DNA from: Streptomyces qaidamensis
GTDB lineage: Bacteria; Actinomycetota; Actinomycetes; Streptomycetales; Streptomycetaceae
Length of the DNA: 64,000 bases
Reading direction: 5' to 3'
Assembly (NCBI RefSeq): GCF_001611795.1
Contig: NZ_CP015098.1
Location: 1,364,001-1,428,000, forward strand
Made by a program: the position numbers and the translations under genes. Shown here one piece after another: positions 1 to 64,000 of this stretch (positions are counted from its first letter, which is position 1; each line of letters opens with the position of its first letter). Under the pieces are notes generated by a model. That model did not search any database. It saw only the letters and a list, made by a program, of their open reading frames with translations, and was not told where the DNA came from.

Positions 1-2
1 TG

Positions 3-623
3 GTCGGCCCCTCGGGTGCGGGCAAGTCCACGCTGGGGCGGCTGCTCGCCGGGATCTACGCGCCCCGGGACGGCCGGATCACCCTGGGCAGCGCCGAGCT
101 GTCCCGGATGCCGGCCGAGCGCGTCCGCTCCCATGTGGCCCTGGTCAACCAGGAGCACCACGTGTTCGTGGGCTCCCTGCGCGACAACCTCCGGCTCGCG
201 CGGACCGGTGCCGTCGACGCGGAGCTGTGGGCGGCGCTGGGCGCGGTCGACGCGGACGGCTGGGCCCGTGCGCTCGACGAGGGCCTGGACACCGAGGTCG
301 GCTCGGGAGGTCTGGCGCTCACCCCGGCCCAGGCCCAGCAGATCGCGCTGGCCCGCCTGGTGCTGGCCGACCCGCACACACTGGTCCTGGACGAGGCGAC
401 GTCGCTGCTCGACCCTCGCGCGGCCCGCAACCTGGAGCGCTCCCTGGCCCGGGTCCTCGACGGCCGCACCGTCGTCGCCATCGCCCACCGGCTGCACACC
501 GCTCACGACGCGGACGTCATCGCCGTCGTCGAGAACGGCAGGATCAGCGAGCTGGGCAGCCACGACGAGCTGGTCGCCGCGGACGGGGCGTATGCGGCGC
601 TGTGGAGGTCGTGGCACGGCTGA
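3..623 (+). CDS. ABC transporter ATP-binding domain, C-terminal part (5' end outside the window)
   Basis: The reading frame is open from the first bases and ends at TGA 621-623, so only the C-terminal nucleotide-binding domain is present. A Walker A motif (GPSGAGKST) lies at the very start. The Q-loop region follows (VNQEHHVFVGSLRDNL), then Walker B with the catalytic Glu (LVLDEAT) and the H-loop (IAHRLHTA). These features and the SLRDNL stretch are typical of exporter-type (ABCB/MsbA-like) domains that follow a six-helix membrane domain, which is not visible here. The signature region reads LTPAQAQQIALAR instead of LSGGQ, so this is a degenerate site, as in one half of asymmetric heterodimeric exporters. 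The substrate cannot be inferred. A strong hairpin follows the stop. Confidence 0.9.
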   Translation, partial: VGPSGAGKSTLGRLLAGIYAPRDGRITLGSAELSRMPAERVRSHVALVNQEHHVFVGSLRDNLRLARTGAVDAELWAALGAVDADGWARALDEGLDTEVGSGGLALTPAQAQQIALARLVLADPHTLVLDEATSLLDPRAARNLERSLARVLDGRTVVAIAHRLHTAHDADVIAVVENGRISELGSHDELVAADGAYAALWRSWHG

Positions 624-637
624 GCACGTCGTCGTGC

Positions 638-674
638 GACCCGGCCGCCCGCCTCTCAGGCGGGCGGCCGGGTC
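638..674 (+). terminator. Strong intrinsic hairpin after the ABC transporter gene
   Basis: A perfect 16-bp stem (638-653 pairing with 659-674) with loop TCTCA starts 15 nt after the ABC stop codon. There is no U-tract, which is usual for Streptomyces terminators. Confidence 0.8.
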
Positions 675-834
675 CTTGGCGTTGCGCGGTCACGAGCCCG
701 GGTGGAAGGCTGGAATCAGGCACCGGCTCGGGGGACGCCCGGGAACCAGAGGTCCGGGCGGCGTCAGTGCTCCGCGGCGGCGGCCCGGCACGGGCCCCGT
801 GGATACGGGCCCGTCCCCACCCCTGGAGGTACCC

Positions 835-1305
835 GTGAACAGCTCCGACGGCTGGGGAGACGACGTCTACCAGCCGGACCAAGACGAGCAGAGGGAGGAC
901 ACGGGGCTGCTCGACGCCGAGGACACCCTGGAGAACGACGGCGTCGACGATCCCCTGGACCGGGGCTGGTCCCCTCCCGAGCGGCCCTGGGCCGTCGAAC
1001 ACCTCGGTGTGACGGCGGCCGAGCGGCAGCGGGGCGAGACGCTGGACCAGCGGCTCTCCGAGGAACTTCCGGAGGCCACCGCACCGGACGGTGACGGCCT
1101 CGGGGACTGCGACGGCACCGACGGGGAACTCCTGGACAACGAGGTCGGCGCCACGCGCTCCGGCCGGCTCGTGGCACCCGACGAGGGCGCCCACGAGGAC
1201 GAGGAGGAGGCACTGGTCGCCATGGACGTGGGCATCGACGGCGCCGCGGCGTCGGCCGAGGAGGCCGCCGTGCACATCGTCGACGAGGACACCCTGTCCG
1301 GCTGA
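835..1305 (+). CDS. Acidic DUF5709-type protein
   Basis: 156 residues. The GTG start at 835 follows GGAGGT at 825-830; reading starts further upstream in this frame run through the ABC gene and its terminator. The protein is very acidic, with many Asp/Glu clusters, has no signal peptide or membrane segment, and looks soluble and partly disordered. The N-terminal part ([13 protein letters not shown]...[11 protein letters not shown]) and the [13 protein letters not shown] stretch match my memory of the actinobacterial DUF5709 family, whose function is unknown. The gene lies 35 bp upstream of rpmE2 on the same strand and may be co-transcribed with it. Confidence 0.75.
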
Positions 1306-1340
1306 CCCCAGCACCGGCCCGAGCCGTTCGAGGAGCATCC

Positions 1341-1586
1341 ATGCAGCAGGACAAGCACCCCGACTACCAGCCCGTCGTCTTCCGCGACCGCGCCGCCGGG
1401 TACGCGTTCCTCACCCGGTCCACCGCGACCAGCGACCAGACCATCGAGTGGGACGACGGCGAGACCTACCCGGTCGTGGACGTGGAGATCTCCTCGGAGA
1501 GCCACCCCTTCTACACGGGCAGGGCCCGAACGGTGGACTCGGAGGGCCGGGTCGCCGCCTTCGAGCGGCGCTACGGCGGCGGCTGA
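1341..1586 (+). CDS. rpmE2: 50S ribosomal protein L31 type B (zinc-independent paralogue)
   Basis: 81 residues, normal length for type B L31. It starts [16 protein letters not shown] and carries the conserved FLTRST and SHPFYTG segments. It has no cysteines, so the CXXC zinc site of type A L31 is absent. In the known family this form replaces zinc-containing L31 on the ribosome under zinc limitation, usually under Zur repression. I see no convincing Zur box in the 35 bp before the gene, so any such control would act further upstream. GAGGAG precedes the ATG. Confidence 0.9.
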
Positions 1587-1610
1587 GGAACCTCCCGGGA
1601 CCGGCTGTGC

Positions 1611-2405
1611 TCAGATGACGTTGAGCGCGGCCGCGCCGCCCACCCCGCCGAGCAGCATGAACACCGGCATCAGCACCTTGAGCTCGACCCAGCTGCCCGC
1701 CCGGAACCGCATGACCTTGGGCGGGCCGATCGGGTACCAGCGCTTGCGCCCGACCGGGATGGGCCACAGGATCGGGCAGCCGGACACCGTGAGCGCATCC
1801 CCGATGTCGTGCACGATCGCGCCCAGCACCACCGGCAGTCCCAGCCACAGGTACTCCTGGCCCGGCGCCGTGAACAGCCAGTCCGCGCCGTTGCCGGGCT
1901 TGTCCAGCACGCCTGCGAGGATCCAGGCGGTGGTCGCGGCCAGCAGCCACACCAGGACCTCGCTGCTGGAGCCGCGCGTCGCCCGCCACAGCAGGCCCTC
2001 GATGGCCAGGACCATGTGCACGAAGAGGATCGCGAGCACGCCCCAGCGGTCGCTGGTGATCGCCACCACCGAGGTGCCCGCCCCGATCAGCACCGCCCAC
2101 AGCCAGGTGTGCGTGAGGGTGCGGTGCCCGCCGGAGCGGCGCGGGTCGCCCTGCTTCTTGGTGGCCTTGTAGACGGCGTACGACAGCTTGTCGACGATCT
2201 CGCACAGCCAGCGCGACACCGGTCCGAAGGACCGGGAGATGGTGGCCGCTTTGTGGTCGAGGTCCGGGGCGAGGGCGGCTCCGGCGCAGATCAGGGCGCC
2301 GACGAGGAGGACCGGCCAGGGCATCGGGTGCCCGGCGGCCGCGGCGGCCGCACCGACGCCGAGCCAGGCGGCGGCTCCCGACAGTGAGTGTGCTGGTCCC
2401 ATCAT
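1611..2405 (-). CDS. YdjM/DUF457-type membrane protein, putative metal-dependent hydrolase
   Basis: 264 residues from ATG 2405 (MMGPAHSLSGAAAW). An in-frame extension to 2561 is possible but would overlap the divergent helicase start. The protein has several hydrophobic segments. It carries the hallmarks of the LexA-binding/YdjM (DUF457) family: GPAHSL near the N-terminus, the ALAPDLDH motif and GGHRTLTHT, with conserved His/Asp that probably bind metal. The family is membrane bound; a hydrolase role is inferred from family naming only. Transcribed divergently from the helicase gene. Confidence 0.8.
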   Translation of the reverse strand: MMGPAHSLSGAAAWLGVGAAAAAAGHPMPWPVLLVGALICAGAALAPDLDHKAATISRSFGPVSRWLCEIVDKLSYAVYKATKKQGDPRRSGGHRTLTHTWLWAVLIGAGTSVVAITSDRWGVLAILFVHMVLAIEGLLWRATRGSSSEVLVWLLAATTAWILAGVLDKPGNGADWLFTAPGQEYLWLGLPVVLGAIVHDIGDALTVSGCPILWPIPVGRKRWYPIGPPKVMRFRAGSWVELKVLMPVFMLLGGVGGAAALNVI

Positions 2406-2550
2406 GGCCGCTGCCCGCCCCATTCGTCCTGTGCCGCTGTCCAGTTGACCGGGCGTGCTGACGTCCCGTCGGCGCCCCAGCGTAGCGTTCGTGATCTTCG
2501 GGCCCGCAGCCGATTCCCGCATCGGGCACCGGGCCAGGCAAGATGGGGGC

Positions 2551-5064
2551 GTGACCCTCATCGATCAGCTGCCGCGGACCCCCGACCCCGATGCCTTGTA
2601 CGAAGCCTTCGAGTCGTGGGCCGGCGAGCGGGGTCTCACGCTCTACCCCCACCAGGAGGAGGCGCTGATCGAGGTGGTCTCCGGCGCGAACGTGATCGTC
2701 TCGACCCCCACCGGCTCCGGCAAGAGCATGATCGCGGCGGGCGCGCACTTCGCGGCCCTGGCCCGGGACGAGGTCACCTTCTACACGGCCCCGATCAAGG
2801 CGCTGGTGTCGGAGAAGTTCTTCGAGCTGTGCAAGATCTTCGGCACCGAGAACGTCGGCATGCTCACCGGCGACGCCTCCGTGAACGCCGACGCCCCCGT
2901 CATCTGCTGCACCGCCGAGGTGCTCGCGTCGATCGCGCTGCGCGACGGCAAGGACGCGGACGTCGGCCAGGTCGTGATGGACGAGTTCCACTTCTACGCG
3001 GAGGGCGACCGGGGCTGGGCCTGGCAGATCCCGATCCTGGAGCTGCCGCAGGCGCAGTTCGTGCTGATGTCGGCGACGCTCGGCGACGTCTCCTTCTTCG
3101 AGAAGGACCTCACGCGCCGCACGAACCGCCCGACCGCGGTGGTCCGCTCGGCGACCCGGCCGGTCCCGCTCTCCTATGAGTACCGGTACACCCCGCTCAC
3201 CGAGACGCTCACCGACCTGCTGGCGGCCCGGCAGGCGCCCGTCTACATCGTGCACTTCACTCAGGCGCAGGCCGTGGAGCGGGCGCAGGCACTGATGAGC
3301 ATCAACATGTGCTCGAAGGAGGAGAAGGAGCAGATCGCCGAGCTGATCGGCAACTTCCGCTTCACCACCAAGTTCGGCCGCAACCTCTCCCGTTACGTCC
3401 GGCACGGCATCGGCGTCCACCACGCCGGCATGCTGCCCAAGTACCGGCGCCTGGTGGAGAAGCTCGCGCAGGCCGGTCTGCTGAAGGTCATCTGCGGCAC
3501 CGACACACTCGGCGTGGGCGTCAACGTCCCCATCCGCACCGTGCTGTTCACGGCCCTCACCAAGTACGACGGCACCCGTGTACGCACCCTGCGCGCCCGG
3601 GAGTTCCACCAGATCGCGGGCCGGGCCGGACGGGCCGGATACGACACGGAGGGCTTCGTCGTCGCGCAGGCGCCCGAGCACGTCGTCGAGAACGAGAAGG
3701 CCCTCGCCAAAGCGGGCGACGACCCGAAGAAGCGCCGCAAGGTGGTCCGCAAGAAGGCCCCCGAAGGCTTCGTCGCCTGGTCGGAGCAGACCTTCGAGAA
3801 GCTCATCGGCTCCGACCCGGAGCCGCTGACGTCGCGGTTCCGGGTGACGCACACGATGCTGCTGTCGGTGATCGCCCGCCCCGGCAACGCCTTCGAGGCG
3901 ATGCGACGGCTGCTGGAGGACAACCACGAGCCGCGCAAGCAGCAGCTGCGGCACATCCGCCGGGCCATCGCGATCTACCGGTCCCTGCTGGACGGCGGCA
4001 TCGTCGAGAAGCTGGACGAGCCGGACGCCACCGGCCGCATCGTCCGCCTCACCGTGGATCTCCAGCAGGACTTCGCGCTCAACCAGCCGCTGTCCACCTT
4101 CGCGCTCGCCGCGTTCGAACTGCTCGACCCCGAATCGCCGTCGTACGCGCTCGACATGGTGTCCGTCGTGGAGTCCACGCTCGACGACCCCCGGCAGATC
4201 CTCGCCGCCCAGCAGAACAAGGCCCGCGGCGAGGCCGTCGCCGCGATGAAGGCCGACGGCGTGGAGTACGAGGAGCGCATGGAGCGCCTCCAGGACATCA
4301 CGTACCCCAAGCCGCTGGAGGAGCTGCTCTTCCACGCGTACGACACGTACCGCAAGAGCCACCCCTGGGTCGGCGACCACCCGCTGTCGCCCAAGTCGGT
4401 CATCCGTGACATGTACGAACGGGCCATGTCCTTCACGGAGTTGGTGTCCCACTACGAGCTGGCGCGCACCGAGGGCATCGTGCTGCGCTATCTCGCGAGC
4501 GCCTTCAAGGCCCTCGACCACACCGTCCCGGACGACCTCAAGTCCGAGGACCTCCAGGATCTGATCGCCTGGCTGGGCGAGATGGTGCGCCAGGTCGACT
4601 CCAGCCTGCTGGACGAGTGGGAGCAGCTGGCCAACCCGGCGGAGATGACCGCCGAGGAGGCCCAGGAGAAGGCCGACGAGGTCAAGCCGGTCACCGCCAA
4701 CGCCCGCGCCTTCCGCGTCCTGGTCCGCAACGCCATGTTCCGCCGCGTGGAACTGGCCGCCCTCGACCACGTCGGCGAACTGGGCGAGATGGACGGGGAG
4801 TCCGGCTGGGACGCCGACGCGTGGGGCGAGGCGATGGACAAGTACTGGGACGAGTACGAGGATCTCGGCACCGGTCCCGACGCCCGCGGCCCCAAGCTGC
4901 TGCTCATCGAGGAGGAGCCGGAGAACGCCCTGTGGCGGGTCCGGCAGATCTTCCACGACCCGAACGGCGACCACGACTGGGGCATCAGCGCGGAGGTCGA
5001 CCTCACGGCCTCGGACGCGGAGGGCCGCGCGATCGTCCGCGTCACCGACGTCGGCCAGCTGTGA
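2551..5064 (+). CDS. Ski2-like DEAD/DEAH-box RNA helicase with DUF3516 C-terminal domain
   Basis: 837 residues from GTG 2551, preceded by a G-rich SD-like sequence. An upstream ATG at 2455 adds 32 residues of poor character. Motifs in order: YPHQEEAL (Q-like), TPTGSGKS (Walker A), DEFH (motif II, a DEVH variant), SATLGD (motif III), GTDTLGVGVNVPIRTVLF, and HQIAGRAGRAGYD (motif VI). The C-terminal half (from about residue 420) matches the DUF3516 region of actinobacterial helicases. Family members resemble Ski2/Mtr4 and probably act on RNA. The gene is followed after 37 bp by tesB on the same strand. Confidence 0.9.
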   Translation: MTLIDQLPRTPDPDALYEAFESWAGERGLTLYPHQEEALIEVVSGANVIVSTPTGSGKSMIAAGAHFAALARDEVTFYTAPIKALVSEKFFELCKIFGTENVGMLTGDASVNADAPVICCTAEVLASIALRDGKDADVGQVVMDEFHFYAEGDRGWAWQIPILELPQAQFVLMSATLGDVSFFEKDLTRRTNRPTAVVRSATRPVPLSYEYRYTPLTETLTDLLAARQAPVYIVHFTQAQAVERAQALMSINMCSKEEKEQIAELIGNFRFTTKFGRNLSRYVRHGIGVHHAGMLPKYRRLVEKLAQAGLLKVICGTDTLGVGVNVPIRTVLFTALTKYDGTRVRTLRAREFHQIAGRAGRAGYDTEGFVVAQAPEHVVENEKALAKAGDDPKKRRKVVRKKAPEGFVAWSEQTFEKLIGSDPEPLTSRFRVTHTMLLSVIARPGNAFEAMRRLLEDNHEPRKQQLRHIRRAIAIYRSLLDGGIVEKLDEPDATGRIVRLTVDLQQDFALNQPLSTFALAAFELLDPESPSYALDMVSVVESTLDDPRQILAAQQNKARGEAVAAMKADGVEYEERMERLQDITYPKPLEELLFHAYDTYRKSHPWVGDHPLSPKSVIRDMYERAMSFTELVSHYELARTEGIVLRYLASAFKALDHTVPDDLKSEDLQDLIAWLGEMVRQVDSSLLDEWEQLANPAEMTAEEAQEKADEVKPVTANARAFRVLVRNAMFRRVELAALDHVGELGEMDGESGWDADAWGEAMDKYWDEYEDLGTGPDARGPKLLLIEEEPENALWRVRQIFHDPNGDHDWGISAEVDLTASDAEGRAIVRVTDVGQL

Positions 5065-5101
5065 CGGGCCGGGCAGCAGCGAGCACAGGAGAATCCCACC
5101 C

Positions 5102-5974
5102 ATGACGACGAACCCGGCCGAGAGGCTCGTCGACCTGCTCGACCTGGAGCAGATCGAGGTCGACATCTTCCGCGGCCGCAGTCCGCAGGAGTCCCTGCAG
5201 CGGGTCTTCGGCGGCCAGGTGGCCGGGCAGGCCCTGGTCGCCGCCGGCCGCACCACGGAGGGCGACCGTCCCGTGCACTCGCTGCACGCGTACTTCCTGC
5301 GCCCCGGCCGGCCGGGCGTGCCGATCGTGTACCAGGTCGAGCATGTGCGCGACGGACGGTCGTTCACCACCCGCCGCGTCACGGCCGTGCAGCAGGGCCG
5401 CACGATCTTCAATCTCACCGCCTCCTTCCACAAGCCGGAGGAGGGCAGCTTCGAGCACCAGCTGCCGCCCGCCCGCAAGGTCCCGGACCCGGAGTCCCTG
5501 CCCACCGTCACGGACGAGATCCGCGAGCACCTGGGCACGCTGCCCGAGCAGCTGGAGCGGATGGCCCGCCGCCAGCCCTTCGACATCCGCTATGTGGACC
5601 GCCTGCGCTGGACCGCCGAGGAGGCCCGGGACGCCGAGCCGCGCAGCGCCGTGTGGATGCGCGCCGTCGGGCCGCTCGGCGACGATCCGCTCGTGCACAC
5701 CTGCGCCCTCACCTACGCCAGTGACATGACCCTCCTGGACGCCGTCCGCATCCCCGTCGAGCCGCTGTGGGGCCCGCGCGGCTTCGACATGGCGTCGCTC
5801 GACCACGCGATGTGGTTCCACCGTCCCTTCCGCGCGGACGACTGGCTCCTCTACGACCAGGAGTCGCCGATCGCCGTCGGCGGCCGGGGGCTGGCCCGTG
5901 GCCGGATCTACGACCGTGAGGGCCGGCTGGTCGTGTCCGTGGTGCAGGAGGGGCTCTTCCGGAAGCTGGGCTGA
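5102..5974 (+). CDS. tesB: Acyl-CoA thioesterase II (TesB family)
   Basis: 290 residues, normal for TesB. The ATG at 5102 follows AGGAG at 5088-5092. The double hot-dog architecture is apparent: the first half has QRVFGGQVAGQAL and HSLHAYFLRPGRP, and the second half has FDMASLDHAMWFHRP, LLYDQESP and the C-terminal VVQEGLFR. The Asp, Ser/Thr and Gln positions of the TesB catalytic triad appear conserved in the last 60 residues. It hydrolyses acyl-CoA to free acid and CoA in the cytoplasm. It lies close behind the helicase gene, but no functional link is obvious. Confidence 0.93.
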   Translation: MTTNPAERLVDLLDLEQIEVDIFRGRSPQESLQRVFGGQVAGQALVAAGRTTEGDRPVHSLHAYFLRPGRPGVPIVYQVEHVRDGRSFTTRRVTAVQQGRTIFNLTASFHKPEEGSFEHQLPPARKVPDPESLPTVTDEIREHLGTLPEQLERMARRQPFDIRYVDRLRWTAEEARDAEPRSAVWMRAVGPLGDDPLVHTCALTYASDMTLLDAVRIPVEPLWGPRGFDMASLDHAMWFHRPFRADDWLLYDQESPIAVGGRGLARGRIYDREGRLVVSVVQEGLFRKLG

Positions 5975-6059
5975 CCCGGCGGCTGCCCGACGATCGGGGC
6001 GACGATCGCGTCCCGGTGTGCCGGGGCTCCGATCGCGCCCCCGACCGGATCCGGCCACC

Positions 6060-7013
6060 ATGGCAGGAGCAGGCACTGCCGACGTCGCACGCCCGTCGAT
6101 CCGGGAGGTGGCCACGCTGCACACCGTGCTCCCCGTCGTGTTCGCGATCTGCGCGGCCTTCAGCAACGCCGTGGCGACCGTGCTGCAGCGCAAGGCGGCG
6201 CTCACCGTGCCCGCGTCCCAGGGGCTGCGGGCCGGTCTGATCGTCGATCTGCTGCGCCGGCCCGTCTGGCTGGCCGGCATCCTCGCCGTGATCGGCGCCG
6301 CCGTCTGCCAGGCGCTGGCGCTGGCCACCGGGCCGCTGACGATCGTGCAGCCGCTGTTCGTGCTGGAGCTGCCGCTCACCCTCATCGTGGCGTCGCTGCT
6401 CATGCACCGGCACCTGCCGGGCAGGGGCTGGCTGGCCGTAACCGTGGTGGTGGCGGGCCTGGCGGTCGCGCTCGCCGCTGCCGCCCCCGCCGGCAACCGT
6501 ACGCATGTGGCGCTGGACCGCTGGATTCCCGCGCTCGCCGTGTGCGCGGGTGCGGTCGTCGCCCTGGCTCTCGCCGCCCTGCGGCGCCCGGAGGGCCGGG
6601 CCCGGGCGGCCTGCCTGGGAGCCGCGACGGCGATCAGCTACGCGGTGACCGCCGCACTGATGAAGGCCGCCACCCACATCCTCGACGATCAGGGCCTGGT
6701 CGGCTTCCTCACCGCCTGGCAGACCTACGCTTTCGCCGCCACCGGCGTGTGCGCCCTGTTCCTGCTGGAGAACGCCATGCAGGCCGGTCCGCTGGTCGCC
6801 TCCCAGCCCGCGCTCACCCTCGGCGACGCTCTGGTGAGCCTCGCCCTCGGCATCACCCTGTACGAGGAGACCATCCGCTCCGGGTGGTGGCTGGTGCCCG
6901 AGCTGTTCGGCGTCGCGTTGATCGCCGCGGGGGTTCTCACGCTGGCGCGGATTCCGTTCACGCGGTCGCTGGTGGCTCCGGACGAGGAACGCGAGACCGC
7001 GGCGGCACCCTGA
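6060..7013 (+). CDS. DMT-superfamily (EamA-type) transporter
   Basis: 317 residues from ATG 6060; GTG 6108 is an alternative but GGAGG lies directly against it. There are eight to ten hydrophobic helices in two repeated halves, with the typical AFSNAVATVLQRKAAL first helix, the repeated ATGPLTIVQPLFVLELPLTL and QAGPLVASQPALTLGDALVSLALGI segments, and a short charged C-terminal tail. Homologous Streptomyces proteins are annotated as DMT-family transporters of unknown substrate. There is no signal peptide. Confidence 0.85.
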   Translation: MAGAGTADVARPSIREVATLHTVLPVVFAICAAFSNAVATVLQRKAALTVPASQGLRAGLIVDLLRRPVWLAGILAVIGAAVCQALALATGPLTIVQPLFVLELPLTLIVASLLMHRHLPGRGWLAVTVVVAGLAVALAAAAPAGNRTHVALDRWIPALAVCAGAVVALALAALRRPEGRARAACLGAATAISYAVTAALMKAATHILDDQGLVGFLTAWQTYAFAATGVCALFLLENAMQAGPLVASQPALTLGDALVSLALGITLYEETIRSGWWLVPELFGVALIAAGVLTLARIPFTRSLVAPDEERETAAAP

Positions 7014-7029
7014 GCGAAGGAGGTCCACG

Positions 7030-7140
7030 ATGGGACGTCCCGGTGAGCGGGTGGCCGCTGGCCTCGGGGGCCGGGCCACTCCAGCAGCAGGGGCCTCGCG
7101 CAGCTGCCGGCCGGGTCACCGGGCGGCGTGCCGGGGGTGA
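7030..7140 (+). CDS. Possible 36-residue small protein with a very strong ribosome binding site
   Basis: ATG 7030 lies 6-7 nt after a near-perfect SD (AAGGAGG, about 7017-7024), immediately downstream of the EamA transporter stop. The frame codes 36 residues rich in Gly, Arg and Ala with two Cys and stops at TGA 7138-7140. I recognise no family. It could be a real small protein, a leader peptide, or the remains of a lost gene. The strong SD is the only good evidence. Confidence 0.3.
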   Translation: MGRPGERVAAGLGGRATPAAGASRSCRPGHRAACRG

Positions 7141-7281
7141 CGCTCCGCTTGGAGTTCGTCGTGGCGGACGGCATCGGAGGTTGCGGACAGCTACTGTCGC
7201 AACCCGCAGAGACGCTCTCCCGGCGGCGCACCGGACCTGGCGGAAGCAGCCGAGGTGGCCGGAAGTCGCTCGAGCCTCGGT

Positions 7282-8430
7282 TCACGCGGACGACTCCCGG
7301 CCGTCGACGAGCCCTTGGATCGCGGACAGGATGCTCTCCAGGGCGCCGGACTGCGACGCGAGGGCGGGCAGGGAGACGGACGGCCAGGCGTTGTACTCCT
7401 TGGCCGGCAACGCCTCCAGCTTCCTCCTCAGCTCGGGAACGGCCGGCAGGGACGCAGCGAACGCTGCCGCCCTGTCCCTGCCGAGGTGGTACGTGATCGA
7501 GCCGAAGGCGAACGAGAGGTCGTCCCGCACCGGACCGTCCTGCATCGACAGGCTCCAGACGGGGACCTGCCGTCCGTCGACGGGGTAATGAACGGACATG
7601 CTCCGGTACTTGGCGTTTCCGCCCTCGGGTCGCCCCTCGGCCGTCGCGTGATCGAGCAGAGCGGTGGCGATGCGTCGTACTTCTGGATCGGGGCGTGTCC
7701 GGATCAACGCGTCCATCTCGGCCCGCGTGGTCCGTTGCACGGTGCGGCGGCTGGAGGGAGCCTTCGCCGTCGAGGCCACCTCTCCGTGAATACGCGGAAC
7801 GATGACCCGGAGGTCTCCCCCGCCGCTGTACTGACTCAGCTCGACCGCGTACACATCGGTCTGACGCAGCTGCCGGTTGAGGAACTCGACGATGGCCCGC
7901 AACTCCAGCGGGATCCGGTCGGCGACGAACAGCAGCCGCATCTGCCCGGCCGCCAGCCGCTCCTCGACCGTCGACCAGAACTCCTCCGCGGCGCGGCCGC
8001 CGAGCAGTTCGCCGTAGGCCTCCTCCAGTGGTCGCCCATCCTGGACACAGGTGTCCTCGAAGGAACGCTGCAACAGTGCCGCCGGCCAGTAACGGGCGGC
8101 GTTCGCCGCGTAGTCCAGCATCTGCCCGACGACCTCACGCCGGATGCGGGTGTCGGTGGCCCGCTTGACCTCCACCAGCGTCGGGACGCCATCGGCGTCG
8201 ACGAAGAGATGGTCCAGCCAGTACGCCGCCCCGCTCTCGGCACTGGCCGGAACCCTCATCTCCCGGGCCACCAGCATCAGCCGCAGGGGCCGGCCGTCAG
8301 CGAGCGAGCCGAAGTCCAGCACCCGTGGGTGGCGCGCGAGGAGGTCCTGGAACTCCGTTTCGTTCTCGAATCCGGCAAGCTCCAGGGCTTGCAGTTCCTG
8401 GCCCAGGACGAACACCGGCTGTTCGGTCAT
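7282..8430 (-). CDS. Uncharacterised protein with an N-terminal PD-(D/E)XK nuclease-like domain
   Basis: 382 residues from ATG 8430, preceded by GAGAAGG. Residues about 15-130 look like a restriction-endonuclease-like fold: FQDLLARHPRVLDFG, then a predicted beta strand with LDHLFVDADGVPTLVEVKRATDTRIRREVVGQMLDYAANA. The D and E-x-K there fit the PD-(D/E)XK core seen in NucS/DUF91-like and DUF4268-like proteins. The C-terminal 200 residues are not recognisable; they include WSLSMQDGPVRDDLSFAFG and a Leu-rich end. There is no membrane segment. The role could be DNA repair or defence, but neighbours (SDR remnant, Fpg) do not form a known defence locus. Confidence 0.65.
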   Translation of the reverse strand: MTEQPVFVLGQELQALELAGFENETEFQDLLARHPRVLDFGSLADGRPLRLMLVAREMRVPASAESGAAYWLDHLFVDADGVPTLVEVKRATDTRIRREVVGQMLDYAANAARYWPAALLQRSFEDTCVQDGRPLEEAYGELLGGRAAEEFWSTVEERLAAGQMRLLFVADRIPLELRAIVEFLNRQLRQTDVYAVELSQYSGGGDLRVIVPRIHGEVASTAKAPSSRRTVQRTTRAEMDALIRTRPDPEVRRIATALLDHATAEGRPEGGNAKYRSMSVHYPVDGRQVPVWSLSMQDGPVRDDLSFAFGSITYHLGRDRAAAFAASLPAVPELRRKLEALPAKEYNAWPSVSLPALASQSGALESILSAIQGLVDGRESSA

Positions 8431-8494
8431 ATCCTTCTCACTCTCACGACGCCGCTTCCTTTGCCACTGAACGTTGGCATACCCAGGGCGTGAG

Positions 8495-9037
8495 TCAGCC
8501 CGTCGCTTTGATCCGCCGCCCCGCGGTCACGGCCGCGCCCGCCAGCGCGGTGCGCCGTCGCCCGCCCCAGCCGCCGTGCACCGCGCCCTCGCCGGGTGCC
8601 GGCACGTGCAGCGCGCCGTGCGTGGCGGGGGCGTCCTCGTCGTGGTCCAGGTGGGTCTTGTCCGTCTGCCGGGCCATGGCCCGCTCCGCGAGCGCGGGCG
8701 CCATCCGGGCCTGGCGGACCAGCGCCCGGCCAGCCGGGCCGACCACGACCTCGCGGCGCGGGCGGCGGACGAGCGCCACGACCGCGTCGGCGACGCGCTC
8801 AGGCGGGTAGACGGGCAGCATGGCCACGACCTTGTGCCCGGTGTAGTTGGCCGCCTGCTGGAAGTGCGGCGTATCGATGGTCGCGGGCAGCACCGTGCAC
8901 ACGTCGATGCCCTTCACGCCTTCCACGCGCAACTGCTGCCGCAGACCGGAGCCGAGCGCTCGGATGGCGTGCTTGAACATGCCGTACGGGTGGCTGTAGG
9001 GCTGGGCGACGGCACCCACGACGGACGAGATGTTGGC
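8495..9037 (-). pseudogene. 5'-truncated short-chain dehydrogenase/reductase
   Basis: Only the C-terminal part of an SDR remains. Homology starts around NISSVVGAVAQPY (9037 leftward), includes the catalytic YxxxK region (PYGMFKHAIRAL), and continues through the substrate loop (LPATIDTPHFQQAANYTG) to a typical basic tail ending at TGA 8495. The N-terminal Rossmann part with TGxxxGxG (about 120 residues) is absent. The upstream 80 bp to the next gene has no SDR-like frame. A GTG at 9019 could start a 174-residue product, but it would lack the cofactor site. I read this as a deletion remnant next to the glycosylase gene. Confidence 0.75.
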
Positions 9038-9129
9038 AGGGAGCGATGGAAAGGGCAGCCTGGGCCCTCTGCCACCCCTTCATGCAAGGTAGGAGACGCC
9101 GGGCGGCCGACCGACGCGCTCCGGCCCGG

Positions 9130-9915
9130 TCATCCGTCCGGCTGGCACCGAGGGCACCACACCGTCCCCCGCCCGGCCATACGGGACCTGCACAAGCCGG
9201 TACCGCAGCGCGGGCACCTCGGGTCCCGGTCGTCGCGGTGGCCGGTGAGCCAGGTGTCGCGCGGGGGTACGCACCCGGCGGTGACGCAGGAGCGCAGGGT
9301 GCGCCGCATCTCGCTGAAGAGACGACGGCGGTCCTCCTGGGTCAGGTCACGCGCCCCCCGGTCGGGGCGCAGCCGGGCCCGCCAAAGGATCTCGTCGGCG
9401 AGCAGATTGCCGAGGCCTGCGAGCACGGACTGGTCGGTGAGGGCCGTCTTGAGATGGCCGCGGCGCGATGAGAGCACCTCCTCGAACTCCGCACGGTCCA
9501 CCGCCAGGGCGTCGGGCCCCTGCCGCCGCAGCAGCCGCTCCACGTCGGACTCGTCATGGGCCAGCCAGAGTCCCTGCAGCTTGCGCTGGTCACGGAAGCG
9601 CAGCTGGCGGCCGCCGCCCAGAGTGAACAGAACGCGGTCATGCGTCTCGACGGGATCATCGGCCTGCCCGCACACCAGCCGCCCTGTCATGCCGAAGTGC
9701 AGTACGAGGGTGGGGCCGCCGGTGCGGGCCAGCAACCACTTGCCGTGCCGCTGCGGCGCGCCGAACCGCCGTCCCTCCAGCGCGTCCCGCAATCCCCCGG
9801 CGTCGATCCCGTGCAGGACGCCCGGGTCCCGCACATCGACACGCCGGATGACGCGTCCCTTCGCGCAGGACTCGAGCACCTGCCGGAAGCCCTCGACGTC
9901 GGGGAGCTCGGGCAC
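9130..9915 (-). CDS. Fpg/Nei-family DNA glycosylase/AP lyase
   Basis: 261 residues. The N-terminus MPELPDVEGF supplies the catalytic Pro2 and follows the PELPEVE pattern with Glu changed to Asp. Other family landmarks are the FGMTGRL segment, the helix-two-turn-helix DQSVLAGLGNLLADEILWRA, and a C-terminal zinc finger CPRC-x16-CPRC. The enzyme excises oxidised bases and cleaves the abasic site. Streptomyces chromosomes carry several paralogues, and without alignment I cannot assign MutM versus Nei specificity. The VOC gene lies 10 bp upstream on the same strand, so the two are probably co-transcribed. Confidence 0.9.
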   Translation of the reverse strand: MPELPDVEGFRQVLESCAKGRVIRRVDVRDPGVLHGIDAGGLRDALEGRRFGAPQRHGKWLLARTGGPTLVLHFGMTGRLVCGQADDPVETHDRVLFTLGGGRQLRFRDQRKLQGLWLAHDESDVERLLRRQGPDALAVDRAEFEEVLSSRRGHLKTALTDQSVLAGLGNLLADEILWRARLRPDRGARDLTQEDRRRLFSEMRRTLRSCVTAGCVPPRDTWLTGHRDDRDPRCPRCGTGLCRSRMAGRGTVWCPRCQPDG

Positions 9916-9925
9916 GGCCGGTGGG

Positions 9926-10297
9926 TCAGGATTCCTGGAGGACGGACAGCACGTTCCCCGCGGGGTCGGTGAACCAGGCGATCAGCGGGCCGCCGCCGCG
10001 GAAGATGCCCTTGTCGTCCGTCTTGAGGTGGTCGTAGCGCTCGAAGCGCACCCCCTTTCCGGCCAGCTCGTCGACCGCGGCCTCGATGTCGTCGACCGGG
10101 AAGTTGAGGATGGTGAACGTGGCCGGGGTGTGGTCCGGCTTGGGGTAGACCAGGGTGTCCCGGTCACCCGCGAGGTGCAGGATCAGCATCCCGTTCTCCT
10201 CCGACACGCGGAGCCCGAGCGTGTCCGCGTAGAACGCCCTGGCCGCCTCGATGTCGTCCACCGAGAACCCGCTGAACGCCTTCGTCGTACCGAACAT
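9926..10297 (-). CDS. VOC-superfamily protein (glyoxalase/bleomycin-resistance fold)
   Basis: 123 residues, a single VOC module of two beta-alpha-beta-beta-beta units: [25 protein letters not shown], then [19 protein letters not shown] and [15 protein letters not shown]. The ATG at 10297 follows GGGAGG. Conserved His/Glu metal positions are only partly present, so the activity (dioxygenase, isomerase or ligand binding) is undetermined. It precedes the Fpg-like gene with a 10-bp gap. Confidence 0.85.
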
Positions 10298-10351
10298 GAT
10301 CGCCTCCCGGGGACAGTCTCCTCAGAGGAGGACCCGGGCGCATCCGGAAAC

Positions 10352-11329
10352 TCATCGGTCAGCGGGCCGACCAGCGGTGATGCCGAACCGCGAGGGGTCA
10401 CCCGCCGGCCGACGGCCTCTGCGGCGGAGCCAGCTCAGCAGGCCATGGGGAGGGGTGGGCTCGGGAGATGCGGGCCGCTCCGCCACCGGAGCCGGACTCG
10501 AGGGCGGCGCGAGCGGAGGGGGTCCGGTCGGAGGTGCCGGGGGGAGCCCTTCGGGCACGGGGTGCCGGCGGCGGGCCTCCTCCATCGTGTGGGCCAGGTC
10601 CGCGCGGAACCAGGACACTTCGTCCGGCTCGCTCGCCGTCATCAGCTTCTCCGCCAGCTCGGCGGTGGCCGAACCCGGTGCGCCGTGCGCCGGGAGCCTG
10701 GGGCGGCGGTCTGCCAGGACGGAACGCTCGTGGGGATTCCTGACGACATCCGCCACGTCGGCCGGGTCTAGGAGGCAGGCGACCGCGGCCGCGCGGGCCC
10801 AAGGGTCGTCCCCTGCCTCCCGCGTCAGGAATCCGACGTGACGCCCCCGCCAGTTGCGCGGCCGCCGGTCCATTCCTGCCTTCAGCCCTTCCCGGATCTC
10901 GACGGGCGTGCGACGAGCGGCCAGCAACGGGACGTTGCTCCTCTCGGCCGCGAACTGCCGTAGTTCTTCAGCCAGATACAGCCACACGACGGTCCGATAG
11001 CGGTTGAGGTAGAACGTCACCGGGACGAGCAGGCCGTAGCGCGCGAGGCTTGTGAACCTCGTGGGTGCCACCTCCATGAGCCGGGCGCCCTCGGTGGTAC
11101 CGACGGTCGCGACGCGCTCGCGCAGGATGTCCGGAAATCCCTCCCCGGAGCGCAGCCGGTCGATCTCGGCCCGGGCGACGCGCCGGCCCCCGCCTCCTTC
11201 GTCTGGGACGGTCCGGATGAGCCCCAAGTTCACCGCGAGATCGAACTCGCCCCGCTTCAGGTCCAGTTCGCGGGCAGCCCGGCTCGGGGCGCAGGTGAGG
11301 CGGTCGGGTGTCGTGCCGATGCGTGACAT
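10352..11329 (-). CDS. Conserved Streptomyces hypothetical with an N-terminal DNA-binding-like region (DUF6397-like)
   Basis: 325 residues. The first 70 residues (SRAARELDLKRGEFDLAVNLGLIRTV...VARAEIDRLR) resemble a winged-helix/excisionase-like domain repeated as GARLMEVAPTRFTSLARYGLLVPVTFYLNRYRTVVWLYLAEELRQF. The remainder is helical, then Pro-rich, ending in a basic tail. I recall this arrangement as the Streptomyces family DUF6397 but could not check it. No catalytic motif is visible. A DNA-binding role is inferred only. Confidence 0.65.
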   Translation of the reverse strand: MSRIGTTPDRLTCAPSRAARELDLKRGEFDLAVNLGLIRTVPDEGGGGRRVARAEIDRLRSGEGFPDILRERVATVGTTEGARLMEVAPTRFTSLARYGLLVPVTFYLNRYRTVVWLYLAEELRQFAAERSNVPLLAARRTPVEIREGLKAGMDRRPRNWRGRHVGFLTREAGDDPWARAAAVACLLDPADVADVVRNPHERSVLADRRPRLPAHGAPGSATAELAEKLMTASEPDEVSWFRADLAHTMEEARRRHPVPEGLPPAPPTGPPPLAPPSSPAPVAERPASPEPTPPHGLLSWLRRRGRRPAGDPSRFGITAGRPADR

Positions 11330-11370
11330 GGTCGGTCTCCCCCGTGGAGTCAGAGTCAGCGGCTCACTGC

Positions 11371-11424
11371 CGTGTGCGGTCGACGTCTGCGGTCAGCGTC
11401 TGCGATCGCCGTCTGCGGTCGCCG
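11371..11424. repeat. Short direct repeats (GTCTGCGGTC-like) between two minus-strand genes
   Basis: Three to four imperfect 13-14-bp copies with core TCTGCGRTC occur head to tail in the 172-bp gap between the roadblock gene and the DUF6397-like gene. The spacing is about 13 bp. The repeats lie in the promoter region of the DUF6397-like gene. Confidence 0.6.
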
Positions 11425-11501
11425 TGAAAAAGACCGTAGCCGGTTCGGCGCATCTCGTGGCGAGCCTGTGGATAACTCCACGGGGATGACGAACGTGCAG
11501 G

Positions 11502-11915
11502 TCAGAGGTCCTTGATCGGTTTCGGTTCGGGCTGGCGTGCGTCCACGTCGAGGTGCTCGCCGACCCGGTTGACCAGCAGTGTCATCTCGTAGGCGATCTG
11601 GCCGATGTCGGCCTCCGCGCCGCTGAGTACGCACAGACAGCTGCCCGTCCCGGCCGCGGTGACGAAGAGCACCGCGTCGTCGAACTCGATCATCGTCTGG
11701 CGGACGTTGCCCGCGCCGAAGTGCCGTCCGGAGCCCTTGGCCAGGCTGTGCAGCCCGGACGACACGGCCGCGAGGTGCTCGGCGTCCTCGCGGCGCAGTC
11801 CGGTGCTCGCGCCGGTCACCAGGCCGTCGTTGGACAGGACGAGTGCGTGCCGCACTTCGTGGACGCGCTCGGTCAGGTCGTCCAGCAGCCAGTCAAGTCC
11901 CTGGTTCTGCGCCAT
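11502..11915 (-). CDS. Roadblock/LC7-domain protein (orphan CvnB-like)
   Basis: 137 residues from ATG 11915, behind GGGGAGACCGGAAG. It begins MAQNQGLDWLLDDLTERVHEVRHALVLSNDGL and has the complete roadblock/LC7 fold, including GLRREDAEHLAAVSSGLHSLAKG and QIAYEMTLLVNRVGEHL. It is very similar along its whole length to the CvnB protein encoded at 13632-14069, so it looks like a local duplicate. CvnB-type proteins regulate the small GTPase CvnD in conservons. This copy stands alone, separated from the conservon by an oppositely oriented oxidoreductase gene. Confidence 0.9.
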   Translation of the reverse strand: MAQNQGLDWLLDDLTERVHEVRHALVLSNDGLVTGASTGLRREDAEHLAAVSSGLHSLAKGSGRHFGAGNVRQTMIEFDDAVLFVTAAGTGSCLCVLSGAEADIGQIAYEMTLLVNRVGEHLDVDARQPEPKPIKDL

Positions 11916-12019
11916 CTTCCGGTCTCCCCGTTTTCTCCCCGTGTGATTCCCCTCCTGGCCGGAGGATCTCCATCTCAGCCTTCCCCACGACCACGGCCGG
12001 GGCAAGGAGGATGGGAGCC

Positions 12020-12448
12020 ATGGCAGAGAAGATGACCGACGCGCAATGGCGGGAGTTCGTTTCCCACGGCACCCGCACCGCAAAGCTGTCCACGGTCCGG
12101 GCGGACGGCAGCCCGCATGTGACCCCGATCTGGTTCCTGCTGGACGGGGACGAGGTGGTGTTCAACACCGGCAAGGACAGCGTGAAGGGGCGCAACATCC
12201 TCCGGGACGGCCGGATCGCCCTGTGCGTGGACGACGACCGGCCGCCGTACTCGTTCGTGGTGCTGCGGGGCCGTGCCCGGGTCTCGGACGACCTAGACGA
12301 GATTCGGCACTGGGCCACCCGGATCGGTGCCCGGTACATGGGCGAGGAGCGCGCCGAGGAGTTCGGCGCGCGCAACGGCGTGCCCGGCGAACTCCTCGTC
12401 CGTGTCACCGTCGACAGGGTGCTGGCGGAGCGGGACGTCGCGAACTGA
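12020..12448 (+). CDS. PPOX-class F420-dependent oxidoreductase
   Basis: 142 residues from ATG 12020; AAGGAGG at 12004-12010 is 9 nt away. A nearer ATG at 12011 directly abuts the SD and is less likely. The split-barrel pyridoxamine-phosphate-oxidase-like fold is visible: TAKLSTVRADGSPHVTPIWFLLDGDEVVFNT, then GRIALCVDDDRPPYSFVVLRGRA. Actinobacterial members of this size often bind F420 and reduce small substrates. It lies between the orphan roadblock gene (divergent) and the conservon end (convergent). Confidence 0.85.
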   Translation: MAEKMTDAQWREFVSHGTRTAKLSTVRADGSPHVTPIWFLLDGDEVVFNTGKDSVKGRNILRDGRIALCVDDDRPPYSFVVLRGRARVSDDLDEIRHWATRIGARYMGEERAEEFGARNGVPGELLVRVTVDRVLAERDVAN

Positions 12449-12474
12449 TCCTGGAGAAAGCCGCTGGTTCGCGG

Positions 12475-13080
12475 TCAGCCGACCGAGTCGAGCAGCCGGG
12501 CGGTGTGCATCCGCCCGGCGTACTCGACGAGCCGGATCAGCACCTCCTTCCCCGAGTCGCGGTCTCGAGCGTCGCACAGCACCACAGGCGTGCCCCTGTC
12601 GAGGTCGAGGGCACGCGAGACGTCCGGGGCGCCGTGCCGCCGGGCGCCCGCGAAGCAGTTGACCGCCACCACGAAGGGGATGCGCCGGTGCTCGAAGTAG
12701 TCGACCGCGGGGAAGCAGTCCTCCAGGCGACGGGTGTCCGCGAGGACGACCGCACCGAGCGCCCCTTGCGACAACTCGTCCCACAGGAACCAGAACCGGT
12801 CCTGGCCCGGCGTTCCGAAGAGGTACAGGGACAGACCGGACCGGATGGTGATGCGTCCGAAGTCCATGGCGACGGTCGTGGTGGTCTTGTGGTCCACGCC
12901 GTCGGTGTCGTCCACCGACTGGCCTGCTTCGCTGAGGAGTTCCTCGGTGCGCAGCGGCCGGATCTCGCTGACGGCGCCCACCAGGGTGGTCTTGCCCACG
13001 CCGAATCCGCCGGCGACCAGAATCTTCAGCGCCAGTGCGGCGCTCTCGCCGTCCGGGGCGTCGGAGTGCTCGGAGACCAT
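12475..13080 (-). CDS. cvnD: Conservon GTPase CvnD (Ras-like ATP/GTP-binding protein)
   Basis: 201 residues. It has a Walker A/G1 motif GGFGVGKTT, a threonine-rich switch I region (HKTTTTVAMDFGRI), a G3-like GTPGQDRFWFLWDEL in place of DTPGQ, and a C-terminal VLIRLVEYAG. CvnD proteins act as membrane-associated switches with CvnA (sensor), CvnB (roadblock) and CvnC (DUF742), analogous to eukaryotic G-protein modules. It is the last gene of the minus-strand conservon, separated from cvnC by 118 bp holding a G-rich repeat. The NKxD specificity motif is not obvious, as is common in this family. Confidence 0.92.
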   Translation of the reverse strand: MVSEHSDAPDGESAALALKILVAGGFGVGKTTLVGAVSEIRPLRTEELLSEAGQSVDDTDGVDHKTTTTVAMDFGRITIRSGLSLYLFGTPGQDRFWFLWDELSQGALGAVVLADTRRLEDCFPAVDYFEHRRIPFVVAVNCFAGARRHGAPDVSRALDLDRGTPVVLCDARDRDSGKEVLIRLVEYAGRMHTARLLDSVG

Positions 13081-13128
13081 TGATCACTTCTCTCAGGAGT
13101 GCCGGTGTGGTGAGTGCGTGAGTGCTGT

Positions 13129-13158
13129 GGGTGGTGTGGGTGCTCTGGGTGGTGTGGG
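13129..13158 (+). other. Potential G-quadruplex with three equal 6-nt loops inside the conservon
   Basis: Four GGG runs at 13129, 13138, 13147 and 13156 are separated by 6-nt loops TGGTGT, TGCTCT, TGGTGT. The G-rich strand is the template strand for the cvn operon. It lies in the 118-bp gap between cvnC and cvnD. Confidence 0.5.
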
Positions 13159-13198
13159 TCCGTTGGAGCGTGGGGCGTTGCCGCGTGGGGCATTGGGG

Positions 13199-13609
13199 TT
13201 ACAGCGCTCTCAGGCCTTCGATCACCTCGCGCAGGATCCGTTCGTCGGGCAGTTGCGCCGGTGGTACGGGGCGGCTGACGGTGACGCAGCCGAGTTCCAG
13301 GAGATCCCCGAGGAGCACCCTGACCACGCCGACGGGCAGGTCCGCGCCGGCGGCGAGTTCGGCGACCGACTGGGTCTCCGGGCGGCACAGGTCGAGGAGG
13401 TTGCGGTGTTCCGGGCCGAGCGGGGCGTCGTCCACTCCGGGTGCGCCCGGGTCCAGCGTGACCAGGGCGATCAGGTCGAACCGAACGCCGGTCGGGCCGG
13501 GCCGGGTGCGTCCGCCCGTCATGGCGTAGGGGCGGACGAGCGGGCCGGCCTCGTTGTCGTACCACTGGCTGCCCTGCTCGCGCGGGGTGCCCGTCATGTC
13601 CTCGGTCAT
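13199..13609 (-). CDS. cvnC: Conservon protein CvnC (DUF742)
   Basis: 136 residues from ATG 13609 (MTEDMTGTPREQ). The DUF742 pattern is clear: WYDNEAGPLVRPYAMTGGRTRP near the N-terminus, RNLLDLCRPETQSVAELAAGADLPVGVVRVLLGDLLELGCVTV in the middle, and a C-terminal ERILREVIEGLRAL. The central part resembles a winged helix. In conservons this protein lies between the roadblock protein and the GTPase. It starts 22 bp after the cvnB stop, on the same strand. Confidence 0.92.
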   Translation of the reverse strand: MTEDMTGTPREQGSQWYDNEAGPLVRPYAMTGGRTRPGPTGVRFDLIALVTLDPGAPGVDDAPLGPEHRNLLDLCRPETQSVAELAAGADLPVGVVRVLLGDLLELGCVTVSRPVPPAQLPDERILREVIEGLRAL

Positions 13610-13631
13610 CTGCGCGGACCGTTCTCCCGGT

Positions 13632-14069
13632 TCATCCTGCGGCGGGGGGCTGCGCGGCCATGCGGGGCGCCGTGCCGAGGTGCTCGCCGACGCGTTTGAC
13701 CAGGCGGGCCATCTCATAGGCCACGAGGCCGATGTCGGCGGTGACGGCGGTGAGAAGGGCGAGGCAGGAGCCGTCGCCCGCGGCGGCCACGAACAGGAAG
13801 CCCTCGTCCATCTCCACCATGGTCTGGCGGACTCCGCCGGCGCCGAAGTGCCGTCCCGCGCCCTTGGCGAGGCTGTGGAAGCCCGAGGCGACGGCGGCGA
13901 GGTGCTCGGCGTCCTCGCGGCGCAGGCCGGTCGAGGCGCCCACGGCGAGGCCGTCGTTGGACAGCACCACGGCGTGCCGGATGTCGCTCACGCGGAGCAC
14001 CAGATCGTCCAGCAGCCAGTCGAGTTCGCCGGAGTGCCGGGCGGACTGTGTGCTCGGATCCTGGATCAT
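13632..14069 (-). CDS. cvnB: Conservon roadblock/LC7 protein CvnB
   Basis: 145 residues. LDWLLDDLVLRVSDIRHAVVLSNDGLAVGASTGLRREDAEHLAAVASG is followed by the second half of the roadblock fold, ending GEHLGTAPRMAAQPP. Its start codon overlaps the cvnA stop (ATGA at 14066-14069), showing translational coupling. It probably acts as a GTPase-regulating partner of CvnD. It is nearly the same protein as the orphan copy at 11502-11915. Confidence 0.93.
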   Translation of the reverse strand: MIQDPSTQSARHSGELDWLLDDLVLRVSDIRHAVVLSNDGLAVGASTGLRREDAEHLAAVASGFHSLAKGAGRHFGAGGVRQTMVEMDEGFLFVAAAGDGSCLALLTAVTADIGLVAYEMARLVKRVGEHLGTAPRMAAQPPAAG

Positions 14070-16660
14070 GCGAGGTCTCCTTCACTGCTGTCGCTGCCCG
14101 TCACGGGGCCGGAGCCGGTACCGCGGCCGGGTTGCCTGCCGCCGCCGCGCGCCCATCCGGAGCGGTAGGCCGCCATACGGTCCCGTACGAGTTCGGGGGT
14201 GCGCTCGTCGTCCCGGGGAGGGGGCGTCGACGACTGCTCCTCGGGACGCCTGTCGCGCAGTTGGGGAGCGAGGCTGGCCTGTCGTACGCGGCGCGGGAGG
14301 TCGTCGGAGTCTTCGGGCTGCTGCGGCGGGCGGTGCAGTCGCAAGGTGGCGACTCCTGGGGGCGGGTTCTGGCTCGGGGTCTCCTGGTGGCGCGGACCGT
14401 CCGCGTGACGTGAGGTGTCCGCGGGATACGAGCTGTCCGCGTGGCGCGGGGCCTCGGGCTCCGCGGCGGCCGGTACGGGGGCCACGAGGGCGCGCCGGTC
14501 GGCCTGGGCCGGGACGGCGTCCTGGAGGGGGGCGTCGTCGGGCACGCGCGCGAAGGCGCGTCCCCCGGGCTGTCGCGCTGGTTCCGCCGCTTCGGGGGCC
14601 CTTTCCGCCGCGCCGGTGTGGAGCAGGGCGGTGGGCAGCAGGACGACCGCGGTGGTGCCGCCGTACGGGGAGGTCCTCAGGTGGACCTTGACGTCGTGCC
14701 GGGCGGCGAGTCTGCTGACCACGAACAGGCCGAGCCGGTCACTGTCGAACAGGTCGAGCGCCTCGGACTGGGCGATGCGACGGTTGGCTTCGGCGAGGGT
14801 CTCCTTGCCCATGCCGAGGCCGCGGTCCTCGACCTCGACGGCGTAGCCGTTGCCGACGGGTTCTCCGGTGACGCGCACACGCGTGTGGGGCGGGGAGAAC
14901 TGGGCGGCGTTCTCGATGATCTCGGCCAGCAGGTGCGTGAGGTCGGCGACGGCCGCGCCCGCCACGGCTGCCTCGGGGAGTTGCCGTACCTCCACGCGCG
15001 CGTAGTCCTCCACTTCGGAGACGGCCGCGCGGACCACGTTCGTGAGGGAGACCGGCACGCGCCAGGCCCGGCCGGGGGCGGCTCCGGAGAGGATGATCAG
15101 GCTCTCCGCGTGGCGCCGCATGCGGGTGGTGAGGTGGTCCAGGCGGAAGAGGTCGCTCAGCTCGTTCGGGTCGTCGGAGCGGCGTTCCATACTGTCGAGG
15201 AGGGCCAGCTGCCGGTGGACGAGGATCTGGCTGCGGCGGGCGAGGTTGACGAAGACGCCGGAGATGCCGCTGGCGAGTTCGGCGCGTTCCACGGCGGCCC
15301 GCAGCGCGGCGCGGTGCACGGTGCCGAGGGCCTCGGCGACCTGTCCGGTCTCGTCCTCCGCGGGCGCTCCCGGCGGGGCCTCGGCGCGGATGTCGATCTC
15401 CTCGCCCGCGCGCAGCTTCCGCATGGCGTCGGGGAGTTTGCGCCGGGCGATCTCCAGGGCGCTGTTGCGCAGGCTGACCAGTTCGACCACGAGGCCGCGT
15501 CCGATGCGTACGGAGATGACGAGTGAGGCGGCGACGGCGGCGAGGCCGAGCAGCACGGCGGCGCCGGCCGGGGTGAGCAGTCCTCGGGTGAACGGGTCGG
15601 CCCGTTCCGCGACCCCTCGTGCCGCGTCGTCCTCGATGACGCGCATGCCGTTCTGTACGCGCGCGTGGGCCGTGTTCCAGGTGCTCTCGGGTGCCGCGTC
15701 GACTGCCTTGGAGCCCGGCCCGCCGGCGAGGATCCCGTTCTCGGCGTCGCGCAGGCCGGTGTAGGCGCTGCTGTCGGCGAGGGCGTTCCATGCGGAGCGC
15801 TCGGTGCCGCTCAGGTCCGCGACGGCCGACTCGGTGAGCGTGCGGCGCCGGTCGACGGCGCCGGTGAAGAGCCGGAGCCGCTCCCCGGTCAGGGTGCCGT
15901 CCATGCGGGCGCTCGCCAGCACCGCGTCCTCCTGGGCCAGTGCCTCGCCCGCTCGGGCGAATTCGAGGAGCACACGCGCGTCGGAGCCGAGGTCGGCGTC
16001 CCGGATGCCGGTGAGAGCGCCGCCCACACCGAAGGCGGCCGAGATGGTCCGGGTGTAGCGGTCGTACGTCTCGGCCCAGTCCGCGCGCCGGTCCTGCACC
16101 GCCGCGCGCAGCGGCGGCAGTCGCTCGGCACCGGCGACGAAGGCCTTCAGCCGCTGGGCGACTCCTGTGGGCAGTTCCCCGCTGTCGGCGACGGTGGTGT
16201 CCTTGCCGAGCCGTAGTTTCGCCACGGCCCGGTCGCTGCGCCGGGCCAGCTCGTCCAGTTCGCCGGTTCGGACGGCGGACGGGTCGGTGGCGTGGCGTAC
16301 GGCGGCCGCGCGTTCGGCCTGGAGGGCGGCGACGGCTGCGGAGACGGGGGCGCGGACCGTGGCGTCGACGCGCTGTACCTGCCGTAGCCGGGAGACGTCC
16401 TGGGCGGTGGTGACCGTGGCGTAGGCCCACAGGGCCAGGAGGGAGACGACCGGCACCATCAGCAGGCACACGATCTTGGCGCGGACGGTGCGGGGGCGTA
16501 TGTGCCAGCGCTCCGCGCGCGGGGGTGCCGCTTCCGGCGTGCCGCCCGAGGGTGTGTCGGGGCTCTCGTCGGCCGGTGGTCCGGCATGCGCACGGCGGCC
16601 GCGCACGGGAGGGGGCGGCGCCTCGGCGCCGGCTGTCGGGGTCCTACGGATGGTTCGCAT
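14066..16660 (-). CDS. cvnA: Conservon sensor CvnA (nitrate/nitrite-sensing-type extracytoplasmic domain, HAMP, HATPase)
   Basis: 864 residues; ATG 16660 follows GAGGAG. An N-terminal basic/Pro-rich cytoplasmic stretch (1-55) is followed by TM1 (about 62-82), an all-helical NIT-like extracytoplasmic domain (about 85-340) and TM2 (about 345-365). A HAMP-like region (IGRGLVVELVSLRNSALEIARRKLPDAMRKL) and the conservon-type pseudo-H box (LDHLTTRMRRHAESLIILSG) come next. The HATPase domain has N box EIIENAAQFSPP, G1 DRGLGM and G2 DRLGLFVVSRLA. The C-terminal 200 residues are Pro/Arg-rich and probably disordered. It senses an unknown signal at the membrane and works with CvnB-D. Confidence 0.92.
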   Translation of the reverse strand: MRTIRRTPTAGAEAPPPPVRGRRAHAGPPADESPDTPSGGTPEAAPPRAERWHIRPRTVRAKIVCLLMVPVVSLLALWAYATVTTAQDVSRLRQVQRVDATVRAPVSAAVAALQAERAAAVRHATDPSAVRTGELDELARRSDRAVAKLRLGKDTTVADSGELPTGVAQRLKAFVAGAERLPPLRAAVQDRRADWAETYDRYTRTISAAFGVGGALTGIRDADLGSDARVLLEFARAGEALAQEDAVLASARMDGTLTGERLRLFTGAVDRRRTLTESAVADLSGTERSAWNALADSSAYTGLRDAENGILAGGPGSKAVDAAPESTWNTAHARVQNGMRVIEDDAARGVAERADPFTRGLLTPAGAAVLLGLAAVAASLVISVRIGRGLVVELVSLRNSALEIARRKLPDAMRKLRAGEEIDIRAEAPPGAPAEDETGQVAEALGTVHRAALRAAVERAELASGISGVFVNLARRSQILVHRQLALLDSMERRSDDPNELSDLFRLDHLTTRMRRHAESLIILSGAAPGRAWRVPVSLTNVVRAAVSEVEDYARVEVRQLPEAAVAGAAVADLTHLLAEIIENAAQFSPPHTRVRVTGEPVGNGYAVEVEDRGLGMGKETLAEANRRIAQSEALDLFDSDRLGLFVVSRLAARHDVKVHLRTSPYGGTTAVVLLPTALLHTGAAERAPEAAEPARQPGGRAFARVPDDAPLQDAVPAQADRRALVAPVPAAAEPEAPRHADSSYPADTSRHADGPRHQETPSQNPPPGVATLRLHRPPQQPEDSDDLPRRVRQASLAPQLRDRRPEEQSSTPPPRDDERTPELVRDRMAAYRSGWARGGGRQPGRGTGSGPVTGSDSSEGDLA

Positions 16661-16856
16661 GGACTCCTCGCTCGGAGTGGGTCGGGGCGTGGGGGCCGGC
16701 GGCTGGGCGGGGACGGCGCGGTGTCGTAGGAGGGCGCCTCAGGAGCGTCGTCGGGGGCAGAGCACACCGCCGGGCTCAGGGCGGGCCGGCGGGGGTGGGC
16801 CGTTCAAGCCGCTGCCGGGCGCGCGAGCGGGCTGCTGTGCCGGGCCTGACCACCGC

Positions 16857-16941
16857 CCCTGCTGACCACTCGACCCCTGGCCAACGACCCTGCTGACCAC
16901 GGCCCTGCTGACCACTCGACCCCTGCGGCCCTGCTGACCAC
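16857..16941. repeat. Four exact copies of a 13-mer (CCCTGCTGACCAC) upstream of the conservon
   Basis: Copies start at 16857, 16888, 16903 and 16929. Copies 1 and 3 are each followed by TCGACCCCTG. The array occupies the 313-bp gap between the MHYT gene stop (16974) and the cvnA start (16660); the rest of the gap is GC-rich with no gene that I can see. The repeats lie 197 bp or more upstream of cvnA and could be regulatory, or just a slippage array. Confidence 0.7.
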
Positions 16942-16973
16942 GCCGTCACCGCGGCCGGTGGTCACCCGCGCGG

Positions 16974-17747
16974 CTAGGGGGCGGCGCCCTGCACCGGCCG
17001 CTGGGCCGAAGCGGACGCCGCGCGTTCTCCCGCCGTCGGCGACAGCGCGACGAAGGCCGAGGTCAGGAAGAGATAGGAGCCGAGGCCGACGGCGAGGGGG
17101 AAGATGAACTGCATCGCCGTGGCCCCCGGCAGGACCTCCGCCGAGGGCGTGACGCGCACGCCCACCGCGAACATCCCGGTGTAGTGCATGCTGCTGACGG
17201 CCGCTCCCATGATCAGGGAGGCGATGGTGACCGCCACGGGCGACTTGATGTTGAGGGCCGCCCACAGGGCCGCCGTGGCCGCCACGACGGCGATCAGGAC
17301 GGAGAGCCCGACGAGCAGCGGGTCGTAGGTCACGTCACCGTGCAGCCGGACGGCCGCCATGCCCAGGTAGTGCATGCTGGCGACGCCGATGCCGGTGGTG
17401 AGCCCGCCGACGATCAGGGCCCGGCCGCGGTCCCTGCCGTAGCCGACGGCGAAGACGCCGGCGCAGACGACGACCATGGCGACGAGCAGGCTCAGCAGGG
17501 TGAGCGGCACGTCGTAGCGGATGTCGGTACCGGCGACGCCGAAGCCGAGCATCGCCACGAAGTGCATGGTCCAGATGCCGGTGCCGATCGCCGAGGCGGC
17601 GGTGACGAGCCAGTTGCGGCGCGAGCGCCCGGTGGTGGCGAGCGCGCGGACGGTGCAGCGCAGACCGAGCGCGGCGCCTATGCAGGCCATCACGTACGAC
17701 AGTGCGGGGGTCAGCCACCCCAGGGCTGCGTGGTCCAGGTGTCCCAT
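16974..17747 (-). CDS. MHYT-domain integral membrane sensor
   Basis: 257 residues with seven predicted helices and three MHYT motifs: TMHFVAM (about residue 60), SMHYLGM (about 124) and SMHYTGM (about 186). The known MHYT family places these motifs near the outer membrane face and proposes copper-mediated sensing of O2, CO or NO. Unlike many members, no GGDEF/EAL or kinase domain is attached; the protein ends with a short Ala-rich tail. It lies upstream of the conservon on the same strand with a 313-bp gap, so joint transcription is uncertain. Confidence 0.92.
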   Translation of the reverse strand: MGHLDHAALGWLTPALSYVMACIGAALGLRCTVRALATTGRSRRNWLVTAASAIGTGIWTMHFVAMLGFGVAGTDIRYDVPLTLLSLLVAMVVVCAGVFAVGYGRDRGRALIVGGLTTGIGVASMHYLGMAAVRLHGDVTYDPLLVGLSVLIAVVAATAALWAALNIKSPVAVTIASLIMGAAVSSMHYTGMFAVGVRVTPSAEVLPGATAMQFIFPLAVGLGSYLFLTSAFVALSPTAGERAASASAQRPVQGAAP

Positions 17748-17860
17748 GGCCCCGGGACGCTAGACCCGGCAGGGGCGCGCGGACGGGGCGCATTCGAAAG
17801 GTGTTGGAATATGACTCAAGGGTGCACCGGAACGATCGGGTCACGCTCGAACGTGTGCGC

Positions 17861-18060
17861 TGAGGCGTCATTCGCACCGGTGAGGCGTCATTCGCACCTG
17901 TGAGACGTGATGCGCACCTGTGAGACGTGATGCGCACCGGTGAGATGTGATCCGTAACAGTGAGACGTGATCCATGACAGTGAGACGTGATCGTACCGGC
18001 GGGACGCGGTCCGTGCCGCTGAAGCCTCCTCCCTGCCGGTGAGGCGGCAGCCGTGCCGGT
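17861..18060. repeat. 20-bp tandem repeat (seven good and about four decayed copies)
   Basis: Six successive units start exactly every 20 bp at 17861, 17881, 17901, 17921, 17941 and 17961, with consensus TGAGACGTGATGCGCACCGG. A seventh (17981) is 19 bp long. Units from about 18000 to 18060 are degenerate. The array fills most of the 330-bp gap between the divergent MHYT and methyltransferase genes and ends 18 bp before the methyltransferase start. The remaining 113 bp next to the MHYT gene has an AT-richer patch (17795-17820) that may hold its promoter. Confidence 0.9.
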
Positions 18061-18077
18061 GCGGAATCATGCAGGAC

Positions 18078-18677
18078 ATGAGCGACGAGCAGACGCGTGT
18101 TCAGGAGTTCTTCACCGCCCGCGCCGCCGACTGGGACAGCCGGTTCCCCGATGACGGTCCCGCCTACGCCGCCGCCGTCGCCGAGCTCGGACTGCGGGCG
18201 GGTGACCGGGTGCTCGACGCGGGGTGCGGCACCGGCCGCGCCCTGCCGCCGCTGCGAGCCGCCGTGGGGGCCTCGGGAGTGGTCCTCGGTGCCGACCTCA
18301 CGCCCGCCATGCTGCGGGAGGCCGTACGGGCCGGCCGGGACCGTGACGGGCAGTTGCTGCTCACGGATGTCGCCGTGCTGCCCCTGCGCTCTCGGTCGCT
18401 GGACGCCGTGTTCGGGGCGGGCCTCATCTCGCACCTCGAAAGCCCGGCCGAGAACCTCCGGGAACTGGCGCGCGTGGTGCGCCCGGGTGGTGTGCTGGCG
18501 CTGTTCCACCCGATCGGCAGGGCGGCTCTCGCGGCACGTCACGGCCGCTCGATCACCCCGGACGACCTGCGCGCCGAGCCCAACCTCCGTCTGCTGCTGG
18601 CAGGTTCCGGGTGGCGCCTGACGTCCTACGTCGACGAGGACTCCCGTTTCCTGGCGCTCGCCGAGCGCGAGGACTGA
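18078..18677 (+). CDS. Class I SAM-dependent methyltransferase
   Basis: 199 residues from ATG 18078; ATG 18069 is an alternative, and neither has a strong SD. The SAM-binding motif I is VLDAGCGTGRALPPL, followed by GADLTPAMLREA (acidic loop), LLTDVAVLPLRSRSLDAVFGAGLISHL (motif II region) and LARVVRPGGVLALFHP (motif III). The protein is short, with no accessory substrate domain, and the C-terminus resembles UbiE-like small-molecule methyltransferases. The substrate is unknown. A 20-bp tandem repeat lies directly upstream. Confidence 0.85.
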   Translation: MSDEQTRVQEFFTARAADWDSRFPDDGPAYAAAVAELGLRAGDRVLDAGCGTGRALPPLRAAVGASGVVLGADLTPAMLREAVRAGRDRDGQLLLTDVAVLPLRSRSLDAVFGAGLISHLESPAENLRELARVVRPGGVLALFHPIGRAALAARHGRSITPDDLRAEPNLRLLLAGSGWRLTSYVDEDSRFLALAERED

Positions 18678-18686
18678 GGCACCGCG

Positions 18687-19586
18687 TCACCCGGCCTCGG
18701 CGTCCGCAGCCGGGTGACGCACGGGACAGCCCCGGACGCCGGGGACCGGGCGGGTGCCCAGGTCGGCGATCCGGTAGCCGTACGGGTAGCCCTTGATCTC
18801 CCAGTTCTGGCGCGCGAAGTGCGGGGCGCGCCGGGGCGGCAGCAGGCGGACGGCGCGGCCCCGCAGCCGCACCGCTCGACGCACCCACGCGCGCGTGGTG
18901 GCATGCGGCGGGGTGTAGCGGAAGGCGCGCAGCAGCGAGTCGTCGAGCAGGGCGAGGGTCGTGGTGCGCAGCAGGGGTGCGAGCGGGCCGGGGTACCAGG
19001 AGGCCATCAGGTCGAGTGTGGCGTCCGAGACGCGCCGGGCGTCCGCGTCCCAGGCGAAGTGGGCGGCCTCGTAGGTGTCGAGGCAGGTCTCGAACTCCTC
19101 GTAGGTCCCGGGGATGTCCTTGATCCCCATGTGCCGGCCCAGGGCGCGGTAGTGGACGGCGCTCGCGACGGTCTCGTGGCGTGACATCCTGCGCCAGCCG
19201 TAGGCGTCGATCCACCGTTTGGGCATCACGACGAAGGTGCACAGCACGTAGCGCATGTCGTCGTCGCTGATGTCGTAGCTGCGGTGCATCTGATTGATGC
19301 GGCGGATCGCCGTCCTGCCCTCGTCGCTGCCAAAGCCGTGCTCGACGATGGTGTCCAGGAGCAGCGAGGTGTCGTCGTAGCGCTTCTGCGTCCGGTCCGT
19401 GAGCTCCGCCGTGCGCGCCAGCAGCCGGCCGATGCCCGGGACGGCGTAGGTGCGGTACAGGGCCAGCTCCAGGGCGCGTGTGAAGTCCCAGGGAAACTCG
19501 TACGCCACGCTGAGCCGGTAGATCTCGGTAGCCTCGTCGTACGGGTCCATCCGGCGGATCTGTTCGAGCCGCGCGAAGCGCTTCAC
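18687..19586 (-). CDS. Oxygenase MpaB family protein (DUF2236)
   Basis: 299 residues from GTG 19586 (VKRFARLEQIRRMDP), preceded by AAGGGGG; a TTG at 19619 would add 11 residues. The all-helical MpaB/rubber-oxygenase fold is suggested by EIYRLSVAYEFPWDFTRALELALYRTYAVPGIGRLL, the His-containing INQMHRSYDI and SRHETVASAVHYRALGRHMGI, and FETCLDTYEAAHF. Relatives are heme-dependent oxygenases (latex-clearing, MpaB). The substrate here is unknown. Convergent with the methyltransferase gene (9-bp gap). Confidence 0.85.
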   Translation of the reverse strand: MKRFARLEQIRRMDPYDEATEIYRLSVAYEFPWDFTRALELALYRTYAVPGIGRLLARTAELTDRTQKRYDDTSLLLDTIVEHGFGSDEGRTAIRRINQMHRSYDISDDDMRYVLCTFVVMPKRWIDAYGWRRMSRHETVASAVHYRALGRHMGIKDIPGTYEEFETCLDTYEAAHFAWDADARRVSDATLDLMASWYPGPLAPLLRTTTLALLDDSLLRAFRYTPPHATTRAWVRRAVRLRGRAVRLLPPRRAPHFARQNWEIKGYPYGYRIADLGTRPVPGVRGCPVRHPAADAEAG

Positions 19587-19684
19587 CGTGCCGTCCCCCT
19601 TCTGCCACAGGTTCTCCAACTTTACGTTGGTGGCGAGGAGATGAACGACCAGGTACGGCAGGTGCGCAGGGGAAGGTGGTCAGC

Positions 19685-19981
19685 ATGTGGGGCAGGTTCC
19701 GCAAAGCCGGGGGAAGGGTCGCCGATGCCTTGCGAACGGAGCAGAAGGCCGGTGAGGACACGCGTCCGCACAATCTTTTCGAGGCCGCGGCTACCTATGT
19801 CACGGCCTGCGCGGACGACGACCAGGCGCGGGCCGACGAGGCGGCGGGCTGGGTGTCGCCGGAGGCCCTTTCGTTCGGCGTGAACGAGCTGGCCTGCCGC
19901 GCCGTGATCGCGCTCGCCCGGGAACGCGGCGAGTCGCCGGGGGCCGTGGCCCGCGACTTGCTGGGGCTGCGGGCGGCGTGA
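19685..19981 (+). CDS. Small conserved hypothetical protein
   Basis: 98 residues from ATG 19685, with GAAGG 8 nt upstream. The helical sequence is MWGRFRKAGGRVADALRTEQ, then NLFEAAATYVTACADDDQARADEAAGWVSPEALSFGVNELACRAVIALARERGESPGAVARDLLGL. It is soluble and mildly acidic, with a basic N-terminus. I recognise no domain; this length and style recur in Streptomyces genomes as uncharacterised proteins. Confidence 0.7.
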   Translation: MWGRFRKAGGRVADALRTEQKAGEDTRPHNLFEAAATYVTACADDDQARADEAAGWVSPEALSFGVNELACRAVIALARERGESPGAVARDLLGLRAA

Positions 19982-20116
19982 TGCACACCGGCTGGCGGGC
20001 CGATTCGCCCCGTCCGCCGGAAAACTGCAGGTCCGCGAGCGCATGCGAGGCAGTGACAAGGGGCTTGCGGGCGCACTAGGGTGCGCGCCGGTGGACGAAC
20101 CGATGGGGAGGCTGGG

Positions 20117-20980
20117 ATGGCCGGGACGGACGAGGAAGCCGTCGCCGCCGAGGACGATGCGCTCTATGTGCTGACGGCGGTGTTGCTGACGCCGGCGAAG
20201 TTCCCGAGCGTGCTGGGCGACGACTACCCCGAGGCATGCGCGGCGCTCGGTCTCGCACCCCTCGCCGACGGGTACGGCCTGGTACTCGGCCAGGACGGCG
20301 AGGGTGCCCGGTGGACGGTGGCCATCGACGACGTCTCGCTGGTGGCCGTCGCGATCGCGTCCTGGGACTGCGGCATGGAGTACGAGCTGTCGCCCGACGA
20401 GCGCACGGTCGTCGCGGCCCTGCCCGGCTGGCCTCTCGCGGTCGCCGTCGCGGCCCCCGGGGTGCCCGCGCCGCACGATCCGGACCCGGAGGCCGACGAC
20501 CGGCCCCCGCTGGCTCCACCGGATACGACCGTGTGGGGCCCGGCCCAGCGGCGCCTGGGCGCCGACGAGATCGCACTGCAGTGGGCGACGTGGCGGGAGC
20601 AGATCGACGACGCGGAGTTCCCGACGGGGGCGACCGCGGGGGCGACCTCCGACGACGAGGGCGGGACGGCCGACGGTCCGGACGGACGCGGGGAGAGCGG
20701 GCAGAAGGGTGGCCACAGTGGCATCCGGCGCGTCCTCGCGGAGGTACGCACCTATATCGACACGCCGCCGCCACTGGGCCGGGTCCGGTCGTCCTTCGCG
20801 CCGGGCGACGCCCGGACCCTGCGGGCCGACGGTCCGGGCTGGTCGCTCGTCGCCAGGACCGACGACATCGCTTTCGTGCTGCTCGACGAGGAACCCGGCG
20901 AGGTCCTGCCGGTGGGCCGGGGGCCGGAACTGCCGGGTCTCCTCGAGGCACTGGACAAGATGGCCGTACGGCCGAACTGA
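20117..20980 (+). CDS. Hypothetical acidic protein
   Basis: 287 residues from ATG 20117, with GGGGAGG 5 nt upstream. The N-terminal 110 residues look folded (DALYVLTAVLLTPAKFPSVLG...WTVAIDDVSLVAVAIASWDCGMEYEL). A Pro/Asp-rich linker and a Gly/Asp low-complexity stretch follow (about 175-205). The C-terminal part (IRRVLAEVRTYIDTPPPLGRVRSSF...ALDKMAV) ends the protein. No known domain or membrane segment was recognised. It is followed by small hairpin repeats. Confidence 0.65.
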   Translation: MAGTDEEAVAAEDDALYVLTAVLLTPAKFPSVLGDDYPEACAALGLAPLADGYGLVLGQDGEGARWTVAIDDVSLVAVAIASWDCGMEYELSPDERTVVAALPGWPLAVAVAAPGVPAPHDPDPEADDRPPLAPPDTTVWGPAQRRLGADEIALQWATWREQIDDAEFPTGATAGATSDDEGGTADGPDGRGESGQKGGHSGIRRVLAEVRTYIDTPPPLGRVRSSFAPGDARTLRADGPGWSLVARTDDIAFVLLDEEPGEVLPVGRGPELPGLLEALDKMAVRPN

Positions 20981-20984
20981 GCCG

Positions 20985-21095
20985 GTTCGGCCGTGCCGAG
21001 CATCACGATCGCCGACTGCAGCGAACTCCCGCCTGGACAGGGTTCGGCCGCGCCGAGCACGTTCAGCCCTGCCGAGCTTGTTCGGCCTGGCCGCT
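20985..21095. repeat. Imperfect palindromic repeats (TTCGGCC-like) after the hypothetical gene
   Basis: Four related units of about 16-18 bp occur after the stop of the 287-residue protein. The two best have the hairpin core TCGGC-CGY-GCCGA. They may act as terminator or mRNA-end hairpins. No gene lies in 20981-21148. Confidence 0.5.
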
Positions 21096-21148
21096 GCGGT
21101 GCGGACGGGCCCAGGTCGCTGCGGGCCGGGCAGCCCCGGGTCTGCGCC

Positions 21149-21331
21149 TCAGCGGCCGAGCTCCTTGCGGGTGGCGCGGCGCAGCCTGCGCCGCTGCGAC
21201 GGGTCCAGCGTGAGGTACGCGGCGGCCGGGACTCCCAGGATGATCAGGAGCGATGCCCACCAGGGCAGCCAGATCAGCAGGATGAGCCCGACCGCCACAC
21301 CGCCTGCGGCGATCTTGGCGTTCTTCGACAT
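21149..21331 (-). CDS. Small two-helix membrane protein
   Basis: 60 residues from ATG 21331, with AAGGAGG about 8 nt upstream. MSKNAKIAAGGVAVGLILLIWLPWWASLLIILGVPAAAYLTL gives one or two closely spaced membrane helices, and the C-terminus is strongly basic (RRRLRRATRKEL). No family assigned. Positive-inside prediction puts the C-terminus in the cytoplasm. It is divergent from the SNF2 helicase gene. Confidence 0.7.
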   Translation of the reverse strand: MSKNAKIAAGGVAVGLILLIWLPWWASLLIILGVPAAAYLTLDPSQRRRLRRATRKELGR

Positions 21332-21409
21332 GACTGTCGCCTCCTTCGCGGCCAGTGCCGCTCTCTGTCTCGAAAACGGACCTGCGTTCACTGCGGTTCC
21401 GGACCGCGA

Positions 21410-21455
21410 CCCTGAGACATCCCTGAGGTACACCCCTGACGCACCCCTGAGACCT
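21410..21455. repeat. Short CCTGAG repeats between divergent genes
   Basis: CCTGAG/CCTGAC occurs four times at 11-13-bp spacing (21411, 21422, 21435, 21446) in the 158-bp gap between the small membrane protein and the SNF2 helicase. Confidence 0.45.
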
Positions 21456-21489
21456 CCATGGTGACTCAGCTCACAGCCCAGCCATACCC

Positions 21490-24420
21490 ATGCGCACCGG
21501 AAGTGCTGTACTCTCGGCGACTCCGCCCTCACTAGTCAAATTTGAGGAATCAGCCATAGCCGAGCATCCGACTCCCCCGGCACCCTCCTCCGACATCTCC
21601 GAACTGGCTCTCTGCCACTCCGTGTTCCTGCCCGGCGACCCCCCACGCACCGGGAGTGTCGCCTTCTGGCGGCCCGACGGAGCTGCACCTCCGCCAGTGG
21701 CCTCCTCGTCCGCCGCGGACCTGACCGTCGTCGTGCCGCATGACGGCGGGGTCAGGGAAGCGAGCGTGCCCGCCGTCGTGGCGCCGGCGCGCACGGCCCT
21801 GCCCGTCCTCATGCGCGCGCGTGCCGGCGGGCAGGGACACCGCTCCACCGTCTTCTGGGGCGCGGCGGCGCTGCACGCCCTGCACCTCGTCGCGCGCGGA
21901 CTGCTGCTGCCGGGGCTGTCACCGGGCGACCACGACGCCTGGCGCGCGGGCCCGCTGAGCGCCCAGGACATCGAGGACCTGCGCCGCCTCGCCGCCGCGA
22001 TGCCGCCCGAGGCGCACGCCGCGCCCCTGGCAGGTGCCGGGTCGCTGCGGCTGCCCGACCCGGAGCAGCTCCTGCGCGCCTTCCTCGACGCGGTCGCCGA
22101 CACTCTGCCGCGCTCCCCCGCCGCTCCGCTGGTGACGGGCGGTCCCGCCTATGCGGCACCGGAGCCGGTGCGGCTGCCCGAGCAGCGCGCCTGGGCCGCC
22201 GATGTCGCGGCGGGCCACGACGCGGGCGTACGGCTGTCGCTGCGGATCGAGGCGGACGGCTTGACGGACGCGGCGGACGACGGCACGGACGTGACGTTCC
22301 GGGCCGTGCTGCAGGTGCACAGCGTCAGCGATCCGGCGCTCGTCGCGGACGCCGCGGACGTCTGGGCCGGCACCGGGGGCGAGGCCTTCGGTCCGCGGGC
22401 GCGGATGGACGCACTGCTCGCCCTGCGCCGGGCGGCCCGGGCCTGGGCCCCGCTCACCCCCCTGCTGTCCGCGGCCGTGCCGGACGCGGCCGAACTGGCC
22501 GACGAGGAGGTCACCGAGCTCCTCGGGGCGGGCGCCCTCGCACTGAGCGCGGCCGGGGTCGACGTGCACTGGCCGAAGGGGCTGTCCCGTGAGCTCAGCA
22601 CGCGCGCGGACGTGGGGCCTTCCGACGACGGACCGGAATCCGGCGCGACCGTCGCGGCCATGCCGTCGTTCCTGTCCGCCGACGCACTGCTCGCCTTCAC
22701 GTGGTCGTTCGCCGTGGATGACAGGCGGCTGGACCGTGAAGAGCTGGACCGCCTGGCCGAGGCGAAGCGCCCGGTGGTACGGCTGCGCGACCAGTGGGTC
22801 CTGATCGACCCTCAGGAGGCGCGCCTGGCACGCTCCCGGCAGGACCGCAAGGTGACTCCGGTGGACGCCCTGGGCGCGGCCCTGACGGGCTGGGCGGAGG
22901 TGGACGGCCGCCGGGTCGAGGTGCGGCCCACCGGGTGGCTGGCGGCCCTCCGGGAGCGGCTCGCGGATCCGGAGGCGCAGCAGGCCGTGGAGCAGCCGCC
23001 CGCCCTCGCCGCCACCCTGCGGGACTACCAGCGGCGAGGCCTGAACTGGCTCGCCGGTATGACGTCGCTGGGCCTTGGTTGCTGTCTCGCCGACGACATG
23101 GGGCTGGGCAAGACGATCACCCTGATCGCGCTGCACCTGCACCGGCAAACCGACGCCGGGTCCGCCGGACCCACCCTGGTGGTCTGCCCGACGTCCCTGA
23201 TGGGCAACTGGCAGCGGGAGATCGAACGGTTCGCGCCCGGCACACCCGTTCGGCGCTTCCACGGGGCGCGGCGCGGCCTGGACGGGCTCGCGGACGGGGA
23301 GTTCGTGCTCACCACGTACGGCACGATGCGCCTGGACGCGCCCCGGCTCGCCGGGGTGCCGTGGGGCATGCTCGTTGCGGACGAGGCCCAGCACGTGAAG
23401 AACCCGTACTCCTCGACGGCGCGGGAGCTGCGTTCCATCGGCGCACGCGCGCGTGTGGCGCTCACCGGCACCCCGGTGGAGAACAACCTGTCGGAGCTGT
23501 GGGCGATCCTCGACTGGACGACCCCGGGGCTGCTGGGCCGGCTCGGCACCTTCCGCAGGCGGTACGCGGAAGCCGTCGAGGGCGGTCAGGACCCGGCCGC
23601 GGCCGACCGGCTGGCCAGGCTCGTACGTCCGTTCCTGCTGCGCCGCCACAAGTCGGACCCCGGGATCGCGCCCGAGCTGCCGCCGAAGACGGAGACCGAT
23701 CACGCGGTCTCGCTCACCCAGGAGCAGGCGGCGCTGTACGAAGCCGTGGTGCGTGAGGCGCTCGCGGAGATCTCCGGCGCCGGCAGTATGGCCCGGCGGG
23801 GCCTGATCGTGAAGCTGCTGACCGGTCTCAAGCAGATCTGCAACCACCCGGCGCAGTACCTCAAGGAGGAGCGGCCGGTGATCTCGGGGCGCTCCGGGAA
23901 GCTGGAGTTGCTGGACGAGCTGCTCGGCACGATCCTCGCTGAGCGAGCGGGCGTGCTGGTGTTCACGCAGTACGTGCAGATGGCTCGCCTCCTCGAACGG
24001 CACCTCGCCGCCCGCGGCACGCCCTCGCAGTTCCTCCACGGGGGGACGTCGGTCGCCGAGCGCGAGGCCATGGTGCGGCGCTTCCAGGACGGCGAAGTGC
24101 CGGTGTTCCTGTTGTCGTTGAAGGCGGCGGGCACCGGGTTGAACCTCACCCGGGCCGAGCATGTCGTGCACTACGACCGCTGGTGGAACCCCGCCGTCGA
24201 GGCGCAGGCGACCGACCGCGCGTACCGCATCGGCCAGACCCGGCCCGTGCAGGTGCACCGGATCGTCGCGGAGGGAACGATCGAGGACCGCATCGCCGAA
24301 CTGCTGCTGCGCAAGCGGGAACTGGCGGACGCGGTCCTGGGCGCCGGCGAGGCGGCGCTCACGGAACTGACGGACGCGGAACTGGCGGATCTGGTCGAAC
24401 TGCGAGGGGGCCTGCGATGA
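21490..24420 (+). CDS. SNF2-family DEAD/DEAH-box helicase
   Basis: 976 residues if started at ATG 21490. The N-terminal 500 residues contain the bacterial SNF2-associated region (FLSADALLAFTWSFAVDDRRLDREEL...VRLRDQWVLID). The motor follows: LRDYQRRGLNWLAGM, DDMGLGKT (motif I), LVVCPTSLMGNWQREI, DEAQ (II, for DEAH), LTGTPVENNLSELWAI (III), VLVFTQYVQMARLLERHL, LSLKAAGTGLNLTRAEHV (V) and ATDRAYRIGQTRPVQVHR (VI). It is a Swi2/Snf2 DNA translocase. It is coupled to a SWIM zinc-finger protein gene, a pairing seen widely in bacteria with unclear role. ATG 21490 lacks an SD; see finding on the start. Confidence 0.93.
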   Translation: MRTGSAVLSATPPSLVKFEESAIAEHPTPPAPSSDISELALCHSVFLPGDPPRTGSVAFWRPDGAAPPPVASSSAADLTVVVPHDGGVREASVPAVVAPARTALPVLMRARAGGQGHRSTVFWGAAALHALHLVARGLLLPGLSPGDHDAWRAGPLSAQDIEDLRRLAAAMPPEAHAAPLAGAGSLRLPDPEQLLRAFLDAVADTLPRSPAAPLVTGGPAYAAPEPVRLPEQRAWAADVAAGHDAGVRLSLRIEADGLTDAADDGTDVTFRAVLQVHSVSDPALVADAADVWAGTGGEAFGPRARMDALLALRRAARAWAPLTPLLSAAVPDAAELADEEVTELLGAGALALSAAGVDVHWPKGLSRELSTRADVGPSDDGPESGATVAAMPSFLSADALLAFTWSFAVDDRRLDREELDRLAEAKRPVVRLRDQWVLIDPQEARLARSRQDRKVTPVDALGAALTGWAEVDGRRVEVRPTGWLAALRERLADPEAQQAVEQPPALAATLRDYQRRGLNWLAGMTSLGLGCCLADDMGLGKTITLIALHLHRQTDAGSAGPTLVVCPTSLMGNWQREIERFAPGTPVRRFHGARRGLDGLADGEFVLTTYGTMRLDAPRLAGVPWGMLVADEAQHVKNPYSSTARELRSIGARARVALTGTPVENNLSELWAILDWTTPGLLGRLGTFRRRYAEAVEGGQDPAAADRLARLVRPFLLRRHKSDPGIAPELPPKTETDHAVSLTQEQAALYEAVVREALAEISGAGSMARRGLIVKLLTGLKQICNHPAQYLKEERPVISGRSGKLELLDELLGTILAERAGVLVFTQYVQMARLLERHLAARGTPSQFLHGGTSVAEREAMVRRFQDGEVPVFLLSLKAAGTGLNLTRAEHVVHYDRWWNPAVEAQATDRAYRIGQTRPVQVHRIVAEGTIEDRIAELLLRKRELADAVLGAGEAALTELTDAELADLVELRGGLR

Positions 24421-25691
24421 CTCGGCACGATGGGGACATGGAACGCACCTTCGCCGCGCTGCCACCCGCGCACGGGCGGGGCTTCGCCGAGACCTGGTGG
24501 GGCCAGGCCTGGCTGAAGGCCCTGGAGGGCACGGCGCTGGACACCAAGCAGCTCAAGACGGGCCGCCGGCTTGCCCGCGCGGGCGCTGTCGGGGCGGTGT
24601 CGGTGCGTCCGGGGCGGCTGACAGCCGTCGTCCAGGACCCCGACGGTTCGGCGCACCGGGCCGACGTGCTGCTGGAGGAGCTCTCACCCGGGCAGTGGGA
24701 CCGCTTCCTGGACATGACGGCGGAACGGGCCGGTCATGTGGCGGCGCTGCTGGACCGGGAGATGCCGCCGCACCTGGTCGAGGACGCGGCCGACGCGGGC
24801 GTCGAACTGCTGCCCGGTCTGGGCGACCTGGAGCCGGAGTGCGACTGCGAGGCCTGGGACCACTGCGGGCACACGGCGGCCCTCTGCTACCAGGTGGCAC
24901 GGTTGCTGGACCAGGACCCGTTCGTGCTGCTGCTGATGCGCGGACGCGACGAAACCGCCCTGCTGGAGGACCTGCAGGCGCGCAGCGGGGCCTCGGCGGT
25001 GAGCTCCTGCGGGCCGGAGGGCGTGGACGCGGCCGAGGCGTACGCCGCCGGTGACATCCTGCCGCCGCTCCCGGACCTGCCCGGACTCCCCGGTGCACCC
25101 GGCCTTCCGCCGTCCCTGGACACCGATACACCCCCTGCCCCCGGCATCGACCCGGCCGCGCTGGCGTTCCTGGCCGCGCGGACGGCCGCAGGGGCGCACC
25201 GCCTGCTCGCGGAGGCGCTCCGGGGCACCGCCCACGAGGAGTTGACGGCGGCGCAGGACGCCGTGCGGCTGGCCGCGGGCGCCCCCGGCCGGGAGATGAA
25301 CGACCGGCTCGCCGACGGGTCGGGGCGTGGGCGTGAGGGGCTGGCGACGGCCGTGCGCGCCTGGCGTCACGGCGGGACGGCCGCACTCTCCGTCCTGGAC
25401 GAGGAGTGGCGTGTGGAGGGCGAGACGCTCGCACGCGCGTGTGCCGCCCTTGAGTCGGCCTGGGACACCGCCGAACGGCCGGAGCTGCGGCCGCGGGGCA
25501 ACCGGTGGACGGTCGCCGGTGCGCCGGTCCAGCTGCGCCTCGGCCGGGACGGCCGCTGGTGGCCCTACCGCAAGAAGCGCGGCCGCTGGCTGCCCGCGGC
25601 AGGCCCGGCCAAGGATCCGGCGACGGCACTGGCCTCCGTGACGGGCCCGGCGTCGGCGGAACCCGCCCCCGAAGAAGGGAACTCCCTGTGA
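24417..25691 (+). CDS. SWIM zinc-finger protein
   Basis: 424 residues from ATG 24417, which overlaps the SNF2 stop (ATGA); ATG 24438 is an alternative. The SWIM motif CxCx(n)CxH appears as CDCEAWDHCGH (about residues 142-152), followed by a helical AALCYQVARLLDQDPFVLL. The N-terminus FAETWWGQAWLKALE is typical of bacterial SWIM proteins next to SNF2 helicases. A Pro/Leu-rich linker (about 215-240) leads to a helical C-terminal domain. SWIM domains are predicted to bind DNA or protein, so it is probably a partner of the helicase. Confidence 0.9.
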   Translation: MTRHDGDMERTFAALPPAHGRGFAETWWGQAWLKALEGTALDTKQLKTGRRLARAGAVGAVSVRPGRLTAVVQDPDGSAHRADVLLEELSPGQWDRFLDMTAERAGHVAALLDREMPPHLVEDAADAGVELLPGLGDLEPECDCEAWDHCGHTAALCYQVARLLDQDPFVLLLMRGRDETALLEDLQARSGASAVSSCGPEGVDAAEAYAAGDILPPLPDLPGLPGAPGLPPSLDTDTPPAPGIDPAALAFLAARTAAGAHRLLAEALRGTAHEELTAAQDAVRLAAGAPGREMNDRLADGSGRGREGLATAVRAWRHGGTAALSVLDEEWRVEGETLARACAALESAWDTAERPELRPRGNRWTVAGAPVQLRLGRDGRWWPYRKKRGRWLPAAGPAKDPATALASVTGPASAEPAPEEGNSL

Positions 25692-26233
25692 CACTCACGT
25701 GGTACGGCCCGGACGTCCTCACCGTCGCCGACGAGTTCACCGAGGCGTACGCCGAGGTCTTCACGGCACCGCCTTGGGAGCCCCGGGACGCCGAGGAGGC
25801 CCGGCTGGAGTTCCGTGAGCGGCTGGAGACGGACGTGCGCCGTCCGGGTTTCCGGGCGGTGCTGGCGCTGTCGGAGGACGGCGGGGTGGACGGTTTCGCC
25901 ACGGGCTGGACCACCCAGGCGCCCTTCCGAACCGACCGTGCCTACGGAAAGGTGACCCGGCGGCTCGGTGCCGAGCGGGTGAACGAACTCCTCGTGGGCC
26001 ACTTCGAGATCGACGAACTGGGCGTGCGCTCCCGGGCCCGCGGTACGGGTCTGGGGCGGCGGCTGCTGTCCGCTCTCAGCTCCGGCGCACCCGGCGGCCG
26101 GGCCTGGTTGATGACCTGGAACGGCGCCCCGGACGCACTGGCCTTCTACCGCCGGGCCGGATGGCAGGAGCCGGAACCCCTGCCGGGTGAGGAGACGGAC
26201 ATGGTGGTGTTCGTCGCCCCCGGGCCGGCCTGA
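25688..26233 (+). CDS. GNAT-family N-acetyltransferase
   Basis: 181 residues. GTG 25688 overlaps the SWIM gene stop (GTGA), giving a three-gene coupled unit. The acetyl-CoA-binding motif A appears as FEIDELGVRSRARGTGLGRRLLSAL (R-x-x-G-x-G/L pattern), followed by FYRRAGWQEPE (motif B). The substrate is unknown. Its coupling to SNF2/SWIM may be incidental or may mean a protein-acetylating partner. Confidence 0.88.
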   Translation: MTLTWYGPDVLTVADEFTEAYAEVFTAPPWEPRDAEEARLEFRERLETDVRRPGFRAVLALSEDGGVDGFATGWTTQAPFRTDRAYGKVTRRLGAERVNELLVGHFEIDELGVRSRARGTGLGRRLLSALSSGAPGGRAWLMTWNGAPDALAFYRRAGWQEPEPLPGEETDMVVFVAPGPA

Positions 26234-26288
26234 CGGCGACACCTCCGGTTTCGGGCGGGGAGGGCCTCAGGGCACCAGGTCGGAGGCG

Positions 26289-26639
26289 TCAGGGCACCAA
26301 CTCGCCCTCGTTCAGGGACGGCAGGAGCGATGCGAAGCCGCTCGGCAGATCGCTGGGCATATCGCTCGGGAGCCCAGTGGGGAAGCCCGACGGCAGCCGG
26401 GTCGGCAGCCCGCTCGGCAGCCCCGTGGGCAGCTCCGTGGGGATGCCGAAGGACGGGTCCGGAGAGCGGCTCGTGCTCCCGCCGGACGGCTCGGCGTCCG
26501 GCGAGCCGCCCCGGTCCGAGGCCATCAGCACCACGAGGGACACGGCGGCGACGGCCGCGAGCACGGCGAGCAGGATCAGCAGGGGATTCCGGCGCCTGGG
26601 AGGCCTGGGCGGATGCGGCGGTACGGGCGGCAGGGCCAT
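26289..26639 (-). CDS. Small membrane-anchored protein with Pro/Leu/Ser/Gly repeats
   Basis: 116 residues from ATG 26639; a GTG at 26660 would add seven. A short Pro-rich cytoplasmic N-terminus and a basic stop (PPRRRN) precede one membrane helix (about 19-40, LLILLAVLAAVAAVSLVVLMA). An extracytoplasmic tail then has a repeated P-S/T-x-L-P pattern (PTELPTGLPSGLPTRLPSGFPTG...). The tail is low complexity and likely extended in the cell wall. No family recognised. Confidence 0.6.
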   Translation of the reverse strand: MALPPVPPHPPRPPRRRNPLLILLAVLAAVAAVSLVVLMASDRGGSPDAEPSGGSTSRSPDPSFGIPTELPTGLPSGLPTRLPSGFPTGLPSDMPSDLPSGFASLLPSLNEGELVP

Positions 26640-26763
26640 ACCGACAGAGTCGCCGCGCACCGCTCAGACCGGCAGGGGCGCGCGGAAGCTGATACGGACT
26701 CATGGCGTGGATCGCATGATTCCGCGGCATGACGGGCCCTGCGGCCGACCCGGCCGACACCGG

Positions 26764-26787
26764 CCGGCGGACCCGGCCGGCCGCCGG
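26764..26787 (-). terminator. Possible hairpin terminator after xylA
   Basis: CCGGCGG (26764-26770) pairs with CCGCCGG (26781-26787) across a GC-rich 10-nt loop, 20 bp beyond the xylA stop on the minus strand. There is no U-tract. Confidence 0.4.
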
Positions 26788-26807
26788 GCCCGCACGCGCG
26801 CGTGGAC

Positions 26808-27998
<1,191 letters not shown>

Positions 27999-28016
27999 CT
28001 ATTCGTCATGCCGATT

Positions 28017-28028
28017 TACAAATTAGTA
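28017..28028. promoter_or_regulatory. Probable XylR operator in the xylA-xylB intergenic region
   Basis: TACAAATTAGTA matches its reverse complement at 10 of 12 positions and lies in an AT-rich patch (about 28014-28030) that stands out from the GC-rich surroundings. It overlaps a CATACT -10-like box for xylA and a TTTACA -35-like box for xylB, so a bound ROK repressor could block both promoters. Confidence 0.6.
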
Positions 28029-28033
28029 TGCGA

Positions 28034-28060
28034 GCACCTCTCTGGGAAGAGACAAGGTGC
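28034..28060. promoter_or_regulatory. Compound dyad/hairpin upstream of xylB
   Basis: GCACC-TCTCT-GGGA-AGAGA-CAA-GGTGC forms two nested perfect 5-bp arms. It lies 43 bp before the xylB start, directly beside the proposed XylR operator. It could be a second operator or an mRNA hairpin. Confidence 0.5.
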
Positions 28061-28103
28061 CTCCGAACGGAGACACGTGCCGCGCGCAGTAGGGAGAAGC
28101 CCG

Positions 28104-29549
28104 ATGTCAGCAGCCGAGGGTCCGCTCGTCGTCGGTGTGGACTCGTCCACCCAGTCCACCAAGGCGCTGGTCGTCGACGCGTCCACCGGCCGGGTGGTCG
28201 CGAGCGGCCAGGCGCCGCACACGGTCTCCTCGGGGGCGGGGCGCGAGACCGATCCGCGCCAGTGGTGGGACGCGCTGTGCGAGGCGCTGCGCCAGTGCGG
28301 TGACGCGGCGCACGAGGCCGCCGCCGTGTCGGTCGGCGGGCAGCAGCACGGCCTCGTCACCCTGGACGGCCGGGGCGAGCCGGTGCGGCCGGCCCTGCTG
28401 TGGAACGACGTGCGTTCGGCGCCGCAGGCCCGCCGGCTGACCGAGGAACTGGGCGGCGCGAAGTTCTGGGCCGACCGCACCGGAAGCGTGCCCGCGGCCT
28501 CCTTCACGGTCACGAAGTGGGCGTGGCTGGCCGAGCACGAGCCGGAGGCGGTGCGTGCCACCCAGGCGGTGCGCCTCCCCCACGACTACCTCACCGAGCG
28601 GCTCACCGGGCAGGGCACGACCGACCGCGGCGACGTCTCCGGTACGGGCTGGTGGGCCTCCGGGACGGAGGCGTACGACGAGGAGATCCTCGCGCACGTG
28701 GGGCTCGACCCGGCGCTGCTGCCGCGGGTGGTCGGGCCCGGCGAGGTGGCGGGCACGGTGCGCGACGGCCACGACCTGCCGTTCTCCCGGGGCACGCTGG
28801 TCGCGCCCGGCACGGGAGACAACGCCGCCGCCGCGCTGGGCCTCGGAGTGCGGCCGGGCGTGCCGGTGATGAGCCTCGGCACCTCGGGCACGGTGTACGC
28901 CGTGTCGCGGCACCGGCCCGCCGATCCGAGCGGCACGGTGGCGGGTTTCGCCGACGCTCGCGGCGACTGGCTGCCGCTGGCCTGCACCCTGAACTGCACG
29001 CTCGCCGTCGACCGTGTCGCGGCGCTGCTGGGCCTGGACCGCGAGGCCGTGGAGCCCGGCACCGCCGTGACGCTCCTGCCCTACCTGGACGGCGAACGCA
29101 CCCCGAACCTGCCCAACGCCTCCGGCCTGCTGCACGGCCTGCGCCACGACACGACCGCGGGCCAGCTGCTCCAGGCCGCCTACGACGGAGCCGTGCACTC
29201 CCTGCTCGGCGCGCTCGGCCTGGTCCTCGACGAGGACGCCGACCCCTCGGAGCCCCTGCTGCTGATCGGCGGCGGCGCCCGGGGCACCGCCTGGCAGCAG
29301 ACCGTGCGGCGGCTGTCGGGGCGTCCCGTGCAGGTGCCCGAGGCCAAGGAGCTGGTCGCGCTCGGCGCCGCCGCGCAGGCGGCCGGGCTGCTCACCGGGG
29401 AGGACCCGGCGGCGGTCGCGCGACGCTGGGACACGGCGGCCGGGCCGGTGCTCGACGCCGTCGAGCGGGACGAGGAGACGCTGGCCAGGATCGCCGGGGT
29501 ACTCTCCGACGCGGCTCCGCTGCTGGAGCGGCCCACGGACACCCACTGA
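28104..29549 (+). CDS. xylB: Xylulokinase
   Basis: 481 residues from ATG 28104, preceded by AGGGAGA. FGGY-family kinase: N-terminal VVGVDSSTQSTKALVVD (phosphate 1), SVGGQQHGLVTLD, RPALLWNDVRS, VRLPHDYLTERLTG, GTGDNAAAALGLGV, and C-terminal LLLIGGGARGTAWQQTVRRLSGRPV with the adenosine-binding GGGA. It phosphorylates D-xylulose to xylulose-5-phosphate for the pentose phosphate pathway. It is followed after 15 bp by the ROK regulator, so the two are probably one operon. Confidence 0.97.
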   Translation: MSAAEGPLVVGVDSSTQSTKALVVDASTGRVVASGQAPHTVSSGAGRETDPRQWWDALCEALRQCGDAAHEAAAVSVGGQQHGLVTLDGRGEPVRPALLWNDVRSAPQARRLTEELGGAKFWADRTGSVPAASFTVTKWAWLAEHEPEAVRATQAVRLPHDYLTERLTGQGTTDRGDVSGTGWWASGTEAYDEEILAHVGLDPALLPRVVGPGEVAGTVRDGHDLPFSRGTLVAPGTGDNAAAALGLGVRPGVPVMSLGTSGTVYAVSRHRPADPSGTVAGFADARGDWLPLACTLNCTLAVDRVAALLGLDREAVEPGTAVTLLPYLDGERTPNLPNASGLLHGLRHDTTAGQLLQAAYDGAVHSLLGALGLVLDEDADPSEPLLLIGGGARGTAWQQTVRRLSGRPVQVPEAKELVALGAAAQAAGLLTGEDPAAVARRWDTAAGPVLDAVERDEETLARIAGVLSDAAPLLERPTDTH

Positions 29550-29564
29550 GGACTGGCGTCAGGC

Positions 29565-30773
29565 ATGACCGCACCCCTGCACGAGGCCCGTCCCTCCGGA
29601 CCGGGACGCGCGCTGCCCGACACCCAGCAGGGCATGCGCCGCCGCAACCTCGCCCGCGTCCTGCACGCCGTCCGCGCCGAGGGGCCGCTGTCCCGGGCCG
29701 CCGTCGCCTCACGGATCGGCCTGACCCGGGCGGCGGTCTCGACGCTCGTCGACGAGCTCATCCGCTCGGGGCTCCTGGAGGAACTGGGGCCCGAGCGGCC
29801 CGGCCGGGTGGGCCGGCCCGGTTCCGCGCTGGCCGTCAGCGGTCGCGGCCCGACGGGCATCGGCGCGGAGGTCGGCGTCGACCATCTCGCGGTCTGCGCC
29901 GTCGACCTGCGCGGCACGACCCGGGCGCGGGCGATACGGCAGGGAGCGAACCGCGACCGCTCCCCTGAGCCCGTGCTCGCGGAACTCAGCGAACTGATCC
30001 GGCAGGTCGTCGCCGAGGCGGAGGGCGAGGGCCTGTGGCCGGCCGGACTCGCCGTGGCCGTGCCGGGCCTGGTGGCGCGTGACGGCCGGACCGTCGTGCG
30101 CGCCCCGAACCTCGGCTGGCACGACACGGACCTCGGCACGCTGCTGCCGGCCGGCCTCCCGCTGACGGTGGACAACGAGGCCAACTTCGGCGCCCTCGCC
30201 GAACTCTGGCTGGGGGAGGACACGCCCCGCGACTTCCTGCACGTCTCGGCGGAGATCGGTATCGGTGCGGCGGTCGTGGTGGACGGCGGGCTGCTGCGCG
30301 GAACCCGCGGTTTCGCGGGCGAGTTGGGTCACGTGCCGGTGCGGCCGGACGGGCCGGAGTGCGCCTGCGGCGGCCGGGGCTGCCTGGAGCAGTACGCGGG
30401 TGAGGAGGCCGTGCTGCGTGCGGCCGGCCTGGAACCCGACGAGGACCGGGTCGGGCTGCTCGCGGGGCGCGCCGCACAGGGCGACGAGAACGTGCGCGGT
30501 GCCCTGCGCGACGCGGGGACGGCGCTCGGTGTGGCCCTGACCGGGGCGGTCAACCTGCTCGACCCGGAGAGCGTGGTCCTGGGCGGGGAACTGTCCGGTC
30601 TCGCGCCCTGGCTGCTGCCCTCGGTGCGGGATGAGCTGGCGCGGCGTACGGCAGGTCCGGTCTGTCCCGTCTCCGTGTCCCGGCTGGGACCCGAGGGCCC
30701 GCTGCTGGGGGCCGCGCACTCGGTGGTCCGGGCGGTGCTGGACGATCCGGCCGCTGTCGCCGGGCAGGCCTGA
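29565..30773 (+). CDS. xylR: ROK-family transcriptional regulator, probable xylose repressor
   Basis: 402 residues. Residues about 22-85 form a winged helix-turn-helix (RRRNLARVLHAVRAEGPLSRAAVASRIGLTRAAVSTLVDELIRSGLL). The sugar-kinase-like part has VAVPGLVARDGRTVVRAPNLGW, TVDNEANFGALAE, GFAGELGHVPV and the ROK zinc motif CACGGRGCLEQ (about 265-275). Its position behind xylB suggests control of xylA/xylB by binding the intergenic dyad and responding to a sugar. It resembles the Streptomyces Rok7B7/XylR type, which also affects wider carbon control. Confidence 0.92.
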   Translation: MTAPLHEARPSGPGRALPDTQQGMRRRNLARVLHAVRAEGPLSRAAVASRIGLTRAAVSTLVDELIRSGLLEELGPERPGRVGRPGSALAVSGRGPTGIGAEVGVDHLAVCAVDLRGTTRARAIRQGANRDRSPEPVLAELSELIRQVVAEAEGEGLWPAGLAVAVPGLVARDGRTVVRAPNLGWHDTDLGTLLPAGLPLTVDNEANFGALAELWLGEDTPRDFLHVSAEIGIGAAVVVDGGLLRGTRGFAGELGHVPVRPDGPECACGGRGCLEQYAGEEAVLRAAGLEPDEDRVGLLAGRAAQGDENVRGALRDAGTALGVALTGAVNLLDPESVVLGGELSGLAPWLLPSVRDELARRTAGPVCPVSVSRLGPEGPLLGAAHSVVRAVLDDPAAVAGQA

Positions 30774-31023
30774 AACGGGCCGTCGGCCACCGTCGCCGGC
30801 TGGGTCCGGCGCGGTCTCCCCCGTCCCCGTCCTTCCGCCCCGATCACCCGACCGGGTGAGGGAGTTGTCCACAGTCGCGGCCCCGTCCACCGCATCGCCA
30901 CGCGTCCTCATGGCCGGCCGGCAGGCGCCGTAACTTGATCACGCGGGCCGCGACCGCAACGGCCGCCGCACCGCGCAGTTGAGCAAGAGACACCCTCCCG
31001 CGGAGCCCGGAAGGCACACACCC

Positions 31024-31671
31024 ATGGAACGAAGCATGGAACGGAACACGGTACGGAACATGGACCGGAACACGGAACCGACCACCCGCTTCCCCAGCAG
31101 GCGAGGCATCCTCGCGGGCGCCGCCCTCACCGCCGTCCCCGCCGTCCTGCTCTCCGGCACCCGGGCCGATGCCCGGCCCCGGGCCGTCGACCACCCCGGA
31201 GCGGCGTGGCACCCCGCGAGCCGCAGGAACTACACGCCGTCGAACCGCCCCCGTGCCCATCCACTGCACTACGTGATCATCCACGTGGCGCAGACGACCT
31301 ACTCCGGCACCCTGTCCGTCTTCCGGAACCCCAGGACGAAGGTGTCCGCGCACTACGTGGTGCGCTCCTCCGACGGACATGTCGCGCAGTGCGTGCGCGA
31401 TTCCGACATCGCCTGGCACGCGGGGAACTGGGACTACAACACCCGCAGCATCGGCATCGAGCACGAGGGCTGGGTGGACCGGCCCGGGTACTTCACCGAC
31501 GCCATGTACGAGCGGTCGGCCCGGCTCACCGCGGCGATCTGCGAGAGGTACGACATCCCGAGGAACCGGGCGCACATCATCGGCCATCACGAGGTACCGG
31601 GCAGTGACCACACCGACCCGGGCCGGCACTGGGACTGGAAGCGCTACCTCAGACTCGTCAAATCCGCCTGA
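31024..31671 (+). CDS. Secreted N-acetylmuramoyl-L-alanine amidase (Amidase_2)
   Basis: 215 residues from ATG 31024; a TTG start at 30979 is less likely. The N-terminus has an odd short repeat (MERSMERNTVRNMDRNTEP), then a twin-arginine signal (SRRGILAGAALTAVPAVLLSG...ADA). The mature domain has zinc-ligand positions HYVIIHVAQTTY, then VSAHYVVRSSDGHVAQCV, NTRSIGIEHEGW and HHEVPGSDHTDPG. It cleaves the amide between MurNAc and the peptide in peptidoglycan outside the cell. The 250 bp before the gene holds nothing else that I recognise. Confidence 0.9.
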   Translation: MERSMERNTVRNMDRNTEPTTRFPSRRGILAGAALTAVPAVLLSGTRADARPRAVDHPGAAWHPASRRNYTPSNRPRAHPLHYVIIHVAQTTYSGTLSVFRNPRTKVSAHYVVRSSDGHVAQCVRDSDIAWHAGNWDYNTRSIGIEHEGWVDRPGYFTDAMYERSARLTAAICERYDIPRNRAHIIGHHEVPGSDHTDPGRHWDWKRYLRLVKSA

Positions 31672-31765
31672 GAACCAGGTCGGAAGCCCTCCGATCCACC
31701 TCACGTCCCGGTTACAAATCGCTCAACCTCTGGTTGCGGACCGGTAAGCAGGCGACGATGGGGCC

Positions 31766-32164
31766 ATGACTCTGGCCCAGCGCGCCATGGAGCGCCTGCA
31801 GGCCTGGCCCGACCTCATGGCGGGCCCGGCGAGTTGCGGTACCGGAAAGGCGCTCCGTTCCGTCCGTGACGAGATCGTTCACTTCCACTCCTCACGGGAC
31901 GTGGACCTCCACCTCACTCGCCGGGCCATCCAGCGGATCCATTCCGACCTCGCCGGTTCGAGCGCGATCCACCTGCTGCCCGGATCGGGCTGGGTGACGA
32001 TCCACCTCGACTGCGAGGCGGACGTCGACCTGCTGCTGAGCCTGGTGAGCATCGCCCTCAAGGCCCACCAGGCGCCCCCCGCCGATGACGACGGGCGGCA
32101 GCCCGCCGGGTGCAACTTCCGCCGGGTCACGGTGCTTCCGCGTGACGCCGTGGCGGGCGGCTGA
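31766..32164 (+). CDS. Luciferase-family domain protein (DUF5519-like)
   Basis: 132 residues. The pattern ALRSVRDEIVHFHSSRDVDLHLTRRAIQRIHSDLAGSSAIHLLPGSGWVTIHLDCEADVDLLLSLVSIALKAH fits the small luciferase-like domain family (Pfam Luciferase, often labelled DUF5519), in which light emission is not implied. It is soluble and probably dimeric. A stop-proximal TTG start for the downstream fusion gene lies 3 bp on, suggesting an operon. Confidence 0.7.
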   Translation: MTLAQRAMERLQAWPDLMAGPASCGTGKALRSVRDEIVHFHSSRDVDLHLTRRAIQRIHSDLAGSSAIHLLPGSGWVTIHLDCEADVDLLLSLVSIALKAHQAPPADDDGRQPAGCNFRRVTVLPRDAVAGG

Positions 32165-32167
32165 ACG

Positions 32168-33340
32168 TTGGCGGACGAACCGGAGGCGGTCAACGCCGAG
32201 GCCTGGGACACATACGGGGCGCACCATCTGCGACGGGGCACGGTACTACCCGAAGTGCCGGACATCGACTGGGGGTTCGAAGGCGGCGGGCCGGGGAGCA
32301 AGGTGCTCGGGGAACTGACGGGCCGACGGGTGCTGGACCTCGGGTGCGGTACGGCCCGGCACGCCGCCCACCTGGTCCGGGCCCACGGCGCGCTGGTGGA
32401 CGCGGTCGACGCCTCGGCCGGGCAGTACGAGCGGGCCCGGGCCCGCTACCGCTCACTGCCCGGGCTGCGGCTGGTCCTCGGCGACGCCGTGGAGCATCTG
32501 CGTGCGGCGGAGCCGTACGACGTCGTCTACTCCGTCAACGCCGTCCCGTACGTCGATCCGCACCGGCTGCTGCCCGCCCTCGCCGGGGCGCTGAGGCCGG
32601 GTGGCAGGCTCTGCTTCACGGTGCTGCACAGCAACAGCCGGGGTGACGGGCCGTCGGACCGGGTCGCCGCCCGGCCCGAGGTGCTGCGACTGGCGGGTGG
32701 CGGTGAGGTCACCGTCCGGATGTGGGTGCTCACGCCGGAACTCTGGACGGCGCTGCTCACCGAGTACGGGCTTCGCGTGGAGGGGATCGACGTCCTCGAC
32801 ACGCCGGAGGAGAGCAACCGGGCCTCCTACCGGCTCTTCCGGGTGACCCGGCCCGTCAGGGTCTCCTCCCGGCCGCGCGTCGACAAGGCGCCGCCGGCGC
32901 ACGCCGCGATCGGGGTGGGTGCCGTCCTGTACGGTCCGCGCGGGCTGCTTCTGGGCCGGCACCGGCGCGGGACGTGGGAGCTGCCGGGCGGGACGGTGGA
33001 GCCCGGCGAGTCGTTGCAGGAGACGGTCGTGCGGGAGCTCGGCGAGGAGACGGGCCTCGCGGCGCGGTCCGAGGACGTCCGGCTGCTCGGGACGCTCCTG
33101 GACGACGCGGGCGGGGTCGTCCGCGTGACCGTGCCCGCCCTGGTCACCGGCTGGCGGGGGGAGCCGTCGGACCAGCCCGGGGAGAGCGTGGGCCGCTGGC
33201 GCTGGTTCGCCCTGGACCGGCTGCCGGAGCAGCTGTTCGTGTGCAGCGCGCAGGCCCTCACCGCTTGGCGGCCCGGACTGCCGATCGACCACACGCCCGC
33301 GCACTACACGCCGTACGCCACCGGAACGGACGACAGCTGA
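32168..33340 (+). CDS. Bifunctional SAM-dependent methyltransferase-NUDIX hydrolase fusion
   Basis: 390 residues, TTG start at 32168. Residues 1-235 form a class I methyltransferase: [15 protein letters not shown] (motif I), [46 protein letters not shown]. Residues about 245-375 form a NUDIX hydrolase with a complete Nudix box, [24 protein letters not shown] (split here as G-x5-E-x7-REL-x-EE-x-G-L). Such fusions occur in Streptomyces; their substrate is unknown. A nucleotide-like product could be methylated and hydrolysed by the two halves. It is followed by a textbook U-tract terminator. Confidence 0.9.
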
Positions 33341-33341
33341 A

Positions 33342-33364
33342 GCACCCAGAGGGGTGCGATTTTT
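33342..33364 (+). terminator. Rho-independent terminator with U-tract
   Basis: GCACCC-AGAG-GGGTGC (33342-33357) is followed by GATTTTT. It starts right after the fusion gene stop. A real T-run is uncommon at Streptomyces terminators. Confidence 0.85.
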
Positions 33365-33467
33365 CAGCCGTTCCCGCGCAGCAGGCGCTCAGCCGCCCTG
33401 CCGGCCGCCGTGGTCTGGTGCACTGCCCCTGAGAGTCCCGACAGTTGACGAGGCATCAGGGGGCACG

Positions 33468-34703
33468 GTGGCAGGTCGTCGCAGGCGACGGGGTGCAGGC
33501 AGAGCGGTACTGGCGTTTCTCACGGCGTTCGGCGCGCTGACCGGTGCGGCCCTGGCGGGGGCGGCTCCGGCCGGCGCCGTCCAGAAGGGCGTGCGGGTCA
33601 CACCGGGAGTGACGTACGAGGAGTTCGACATCACGGCGGCCAAGGGGGTGACGCACGCACATGTACTGAGGGTCGACCTGGGCAACCCGCAGGTCCGGGT
33701 CGATCTGCTGTACCCGGGGGCGGTGGCCGCACGGGCGCGGGTCTCGGCGATGGCGGACAGCCAGGGCGCGGTGGCCGGTGTCAACGGCGACTTCTTCAAC
33801 ATCACCGAGACGCAGCACCCGGGTGTCGAGGCGACCGGCGCGAGTGTGGGTCCGGCGATCGCGGCCGGGCGGACCCTCAAGGCGGCCGTGCCGAACGGCC
33901 AGCGGTTCGGGCCCGCGCTGCCGCCCGGCACGACCACCGAGGACGTCTTCGGCGTCGGCACCGACGGGCGGGCGCGGCTGGACCGGCTGACGCTGGAGGG
34001 GTCGGTGAGTACGGCCGAGGGGCAGCTGCCTCTCGGCGGGCTCAACCAGTACGCCCTGCCGGTGGGTTCGGTCGGTGCGTTCACCTCCGAGTGGGGCAGC
34101 GTCTCCCGGGTGCGCGCCACCTGTGGCACGGACACCGACCGTGCCGCTCCGTGCAGCACGGACACCTATGAGGTGACGGTCCGCGACGGCCGGGTCGTCT
34201 CGGCCGCCGACACCCCGGGCAGCGGTCCCATCGCCGCGGGGACCACCGTGCTGGTCGGCCGGGAGGCGGGTGCCCAGCAGCTGCGCAAGTTCTCCACCGG
34301 TGAATCGGTCGAGGTCGAGCACGGCCTCGTGGGGGCCGGGGACGGCGTCGCCTACCAGCTCGCCGTCGGCGGCTACCCGGTGCTCGCCGGCGGGCAGCCG
34401 CTGCCGGGGCTCGACGACACGACGTCGGCCGTCCGTACCGCCGTGGGGACCGCCGAGGGCGGGCGGCGGCTGCTGCTGCTCGCGCTGGACGGCGCCGCCG
34501 CCTACCGCAGCGGCCTGACGATCGCCGAAGTCGCCGGAACCCTGCGGAAGCTGGGCGCGGAGGACGCTTTCAGCCTGGACGGCGGCGGGTCGTCGACCCT
34601 GGTCGCGCGCAGTCCCGGCGCGAGCGCGGTCTCCGTGCGCAACCATCCCAGCGGCGGCGCCGAGCGCCCCGTCCCGAACGGTATCGGCGTGTTCTCGGGG
34701 TGA
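33468..34703 (+). CDS. Secreted phosphodiester glycosidase family protein (NAGPA-like)
   Basis: 411 residues from GTG 33468, with AGGGGG upstream. A basic N-terminus (AGRRRRRGAGR) and hydrophobic segment form a signal peptide ending about GAVQKG. The catalytic-like domain has VAGVNGDFFNI near its start and LDGGGSSTLVARSPG near the end; DGGGSS is the hallmark of the NAGPA domain (exopolysaccharide biosynthesis/phosphodiester alpha-GlcNAcase type). It probably acts outside the cell on phosphodiester-linked sugars. The C-terminus ends PNGIGVF, usual for the family. Confidence 0.9.
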   Translation: MAGRRRRRGAGRAVLAFLTAFGALTGAALAGAAPAGAVQKGVRVTPGVTYEEFDITAAKGVTHAHVLRVDLGNPQVRVDLLYPGAVAARARVSAMADSQGAVAGVNGDFFNITETQHPGVEATGASVGPAIAAGRTLKAAVPNGQRFGPALPPGTTTEDVFGVGTDGRARLDRLTLEGSVSTAEGQLPLGGLNQYALPVGSVGAFTSEWGSVSRVRATCGTDTDRAAPCSTDTYEVTVRDGRVVSAADTPGSGPIAAGTTVLVGREAGAQQLRKFSTGESVEVEHGLVGAGDGVAYQLAVGGYPVLAGGQPLPGLDDTTSAVRTAVGTAEGGRRLLLLALDGAAAYRSGLTIAEVAGTLRKLGAEDAFSLDGGGSSTLVARSPGASAVSVRNHPSGGAERPVPNGIGVFSG

Positions 34704-34705
34704 CG

Positions 34706-34900
34706 TCAGGGCCGCAGGCCGCTGACGATCTCGGCCGTCGCGGTGAGGCCGCTGTGGATGGTGGGGGCGACGCTGGTGCTGGCCAGTGAGAAGCCGAGCA
34801 GCAGGCAGACCAGCGCGTGGGAGATCTTCAGTCCGCCGTTGCGCAGGAAGATCACCGCAAGGATCGCGAGCAGCAGCACCACAGAGATGGAAATGGCCAT
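34706..34900 (-). CDS. Small membrane protein
   Basis: 64 residues from ATG 34900, with GGAGGAG 7 nt upstream. Two hydrophobic stretches (ISISVVLLLAILAVIFL and HALVCLLLGFSLA) flank a short basic turn RNGGLK, giving a helical hairpin with a C-terminal tail outside. I recall similar small Streptomyces proteins but no function. Convergent with the NAGPA-like gene (2-bp gap). Confidence 0.7.
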   Translation of the reverse strand: MAISISVVLLLAILAVIFLRNGGLKISHALVCLLLGFSLASTSVAPTIHSGLTATAEIVSGLRP

Positions 34901-35023
34901 CGTCAACTCCTCCGCCACGTCGCCATGTCCGGTTCACGGCGTTCGGCCGCAAGTGTGGCGTAGTGGAGGGTTCGTCCGGGCGGCTGAGCTGTCCGCCGAA
35001 CGTGTGGTGTCCCGCTGCCGCCC

Positions 35024-35887
35024 CTAGACCGCCCGCCGGGCGTCGAGGAACGCCTCCAGTCCGGCGAGGTCGTCGGTGTTGAGGTGGTCGACACCGGCGG
35101 CGAGCAGTTCGCCCCAGAGCGCGTCGCGGGCAGGCCCGGCCAGGTCCGGGGTCGCCCAGAACCGCACCTTCTGCCCCCGCTTGTGGGCGGTCCTGACGAT
35201 GCCCCGCAGCTTCTGCCGCTCGGCGTCCGGGAAGGCGCCGACCCCCCGCCAGGTGAAGTTGAGCGTCCAGTTGTCGCTGATCAGCGGGATGAAGGAGGCC
35301 GGTGCCGGGCTGCCGAGGTCGGCGAGGCGGCCGTCGTAGAAGGCGCGCCGGACGGTCTGGGTCTCCATGGGCGCGCGGGCCGCGCGGTCGCCGGAGATCA
35401 CGGCTGTGACCGGGCCGTGGTGGACGCGGCCGTGGGCGTACGTGGTGAACAGGTGCCGGTGGCGCCTGAGGTGACGGTCGAGTTCGCGGTACGTCGAGGA
35501 ACCCTCGGTCTTGATGTCGATGAGCAATTGCAGCGAACCCCGGTAACCCCGGTACACCGTGCCGCGGTTGGCGCGGACGCGGGCGGCGAGCGGGTCGAGG
35601 TAGAGGGAATCCAGGGTGCGGGAGGGGTCGAGGTCCTCCGGGTCGTGGGCGACGAGGAGTTGGTCGCCGACGAGGTAGATGTCCGCCTCGACGCTGCCGA
35701 AGCGGTGGTCGAGGGCGTCGAACAGGGGGCGCAGGTGCTCGTAGTCGTTGTGGGCGTGGGCGCGCCACAACGGGCGGGGCCTGTTCGTGCGTTCGCCGGC
35801 CGGTGCGGGGGCGGCGGGGAGGGCGATCGAGCCCGCGAGGGCTGCGCCGAGGGTGGTGAGGGCCGTGCGACGGGTGGTGAGGGCCAT
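35024..35887 (-). CDS. Secreted phosphatidylinositol-specific phospholipase C/glycerophosphodiester phosphodiesterase family protein
   Basis: 287 residues with a twin-arginine signal at the N-terminus (TTRRTALTTLGAALAGSIALPAAPAPAG). The TIM-barrel signature begins RAHAHNDYEHLRPLFDALDHRFGSVEADIYLV, where the His and E-x-D residues match catalytic/metal positions of this family; LLIDIKTEG and the C-terminal INTDD-like GVDHLNTDDLAGLEAFL follow. It is predicted extracytoplasmic, hydrolysing phosphodiesters of lipid head groups. The exact substrate is not predictable. Transcribed alone on the minus strand. Confidence 0.85.
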   Translation of the reverse strand: MALTTRRTALTTLGAALAGSIALPAAPAPAGERTNRPRPLWRAHAHNDYEHLRPLFDALDHRFGSVEADIYLVGDQLLVAHDPEDLDPSRTLDSLYLDPLAARVRANRGTVYRGYRGSLQLLIDIKTEGSSTYRELDRHLRRHRHLFTTYAHGRVHHGPVTAVISGDRAARAPMETQTVRRAFYDGRLADLGSPAPASFIPLISDNWTLNFTWRGVGAFPDAERQKLRGIVRTAHKRGQKVRFWATPDLAGPARDALWGELLAAGVDHLNTDDLAGLEAFLDARRAV

Positions 35888-36015
35888 GCTCTGCCTCCCT
35901 GGAGATGCCGTACGGGGACCCTGCGAGTATGGGGCCCCGGCAGCTCAAGGAGCAGGCCTGGGAACGGAGTTGGCCGGACCGCCGCCACGCGTTCACTTCA
36001 CCGGGCATGGCACAG

Positions 36016-36049
36016 GGAAAGGCCCGCCCCTGGTGGGGCGGGCCTTTCC
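36016..36049 (-). terminator. Strong hairpin terminator of the acyl-CoA dehydrogenase operon
   Basis: A perfect 15-bp stem (36016-36030 with 36035-36049) and loop TGGT lies 39 bp past the last dehydrogenase stop. It is flanked by A/T runs within the stem ends (GGAAA/TTTCC), so it could also work in the other direction. Confidence 0.85.
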
Positions 36050-36087
36050 GGGGAATCCAGCCGTGCAACGGCGTCGGCCCATGGGCG

Positions 36088-37170
36088 TCAGGGGGCCTCA
36101 AGGTCGGCCAGTGCGGCCAGTGCCTCCCGGTGGGCGCCCGCCGTGCCGTAGGCGATCGAGTCGGCCTTGGCGCGCTTGAGGTACAGGTGCACGGGGTGCT
36201 CCCACGTCATGCCGATGCCGCCGTGCAGTTGCAGGGCTTCCTCGGCGGCGTGCACGGCCACGGGTGCCGCGTAGGCCTGGGCGACGGTGACGGCCACGTC
36301 CACGTCGTCGCCGTTCGCCAGGGCGTCGGCGGCGTTGCGGGCGGCCGCACGGGTGTTGACGACCTCCAGCCACAGCTGGGCCAGCCGGTGCTTGACCGCC
36401 TGGAAGCCGCCGACGGGCCGGTTGAACTGTTTGCGTTCCTTCAGGTAGCGGACGGTCTCCGTCAGCGTCCACTCGGCGAGCCCGAACTGCTCGGAGGCGA
36501 GCAGCCCGGCGCCGGCGCGCAGGGCTCGGCGCACGGCGGGTTCGGCGTCGCCCAGCAGCCGGCCCGGCGCTCCGTCGAGGGTGACGGTCGCGAGCGGCCG
36601 GGTCAGGTCCAGGGAGATCTGGGGCGTGACGGTCGCGGTGGTGGCGTCGACGGCGTACAGACCGCCGTCGTCGGCGGGAACGAGCAGCACGTCGGCGACG
36701 GCCGCGTCGGCGATGCCGGTCAGTTCGCCGTGCAGCAGCCCGTCCTCGTGCCGGACGACCCGGTATGCGGCGCCCGGTGCGACGTTGAGGGCGACCGCGA
36801 GGGCGCCGATCGTCGTGCCGGTCGCGAGGTCGCGCAGGAGGTCGTCGGTGCCGCAGGCCAGCAGGGCTTCGGTGGCGACGACCGCGCTCGTCAGGTACGG
36901 CACGGGCGCGACCGCGCGTCCCAGTTCCTCCAGCACGACGGCGGCTTCGCGGTGCGTGGCGCCCTGGCCGTCGAGTTCCTCGGGAACCAGCAGGCCGGCG
37001 AGGCCCATGCCGTCGGTGAGTGCCTTCCACAGGGCCAGGTGGTGCGGGGTGCCCGACTCGGTGCGGGCGATGACGCCGGGGGCGTCGCAATGGTCGGTGA
37101 GCAGGTCGCGCACGGCGGCGCGCAGCGCCTCTTCCTCTTCCGAGTACAACAGGTCGCGCTCGTTCTTCAC
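36088..37170 (-). CDS. Acyl-CoA dehydrogenase family protein (short subunit)
   Basis: 360 residues. The acyl-CoA dehydrogenase fold is clear: EEEEALRAAVRDLL, GLAGLLVPEELDGQGATHREAAVVLEELGRAVAPVPYLTS, then YLKERKQFNRPVGGFQAVKHRLAQLW and EEALQLHGGIGMTWEHPVHLYLKRAK. The usual active-site Glu before the last motif seems to be in EEALQLHGG. Its start overlaps the stop of the preceding dehydrogenase (ATGA, 37167-37170). Such pairs form alpha2beta2 heteromeric dehydrogenases in actinobacteria, for instance in sterol side-chain degradation; the substrate here is unproved. Confidence 0.88.
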   Translation of the reverse strand: MKNERDLLYSEEEEALRAAVRDLLTDHCDAPGVIARTESGTPHHLALWKALTDGMGLAGLLVPEELDGQGATHREAAVVLEELGRAVAPVPYLTSAVVATEALLACGTDDLLRDLATGTTIGALAVALNVAPGAAYRVVRHEDGLLHGELTGIADAAVADVLLVPADDGGLYAVDATTATVTPQISLDLTRPLATVTLDGAPGRLLGDAEPAVRRALRAGAGLLASEQFGLAEWTLTETVRYLKERKQFNRPVGGFQAVKHRLAQLWLEVVNTRAAARNAADALANGDDVDVAVTVAQAYAAPVAVHAAEEALQLHGGIGMTWEHPVHLYLKRAKADSIAYGTAGAHREALAALADLEAP

Positions 37171-38348
37171 CGGGCCAGGTCCTTCCAGGCGACGTCCTTG
37201 TCGGTGCGCGGCTCGGGGGGCAGGCCCAGGACGCGCTCGGCGACGATGTTCAGCAGGACCTCGCTGGTCCCGCCCTCGATGCTGTTGCCCTTGGAGCGAA
37301 GGTAGCGGTAGCCCGCGTCACGGCCGGTGAAGTCGACCAGCTCCGGGCGCCGCATGGTCCAGTCGTCGTACAGCAGGCCCTCCTCGCCGAGGAGCTCCAC
37401 CTCCAGGCCGCTGATCTCCTGGTTGAGGCGGGCGAAGGCCAGCTTCATGCCGGCGCCCTCGGGGCCGGGCTGGCCCGCGACGAGCTGCTGGCGCAGCCGC
37501 TCGGCGGTGAGGCGGGAGACCTCGGACTCCACCCACAGCTTCAGCAGCCGCTGGTGCAGGTCGTGGGTGCGCAGTTCGGGCCGCTCGCGCCAGGTCTTCG
37601 AGATCGGGCCGATCATGCCGCCCTCGCGGGGCAGTCGCATGCCGCCGATGGCCACGCGCTCGTTGTTGAGCGTGGTCTGGGCGACCTTCCAGCCGTCGCC
37701 GATCTCGCCGAGGCGGCGCGTGTCGGAGATGCGGACGCCGGTGAGGAACACCTCGTTGAACTCGGCCTCGCCGGTGACCTGCCGCAGCGGGCGCACCTCG
37801 ACGCCCGGATCGGTCATGTCGCACACGAAGTACGTGATGCCCCGGTGCTTGGGCACGTCCGGGTCGGTGCGGGCGATGAGGATCGCCCAGCGGGCGACAT
37901 GGGCGCTGGACGTCCAGACCTTCTGCCCGTTGACGACCCAGTCCTCGCCTGCGCGCACGGCCCGGGTGCCCAGGGCGGCGAGGTCGGATCCGGCGCCCGG
38001 CTCGCTGAACAGCTGGCACCAGACCTCCTCCCCCGTCCACAACGGCCTGAGGAACCGCCGCTTCTGCTCCTCGGTGCCGAACTGGAGGATCGTCGGCGCG
38101 GCCATACCCAGGCCGATGCCGATGCGCCGCGGGTCGTTGTCGGGCGCCCCGGCGCTCTCCAGCTCGGCGTCCACGACGGACTGCAGGGAGCGGGGAGCGC
38201 CGAGTCCGCCGAGGCCCTCCGGGTAGTGGACCCAGGCGAGTCCGGCGTCGAAGCGGGCCCGCAGGAAGTCCAGGCGGTCGGTGGAGGCCGGCGGATGGGC
38301 CGCCAGCAACTCCCGGGTACGGCTGCGCAGTTCCTCGGCGCCGGTCAT
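37167..38348 (-). CDS. Acyl-CoA dehydrogenase family protein (long subunit)
   Basis: 393 residues. It contains FAD and acyl-CoA-binding landmarks: HYPEGLGGLGAPRSLQSVV, WCQLFSEPGAGSDLAALGTRAVR, NGQKVWTSSAHVARWAILIARTDP, and RYLRSKGNSIEGGTSEVLLNIVAERVLGLP. It is coupled at both ends: its start overlaps the quinone oxidoreductase stop (38345-38348) and its stop overlaps the shorter dehydrogenase. It is probably the partner subunit of the 36088-37170 protein. Confidence 0.92.
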   Translation of the reverse strand: MTGAEELRSRTRELLAAHPPASTDRLDFLRARFDAGLAWVHYPEGLGGLGAPRSLQSVVDAELESAGAPDNDPRRIGIGLGMAAPTILQFGTEEQKRRFLRPLWTGEEVWCQLFSEPGAGSDLAALGTRAVRAGEDWVVNGQKVWTSSAHVARWAILIARTDPDVPKHRGITYFVCDMTDPGVEVRPLRQVTGEAEFNEVFLTGVRISDTRRLGEIGDGWKVAQTTLNNERVAIGGMRLPREGGMIGPISKTWRERPELRTHDLHQRLLKLWVESEVSRLTAERLRQQLVAGQPGPEGAGMKLAFARLNQEISGLEVELLGEEGLLYDDWTMRRPELVDFTGRDAGYRYLRSKGNSIEGGTSEVLLNIVAERVLGLPPEPRTDKDVAWKDLAR

Positions 38349-39310
38349 GCTGCCTCCTCCATGACGACCGCGATCCTGCCGGTGGTCAGACCGTCGGCCA
38401 CCTTCTGCACGGCGCCGGCGGCGCCGCCGAGCGGCACGCGCTCGCTCACCAGCGGCTTGATGGCGCCCCGGGCGGCCAGGCCGGTGAGCTGCTCGTGGCA
38501 GTGCTGGACCAGCTTGGGGTTCTTGGTGTTGTACAGGCCCCAGTGCAGGCCGAGGATCGAGTAGTTCTTCACCAGGGCGTGGTTCAGGCCCGGGCTGGGG
38601 ATGGTGCCGCTGGCGAAGCCGACGACCACGATGCGTCCTTCGAAGGCGACGGCCTTGGCGGACTGGGTGTAGGCCTCGCCGCCGACCGGGTCGTAGATCA
38701 CGTCGGCGCCCCGGCCGCCGGTGGCCTCCTTGACGGCGGCGACGACGTCCTCGCAGCGCCGGTCGATCACGACGTCACAGCCCAGCTCGCGGGCGACGGA
38801 CGCCTTCCCGGAGCCGCCGACGACACCGATGACGGTGGCGCCGGCGGCCTTCCCGAGCTGCACGGCCGCGCTGCCGACCCCTCCAGCGGCAGCGTGGACG
38901 AGCAGGGTCTCGCCGGCCTCCAGACCGGCCCGGCGGTGCAGGCCGAACCAGCCGGTCTGGTAGCCGATGTGCAGGGCCGCTGCCTCGGCGTCGTCCAGGG
39001 CGTCCGGCGCGGGCAGCAGCGTGGCGGCGTCCGCGACGGCGTACTCGGCGAAGCCGCCGTGGGGCAGCGCCGGGTTGGCGATCACCCGGCGGCCGTCCTC
39101 GGTCTCGCCGCAGATCTCCACGCCCGGGGTGAACGGCAGCGGCGGCCTGACCTGGTACTGGCCGCGGCAGAGCAGGGCGTCCGGGAAGTTGATGTTGGCC
39201 GCACGCACCTTCAGCAGGACCTGGCCGTCACCGGGGGTGGGCGGCTCCACGTCCTGGAGCCGCATCACCTCGCCCGGCTCGCCGTTCTCGTGCACTTGCC
39301 ATGCCTGCAT
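38345..39310 (-). CDS. NADPH:quinone oxidoreductase family protein (zinc-independent MDR)
   Basis: 321 residues from ATG 39310 (MQAWQVHENGEPGEVMRLQDVEPPTPGDGQVLLKV). The longer open frame to 39466 runs into a tandem repeat and is not used. Medium-chain reductase fold: PFTPGVEICGETEDGRRV, LLVHAAAGGVGSAAVQLGKAAGATVIGVVGG (NADPH site), GADVIYDPVGGEAY and GRIVVVGFASGTIP. The zinc-binding cysteines are absent. It probably reduces enoyl/quinone-type substrates, and is the first gene of the three-gene acyl-CoA operon. Confidence 0.93.
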   Translation of the reverse strand: MQAWQVHENGEPGEVMRLQDVEPPTPGDGQVLLKVRAANINFPDALLCRGQYQVRPPLPFTPGVEICGETEDGRRVIANPALPHGGFAEYAVADAATLLPAPDALDDAEAAALHIGYQTGWFGLHRRAGLEAGETLLVHAAAGGVGSAAVQLGKAAGATVIGVVGGSGKASVARELGCDVVIDRRCEDVVAAVKEATGGRGADVIYDPVGGEAYTQSAKAVAFEGRIVVVGFASGTIPSPGLNHALVKNYSILGLHWGLYNTKNPKLVQHCHEQLTGLAARGAIKPLVSERVPLGGAAGAVQKVADGLTTGRIAVVMEEAA

Positions 39311-39362
39311 GCGGGGCCTCCACGGGGGACTGCTGTGTCTGACCGGGGTCGGTTCGCATACT

Positions 39363-39374
39363 AAGCGGTCGCTT
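39363..39374. promoter_or_regulatory. Probable TetR-type operator upstream of the acyl-CoA operon
   Basis: AAGCG-GT-CGCTT is a perfect 5-bp-arm dyad within the longer ATACTAAGCGGTCGCTTG. It lies 53 bp before the quinone oxidoreductase start. AAGCG/CGCTT dyads are common binding sites of TetR repressors of fatty-acid and acyl-CoA genes in actinobacteria. No TetR gene lies next to it. Confidence 0.55.
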
Positions 39375-39430
39375 GCCCATGAGGGAACAGGTGCCGGGCA
39401 AATCCCGCCCGGGGGATTCCCTTGGGTGGC

Positions 39431-39612
39431 GCGCCTTCCCTGCCCGGAGGGCCTCCCGTACGTCACGCGCCCTTCCCCGCCCAGAGGGCCTCCCGTACGT
39501 CACCGCCCTTCCCTGCCCGGAGGGCCTCCCGTACGTCACGCGCCCTTCCCTACCCGGAGGGCCTCCCGTACGTCACGCGCCCTTCCTGCCCGGAGGGCCT
39601 CCCGTGCGTCAC
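39431..39612. repeat. 36-37-bp tandem repeat, five copies
   Basis: Units start at 39431, 39467, 39504, 39540 and 39577. Each consists of a CCCTTCCC-type pyrimidine tract, the dyad GGAGGGCCTCC, and the segment CCGTACGTCAC containing the palindrome CGTACG. Copies differ at one to three positions. The last copy contains the TGA stop (39609-39611) of the XRE-cupin gene. The array covers most of the 298-bp gap between that gene and the acyl-CoA operon, and the gap holds no gene. Confidence 0.92.
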
Positions 39613-40181
39613 GCGCCCTTCGGCCGCGCCCGCACATGCATCCGCTCGCCCTGCGGCCCGAACAGGCTGAGGAACTCCACCGGCCCCTCCCCCGTCGACC
39701 CGAACCAGTGCGGTACCCGGGTGTCGAACTCGGCGGCCTCCCCCGCCGTGAGCACCACGTCGTGCTCGCCCAGCACCAGGCGCAGCCTCCCGGACAACAC
39801 GTACAGCCACTCGTAGCCCTCGTGCGTCCGGGGATCCGGCTCCTGCCTGCGCTTCGGTTCGAGGACCTTGTAGGCCTGCAGGCCGCCGGGCTGGCGGGTG
39901 AGCGGCCAGTGGGTGCGGCCGCCCATCACGATCGGCTTGGACCGCACGCGCGGATCACCGGTCGGCGGGGCGCCGACCAGCTCGTCCAGCGCCACCTGGT
40001 GGGCGCGCGCGATCGGCAGCAGCAGTTCCAGACTGGGTTTACGCAGGCCGGACTCCAGCCGCGAGAGGGTGCTGACGGAGATGCCGGTGGTCTCGGAGAG
40101 CGCCGCCAGGGTCACCTCCCGGTCCTTGCGCATCTGCCGCAGCCGGGGGCCCACGCCCGCGAGTACCTCGTCCGTCGTCAT
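39609..40181 (-). CDS. XRE-family regulator with C-terminal cupin domain
   Basis: 190 residues. Helix-turn-helix at about 12-66 (LRQMRKDREVTLAALSETTGISVSTLSRLESGLRKPSLELLLPIARA). The cupin sensor domain lies at about 110-185 (THEGYEWLYVLSGRLRLVLGEHDVVLTAGEAAEFDTRVPHWF...EFLSLFGPQGERMHV). Such proteins repress nearby oxidoreductase or amine genes and sense small ligands. It is divergent from the thioredoxin-reductase-like gene across 76 bp and likely controls it. The promoter appears leaderless, with TTGACA as -35. Confidence 0.93.
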   Translation of the reverse strand: MTTDEVLAGVGPRLRQMRKDREVTLAALSETTGISVSTLSRLESGLRKPSLELLLPIARAHQVALDELVGAPPTGDPRVRSKPIVMGGRTHWPLTRQPGGLQAYKVLEPKRRQEPDPRTHEGYEWLYVLSGRLRLVLGEHDVVLTAGEAAEFDTRVPHWFGSTGEGPVEFLSLFGPQGERMHVRARPKGA

Positions 40182-40186
40182 GGCCG

Positions 40187-40216
40187 TATTGCAGTTTCGG
40201 CAACGTTGTTTGTCAA
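40187..40216 (-). promoter_or_regulatory. Probable leaderless promoter and CAACGTTG palindrome between XRE-cupin and flavoprotein genes
   Basis: Minus strand: TTGACA (40216-40211), 18 nt, then GCAATA (40192-40187), placing the start of transcription at or next to the ATG at 40181. The perfect palindrome CAACGTTG (40201-40208) lies in the spacer, where a repressor would block RNA polymerase. Autoregulation is inferred. Confidence 0.5.
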
Positions 40217-40257
40217 TCCCGCGGGGCCGGGCGACGCTCGGCAGCGGAGGTGGTCAC

Positions 40258-41199
40258 ATGACCGAGAAGTACGCAGTGGTCGTCATCGGCGGGGGCACGG
40301 CGGGCCTGTCCGCCGCGCTGGTGCTGGGACGGGCCCGGCACCGCACGCTGGTGATCGACGCAGGTGAGCCGCGCAACGCGCCCGCCGCGCACATGCAGGG
40401 CTACCTGTCCCGGGACGGCATGCCGCCCGCCGAGTTCCTGGCCGCCGGCCGGGAGGAGATCGCGCGCTACGGCGTGGAGCTCGTACGGGACCGGGTGGTG
40501 GAGGTGGAGAAGGGCGCGGACTTCACAGTGGTGGCGGCCGGCGGCCGGAGCGTGCGGGCCCGGCGGCTCGTCGTGGCCACGGGTCTGAAGGACGAGCTGC
40601 CCGCGGTGCCCGGGGTCGCCGAGCGATTCGGCCGGGACGTGCTGCACTGCCCCTTCTGCCACGGCTGGGAGGTGCGCGACCAGCCGTTCGGGGTGCTGGC
40701 CACGAGCCCGGCGAGCGTGCACCAGGCGCTGATGGTGTCCCAGTGGTCGAAGGACGTGCGGTTCTTCCTGCACACGGTCGCCGAGGAGGAACTGTCCGAC
40801 GAGGATCTGCGCCGGCTCGCCGCGGCCGGGGTGGATGTGGTGCCCGGGGAGGTCGCGGAGCTGGTGACCGAGGACGACCGGCTCACCGGCGTCCGGCTCG
40901 CGGGAGGTACGACGCACCCCCGCTCGGTGCTCTTCACCGCCCCGCGGGCCGTACCGCAGACCGGCCTGCTGGAGCGGCTCGGGGCCGAGCTGCACGAGAC
41001 GCCGTTCGGCGCGTATCCGGTCGTCGACGCGACCGGCCTGACGACCGTGCCCGGCGTGTGGGCCGCGGGCAACGCCGTCGGCTTCGCCGAGCAGGTTGTG
41101 CACGCGGCGAGCGGCGGGTACCGGGCGGCGTCCGCGATCGTCGGGGACCTGCTGATGACGGACCTCGACGCGGCAGTGCGGCGGCAGAGCCCCGCGTGA
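40258..41199 (+). CDS. NAD(P)/FAD-dependent oxidoreductase, thioredoxin-reductase-like
   Basis: 313 residues from ATG 40258, with GGAGG 8 nt upstream. FAD-binding GGGTAGLSAALVLGRARHRTLVIDAGEPRN, a redox-active-type CPFCHGWE (about residue 140), and C-terminal VWAAGNAVGFAEQVVHAASGGYRAASAI. It lacks a typical full NADPH GxGxxA motif; the equivalent region reads GVLATSPASVHQAL. This matches the small low-molecular-weight TrxR-like family (including DepH/HlmI-like dithiol oxidases and ferredoxin-dependent reductases). The physiological partner is unknown. Confidence 0.87.
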   Translation: MTEKYAVVVIGGGTAGLSAALVLGRARHRTLVIDAGEPRNAPAAHMQGYLSRDGMPPAEFLAAGREEIARYGVELVRDRVVEVEKGADFTVVAAGGRSVRARRLVVATGLKDELPAVPGVAERFGRDVLHCPFCHGWEVRDQPFGVLATSPASVHQALMVSQWSKDVRFFLHTVAEEELSDEDLRRLAAAGVDVVPGEVAELVTEDDRLTGVRLAGGTTHPRSVLFTAPRAVPQTGLLERLGAELHETPFGAYPVVDATGLTTVPGVWAAGNAVGFAEQVVHAASGGYRAASAIVGDLLMTDLDAAVRRQSPA

Positions 41200-41230
41200 C
41201 CACGCGACGCTCACCGGGCCCCGGCCCGGG

Positions 41231-41671
41231 TCAGGACAGGCGCAGATCGATCCAGGGAACGGTTTCGCCCGGCAGCACATACCGCTCGATCTCGACGAAG
41301 CCGTGCGTGCGGGCGAACCGCAGCCCGTCCTCGTTCGAGGACAGGACCACCGTTTCGATCACCCTGGCTCCCGACTGCCGTGCCCGGTCCAGCCCGCGCG
41401 CATAGAGCTCCCCGCCGAATCCCTGCCCGCGGTGGGGGCCGAGCACGCGGGCGATCACCGTGGCCGTCGCGGTGTCGTCCGCCGGCGGGCGTACGGTGCT
41501 GCAGCCCACGAGCACATCACCGAGGTGGGCGACTTCCAGGTGATGGCGCTCGGCCCGGTCGCGCACGTCGTCCATCGACAGATGGTGCGTGGGAATGACC
41601 GTGTTGTGGACGTGCTGCCAGTCCCAAAGCGCGCTGTCGTCGTCAGGCCGGCGGATGCGGAGTTCGGGCAT
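41231..41671 (-). CDS. GNAT-family N-acetyltransferase
   Basis: 146 residues from ATG 41671 (MPELRIRRPDDDSALWDWQHVHN). The motif A region is ATVIARVLGPHRGQGFGGELYARGLDRARQSGARVIET (R-x-x-G-x-G-x variant), with SSNEDGLRFARTHGFVEIERYVL as motif B. The 12-residue longer in-frame start has no clear SD either. The substrate is unknown. Isolated on the minus strand between two plus-strand genes. Confidence 0.85.
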   Translation of the reverse strand: MPELRIRRPDDDSALWDWQHVHNTVIPTHHLSMDDVRDRAERHHLEVAHLGDVLVGCSTVRPPADDTATATVIARVLGPHRGQGFGGELYARGLDRARQSGARVIETVVLSSNEDGLRFARTHGFVEIERYVLPGETVPWIDLRLS

Positions 41672-41832
41672 CGCAGCAGAACAACCCGCGTGCGCCGGGT
41701 ACGTCAACTGGTCTGCTGCCGCGCCGCCGAAGCGGGGCGGGGCCGATGCCGCACGCCCGGCGAAGCCGTGCCGGGGCCGACGGACCCGGTCGCCCAGGTG
41801 TAGAGGCCCCCTCCGGGGTGCACCATGGCTGC

Positions 41833-43371
41833 ATGCTGCTGCACCGGCTGGCCCGAGTGTCCCGGGAGGTCGCCGCCACCTCGGCGCGGTCCCGGAAGAC
41901 GGCCCTGCTCGCGGAGCTCTTCCGGGACGCCGAGGCGCAGGACGTGCCGATCGTCATCCCGTACCTGGCGGGACGGCTGCCGCAGGGGCGGATCGGCGTC
42001 GGCTGGAAGGTGCTGAGCCGCCCGGTCGCCCCGGCGGCCGAGCCGGGTCTGACCGTGCGGGACGTGGACGCCCGGCTCGCGGAGCTCGCCGCGGTGTCCG
42101 GTCCGGGTTCCCAGGCGGAACGGACCCGGCTGGTCGCGGAGTTGATGGGCGCGGCCACCGAGACCGAGCAGCGGTTCCTGCTCGGCCTGCTCACCGGCGA
42201 GGTCCGGCAGGGCGCCCTGGACGCGGTGGCGGTCGAGGGACTGGCCCAGGCGACGGGTGCGCCTTCCGCGGACGTACGGCGGGCCGTGATGCTCGCGGGT
42301 TCCCTCCAGACGGTGGCCGAGGCGCTGCTCGCGGACGGCCCCGCCTGCCTCGACCGCTTCCGTCTCACCGTGGGCCGCCCGGTGCTGCCGATGCTGGCGC
42401 ACAGCGCCTCCTCGGTGGCCGAGGCGGTCGACAAGCTGGGCGCCTGCGCGGTGGAGGAGAAGCTGGACGGCATCCGCGTCCAGGTGCACCGCGACGGCGA
42501 CACCGTGCGGCTCTACACCCGCACCCTGGACGACATCACCGACCGTCTGCCCGAAGTGACGGCCGCCGCACTGGAGTTGCGGGGCGAGCGGTTCATCCTG
42601 GACGGCGAGGTGATCTCCTTCGACGAGGGCGGGCGCCCCCGCTCCTTCCAGGAGACCGCCGGCCGGGTCGGCTCCCGCACGGACGTGGCGACGGCCGCCC
42701 GCGCGGTGCCGGTCTCCCCCGTCTTCTTCGACGCGCTGTCCGTCGACGGCCATGACCTGCTCGACCTGCCCTTCGCCGAGCGGCACGCCGAGCTGGCCCG
42801 CCTGGTGCCCGAGCCGATGCGGGTGCGGCGCACGCTGGTGTCCGGGCCGGACGACACGCCCGCGGCGGAGGAGTTCCTGGCCGAGACCCTGAAGCGCGGC
42901 CACGAGGGCGTCGTCGCCAAGGCGCTCGACGCCCCCTACAGCGCGGGGCGGCGCGGCGCCTCCTGGCTGAAGGTCAAACCCGTCCACACCCTCGACCTGG
43001 TCGTGCTGGCCGCCGAGTGGGGCCACGGCCGCCGCACCGGCAAGCTCTCCAACCTCCACCTGGGCGCCCGCACCGCCGACGGCGGCCTCGCCATGCTCGG
43101 CAAGACCTTCAAGGGCATGACCGACGCGATGCTCACCTGGCAGACCGAACGGCTCCAGCAACTCGCCGTCGAGACCACCGGCTACGTGGTGACCGTTCGT
43201 CCGGAACTCGTCGTCGAGATCGCCTACGACGGACTGCAGCGCTCCACCCGCTACCCGGCCGGCGTGACCCTGCGTTTCGCCCGGGTGGTCCGCTACCGGG
43301 AGGACAAGCGCCCGGAGGACGCCGACACGGTCGAGACGCTGCTGGCGGCTCATCCGGAGGTGAAGCCGTGA
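41833..43371 (+). CDS. ATP-dependent DNA ligase (LigB-like)
   Basis: 512 residues from ATG 41833 (MLLHRLARVSREVAATSARSRKTALL). An N-terminal helical DNA-binding domain (to about 185) is followed by nucleotidyltransferase motif I EEKLDGIRVQ with the adenylated Lys (about 207), RFILDGEVISF (motif III), FFDALSVDG, GHEGVVAKALDAPYSAGRRGASWLKVKPVHTLDLVVLAAEWGHGRR (motifs IV-V) and a C-terminal OB fold ending RYREDKRPEDADTV. It joins nicks using ATP and resembles mycobacterial LigB rather than the NHEJ LigD. It is coupled to a NUDIX gene (GTGA). Confidence 0.95.
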   Translation: MLLHRLARVSREVAATSARSRKTALLAELFRDAEAQDVPIVIPYLAGRLPQGRIGVGWKVLSRPVAPAAEPGLTVRDVDARLAELAAVSGPGSQAERTRLVAELMGAATETEQRFLLGLLTGEVRQGALDAVAVEGLAQATGAPSADVRRAVMLAGSLQTVAEALLADGPACLDRFRLTVGRPVLPMLAHSASSVAEAVDKLGACAVEEKLDGIRVQVHRDGDTVRLYTRTLDDITDRLPEVTAAALELRGERFILDGEVISFDEGGRPRSFQETAGRVGSRTDVATAARAVPVSPVFFDALSVDGHDLLDLPFAERHAELARLVPEPMRVRRTLVSGPDDTPAAEEFLAETLKRGHEGVVAKALDAPYSAGRRGASWLKVKPVHTLDLVVLAAEWGHGRRTGKLSNLHLGARTADGGLAMLGKTFKGMTDAMLTWQTERLQQLAVETTGYVVTVRPELVVEIAYDGLQRSTRYPAGVTLRFARVVRYREDKRPEDADTVETLLAAHPEVKP

Positions 43372-43826
43372 AGCGCAGTGCGGGTCTGCTGCTCTTCCAC
43401 ACCACGGACCACGGCCTCGAAGTACTGCTCGGGCACATGGGCGGCCCGTTCTTCGCCCGGCGCGACGCCGGGGCGTGGACCGTCCCCAAGGGCGAGTACG
43501 AGCCGGACGAGCCCGCCTGGGAGGCCGCCCGGCGCGAGTTCCGGGAGGAAGTGGGGCTGGCCCCGCCCGACGGCGAGGCCATCGACCTCGGCGAGGTCCG
43601 GCAGACAGGCGGCAAGATCGTCACGGCCTGGGCGGTCCGGGCGGATCTCGACCCGGCGGCGATCGTGCCCGGCACGTTCCGGACGGAGTGGCCGCCGCGC
43701 TCCGGGCGGCTCCAGGAGTTCCCCGAGCTGGACCGGGTGGCGTGGTTCGGGCTCGACCGGGCCCGCGCGCTGATCGTCAAGGCGCAGGCGGCGTTTCTCG
43801 ACCGGCTTGCGGAGCACTCGCCCTGA
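43368..43826 (+). CDS. NUDIX hydrolase
   Basis: 152 residues. GTG 43368 overlaps the ligase stop, and GGAGG lies 6-10 nt upstream. The N-terminus KRSAGLLLFHTTDHGLEVLLGHMGGPFF leads to WTVPKGEYEPDEPAWEAARREFREEVGL (complete Nudix box, G-x5-E-x7-REF-x-EE-x-G-L). The closest known pattern is the diadenosine-polyphosphate/NTP pyrophosphohydrolase (MutT/Ap4A) group. Its coupling to a ligase, which releases AMP intermediates, hints at nucleotide or adenylate clean-up; this is inference. Confidence 0.92.
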   Translation: MKRSAGLLLFHTTDHGLEVLLGHMGGPFFARRDAGAWTVPKGEYEPDEPAWEAARREFREEVGLAPPDGEAIDLGEVRQTGGKIVTAWAVRADLDPAAIVPGTFRTEWPPRSGRLQEFPELDRVAWFGLDRARALIVKAQAAFLDRLAEHSP

Positions 43827-43902
43827 GGAGACGCTCCCGCGTTGCGGTCCCCACCGCCGCGCGGGAAGGTCGAGACACAGCCCGCTCCGAGGGAGGTCAG
43901 CC

Positions 43903-45288
43903 ATGCCCATCGCAACGGTGAACCCGGCGAACGGCGAGACGCTCAAGACGTACGAGGCCATGGACGAGCAGGAGATCGAGCGCCGGCTCCAGCTCGCGGA
44001 GGCCACGTTCCGCACGTACCGGACGACGACCTTCGACGAGCGCGCCCGGCTGCTGCACCGGGCCGCCGACCTCCTCGAAGAGGACCAGCAGGACATCGCC
44101 CGCGTGATGACCACCGAGATGGGCAAGCCGATCCAGCAGGCCCGCGCCGAGGCGGCGAAGTGCGCCAAGGCGATGCGCTGGTACGCCGACCACGCCGAGG
44201 AACTGCTCGCCGACGAGGAGCCGGCCGACTCCGACGTGAAGGACTCCGGAGCCTCCCGCGTCCGGGTGCGCTACCGCCCGCTCGGGCCGGTGCTCGCGGT
44301 GATGCCGTGGAACTTCCCGCTGTGGCAGGTGGTCCGTTTCGCCGCTCCCGCGCTGATGGCGGGCAACGTGGGCCTGCTCAAGCACGCCTCGAACGTCCCG
44401 CAGACCGCCCTCTACCTGGAGGATCTCTTCCACCGTGCGGGCTTCACCGAGGGCACCTTCCAGACCCTGCTGATCGGCTCCGCCGCGGTCGACGAGATCC
44501 TGCGCGACGAGCGGGTCAAGGCCGCCACCCTCACGGGCAGCGAGCCCGCGGGGCGCGCGGTCGCCTCCACCGCCGGGGAGATGATCAAGAAGACGGTGCT
44601 GGAGCTGGGCGGCAGCGACCCGTTCGTCGTGATGCCCTCCGCCGACATCGACCGGGCCGCGAAGGTCGCGGTGACCGCGCGGGTGCAGAACACCGGGCAG
44701 TCCTGCATCGCCGCGAAGCGGTTCATCGTGCACACGGACGTCTACGACGCCTTCGCCGAGCGGTTCGCCGACGGCATGAAGGCGCTGAAGGTCGGCGACC
44801 CCCTGGCCGACGACACCGAGGTCGGGCCGCTCTCCAGCGAGCAGGGGCGGCGTGATCTGGAGGAGCTGGTCGACGACGCGGTGCGCAGCGGGGCGCAGGT
44901 GCTGTGCGGTGGCGCACGGCCGGACGGGCCGGGCTGGTACTACGCGCCGACGATCCTCGCCGGCATCACCCGGGAGATGCGGATCCATCGGGAGGAGGCG
45001 TTCGGGCCGGTCGCCACGCTGTACCGGGCGGCCGACCTGGACGAGGCCGTACTGATCGCGAACGATTCGCCGTTCGGACTGAGTTCGAACGTGTGGACGC
45101 GGGACGAGGACGAGGTCGACCGGTTCGTACGGGATCTGGAGGCCGGCGGGGTGTTCTTCAACGGCATGACGGCGTCCCATCCGGCGTTCCCGTTCGGCGG
45201 TGTGAAGCGGTCCGGGTACGGGCGTGAGCTGTCCGGGCACGGAATCCGGGAGTTCTGCAACATCACCACTGTTTGGCATGGTGCGTGA
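43903..45288 (+). CDS. gabD: NADP-dependent succinate-semialdehyde dehydrogenase
   Basis: 461 residues from ATG 43903, with GGGAGG upstream. Aldehyde-dehydrogenase landmarks: TEMGKPIQQARAEAAKCAKAMRWYADHAE, MPWNFPLWQVVRFAAPALMAGN, LELGGSDPFVV (general-base Glu), NTGQSCIAAKRF (catalytic Cys) and FPFGGVKRSGYGRELSGHGIREFCN. The MPIATVNPANGE start and short length match the Streptomyces/Synechococcus-type SSADH, which oxidises succinate semialdehyde to succinate with NADP+. The gene symbol is by family similarity. It appears monocistronic. Confidence 0.92.
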   Translation: MPIATVNPANGETLKTYEAMDEQEIERRLQLAEATFRTYRTTTFDERARLLHRAADLLEEDQQDIARVMTTEMGKPIQQARAEAAKCAKAMRWYADHAEELLADEEPADSDVKDSGASRVRVRYRPLGPVLAVMPWNFPLWQVVRFAAPALMAGNVGLLKHASNVPQTALYLEDLFHRAGFTEGTFQTLLIGSAAVDEILRDERVKAATLTGSEPAGRAVASTAGEMIKKTVLELGGSDPFVVMPSADIDRAAKVAVTARVQNTGQSCIAAKRFIVHTDVYDAFAERFADGMKALKVGDPLADDTEVGPLSSEQGRRDLEELVDDAVRSGAQVLCGGARPDGPGWYYAPTILAGITREMRIHREEAFGPVATLYRAADLDEAVLIANDSPFGLSSNVWTRDEDEVDRFVRDLEAGGVFFNGMTASHPAFPFGGVKRSGYGRELSGHGIREFCNITTVWHGA

Positions 45289-45300
45289 GTGTTGCGGGGC

Positions 45301-45306
45301 TACGAT
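45301..45306 (+). promoter_or_regulatory. -10 box of a probable leaderless promoter for the DUF6213-like gene
   Basis: TACGAT ends 7 nt before the GTG start at 45314, so a transcript would start at the GTG. No good -35 box is visible. Confidence 0.45.
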
Positions 45307-45313
45307 CCCGTCT

Positions 45314-45550
45314 GTGAACCGCGAAGTGACTCTGCCTCTGATCGTCGACGACCGCGGGACCCTGCAGGTGGCTGCGGCGGATGTCAGCAAGCTGTTGCGG
45401 ACCGTGGGGGGTCGGTGGGTGCGGCTGGTGGAGGGCGGGGAGTCGGGGCTGGACGAGGACACGGTCGCCGAGTTGGCCATCGAGCTGGCGAAACTGGCCG
45501 ATCGGATCGATGTGGCCTGTATCGCGCACAGCAGTGGGGGCGCGACCTGA
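45314..45550 (+). CDS. Small DUF6213-like protein
   Basis: 78 residues from GTG 45314 (NREVTLPLIVDDRGTLQVAAADVSKLLRTVGGRWVRLVEGGESGLDEDTVAELAIELAKLADRIDVACIAHSS). A compact alpha/beta protein, mildly acidic, without membrane segments. This matches my memory of the Streptomyces family DUF6213, function unknown. There is no SD; a TACGAT box next to the start suggests leaderless translation. Confidence 0.75.
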   Translation: MNREVTLPLIVDDRGTLQVAAADVSKLLRTVGGRWVRLVEGGESGLDEDTVAELAIELAKLADRIDVACIAHSSGGAT

Positions 45551-45576
45551 GTCGTGCGGGTGCGGGTGTGTGGGGG

Positions 45577-45604
45577 CTTGTCGCGCAGTTCCCCGCGCCC
45601 CTAG
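45577..45604. repeat. Dispersed intergenic element, short version
   Basis: CGCGCAGTTCCCCGCGCCCCT followed by AGGG lies between the convergent DUF6213-like and TenA-like genes. It shares the CCCCGCGCCCC core with elements at 48464-48520 and 52485-52539 and is common in Streptomyces gene ends. Confidence 0.5.
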
Positions 45605-46257
45605 GGAGTCTTACTCAGCGCGCTCCAGAACATCGCCTCGTATGCCTGGAGCATGCGGCCGTAGGTGTGAGCTCGCTTCTCGTCGAGACGCCCGGCGTCC
45701 ACAGCCGCCTCCACCGCTGCCGTCGCCAGCCGGTCCAGGTCCGATGACGGCTCCGCGAAGAAGTCGAAGAAGGCGCAGGCCTCGTCGGTGAAACCGTAGT
45801 GCTCGCGCAGTGCGGTGGCGATGGTCGCGCAATAGCCGCCCCACGCCGAGAAGTTGGCCGTCAGGGCCAGGACCGCGTCCGCCGGTGCGGCGTTGAGCGC
45901 CAGCCAGGCCACGTACGCGGGGTACGCCTGGCAGCCGGGAAGCGGCTCGTACGACGTCTCCTGCGCGCCGCACGCCCGTGCGAAGGCGACCAGTCGCTCG
46001 CCCGCCAGCGCCTCGCCCTGCGCGAGGGTCGTGAAGAAGGCCGCGGCCTCCGGATCGGCCGCCGCGGAGCGGACGGCCAGGTACTCGAACGCCCCCCGGT
46101 CCGCGGGGATCACCCAGGTCTGTTCCAGGGCGAGCGCGGCGAGGGTGGTGCGGGATGCCGTACCGGCGGCGATCCGGGGGACCAAGGGGTTGGCCTCCGG
46201 GTCCGGGGCGAGGGCCGCCGTGGTCGTCCGCAACAGGTCCGGGGCCGAGTGCGTCAT
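45601..46257 (-). CDS. TenA/THI-4 family protein
   Basis: 218 residues from ATG 46257, with GGAGG upstream. The all-helical PqqC/TenA-like fold is suggested by QTWVIPADRGAFEYLAVRSAAADPEAAAFFTTLAQGEALAGERLVAFARACG, YPAYVAWLALNAAPADAVLALTANFSAWGGYCATIATALREHYG and DEACAFFDFFAEPSSDLDRLA. Classical TenA is a thiaminase II; the catalytic Cys is not clearly aligned, so the activity is uncertain. The C-terminus ends with a helix containing AYEAMFWSAL. The gene stands alone on the minus strand. Confidence 0.8.
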   Translation of the reverse strand: MTHSAPDLLRTTTAALAPDPEANPLVPRIAAGTASRTTLAALALEQTWVIPADRGAFEYLAVRSAAADPEAAAFFTTLAQGEALAGERLVAFARACGAQETSYEPLPGCQAYPAYVAWLALNAAPADAVLALTANFSAWGGYCATIATALREHYGFTDEACAFFDFFAEPSSDLDRLATAAVEAAVDAGRLDEKRAHTYGRMLQAYEAMFWSALSKTP

Positions 46258-46393
46258 CGCTTCCTCCGTCGTCGAGGTGTCGGGACGAGCCTGGCACGGC
46301 GTCCCCGGTACGGAGCAGTCCGGCGCGAAGCCGGCGTGCCCGCACGGGTTCTCCAACCCGACGGACACGCCGACGATGCCCTTCGGGGCAGTG

Positions 46394-47620
46394 CTAGCGG
46401 ATGGGCACGCCGGCGAGGGTCCGGGCGATCACCAGGCGCTGGATCTCGCTGGTGCCCTCGAAGATGGTGTAAATGGCCGCGTCCCGGTGCATGCGCTCGA
46501 CCGGGTACTCCCGGGTGTAGCCGTTGCCGCCGAGGATCTGGATCGCCTGGGCCGTGACCTTCTTGGCCGTCTCGCTCGCGAACAGCTTGGACATCGAGCC
46601 CTCGGCCGCGGTGAACGGCTTGCCGTTGACCGCCATCCAGGAGGCCCGCCAGACGAGGAGCCGGGCCGCGTCGATGGACGTGCGCATGTCGGCGAGCTGG
46701 AACGCCACGCCCTGGTTGTCGACGATCGGCCGCCCGAACTGCTCCCGGGTGGTGGCGTAGTCGAGGGCGACCTCGTACGCGGCCCGGGCGGTTCCGACGG
46801 CCATGGCGCCGACGGCCGGGCGCGAGGCCTCGAAGGTGGCCATCGCCGCGTTCTTCACGCGCTCCCCGCCCTGCCTGGCCTTCTCCCGGGCGCGGGCGAG
46901 CCGCTCGTCGAGCTTCTCCTTGCCGCCGAGCAGGCAGGATCCGGGCACCCGCACGTTGTCCAGGACGACCTCTGCGGTGTGCGAGGCGCGGATGCCGTGC
47001 TTCTTGAACTTCTGGCCCTGGGACAGCCCCTCGGTGCCCGGCGGGATGATGAACGAGGCGTGGCCCTTGGAGCCGAGCTCGGGATCGACGACCGCGACCA
47101 CGACGTGGACGTTGGCGATGCCGCCGTTGGTCGCCCAGGTCTTGGTGCCGTTGAGCACCCACTCGTCCTTGGCCTCGTCGTACACGGCCCGGGTGCGCAT
47201 GGAGGCCACGTCGGAGCCGGCGTCGGGCTCGGAGGAGCAGAACGCGGCGACCTTGACATCGTTGGCGTCGCCGTACATCTGGGGGATCCAGGTGCCGATC
47301 TGCTCCTCGGTACCGTTGGCGAGGACGCCGACGGCGGCGAGGCCGGTGCCGACGATGGACAGGGCGATGCCCGCGTCGCCCCAGAACAGCTCCTCCATCG
47401 CCATGGGGATGCCGAGGCCGGTCGGGTCGAAGTACTGCTGGGCGTAGAAGTCCAGGGAGTAGATGCCGACCTTGGCGGCCTCCTGGATGACCGGCCAGGG
47501 AGTCTCCTCACGCTCGTCCCATTCGGCGGCCGCGGGGCGGATCACATCGGCCGCGAAGCCGTGGATCCAGTCCCGGACCTCCTTCTGTTCGTCGTTGAGC
47601 TCCATGGTGAACTCGGCCAT
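46394..47620 (-). CDS. Acyl-CoA dehydrogenase
   Basis: 408 residues. Family landmarks: [143 protein letters not shown], and [42 protein letters not shown] with the catalytic Glu in YTIFEGTSE. It oxidises acyl-CoA to enoyl-CoA using FAD. It is divergent from a TetR gene across 172 bp with clear dyads, so it is likely repressed by that regulator. Confidence 0.96.
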
Positions 47621-47648
47621 GTCGTCCCCTCCAGCTGTACACGTGCAT

Positions 47649-47676
47649 GTTACTTGCGGTAACAGCAGTCTGTTAC
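47649..47676. promoter_or_regulatory. Probable TetR operator between acyl-CoA dehydrogenase and tetR
   Basis: GTAACAG-CAGT-CTGTTAC (47659-47676) is a perfect 7-bp-arm inverted repeat. A further GTTAC at 47649-47653 pairs with GTAAC at 47659-47663, giving nested half-sites. It lies 39 bp before the dehydrogenase start. GTTAC/GTAAC dyads are typical of TetR regulators of fatty-acid catabolism. Confidence 0.7.
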
Positions 47677-47792
47677 CGGTGGGTAGTCGAAGTCAACTCC
47701 TACCGACCGGTCGGCACCCGTCCGGCGTCCTGGGCATGCTTCAGTGTTAGTTTGCGCAGGCGTTATCGAAACAGCACGGGTGGGGAGAGACC

Positions 47793-48437
47793 ATGGACAC
47801 CACGCAGCGGACCGATCAGCAACGGTCCGCCGATCGCCGTCGGCGTGAGCTGCTGGAAGCCGCCGACCGAGTGGTGCTGCGCGACGGCCCGCAGGCCTCG
47901 ATGAACGCGATCGCGGCGGAAGCCGGCATCACCAAGCCCATTCTCTACCGGCACTTCGGCGACAAGGGCGGACTTTACGCAGCCCTTGCCATGCGGCACA
48001 CCGACGCCCTGCTGGACTCGCTGCGGGCGGCGCTGGACGCGCCGGCGGACCGGCGGGAGCGGGTCGAGGCGACGCTGGACACCTACCTCGCGGCGATCGA
48101 GGCGCGGCCCCAGGTGTACCGGTTCCTGATGCACCCGGCGGAGGGGAGCCAGCCGGGCGATTCGGGCTTCGATGTCGGCAAGCACAGTGCGCCGTTGCTG
48201 CGGCGGATGGGTGAGGAACTGGCGCAGGTCATCGAGGAGCGGCTGGATCTCGGGCCGGGCGGGCAGCAGCTCGCTCGCGTGTGGGGGCACGGGATCGTCG
48301 GCATGATGCATGCGGCCGGGGACTGGTGGCTGGGGGAACGGCCCTGTTCTCGTGCGGAGTTGGTGCGGAGTCTGGCGGATCTGCTGTGGGGGCGTCTTGC
48401 GGCGGCCGGGGACAGGGTCGGGGGTCCGGGGTTCTGA
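47793..48437 (+). CDS. TetR/AcrR-family transcriptional regulator
   Basis: 214 residues. HTH at about 20-65 (ELLEAADRVVLRDGPQASMNAIAAEAGITKPILYRHFGDKGGLYAAL) with a long helical ligand-binding domain (TLDTYLAAIEARPQVYRFLMHPAEG...WGHGIVGMMHAAGDWWLGERPCSRAELVRSLADLLWGRL). It is preceded by a purine-rich GGGGAGAG. By position it should regulate the divergent acyl-CoA dehydrogenase and itself via the GTAACAG dyad. The ligand may be an acyl-CoA. Confidence 0.92.
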   Translation: MDTTQRTDQQRSADRRRRELLEAADRVVLRDGPQASMNAIAAEAGITKPILYRHFGDKGGLYAALAMRHTDALLDSLRAALDAPADRRERVEATLDTYLAAIEARPQVYRFLMHPAEGSQPGDSGFDVGKHSAPLLRRMGEELAQVIEERLDLGPGGQQLARVWGHGIVGMMHAAGDWWLGERPCSRAELVRSLADLLWGRLAAAGDRVGGPGF

Positions 48438-48463
48438 CCGTTGTGGTTCGGCTGACCGCCCGT

Positions 48464-48520
48464 GGGCGTTGTTCGCGCCCACGTGGCGGAGCCGCAGTTG
48501 AGCACAGCCCCGCGCCCCTG
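48464..48520. repeat. Dispersed intergenic element (CCACGNGGCGGAGCCGCAG type)
   Basis: The segment with CGCCCACGTGGCGGAGCCGC, then TTGAGCACAGCCCCGCGCCCC, is about 80-85 % identical by eye to 52485-52539. It lies between the convergent tetR and def genes and contains GGCGGAGCCGC dyads. Likely a repeated gene-end element of this genus. Confidence 0.65.
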
Positions 48521-48525
48521 AGGAG

Positions 48526-49071
48526 TCACCCCACCCGGCGCCATGAAGCCCTGGCCACTTGGCGCATCAGTCTGCGGTGGCGCCAGCCGCTCAGGTGGTC
48601 CGCGTAGATGCGGCCTTCCAAGTGATCGCACTCGTGCTGCAGGCAGCGGGCGAAGAAGCCCGTGCCGTGGACGGTGACCGGGTCGCCGGTCACCGTGAAG
48701 CCCTCGACCACCGCGTGGTCGTAGCGTTCCGTGCCCGCTTCCAGGCCCGGCAGGGACAGGCAGCCCTCCGGGCCCCGGATCACCACGCCGTCCGCCTCGG
48801 TCAGGCGGGGGTTGATCACATGGCCCACATGGCGGACGTCCTCGTCGTCCGGGCAGTCGTAGACGAACACCCGCAGCGGCTCGCCGACCTGGTTTGCGGC
48901 GAGCCCGACGCCCTGGGCCGCGTACATGGTCGCGAACAAGTCCTCGACCAGCCGGGCCAGTTCGGGACCGAAGTCGGTGACCTCCGCGCAGGGCGCGTGC
49001 AGGGCGGGGTCGCCGTGCAGGGTGAGGGGTCTCACGCGGCCGTGGGTGCCGGGGATGGGGCTCTGTCGCAT
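48526..49071 (-). CDS. def: Peptide deformylase
   Basis: 181 residues from ATG 49071 (MRQSPIPGTHGRVRPLTLHGDP); a GTG 39 nt upstream would add 13 residues. All three motifs are present: GVGLAANQVG (motif 1), EGCLSLPG (motif 2) and HECDHLEG (motif 3), the Cys and two His forming the metal site. It removes the formyl group from nascent proteins. The short C-terminal tail is basic (WRHRRLMRQVARASWRR). Streptomyces carries several def paralogues. Confidence 0.96.
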   Translation of the reverse strand: MRQSPIPGTHGRVRPLTLHGDPALHAPCAEVTDFGPELARLVEDLFATMYAAQGVGLAANQVGEPLRVFVYDCPDDEDVRHVGHVINPRLTEADGVVIRGPEGCLSLPGLEAGTERYDHAVVEGFTVTGDPVTVHGTGFFARCLQHECDHLEGRIYADHLSGWRHRRLMRQVARASWRRVG

Positions 49072-49133
49072 GGCGGCAAGAGTAAGGTCCTGTCGGTCCG
49101 CGCCTCCCACACGAGTTCGCCACAGTGCCGCGG

Positions 49134-49163
49134 TTCGGGAGTGCGAATGGATCTCGATAGGCT
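49134..49163 (+). promoter_or_regulatory. Probable vegetative promoter of the murT-gatD operon
   Basis: TTCGGG (49134-49139), an 18-nt spacer, and TAGGCT (49158-49163). The -10 box TAGGCT is a usual form for the main Streptomyces sigma factor. It is 66 nt before the murT start. Confidence 0.45.
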
Positions 49164-49229
49164 GAGGTCCACACCACGTGGCCGTCAGGCTTCAAGGCGC
49201 GGCGCGTACGCAAGGAGGATCGAGAACTG

Positions 49230-50468
49230 ATGGCAGGCAACTCGGACCCGCTCTCGCCGCGGGCCAAGCTGGCCGTGACCGCGGGCAAGGCGGTCGCGGC
49301 GGCATCGCGCGCCGCAGGGCGCGGCAGCGGTTCGGTGATCGGCGGCCGGGTCGCGCTGAAACTCGACCCCGACCTCCTCGCCCGGCTCGCCCAGAACCTG
49401 GACGTGATCCTGGTCTCCGCGACGAACGGCAAGACCACCACCACCCGGCTCATCGCCGAGGCCCTGCGCGCGGCGGGACCGGTCGTCTCCAACGCGCTCG
49501 GCGCCAACATGCCGGCCGGCATCACCTCGGCCCTCGCCGGCAGCTCGGACGCCCGCTACGGCGTCATCGAGGTCGACGAGAAGTACCTCGCCGGCGTCGC
49601 CCGGGACACCGCCCCGAAGTGCATCGCCCTGCTCAACCTCTCGCGCGACCAGCTCGACCGGGCCGCCGAGACCCGCATGCTCGCCGAGAACTGGCGGGAG
49701 GGACTCGCGGGTTCCAAGGCCGTGGTCGTGGCCAACTGCGACGACCCGCTGGTGGTGTGGGCGGCGTCGTCCTCCCCCAACGTGATCTGGGTCGCCGCGG
49801 GGCAGATGTGGAAGGACGACGCCTGGTCCTGCCCGTCGTGCGGCGGCGTGATGCAGCGCCCGGGCGACGACTGGTTCTGCGGCGAGTGCGGCTTCCGCCG
49901 TCCGACGCCGAGCTGGGCGCTCTCCGGCGACCACGTGCTCGACCCGCACGGCTCGGCCTGGCCGATCCACCTCCAGCTGCCCGGCCGCGCCAACAAGGCC
50001 AACGCCGCCTCCTCGGCCGCCGTCGCCGCCGTGTTCGGGGTGCCGCCGCAGGTCGCGCTGGAGCGCATGTACCAGGTGCAGGCGGTGGCCGGGCGCTACG
50101 ACGTCGTCCAGTTCCAGGGCCGTGACCTGCGACTGCTGCTCGCGAAGAACCCGGCCGGCTGGCTGGAGACGTTCTCCCTGATCGACCCGCCGCCCACCCC
50201 GGTCATCCTGTCGGTGAACGCGCGCTCCGCCGACGGCACCGACACCTCCTGGCTGTGGGACGTCGACTACTCGCGCCTGACCGGCCACCCGATCTGCGTC
50301 GTCGGCGACCGGCGGCTGGACCTGGCGGTGCGCCTGGAGGTCGCCGACCAGCACTTCCAGGTCTACGAGAACCTCGACCAGGCGGTGGCGGCGTGCCCGC
50401 CGGGCCGGATCGAGGTCATCGCCAACTACACGGCGTTCCAGGACCTGCGCCGCCGCGTCGGCAACTGA
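49230..50468 (+). CDS. murT: Lipid II isoglutaminyl synthase, Mur-ligase-like subunit MurT
   Basis: 412 residues; AAGGAGG lies upstream of ATG 49230. The Mur-ligase central domain has ATP site VSATNGKTTTTRLI, NALGANMPAGI and NLSRDQLDRAAE. A zinc-ribbon insertion CPSCGG...CGECGF (about 205-225) is diagnostic of MurT. The C-terminal DUF1727 domain is present (MYQVQAVAGRYDVVQFQGRDLRLLLAKNPAGWLETF...FQDLRRRV). With GatD it amidates the D-Glu of lipid II to iso-Gln in peptidoglycan synthesis. GatD is encoded 23 bp downstream. Confidence 0.96.
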   Translation: MAGNSDPLSPRAKLAVTAGKAVAAASRAAGRGSGSVIGGRVALKLDPDLLARLAQNLDVILVSATNGKTTTTRLIAEALRAAGPVVSNALGANMPAGITSALAGSSDARYGVIEVDEKYLAGVARDTAPKCIALLNLSRDQLDRAAETRMLAENWREGLAGSKAVVVANCDDPLVVWAASSSPNVIWVAAGQMWKDDAWSCPSCGGVMQRPGDDWFCGECGFRRPTPSWALSGDHVLDPHGSAWPIHLQLPGRANKANAASSAAVAAVFGVPPQVALERMYQVQAVAGRYDVVQFQGRDLRLLLAKNPAGWLETFSLIDPPPTPVILSVNARSADGTDTSWLWDVDYSRLTGHPICVVGDRRLDLAVRLEVADQHFQVYENLDQAVAACPPGRIEVIANYTAFQDLRRRVGN

Positions 50469-50491
50469 GCACGAGACGTCAGGGGACTTTT

Positions 50492-51220
50492 GTGAGCGAC
50501 AACCAACTGCGCATCGTCTGGATCTATCCCGACCTGCTCAGCACCTACGGCGACCAGGGCAACGTCCTCGTAGTCGAGCGCCGGGCCCAGCAGCGCCGCC
50601 TGGACGTGGCCCGCCTGGACGTGCGCAGCGACCAGCCGATCCCGACCTCCGGCGACATCTACCTCATCGGCGGCGGCGAGGACCGGCCGCAGCGGCTCGC
50701 CGCCGAGCGGCTGCGCCGGGACGGCGGCCTGACCCGTGCCGTGGAGAACGGCGCCATCGTGTTCTCCGTGTGCGCCGGCTACCAGATCCTCGGCCACGAG
50801 TTCATCAACGACCTCGGTCAGCGCGAGCCCGGCCTCGGGCTGCTGGACGTGGTGTCGACGCGCGGCGAGGGCGCCCGCTGCGTCGGTGACGTGCTGGGCG
50901 ACGTCGACCAGCGTCTCGGCCTGCCCCCGCTGACCGGCTTCGAGAACCACCAGGGCGTCACCCATCTGGGACCCACCGCCCGCCCCCTGGCCCAGGTGCG
51001 CTTCGGCAACGGCAACGGCACGGGCGACGGCACGGAGGGCGCGTACAACGACACCGTCTTCGGCACGTACATGCACGGTCCGGTACTCGCGCGCAACCCG
51101 CTGATCGCGGACCTGCTGCTGAAGCTGGCTCTCGACGTCAACGCGCTGCCGCCGACCGACGACCGCTGGTACGAGGCGCTGCGCAACGAGCGGATCGCCG
51201 CTGCTCAGCAGCCCGCTTAG
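50492..51220 (+). CDS. gatD: Lipid II isoglutaminyl synthase, glutamine amidotransferase subunit GatD
   Basis: 242 residues from GTG 50492, with AGGGGAC upstream. Class I glutamine amidotransferase of the CobB/CobQ type: IVWIYPDLLSTYGDQGNVLVVERRA, DIYLIGGGEDRPQ, the nucleophile in IVFSVCAGYQILG, and the catalytic His in FGTYMHGPVLARNP. It supplies ammonia from glutamine to MurT. A short Gly/Asn/Thr insert (FGNGNGTGDGTEG) before the last strand looks like lineage-specific expansion. Co-transcribed with murT. Confidence 0.96.
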   Translation: MSDNQLRIVWIYPDLLSTYGDQGNVLVVERRAQQRRLDVARLDVRSDQPIPTSGDIYLIGGGEDRPQRLAAERLRRDGGLTRAVENGAIVFSVCAGYQILGHEFINDLGQREPGLGLLDVVSTRGEGARCVGDVLGDVDQRLGLPPLTGFENHQGVTHLGPTARPLAQVRFGNGNGTGDGTEGAYNDTVFGTYMHGPVLARNPLIADLLLKLALDVNALPPTDDRWYEALRNERIAAAQQPA

Positions 51221-51328
51221 GCACAGCGCCGCAGCGTGCCCGAGGTACGCGTCAACCTGCTGGTCAACAGCCCGTATGACGGCCCATCCGCACAGGTGAG
51301 CGGGGTCGTCCAGCAGGCGGACGCGTGC

Positions 51329-51358
51329 TTCGGTCCGGCCCCTCGATGCCGCTAGGGT
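51329..51358 (+). promoter_or_regulatory. Probable promoter of pfkA
   Basis: TTCGGT (51329-51334), 18-nt spacer, TAGGGT (51353-51358), 64 nt before the pfkA start. It resembles the main vegetative consensus of Streptomyces. Confidence 0.45.
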
Positions 51359-51422
51359 GGCGGGGATTCCAGCCGGACAACGTGGTCCGGTCCCCGGCCC
51401 ACGTTGAGAAGGTATTCGGGCT

Positions 51423-52448
51423 ATGCGCATTGGTGTCCTCACGTCCGGCGGCGACTGCCCCGGCCTGAACGCCGTCATCCGGTCCGTCGTGCACCGCGCC
51501 GTCGTCGACCACGGCGACGAGGTCATCGGCTTCCGGGACGGCTGGAAGGGCCTCCTGGAGTGCGACTACCTCAAGCTCGACCTCGACGCGGTGGGCGGCA
51601 TCCTCGCCCGTGGCGGCACGATCCTCGGGTCCTCCCGGGTCCAGCCCTCCCATCTGCGGGACGGTGTGGAGCGGGCCAGGGGCCATGTCGCCGAGCTCGG
51701 CCTCGACGCGATCATCCCGATCGGCGGCGAGGGCACCCTCAAGGCCGCCCGGCTGATGTCGGACAGCGGTCTGCCCGTCGTGGGCGTGCCGAAGACCATC
51801 GACAACGACATCGCCGTCACGGACGTCACCTTCGGCTTCGACACGGCCGTCGGGGTGGCGACCGAGGCCCTGGACCGGCTGAAGACCACCGCCGAATCGC
51901 ACCAGCGGGTCCTGGTGGTCGAGGTCATGGGCCGTCACACCGGCTGGATCGCCCTGCACTCCGGCATGGCGGCCGGCGCGCACGCCATCGTCGTCCCCGA
52001 GCGGCCCTTCGACATAGAGGAACTGACCCGCCGGGTGGGCGAGCGGTTCGAGGCGGGCAAGCGCTTCGCGATCGTCGTCGCGGCGGAGGGGGCCAAGCCC
52101 CGGGCCGGGACCATGGAGTTCGACGAGGGCGGCAAGGACATCTACGGGCACGAGCGGTTCGCCGGGATCGCCCGGCAGCTGTCCGTGGAGCTGGAGGGAC
52201 GGCTCGGGAAGGAAGCCCGGCCGGTGATCCTCGGCCACGTGCAGCGCGGCGGTACGCCGACCGCCTACGACCGGGTGCTGGCCACGCGGTTCGGGTGGCA
52301 TGCGGTGGAGGCCGTGCACCGGGGGGAGTTCGGGCAGATGACCGCGCTGCGCGGGACCGACATCGTGATGGTGCCGCTGGCCGAGGCCGTCAAGACGCTG
52401 AAGACGGTGCCGGATGAGCGGTACGCCGAGGCGGAGACCGTTCTCTGA
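51423..52448 (+). CDS. pfkA: 6-phosphofructokinase (group III type)
   Basis: 341 residues, normal for the actinobacterial enzyme. MRIGVLTSGGDCPGLNAVIR (nucleotide site), PIGGEGTLKAA, GVPKTIDNDI (Lys at the position equivalent to residue 124), EVMGRHTGWIALHSGMA and GHVQRGGTPTAYDRVLA. Gly after GGE (equivalent to Gly104) with Lys124 is the combination found in ATP-dependent actinobacterial PFKs, whereas PPi enzymes usually have Asp104. It phosphorylates fructose-6-phosphate in glycolysis. It is followed by a strong terminator. Confidence 0.95.
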   Translation: MRIGVLTSGGDCPGLNAVIRSVVHRAVVDHGDEVIGFRDGWKGLLECDYLKLDLDAVGGILARGGTILGSSRVQPSHLRDGVERARGHVAELGLDAIIPIGGEGTLKAARLMSDSGLPVVGVPKTIDNDIAVTDVTFGFDTAVGVATEALDRLKTTAESHQRVLVVEVMGRHTGWIALHSGMAAGAHAIVVPERPFDIEELTRRVGERFEAGKRFAIVVAAEGAKPRAGTMEFDEGGKDIYGHERFAGIARQLSVELEGRLGKEARPVILGHVQRGGTPTAYDRVLATRFGWHAVEAVHRGEFGQMTALRGTDIVMVPLAEAVKTLKTVPDERYAEAETVL

Positions 52449-52484
52449 GGTTTCCGTAGTCGGCCGAGTGCGGGTGATTTCGTG

Positions 52485-52539
52485 GCTTGCCGCGCCCACG
52501 CGGCGGAGCCGCAGAGTGAACACAGCCCCGCGCCCCCAG
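52485..52539. repeat. Dispersed intergenic element, second copy
   Basis: Contains CGCCCACGCGGCGGAGCCGC, then AGAGTGAACACAGCCCCGCGCCCCC, closely matching 48464-48520. It lies between the pfkA stop and the pfkA terminator. Confidence 0.65.
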
Positions 52540-52542
52540 GAC

Positions 52543-52586
52543 GTAGAACCGCCCCCGGTCCCAAGGGTGACCGGGGGCGGTTCTAC
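52543..52586 (+). terminator. Strong terminator after pfkA
   Basis: A perfect 18-bp stem (52543-52560 with 52569-52586), 8-nt loop, followed by TCTT. It separates pfkA from the ctaG-like gene. Confidence 0.88.
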
Positions 52587-52638
52587 TCTTGGGGGCGGAC
52601 AGACTGCTGCACACCCCCACGAAACAGGAGCCGGCGGA

Positions 52639-53589
52639 ATGGATCACAGCGGGCACGGCATGACCATGGATCTGCCGCCGTTCACGCTGGGACGAGGGCT
52701 GGAGTGGTCGGCTGACCCGTTCTTCCTCGTCGCCTGCCTGGCCGGGCTGGCCCTGTACGGGTGGGGTGTCGTGCGGCTCGTCCGCCGCGGGGACAAGTGG
52801 CCCGTGGGACGGACGGTCGCCTTCGTCCTGGGCGTGCTGAGCATCATGCTCATGATGTGCACGCAGCTGAACGACTACGGCATGGTCATGTTCAGCGTGC
52901 ACATGGTGCAGCACATGGTCATCAGCATGGTGTCGCCCATCCTCATCCTGCTCGGGGCGCCGATCACGCTGGCGCTGCGGGCGCTGCCGACCGCGGGGCG
53001 GGGGCGCAAGGGCCCGCGTGAACTGCTGCTGATGTTCCTGCACAGCCGGTACATGCGGATCATCACACACCCGGCGTTCACGATCCCGCTGTTCATCGCG
53101 AGCCTCTACGGGCTGTACTTCACGCCTCTCTTCGACACCTTGATGGGCTCCAAGCCGGGGCACATCGCCATGATGGTGCACTTCCTCGCCGTCGGTCTGG
53201 TGTTCTTCTGGCCGATCATGGGCGTCGACCCGGGCCCGCACCGCCCGGGCTATCTGATGCGCATGCTGGAGCTGTTCGCCGGCATGCCGTTCCACGCGTT
53301 CTTCGGGATCGCGCTGATGATGGCGTCCGAGCCGATGATCGGGACGTTCAAGAATCCGCCCGCCTCGCTCGGCATCGAGGCGCTCTCGGACCAGAACGCG
53401 GCGGGCGGCATCGCCTGGGCGTTCAGCGAGATCCCCTCCGTGCTGGTGCTGGTGGCCCTGCTGTTCCAGTGGTACGCCTCGGACCAGCGGCAGGCCAGGC
53501 GCGAGGACCGGGCCGCCGACCGCGACGGCGACAAGGAACTGGAGGCGTACAACGCCTATCTGGCCTCGTTGAACGCGCAGGGGCGCTGA
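52639..53589 (+). CDS. CtaG-type cytochrome c oxidase assembly protein
   Basis: 316 residues from ATG 52639. The N-terminus MDHSGHGMTMDLPPF is rich in His/Met and may bind copper. Seven or so membrane helices follow; the landmarks FSVHMVQHMVISMVSPILILLGAPITLALRALP and MVHFLAVGLVFFWPIMGVDPGPHRPG are typical of the caa3-type CtaG family, which helps insert copper into cytochrome oxidase. The C-terminus is a charged cytoplasmic tail (RQARREDRAADRDGDKELEAYN). It is followed after 80 bp by a small membrane protein. Confidence 0.92.
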   Translation: MDHSGHGMTMDLPPFTLGRGLEWSADPFFLVACLAGLALYGWGVVRLVRRGDKWPVGRTVAFVLGVLSIMLMMCTQLNDYGMVMFSVHMVQHMVISMVSPILILLGAPITLALRALPTAGRGRKGPRELLLMFLHSRYMRIITHPAFTIPLFIASLYGLYFTPLFDTLMGSKPGHIAMMVHFLAVGLVFFWPIMGVDPGPHRPGYLMRMLELFAGMPFHAFFGIALMMASEPMIGTFKNPPASLGIEALSDQNAAGGIAWAFSEIPSVLVLVALLFQWYASDQRQARREDRAADRDGDKELEAYNAYLASLNAQGR

Positions 53590-53669
53590 AGACCTCTTCG
53601 GTACGGGCCGTGCGCGCCGGGCGTTCGCCGGGCACCATGGAGGAACCGAACCATGAGGAGGGTGTTGCG

Positions 53670-53849
53670 ATGCCCGGTTCCACGAACGGTTCCAACTCGA
53701 CGAAGACCATGGGAGCGCTCACATTGGGCGGGCTGGTCGTGGTGACGGCCTACACGGTGGCGCTCGGGAGCAACGGCTGGCTGTGGTTCGGCTGGGTCGT
53801 CCTGGGTCTGATCACGCTGGGGCTGGTGGTGACCACGCGCAGCACCTGA
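53670..53849 (+). CDS. Small membrane protein next to the oxidase-assembly gene
   Basis: 59 residues from ATG 53670, with GAGGAGG 8 nt upstream; ATG 53637 is an alternative. After a Ser/Asn/Gly-rich start, two helices are predicted (ALTLGGLVVVTAYTVAL and WLWFGWVVLGLITLGLVVTT). Function unknown; its place after ctaG could mean a link with the respiratory chain. Convergent with the sensor kinase gene. Confidence 0.7.
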   Translation: MPGSTNGSNSTKTMGALTLGGLVVVTAYTVALGSNGWLWFGWVVLGLITLGLVVTTRST

Positions 53850-53853
53850 CGGC

Positions 53854-55068
53854 TCACTCCCGGGGCAGCCGGCCCGCCGAGTGCACCCCCGGCTGGTACT
53901 TCGGGAGCCGGACGGTGATCTTCATGCCCGCGCCCGCGGCGGTCTCGATGACGAGGCCGTAGTCGTCGCCGTAGACCTGGCGGAGCCGGTCGTCGACGTT
54001 GGAGAGGCCGATGCCGCCCGAGGGGCTGACCTCGCGGGCGAGGATGCGGCGCAGCAGGCCGGGGTCCATGCCGGCACCGTCGTCCTCGATGACGACGAGG
54101 GCCTCGGCGCCCGCGTCCTGGGCGGTGATCTGGATGTGGCACTTGCCGGGGGAGACGGCCTTGCCCTCCAGGCCGTGCTTGACGGCGTTCTCGACGAGCG
54201 GCTGCAGGCACAGGAAGGGCAGGGTCACCGGCAGTACCTCCGGGGCTATCTGGAGGGTCACGGAGAGGCGGTCGCCGAAACGTGCCCGCACCAGGGCCAG
54301 GTAGTGGTCGATGGCGTGGAGTTCCTCGGCGAGCGTGGTGAAGTCGCCGTGCCGCCGGAACGAGTAGCGCGTGAAGTCGGCGAACTCCAGGAGCAGCTCG
54401 CGGGCGCGCTCGGGGTCGGTGCGGACGAACGAGGCGATCACCGCGAGCGAGTTGAAGATGAAGTGCGGGGAGATCTGGGCCCGCAGCGCCTTGATCTCGG
54501 CCTCGATGAGTCGGGTGCGGGACTGGTCGAGATCGGCCAGTTCCAGCTGGACCGACACCCAGCGGGCGACCTCACCGGCGGCCCGGACCAGTACCGCCGA
54601 CTCGCGCGGCGCGCAGGCGACGAGGGCACCGTGCACCCGGTCGTCGACGGTGAGCGGGGCGACGACCGCCCAGCGCACCGAGCAGTCGAGGCTGTCGCAG
54701 GTGAGCCGGAAGGCTTCACCCCGGCCGGTCTCCAAGGGGCCCGCGAGGCGTTCCATGATCTCGGTGCGGTGGTGGGCGCCGTCGCCGTCCCAGACCAGGA
54801 CCTGCCCCTGGTCGGTGAGGCAGAGGGCGTCCGTGCCGAGCAGGGAACGCAGTTTGCGGGCGGACTTGCGGGCCGTCTCCTCCGTCAGGCCGGCCCGCAG
54901 CGGAGGCGCGGCGAGGGAGGCGGTGTGCAGGGTCTCGAAGGTGGCGTGCTCGACGGGGGTGCCGAGGCCGGCGAGGCTCTTGGCGCGTGCGGTGCGCCGG
55001 CCGAGCCAGACCCCCAGGGCGAGCACCGGGAGCACGGCGACGCACAGGCCTGCCAGGAACCCGTTCAT
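53854..55068 (-). CDS. LytS-like sensor histidine kinase
   Basis: 404 residues from ATG 55068; the start overlaps the symporter stop (ATGA, 55065-55068). One N-terminal membrane helix (FLAGLCVAVLPVLALGVWLG) precedes a GAF-like region (about 45-190, TEETARKSARKLRSLLGTDALCLTDQGQVLVWDGDG). The His_kinase box follows, ISPHFIFNSLAVIASFVRTDPERARELLLEFADFTRYSF, with the phospho-His in SPHF. The HATPase has LQPLVENAVKHGLE, VIEDDGAGMD and GGIGLSNVDDRLRQVYG. It pairs with the LytTR regulator at the head of the operon. Confidence 0.93.
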   Translation of the reverse strand: MNGFLAGLCVAVLPVLALGVWLGRRTARAKSLAGLGTPVEHATFETLHTASLAAPPLRAGLTEETARKSARKLRSLLGTDALCLTDQGQVLVWDGDGAHHRTEIMERLAGPLETGRGEAFRLTCDSLDCSVRWAVVAPLTVDDRVHGALVACAPRESAVLVRAAGEVARWVSVQLELADLDQSRTRLIEAEIKALRAQISPHFIFNSLAVIASFVRTDPERARELLLEFADFTRYSFRRHGDFTTLAEELHAIDHYLALVRARFGDRLSVTLQIAPEVLPVTLPFLCLQPLVENAVKHGLEGKAVSPGKCHIQITAQDAGAEALVVIEDDGAGMDPGLLRRILAREVSPSGGIGLSNVDDRLRQVYGDDYGLVIETAAGAGMKITVRLPKYQPGVHSAGRLPRE

Positions 55069-56780
55069 GCCGGCACCTCCGTACGCAGTTCCTCGGGCAG
55101 GTGGAAGCGGGCCAGGACCGCGGCCGTGCCGGGCGGGACCCGGCCGGGCGTGGCCAGGGAGACCAGGACCATGGTGAGGAAGCCCAGCGGCACCGACCAC
55201 AGGGCGGGCCAGGCGAGCAGGGCGTGCAGGGGGGCGCCCTCGCCCGGGTAGCCCGCCATGGTCGCGGCGACGGCGAGCAGCGCGGAACCGCCGCCGACGA
55301 GCATCCCGGCGGCGGCGCCGGGCGGGGTCAGCCGCCGCCACCAGATGCCGAGGACGAGCAGCGGGCAGAACGAGGACGCCGACACGGCGAAGGCGAGCCC
55401 GACGGCGTCGGCGACCGGCAGCCCGCCGACCAGGACGCTCGCCGCGAGGGGCACGGCCATCGCGAGGACCGTCCCGAGCCGGAAGTGCCGGACCCCCCGG
55501 GACGGCAGGACGTCCTGGGTGAGAACGCCCGCGACCGCCATGGTCAGCCCCGAGGCCGTCGAGAGGAACGCGGCGAAGGCGCCCCCGGCGACCAGCGCGC
55601 CCAGCAGGTCGCCGCCCACTCCCCCGATCATGCGGTCGGGCAGCAGGAGGACGGCGGCGTCCGGGTCGCCGGTGAGGGTGAGTTCAGGGGCGTAGAGGCG
55701 GCCGAGGGCGCCGTAGAGGGGTGGCAGGAGGTAGAAGGCGCCGATCAGGCCGAGGACCGCGACGGTGGTGCGGCGGGCGGCGACGCCGTGCGGGCTGGTG
55801 TAGAAGCGGACCACGACGTGCGGCAGGCCCATGGTGCCGAGGAACGTGGCGAGGATCAGCCCGTAGGTGGCGTACAGCGGGCGTTCCTCGCGGCTCTCGG
55901 CCTGGGACGGGGACAGGTCGCCGCCGCCGCCGCGCTCGGCCCGGGGGACGGGGGCGCCCGCGGCGAAGGTGAGGCGGGTGCCGCTGTCGATGCGGTGGGT
56001 GCCGACGGGGAGTTCCAGGCGGGTGCCGGTGTGCGTCCGGCCGTCGACGGTGCCGGTCACCGTGACGGTCAGCGGCCGGTCGAGGGTGAGGTCGATGCTG
56101 TCGTCGACCCGGACGACGCGCTGCTCGCGGAAGGTGGCCGGTTCGTCGAAGGCGTGCCGGGGTGCTCCGTCGCTCTGCCAGGTGAGGACCAGGAAGAGAG
56201 CGGGGACGAGCAGGGCGGTGAGCTTCAGCCAGTACTGGAAGGCCTGCACGAAGGTGATGCTGCGCATGCCGCCGGCGGCGACGATGGCGGTGACGACGAC
56301 GGCGACGATCACTCCGCCGAGCCAGTCGGGCGCACCGGTCAGCACGGTCAGGGTCAGTCCGGCGCCCTGGAGCTGGGGCAGCAGGTACAGCCAGCCGACA
56401 CCGACGACGAACGCACCGGCGAGCCGCCGTACGGCCTGGGAGGCGAGGCGGGCCTCGGCGAAGTCGGGGAGCGTGTAGGCGCCGGAGCGGCGCAGCGGGG
56501 CGGCGACGAAGAGCAGTAGGACCAGGTATCCGGCGGTGTAGCCGACCGGGTACCAGAGCATGTCGGGGCCCTGGACCAGGACGAGGCCCGCTATGCCCAG
56601 GAAGGAGGCGGCGGAGAGGTACTCGCCGCTGATGGCGGCGGCGTTGAGGCGGGGTCCGACGGTGCGGGAGGCGACGTAGAAATCGGAGGTGGTACGGGAG
56701 ATGCGCAGGCCGAAGGCGCCGACGAGGACCGTCGCGACGACGACGAGGGCGACGGCGGGGATGGCGTAGCTGGAGTTCAT
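55065..56780 (-). CDS. Sodium/solute symporter family transporter (ActP-like)
   Basis: 571 residues with 13 or so helices. SSS-family landmarks: FYVASRTVGPRLNAAAISGEYLSAASFLGIAGLVLVQGPDMLWYPVGYTAGYLVLLLFVAAPLRRSGAYTLPDFAEARL and FLGTMGLPHVVVRFYTSPHGVAARR, which fit the acetate permease ActP group. A hydrophilic insert (about residues 205-300, with DSIDLTLDRPLTVTVTGTVDGRTH) is larger than in E. coli ActP and could form an extra beta-rich domain. It lies between a DUF485 gene and its own sensor kinase in a coupled operon. A likely substrate is acetate, pyruvate or another short monocarboxylate. Confidence 0.92.
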   Translation of the reverse strand: MNSSYAIPAVALVVVATVLVGAFGLRISRTTSDFYVASRTVGPRLNAAAISGEYLSAASFLGIAGLVLVQGPDMLWYPVGYTAGYLVLLLFVAAPLRRSGAYTLPDFAEARLASQAVRRLAGAFVVGVGWLYLLPQLQGAGLTLTVLTGAPDWLGGVIVAVVVTAIVAAGGMRSITFVQAFQYWLKLTALLVPALFLVLTWQSDGAPRHAFDEPATFREQRVVRVDDSIDLTLDRPLTVTVTGTVDGRTHTGTRLELPVGTHRIDSGTRLTFAAGAPVPRAERGGGGDLSPSQAESREERPLYATYGLILATFLGTMGLPHVVVRFYTSPHGVAARRTTVAVLGLIGAFYLLPPLYGALGRLYAPELTLTGDPDAAVLLLPDRMIGGVGGDLLGALVAGGAFAAFLSTASGLTMAVAGVLTQDVLPSRGVRHFRLGTVLAMAVPLAASVLVGGLPVADAVGLAFAVSASSFCPLLVLGIWWRRLTPPGAAAGMLVGGGSALLAVAATMAGYPGEGAPLHALLAWPALWSVPLGFLTMVLVSLATPGRVPPGTAAVLARFHLPEELRTEVPA

Positions 56781-56790
56781 CGGTTCGGCT

Positions 56791-57159
56791 TCAGCGGTCC
56801 TCGACGAGGCGTACGAAGTCGCGCTCGTTGCGCTCGGCGCGGCGGACGTACCAGCGGGCGAGCAGGACCAGGGGGACGTAGAGGCCGAAGCCGAGGACGG
56901 CCCACTCCAGGCGGCGGGCGTCGGGCATCGCCGCGAAGAGCAGCGGGAGCGGACCGACGAGCAGGCCGAGGACGGCGAAGACGGTGAGGGCGGCGCGCAG
57001 TTGGGTGCGCATCAGGGAGCGGACGTAGGTGTGGCCGAGGGTGGTCTGCTCGTCGATCTCGGTGCGCGGGCGGTAGTAGCCGGAGGAGGCCCGGCTGCTC
57101 TGGCGGGGCGGGCCGGTGACGACGACGCGGCGTTCGGTGTGGTCCTGGGGCACCGTCAC
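56791..57159 (-). CDS. DUF485-like membrane protein (YjcH type)
   Basis: 122 residues from GTG 57159, overlapping the response-regulator stop (GTGA); GTG 57153 has better SD spacing to GGAGG. A polar N-terminus (to about 55) is followed by two helices, AALTVFAVLGLLVGPLPLLFA and LEWAVLGFGLYVPLVLLARWYVRRAERNERDFVRLVED. The second-helix end WYVRRAERNERDF is typical of DUF485. In E. coli yjcH precedes actP; the same pairing occurs here, 10 bp before the symporter. Confidence 0.8.
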   Translation of the reverse strand: MTVPQDHTERRVVVTGPPRQSSRASSGYYRPRTEIDEQTTLGHTYVRSLMRTQLRAALTVFAVLGLLVGPLPLLFAAMPDARRLEWAVLGFGLYVPLVLLARWYVRRAERNERDFVRLVEDR

Positions 57160-57905
57160 GGCCTCCTCATGAGCAGGTCGCGCAGTTCGCGCGTGTGGCG
57201 GCGGCTGACCTGGAGTTCTTCGGAGCCGATGAGGACGCTGACGGTACCCGCGTCGAGGCGGAGTTCGCCGATGTGGCGCAGGGCGACGAGGTGGCGGCGG
57301 TGGATGCGGACGAAGCCGCGCGCGCGCCAGCGCTCCTCCAGGGTGGACAGCGGGATGCGCACCAGGTGGCTGCCCTTGTCGGTGTGCAGGCGCGCGTAGT
57401 CGCCCTGGGCCTCGACGTGGGTGATGTCCTCGACGGCGACGAAACGGGTCACGCCGCCGAGTTCCACGGGTATGTGGTCCGGGTCGGGTTCGTGCACGGG
57501 GATGTGCGGGGCAGCGCCGCGCAGCTCGGCGGCCCGGCGGACGGCCTCGGCGAGGCGCTCCTTGCGGACCGGTTTGAGTACGTAGTCGACGGCCTTGAGG
57601 TCGAAGGCCTGCACGGCGAAGTCCTCGTGGGCGGTGACGAACACGACGAGCGGCGGCCGGGCGAAGCCGGTGAGCAGCCGGGCGAGGTCGAGGCCGTCGA
57701 GGCCGGGCATCTGGATGTCGAGGAAGACGACGTCGATGGCCTCGGGCCCGCCCGGGCCGGACTCCAGGGCGCGGTTCATGCGGCGCAGCGCCTCGGTGGC
57801 GTCGCCGGCGCCCTCCGCGCTGCCGATGCGGGGATCGGCGTGCAGGAGGTAGAGCAGCTCCTCCAGGGAGGGGCGTTCGTCGTCGACAGCCAGGGCGCGC
57901 AGCAT
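57156..57905 (-). CDS. LytR/AlgR-family response regulator
   Basis: 249 residues. Receiver domain (1-125): RALAVDDERPSLEELLYLL, the phospho-Asp in VVFLDIQMPGLDGLDL (about 62), FVTAHEDFAVQAF and YVLKPVRKERL. The LytTR DNA-binding domain (about 150-245) contains FVAVEDITHVEAQGDYARLHT, FVRIHRRHLVALRHIGELR and ELQVSRRHTRELRDLL. First gene of the operon; its kinase partner is the last gene, with a DUF485 and a transporter between them. The promoter seems leaderless. Confidence 0.95.
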   Translation of the reverse strand: MLRALAVDDERPSLEELLYLLHADPRIGSAEGAGDATEALRRMNRALESGPGGPEAIDVVFLDIQMPGLDGLDLARLLTGFARPPLVVFVTAHEDFAVQAFDLKAVDYVLKPVRKERLAEAVRRAAELRGAAPHIPVHEPDPDHIPVELGGVTRFVAVEDITHVEAQGDYARLHTDKGSHLVRIPLSTLEERWRARGFVRIHRRHLVALRHIGELRLDAGTVSVLIGSEELQVSRRHTRELRDLLMRRP

Positions 57906-57913
57906 GAACCCGG

Positions 57914-57955
57914 AGTGTAGGGGTCATCCCCGCTGTCCGGACACGTGGATACAGT
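57914..57955. promoter_or_regulatory. Back-to-back leaderless promoters with a central TGTCCGGACA palindrome
   Basis: Minus-strand TACACT (57919-57914) lies 8 nt before the response-regulator ATG (57905). Plus-strand TACAGT (57950-57955) lies 6 nt before the Lrp ATG (57962). Between them TGTCCGGACA (57934-57943) is a perfect palindrome. Both -10 boxes imply transcription starting at the ATGs. Confidence 0.55.
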
Positions 57956-57961
57956 GCCCGC

Positions 57962-58480
57962 ATGAACAGCAGGTCGTCCACGCCGTTCGACGAACTCGAC
58001 CGGAAGATCATCACCGCGTTGATGGCGAACGCGAGGACGTCGTTCGCCGAGATCGGCACGGCGATCGGGCTGTCGGCCACGGCGGTCAAGCGGCGGGTCG
58101 ACCGGCTGCGCGAGACGGGTGTGATCACCGGGTTCTCGGCGACGGTGAAGCCGTCGGCGCTCGGCTGGCGCACGGAGGCCTACGTCGAGGTGTACTGCGA
58201 GGGCGCCGCCCCGCCGCGGCGGCTGGCCGAGGTCGTGCGCGACTACCCGGAGATCGCCGCGGCGATGACCGTGACCGGCGGGGCGGACGCGTTGCTGCAT
58301 GTCCGGGCGCGGGACGTGGAGCACTTCGAGGAGGTGCTGGAGCGGATCCGGCAGGAGCCGTTCATCCGGAAGACGATCAGCGTGATGGTGCTGTCCCATC
58401 TGCTGCCGGAGAGCCCGGAGGCCGGCGCGAGCCATCCGGCCCCGGAGGGGGCTTCGGGCGGCGCAGCAGACGTGCGCTGA
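57962..58480 (+). CDS. Lrp/AsnC-family transcriptional regulator
   Basis: 172 residues. HTH at about 9-60 (FDELDRKIITALMANARTSFAEIGTAIGLSATAVKRRVDRLRETGVITGFSATVKPSALG). The RAM (ligand/oligomer) domain follows (AYVEVYCEGAAPPRRLAEVVRDYPEIAAAMTVTGGADALLHVRARDVEHFEEVLERIRQEPFIRKTISVMVLSHLL). A 20-residue Pro/Ala/Gly tail ends the protein. It probably controls the downstream ddaH-rocD operon, as such regulators do for arginine/ornithine catabolism. Confidence 0.93.
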   Translation: MNSRSSTPFDELDRKIITALMANARTSFAEIGTAIGLSATAVKRRVDRLRETGVITGFSATVKPSALGWRTEAYVEVYCEGAAPPRRLAEVVRDYPEIAAAMTVTGGADALLHVRARDVEHFEEVLERIRQEPFIRKTISVMVLSHLLPESPEAGASHPAPEGASGGAADVR

Positions 58481-58512
58481 GCGGAGGTAAGACGCAGCGT
58501 TCCTGCGCGAAC

Positions 58513-58537
58513 GCGCAATCTTTGTTTCTTGTCGCGC
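58513..58537. promoter_or_regulatory. Probable Lrp operator upstream of ddaH
   Basis: GCGCAA (58513-58518) and GTCGCGC around a T-rich centre (TCTTTGTTTCTT) form an imperfect inverted repeat in a GC-poor patch. It lies 70-95 bp before the ddaH start and right behind the Lrp gene. Lrp/AsnC sites often have T/A-rich centres with GC-flanked dyads. Confidence 0.45.
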
Positions 58538-58606
58538 ACCTCCGCCAGTTTCTACCGTTGTGTCAACCCCCAGTCACACACCGTGAGGAAGCGGAGGGAC
58601 CCCTCT

Positions 58607-59437
58607 GTGCCCGACTCCCGTGTGCCGCGCCGGCGGCGCTATCTCGTCTGCGAACCCAGACACTTCGCCGTGCAGTACGCGATCAACCCGTGGATGCATC
58701 CCGACGAACCCGTCGATGTGCTCCGCGCCCTGGACCAGTGGCAGGCGATGGTCGACACCTACCGTGCCCACGGCCATACCGTGGACAGTGTGAAACCCGT
58801 TCCCGGCCTGCCCGACATGGTTTTCGCCGCGAACGCGGCGGTCGTCGTCGACGGCCGCGTCTTCGGCTCGCTCTTCCACGCGCCCGAGCGCCGTCCCGAG
58901 TCCGTGCCGTACGAGGCGTGGTTCAAGGCGGAGGGCTACGAGGTGTACCACCCCGAGTCGGTGTGCGAGGGCGAGGGCGACCTGGTGCCGGCCGGCCGCT
59001 GGATCCTGGCCGGGACGGGCTTTCGTACGACCCGGGAGGCCCACAGCGAGGTGCAGGAGTACTTCGGGATGCCGGTGATCAGCCTGACGCTGGTGGATCC
59101 GTACTTCTATCACCTGGACACGGCACTGTTCGTCCTCGACGAGGGGCACGACGGGAACATCGCCTACTACCCCGAGGCGTTCTCGCCGGGCAGCCGTGAG
59201 GTGCTGGCCCGGCTGTACCCGGACGCGGTGCTCGCCACCCGCGAGGACGCGATGGCGTTCGGGCTCAACTCCGTCTCCGACGGGCGCCACGTGTTCATCT
59301 CGCCGGGGGCGACGGGCCTGGCCGAACAGCTGGCCGGCCGTGGCTACGTCCCCGTCCCCGTCGACCTGTCCGAGTTCCAGAAGGCCGGTGGCGGCATCAA
59401 GTGCTGCACCCAGGAGATCCGGGAGATCCGCTCATGA
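58607..59437 (+). CDS. ddaH: Dimethylarginine dimethylaminohydrolase-like protein (dimethylargininase)
   Basis: 276 residues from GTG 58607, with GGAGG about 9 nt upstream. Pentein fold: YLVCEPRHFAVQYAINPWMHP, PDMVFAANAAVVVDGRVFGSLFHAPERRPE, CEGEGDLVPAGRWILAGTGFRTT, YFYHLDTALFVL (catalytic His) and GGGIKCCTQEIREI with the nucleophilic Cys near the end. Known members hydrolyse methylarginines or arginine to citrulline. The stop overlaps the rocD start (ATGA), so the two steps are coupled in a guanidino/ornithine catabolic unit. Confidence 0.9.
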   Translation: MPDSRVPRRRRYLVCEPRHFAVQYAINPWMHPDEPVDVLRALDQWQAMVDTYRAHGHTVDSVKPVPGLPDMVFAANAAVVVDGRVFGSLFHAPERRPESVPYEAWFKAEGYEVYHPESVCEGEGDLVPAGRWILAGTGFRTTREAHSEVQEYFGMPVISLTLVDPYFYHLDTALFVLDEGHDGNIAYYPEAFSPGSREVLARLYPDAVLATREDAMAFGLNSVSDGRHVFISPGATGLAEQLAGRGYVPVPVDLSEFQKAGGGIKCCTQEIREIRS

Positions 59438-60687
59438 CCGCACCCGTCCGCACCGAGGACCCGCAGGAGAGCCGTGGCTCGCGGGAGACCCGTGGCTCGC
59501 AGGAGCTGATCCGCGCGGAGGAGCCGGTCCTCGCACACAACTACCACCCGCTGCCGGTGGTCGTCGCCCGTGCCGAGGGCACCTGGGTGGAGGACGTGGA
59601 GGGGCGGCGCTACCTCGACATGCTGGCCGGCTACTCGGCCCTCAACTTCGGCCACCGGCACCCGGCGCTGATCGAGGCGGCCCACCGCCAGCTCGACCGG
59701 CTGACGCTCACCTCCCGCGCCTTCCACAACGACCGGCTCGCCGAGTTCGCGGAGCGGCTGGCCGCGCTGACCGGCATGGACATGGTCCTGCCCATGAACA
59801 CCGGCGCGGAGGCGGTGGAGAGCGGCGTGAAGGTGGCCCGAAAGTGGGCCTACGACGTCAAGGGCGTCCCGGACGGCCGGGCGACGATCGTCGTGGCGGC
59901 GGACAACTTCCACGGCCGTACGACGACGATCGTCAGCTTCTCGACGGACGAGACGGCCCGGGCGGGCTTCGGGCCCTTCACACCGGGTTTCCGGGTGGTG
60001 CCGTACAACGACCTGGCCGCGATGGAGGCGGCCATCGACGAGACGACGGCCGCCGTGCTGATCGAGCCCATCCAGGGCGAGGCGGGGGTGATCATCCCCG
60101 ACGAGGGCTATCTGGCCGGTGTGCGGGAACTGACCCGCCGCAAGGAGTGTCTGTTCATCGCGGACGAGATCCAGTCCGGGCTCGGCCGCACGGGCCGCAC
60201 GCTGGCGGTCGAGCACGAGCCGGTGGTGCCGGACGTGCTGCTGCTGGGCAAGGCGCTGGGCGGCGGCATCGTGCCGGTGTCGGCGGTGGTCGGGCGCCGG
60301 GAGGTGCTCGGGGTGCTGCATCCGGGTGAGCACGGCTCCACCTTCGGCGGCAATCCGCTGGCCGCTGCCGTCGGTACGGCGGTGGTGGAACTGCTGGAGA
60401 CGGGCGAGTTCCAGCGCCGGGCGGCCGAGCTCGGCATGATCCTGCGTGACGGTCTGACGGGGCTGGTCGGCAAGGGCGTCGTCGGCTTCCGCTCGCGCGG
60501 CCTGTGGGCGGGCGTCGACGTCGACCCCGCGCTCGGCACCGGTCGCGAGATCAGCGAACGCCTGATGCGCGAGGGAGTCCTGGCGAAGGACACCCACGGC
60601 TCCACGATCCGCCTGGCCCCGCCCCTCACCATCACGGGCGAGGAGCTGACGGGGGCCCTCGCGGCGCTGGAGAAGGCGCTGGGCTGA
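59434..60687 (+). CDS. rocD: Ornithine aminotransferase
   Basis: 417 residues from ATG 59434. Class III aminotransferase: a polar head with a SRGSRETRGS repeat precedes LAHNYHPLPVVVARAEGTWVEDVEGRRYLDMLAGYSALNFGHRHP, MNTGAEAVESGVKVARKWAYDVKG, NFHGRTTTIVSFSTDE, EPIQGEAGVIIPDEGYL, FIADEIQSGLGRTG and LLGKALGGGIVPVSAVVG with the PLP Lys. It transfers the delta-amino group of ornithine to 2-oxoglutarate. Coupled to ddaH, and followed by a large hairpin. Confidence 0.96.
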   Translation: MTAPVRTEDPQESRGSRETRGSQELIRAEEPVLAHNYHPLPVVVARAEGTWVEDVEGRRYLDMLAGYSALNFGHRHPALIEAAHRQLDRLTLTSRAFHNDRLAEFAERLAALTGMDMVLPMNTGAEAVESGVKVARKWAYDVKGVPDGRATIVVAADNFHGRTTTIVSFSTDETARAGFGPFTPGFRVVPYNDLAAMEAAIDETTAAVLIEPIQGEAGVIIPDEGYLAGVRELTRRKECLFIADEIQSGLGRTGRTLAVEHEPVVPDVLLLGKALGGGIVPVSAVVGRREVLGVLHPGEHGSTFGGNPLAAAVGTAVVELLETGEFQRRAAELGMILRDGLTGLVGKGVVGFRSRGLWAGVDVDPALGTGREISERLMREGVLAKDTHGSTIRLAPPLTITGEELTGALAALEKALG

Positions 60688-60705
60688 GGAGCCCGGTGAT
60701 CACCT

Positions 60706-60746
60706 GGTGGGGAGCGACGTCCACGACGTGGACGGGGCTCCCCACC
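60706..60746 (+). terminator. Compound hairpin after rocD
   Basis: An outer 10-bp stem (60706-60715 with 60737-60746) encloses an inner perfect 6-bp stem GTCCAC-GAC-GTGGAC. It begins 18 nt after the rocD stop. It lacks a T-run. Confidence 0.8.
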
Positions 60747-60754
60747 CGGGTGCT

Positions 60755-60820
60755 GCGCGGGCTGTACCGGGGGCGCCGGAGGAGGAGCGCGGGCTGTACC
60801 GGGTGCGCTGGAGGAGGAGC
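60755..60820. repeat. 32-bp tandem duplication downstream of rocD
   Basis: Two 34-bp copies (60755-60788 and 60787-60820) with only two differences, overlapping by 2 bp; period 32 bp. Each contains GCGCGGGCTGTACCGGG and GGAGGAGGAGC. This starts the non-coding stretch 60688-61498. Confidence 0.85.
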
Positions 60821-60916
60821 TTCAGGCGTCGGTGACAGCGAGCGGGCACACCGTACGGACCGTGGGAGCGCCTGCCGCTGCCACCGCTCCGCGACCCCGC
60901 GTCGACATCGCGGGGG

Positions 60917-61350
60917 GCCTGACGCAGCCCGAACCGGCCAGGGCCCAGTACCGACGATGCCCGCGCCACCGTCCTGCCGCCGCTCACCGGCCCGGGCACC
61001 CACGGCACCACCCGCGAGCGCCGGGCGCCGACCCGAACCGAGGCGAACGCCCGGGCCATGTGCCCGGGACAGGCGGCCGGGCGCGTCGGCGCGACAGGCG
61101 TCGGACGCAGCCCGAGCCGAGGAGGGCCCGGGACCGACGTCGCCGGTGCTGCTGCGGACGACCGGCACCTGCTGACGACCGGCGGCCCGCGAGTCGGCAC
61201 GGCAGAGGGCCTGACGCAGGCCGAACCGGGCAGGGCCCGGTGCCGGCGGCGGACGGCTGCCACTGCCGCTGTCGCTGTCGCTGTCGCTGTCGCGGACGGT
61301 GGCGCTGACAGGGAGACCGGGCGCGGATCGAGCCGAGCAGGGCCGCATCC
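60917..61350. repeat. Degenerate ~105-bp-period repeats in the 811-bp gap before the SpoIIE-type gene
   Basis: Related blocks with core GACGCAGSCCGAACCG, then AGGGCCC, lie near 60917, 61025, 61100, 61208 and 61316, mostly 104-109 bp apart. Blocks at 60917 and 61208 also share their upstream flank (CCCGCG...GGCCTGACGCAG). No frame on either strand gives a protein that I recognise, so I treat 60688-61498 as non-coding. A decayed repeat-protein gene is possible. Confidence 0.55.
61268..61291. repeat. Hexanucleotide microsatellite (GCTGTC)x4
   Basis: Four perfect copies of GCTGTC, a slippage-prone tract inside the larger degenerate repeat region. Confidence 0.85.
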
Positions 61351-61498
61351 GTGCCGGCCTCGCCGTCCGTCCTTCGTCGCCCCCTCCGAGCGGAGCCGGC
61401 CGCCCCGACCGGCCCTGCACAAGCCGCCCGCTCTCGCCGGAAGGGTGAAGATTGGGGCAAGAGGTGGTAGACCACTCTCAGCGACAGAGAGGTCGGCC

Positions 61499-63949
61499 GT
61501 GGGCGCAGACGAGGTGTACGACGTTGCCCGGCAGCGGTTCGATGTGGCCGACGCGGCGCCCCTGTTGCTCGATCCGCAGGGCGTGGTGACGGGCTGGACC
61601 AGCGGTGCCCGGCGACTGCTGGCGTACCCGGCTTCGGAGGCGGTCGGCAGGAAGCTGGCCGATCTGCTGGTCGCCGAGGACGCGCAGCGCGTGCCGGACC
61701 TGGTCGAGCGGTGCCGCAGGGACGGCGGCTGGACGGGGCTGCTGACGGTCCGCCACAGGGACGGGCGGCCGGTGAGGGTGGCGGCCCGGATCGCCTCGGC
61801 CGAGGAGGCGCACGGCGGGTCGCGCTGGCTGATGCTCCTGTCGGAGCTGACCGGCGCCCCCGGCTGGGACATGAGCCGCACGGTCCTGGAGCAGATGGCG
61901 GCGGGTGCCCCGGTCGGTATCGCCATCGTGGACACGGACCTGCGCTTCGTGTGGTCGAACGCGGCCCTGGAGCAGTTCGGCGGCGGTCCGGCCGCGCGAC
62001 GGCTCGGTCTGCGCTTCGCGGACGTCCAGCCCGGCATGGACGCCCAGGCGGTCGAGGCGCAGATGCGGCACGTGCTGGAGACCGGCGAGCCGGTGATCGG
62101 CTACGAGCACGTGGGTCACGTGCGCTCGGCCCCGTTGCGGGAGACCGCGCACATGCTGTCGTTCACCCGGCTCGAGGACGACCAGGGCCAGCCGATCGGC
62201 GTGTACTACACCGTCGTGGACATGACCGAGCGGCACAGGGCGCGGCAGCGGCTGGCGCTGCTCGACCGGGCCGGCGAGAGCATCGGCCGCAGCCTGGACC
62301 TCACGCGCACGGCACAGGAGCTGGCGGACGTGGCCGTGCCGGGGCTGGCCGACTTCGTCACCGTGGATCTGCTGGAGTCGGTGCTGCGGGGCGCGGAGCC
62401 GGCTCCCGGGCCGCTCGCGGACTCGGAGGAGCTGCGCCGCGCCGGCTACCGGTCCGCGCAGGACGACCTCGCCGAAGCGGTCATCGAGGTCGGCGAGACG
62501 GTGGCCTTCCGGGCCGGAACGCCGCCCTTCCGCTGTCTGGCCACAGGACGGTCCTGGCGGGAGGAGCGGCTCGACCCGCTGACCCGGGACTGGACGACGG
62601 ACACCCCGAGCGGCCGCCGGGCCACCTTCCGGGAGCTGGGCCTGCACAGCGTGATGTCCGTGCCGATCCGCTCGCGCGGCACCACGCTGGGCATCACGAC
62701 CTTCTACCGGCGCCACCAGCGGGAGTCCTTCGACGAGGAGGATCTCCGGCTGGCCGAGGACCTCGTCGCCCGCGCGGGCGTCTGCGTGGACAACGCCCGC
62801 CGCTACACCCGCGAGCGGGACGCCGCGCTCGTCCTGCAGCGCAGCCTGCTCCCCCACCGGCTGCCCGAGCAGGACGCCGTCGAGGTGGCCGCGTGCTACC
62901 GGCCGGCCGACGAGCTGACCGGTCTCGGCGGCGACTGGTACGACCTCATCCCCCTGTCCGGGGCGCGTGTCGCGCTGGTCGTGGGCGAGGTGCCCGGGCA
63001 CGGCATCGACGCCGCGGCGGCCATGGGGCAGCTGCGGACGGCCGTACGGACCCTGGCGGCGCTGGATCTGCCGCCCGCGGAGGTGCTGGCGCACCTCGAC
63101 GACCTGGTGGGCCGGTCGGCCCGGGAGGAGGGTGGGGAGCCCGGCGCGAGGGGGTCGGCCGGGGCGCGGGTCGTGGGTTCCGGGTGCCTGTACGTGGTCT
63201 ACGACCCGGTCGACGGCGGATGTGCGATGGCCGCGGCGGGGCATCCCGCTCCGGCCGTGGTGCTGCCCGACGGCTCCGTCGTCTTCGTCGACCTGCCCCA
63301 GGGGCCACCGCTGGGCGTGGGCGGGCCGCCCTTCGAGGCGGTGGATCTGCCGCTCGCGGAGGGCAGCACGCTCGCGCTGCACACCGACGGTCTGCTGGCC
63401 CGGGGCGAGACCTGGGCCGTCGACGCGGGCCGGGAGCGGCTGCGCCGGGCGCTGGAGCGGTCGGGCCCGCTCGAGTCGTACTGCAGGGCCGTGGTCGACG
63501 CGCTGGTCCCGGCCCGCCCCTATGACGACGTGGCCCTGCTGATGGCCCGGACGAAACGTCTCGGCAGCGAGCAGGTCGCGGCCTGGGAGCTGCCCTCGGA
63601 CCCGGCCGTGGTCGCCGACGCCCGTCGCACGGCCACCCGGCAGCTGGCGCGCTGGGGCCTGGACGAACTGGCCTTCACCACGGAGCTGGTGGTGAGCGAG
63701 CTGGTCACCAACGCCATGCGGTACGCCACCGGGTCCATCCGGCTCCGGCTGATCCGGGAGCGCGCGCTGGTGTGCGAGGTTCTCGACGGCGGCGCCACCG
63801 CGCCCCATCTGCGCCATCCCCGTACGACGGACGAGGGCGGGCGCGGGCTGCTGCTGGTCTCCCAGCTCACGCAGCGGTGGGGCACGCGGTTCGTACCCGA
63901 GGGGAAGATCATCTGGGCCGAGCAGTCCCTGACGGACCTCCCGGAGTGA
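61499..63949 (+). CDS. PAS-PAS-GAF-SpoIIE phosphatase-HATPase signalling protein
   Basis: 816 residues from GTG 61499, with AGAGG about 8 nt upstream. PAS 1 at about 10-120 (APLLLDPQGVVTGWTSGARRLLAYPASEAVGRKLADL), PAS 2 at about 130-250 (MAAGAPVGIAIVDTDLRFVWSNAALEQFGG), GAF at about 265-440. The PP2C-like SpoIIE domain spans 450-680 (LTGLGGDWYDLIPL, VGEVPGHGIDAAAAMGQLRTAVR, RPYDDVALLM). The C-terminal RsbW-like HATPase spans about 690-810 (FTTELVVSELVTNAMRYA, GGRGLLLV). It probably joins anti-sigma-factor kinase and phosphatase functions in one sensor. In GEVPGHG a metal Asp of the usual GDVxGHG is replaced by Glu. Confidence 0.93.
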   Translation: MGADEVYDVARQRFDVADAAPLLLDPQGVVTGWTSGARRLLAYPASEAVGRKLADLLVAEDAQRVPDLVERCRRDGGWTGLLTVRHRDGRPVRVAARIASAEEAHGGSRWLMLLSELTGAPGWDMSRTVLEQMAAGAPVGIAIVDTDLRFVWSNAALEQFGGGPAARRLGLRFADVQPGMDAQAVEAQMRHVLETGEPVIGYEHVGHVRSAPLRETAHMLSFTRLEDDQGQPIGVYYTVVDMTERHRARQRLALLDRAGESIGRSLDLTRTAQELADVAVPGLADFVTVDLLESVLRGAEPAPGPLADSEELRRAGYRSAQDDLAEAVIEVGETVAFRAGTPPFRCLATGRSWREERLDPLTRDWTTDTPSGRRATFRELGLHSVMSVPIRSRGTTLGITTFYRRHQRESFDEEDLRLAEDLVARAGVCVDNARRYTRERDAALVLQRSLLPHRLPEQDAVEVAACYRPADELTGLGGDWYDLIPLSGARVALVVGEVPGHGIDAAAAMGQLRTAVRTLAALDLPPAEVLAHLDDLVGRSAREEGGEPGARGSAGARVVGSGCLYVVYDPVDGGCAMAAAGHPAPAVVLPDGSVVFVDLPQGPPLGVGGPPFEAVDLPLAEGSTLALHTDGLLARGETWAVDAGRERLRRALERSGPLESYCRAVVDALVPARPYDDVALLMARTKRLGSEQVAAWELPSDPAVVADARRTATRQLARWGLDELAFTTELVVSELVTNAMRYATGSIRLRLIRERALVCEVLDGGATAPHLRHPRTTDEGGRGLLLVSQLTQRWGTRFVPEGKIIWAEQSLTDLPE

Positions 63950-64000
63950 AGCCGGTCGAGGTTCACCCATACCGTGCGAAACTGGTGTGATCCCGGCGAC

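Follow-up and report, generated by a model that had tools for sequence, protein, structure and literature searches.

A five-copy tandem repeat spanning the stop codon of an XRE-cupin gene in Streptomyces qaidamensis, and the variable spacer in which it lies

The locus and its array

The DNA analysed here, hereafter the window, is a stretch of 64,000 nucleotides (bases 1364001-1428000) from the genome of Streptomyces qaidamensis, which consists of one contig of 9.08 Mb. On its minus strand, a regulator gene of the XRE (HTH) type with a cupin domain (39609..40181) is followed by a tandem array (39429..39621), a quinone oxidoreductase gene of the ADH family (QOR; 38345..39310) that opens the downstream operon, and two acyl-CoA dehydrogenase genes (37167..38348 and 36088..37170). 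Pfam matches identify all four proteins, in agreement with a preliminary description that had placed the repeat between a regulator gene and an acyl-CoA operon; the ATG of QOR was taken from a position conserved in relatives.

TRF reports the array at 39429-39621 with a period of 37, 5.2 copies, 92% matches and a score of 335. Five units of the form GTGACG[CT]ACGGGAGGCCCTC[CT]GGG...GGAAGGGCGC adjoin head-to-tail without spacers. Their starts, marked by GTGACG[CT]ACG on the minus strand, lie at 39612, 39576, 39539, 39503 and 39466, giving a spacing of 36, 37, 36 and 37 bp, so that no reading frame is kept. Two tests against dinucleotide shuffles returned z scores of 34.7 and 31.3, with 0 of 40 shuffles scoring as high. 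The five-copy, 36-37-bp repeat of alternating unit length drawn in the preliminary description is thus real, with one correction: it had assigned the same dyad and the palindrome CGTACG to every unit, while each is found in four of the five. The dyad GGAGGGCCTCC is exact in four units and reads AGAGGGCCTCC in the remaining one; one unit has CGTGCG in place of the palindrome.

With near-identical units of 10 to 100 bp copied head-to-tail without spacers, the array has the structure of a minisatellite or variable number of tandem repeats (VNTR) locus. It is not a CRISPR array, in which unique spacers would separate the units.

Derivation from the end of the XRE-cupin gene

The unit at the highest coordinates, which is the first in the direction of transcription, contains the TGA stop codon of the XRE-cupin gene (39609-39611), as had been claimed from the sequence at the outset. 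Read in the direction of the gene, the 3' end is ...CCG AAG GGC GCG TGA, and the repeated segment, GGAAGGGCGCGTGACGTACGGGAGGCCCTCCGGGCAG, consists of the last ~10 nt of the gene, which open the unit, the stop codon and ~24 bp of downstream sequence. Within each unit, AAGGGCGCGTGACG repeats the final codons of the gene together with its stop. Streptomyces sp. D2-8 carries the downstream part of the unit in single copy (TGACGCACGGGAAGCCCTCCGGGCGGGACTTTGCCC), directly joined to the segment that also adjoins the array in S. qaidamensis (...CCCTCCGGGCGGGACTTTGCCCGG...). Because the unit repeats the end of the XRE-cupin gene, and because D2-8 has the downstream part once, the array represents the expansion of a segment lying across the stop codon. 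This bears out the earlier suggestion of growth out of the gene's 3' end, with D2-8 showing the single-copy state of the downstream part.

The orthologous spacer in related species

All 80 named relatives listed for the XRE-cupin protein are from Streptomyces. We chose 161 orthologous loci, of which 151 had a readable gap between the XRE-cupin gene and QOR. The ten dropped comprise nine in which no XRE gene was found upstream and one (L039) that lacks the 19-mer described below. Removal of duplicates left 143 distinct gaps, our own included. Since the orthologues come from related species, counts across these spacers are not independent samples. Repeats were sought in 142 of the gaps, the 1360-bp part from one locus (L099, genome G232) being skipped; measured as far as the start of QOR, the spacer of that locus is 1401 bp long and apparently includes inserted coding sequence.

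The median distance from the stop codon to the 19-mer is 40 bp across the 142 gaps searched for repeats, as against 234 bp in S. qaidamensis. A significant tandem repeat was present in 31 of the 142, with periods from 11 to 46, and in 4 of 48 further spacers. The variation extends to the nearest relatives, a clade of 11 rows and nine distinct taxa (support 100/99) whose members are 95.5-97.8% identical to S. qaidamensis over 1011 nt of the XRE-cupin and QOR genes. Four of the nine taxa carry significant arrays that are unlike in unit: the 37-bp array of S. qaidamensis itself and, in the orthologous stop-codon region, a 26-bp repeat of ~2 copies in S. cahuitamycinicus (G138), a 13-bp repeat in Streptomyces sp. 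378 (G320; ~5 copies by ungapped scoring, about 7 on visual inspection) and a 29-bp repeat of ~3-4 copies in a further taxon (G268). The spacers of the other five, namely S. massasporeus, S. iakyrus, S. paradoxus, D2-8 and G236, hold no significant repeat. We infer that the arrays arose separately, because both unit length and unit sequence differ; the tree supports the clade as a whole and does not order the branches within it.

The locus had been described in advance as a variable-number repeat. At the level of comparison between species this is correct, as copy structure differs among close relatives, three of the nine taxa having arrays of other units and five having none. Absence of the repeat from close relatives, or its replacement by unrelated sequence, had also been named, together with unchanged expression of both neighbours, as the observation that would speak against a function, and for the sequence part this is what the clade presents.

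A conserved module beside the array

A conserved module (39356-39389), separate from the array, lies between it and the operon. It is made up of the block TGTTCCC (39383..39389, minus strand), for which the role of a promoter -35 element may be considered, and a 19-mer, AAGCGACCGCTTAGTATGC (39356..39374, minus strand), located 54 bp beyond the array, which has the appearance of an operator or promoter, with an AAGCG/CGCTT dyad and a TAGTAT that could serve as a -10 element. When spacers are aligned on the 19-mer, conservation is near 2 bits across it and high at TGTTCCC, ~9-15 bp upstream; further upstream, base-by-base conservation is low, near background. Conservation in this gap is thus confined to the module, and the array has no part in it.

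An unaltered 19-mer is present in 139 of the 143 distinct spacers. For one set of orthologues the 19-mer was itself part of the search query, and the other 80 loci were retrieved with the XRE protein alone; 76 of the latter yielded an extractable sequence, and every one of these has the 19-mer. In 119 genomes of the order, the 19-mer with at most one mismatch was found in 83, at one site each; these are 83 of the 104 same-genus genomes and none of the 15 others, while the reversed 19-mer, used as a control, had no match in genomes of the order. The S. qaidamensis genome contains a single exact copy, besides two sites that differ from it at three positions. At the nine loci where no XRE gene was found within ~770 bp upstream and other sequence takes its place, both TGTTCCC and the 19-mer are kept, so that the module functions independently of the array and, apparently, of the XRE gene.

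The module is a putative promoter or operator. A scan with the sigma-70 consensus gave no promoter in it, and a string search of a literature collection did not find the first 16 bases of the 19-mer. By its contrast with the array, the 19-mer is an element of the gap that deserves study, and it may prove the more interesting of the two. In the spacer of L088/L249 (G299; Streptomyces sp. NRRL S-455), a partial second copy of the operator-like sequence (CAAGCGACCGCT) stands directly upstream of the full 19-mer.

Origin of the array and its relation to known repeats

We consider the array to be, with a probability of roughly 85%, an effectively neutral bacterial minisatellite that arose when sequence on both sides of a stop codon was duplicated in tandem. 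According to this model, the duplicated segment, of ~37 bp, straddled the stop of the XRE-cupin gene and was then multiplied until five copies stood in a row; slipped-strand mispairing or unequal exchange is the most likely process. As the first copy preserves the end of the gene, the additional copies would cost nothing; they would occupy the hypervariable stretch that separates the stop codon from the conserved operator- or promoter-like module of the acyl-CoA operon. The array looks young, species-specific and of an ordinary kind, and the spot looks as though it has given rise to arrays repeatedly.

Like other bacterial intergenic minisatellites and VNTR loci, the array consists of near-identical units of 10-100 bp placed head-to-tail between genes, and its copy structure varies among close relatives. 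It departs from the typical case in that its unit straddles a stop codon and in that the spacer has repeatedly yielded unrelated arrays. The MIRU-VNTR loci of mycobacteria are tandem repeats between co-directional genes, with units that overlap the upstream stop codon, and in both respects our array, whose unit overlaps the stop of an upstream co-directional gene, resembles them. The difference is that the MIRU units form one family dispersed over many loci, whereas the present unit occurs at one place only, and a dispersed family of this kind was rejected on that ground.

A survey of prokaryote satellites describes them as mostly short and the genome-wide spread of non-coding ones as rare (PMC6749651); our array, which is short and has not spread, agrees with it to that extent. 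The tandem repeats of Borg elements are described as rapidly evolving, recently formed and independently arising (PMC9879509), and this is the likeness; they pervade archaeal extrachromosomal elements, while here single loci of a bacterial chromosome are concerned. Among the papers listed by literature searches on Streptomyces minisatellites and VNTRs, and on bacterial tandem repeats at stop codons, no title concerned this locus. What the locus offers is the stepwise birth of a gene-end minisatellite in a GC-rich chromosome, with single-copy, two-copy and several independent array states among close sisters.

Arrays across the genome and the preference for stop codons

We surveyed 2.064 Mb of the genome: the window and 100 further segments, each of 20 kb, located from 1.5 to 7.57 Mb and so in the part between the chromosome arms. 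Gaps of 25-500 bp were delimited by a gene caller of our own, a script checked against the genes around the array only. The sample contains 49 strong intergenic arrays, distributed over 29 of 657 co-directional, 17 of 167 convergent and 3 of 215 divergent gaps. The array studied here ranks 13th of the 49 by ungapped score, and 8th by TRF score among 173 arrays that the caller places between genes, some of which may lie in uncalled genes. It therefore belongs to the upper tail of the genome's arrays and does not stand alone. Gaps upstream of both genes have fewer arrays than the others (3/215 versus 46/824; Fisher p = 0.006), as would be expected if arrays are tolerated where no promoter is needed. 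Six of the co-directional arrays span the upstream stop codon, and none the downstream start.

Two results run against a plain neutral picture. Repeats occur in this spacer at two to three times the rate of the co-directional gaps of the genome itself: 31 of 142 versus 24 of 261 (Fisher p = 0.0007), a comparison in which the species are related, gap lengths differ and the present array is counted among the 24, and 35 of 190 versus 24 of 261 with the later set (p = 0.005). In addition, of the 13 strong arrays at this locus, 8 begin within the stop-codon segment, where a simple uniform model predicts 2.6 (P = 0.0005). A similar tendency is seen in convergent gaps, with 5 of 14 against an expected 1.7 (P = 0.02); co-directional gaps of the same genome do not depart from expectation (3 of 10 versus 2.6, P = 0.48). 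Given several thresholds, related species and a simple null, we regard the excess and the preference as a lead, not a finding.

Taken at face value, they would mean that in Streptomyces this spacer, next to an operator that hardly varies, preferentially gives birth to minisatellites anchored at the stop codon: arrays of differing unit would arise there again and again, at a higher rate than in other gaps and over the stop codon more frequently than by chance. We think this unlikely. If it were true, it would point to a process linked to the ends of translation or transcription, such as slippage or breakage at the places where polymerase or ribosomes halt; selection that favours a renewable spacer or array of sites would be the alternative.

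Proposed functions

The neutral minisatellite favoured above was weighed against three functions. The first, also raised in the preliminary description as cooperative protein binding, is an array of sites for a DNA-binding protein, such as the XRE regulator, reading the GTGACG segment common to most units of the different arrays. Units do open with (C/A)[GT]GACG in several species, and some of the longer spacers keep GTGACG near the promoter and away from the present stop codon. The segment is nevertheless accounted for by the sequence that normally surrounds a TGA stop, its distance from the 19-mer varies, and neither array nor dyad is kept in close relatives. TGACG is not enriched among the strong arrays of the genome, being present in 5 of 49 first units against an expected 3.4.

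The search of the remaining genome for the unit, which had been recommended as a check, also argues against dispersed binding sites. With up to three mismatches, a 21-mer core of the unit matched the five places in the array and two others, both with three mismatches, so that no copy exists elsewhere in the genome within two mismatches. These results together make a binding array very unlikely.

Searching the genome with the whole array added one further match, of 28 bp at 93%. The exact core, with two degenerate positions, had no match in collections of genome and viral contigs, which may not hold the records of this or near strains, and a plasmid search gave none. Across the genus, short matches to the array (E up to 0.01) were found in 201 of 392 genomes. 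Among the 30 loci stored, one was the window itself; the 29 others were inspected and include the orthologous site of S. cahuitamycinicus (L048) and an unrelated tandem locus (L046 in G385, ~1501-1566), whose units have the core GTGACGTACGG, similar to the start of our unit. Most of the rest are one recurring segment (GTACGGGTGGCCCTCCGGGTAGG...) that we take to be coding.

A second possibility is a transcription terminator or attenuator, in which repeated RNA stem-loops would stop read-through from the XRE-cupin gene into the acyl-CoA operon. The position between two co-directional genes and the dyad exact in four of five units invite such a reading, as does an unusually stable fold of the plus strand (z = -2.85 against shuffles), from which neither flanking gene is transcribed. 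On the minus strand, which carries the genes, the fold of the array is ordinary (z = 0.20, with 114 of 200 shuffles equally stable), single units give z scores of 0.93 and -0.30, and the dyad, as read from the sequence, would form an RNA stem of 4 bp at most with a 3-nt loop. No terminator-like site occurs in 39250-39750, and the stem-loop plus U-run of an intrinsic terminator is not present on the transcribed strand. The dyad is broken in copy 2 of S. cahuitamycinicus, in G236 and in Streptomyces sp. 378, and no significant array is present in five of the nine clade taxa. Successive hairpins and termination of read-through, both put forward at the outset, accordingly find no support, and we hold this function to be highly improbable. 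A known structured RNA family was likewise rejected, Rfam giving no match in 39200-39800 on either strand at E up to 1.

A translational relay, in which the GTGA at every unit start (a start overlapping a stop) lets ribosomes restart from the XRE-cupin gene towards QOR, as has been proposed for mycobacterial MIRUs, is scarcely credible: the frame from unit 5 (GTG at 39466) does continue in frame into QOR, but that from the XRE stop closes at a TAG in unit 2, that from 39539 passes the QOR start out of frame to end at 39228, the promoter-like module lies in between, and spacer lengths in relatives keep no frame. We found no sign that the array controls its neighbours, and the case cautions against assuming that intergenic repeats rich in dyads are regulatory.

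Two other repeats were observed in the window. One is a second array (17861-17992), of 20 bp and 6.6 copies of the type TGAGACGTGATGCGCACCGG, located in the divergent gap between a gene for an MHYT-domain protein and a methyltransferase gene; strong arrays are rare in such gaps (3/215), and its period is close to two helix turns. The other, at 60755-60820, is a direct repeat of 32 bp with 2.1 copies and 94% matches.
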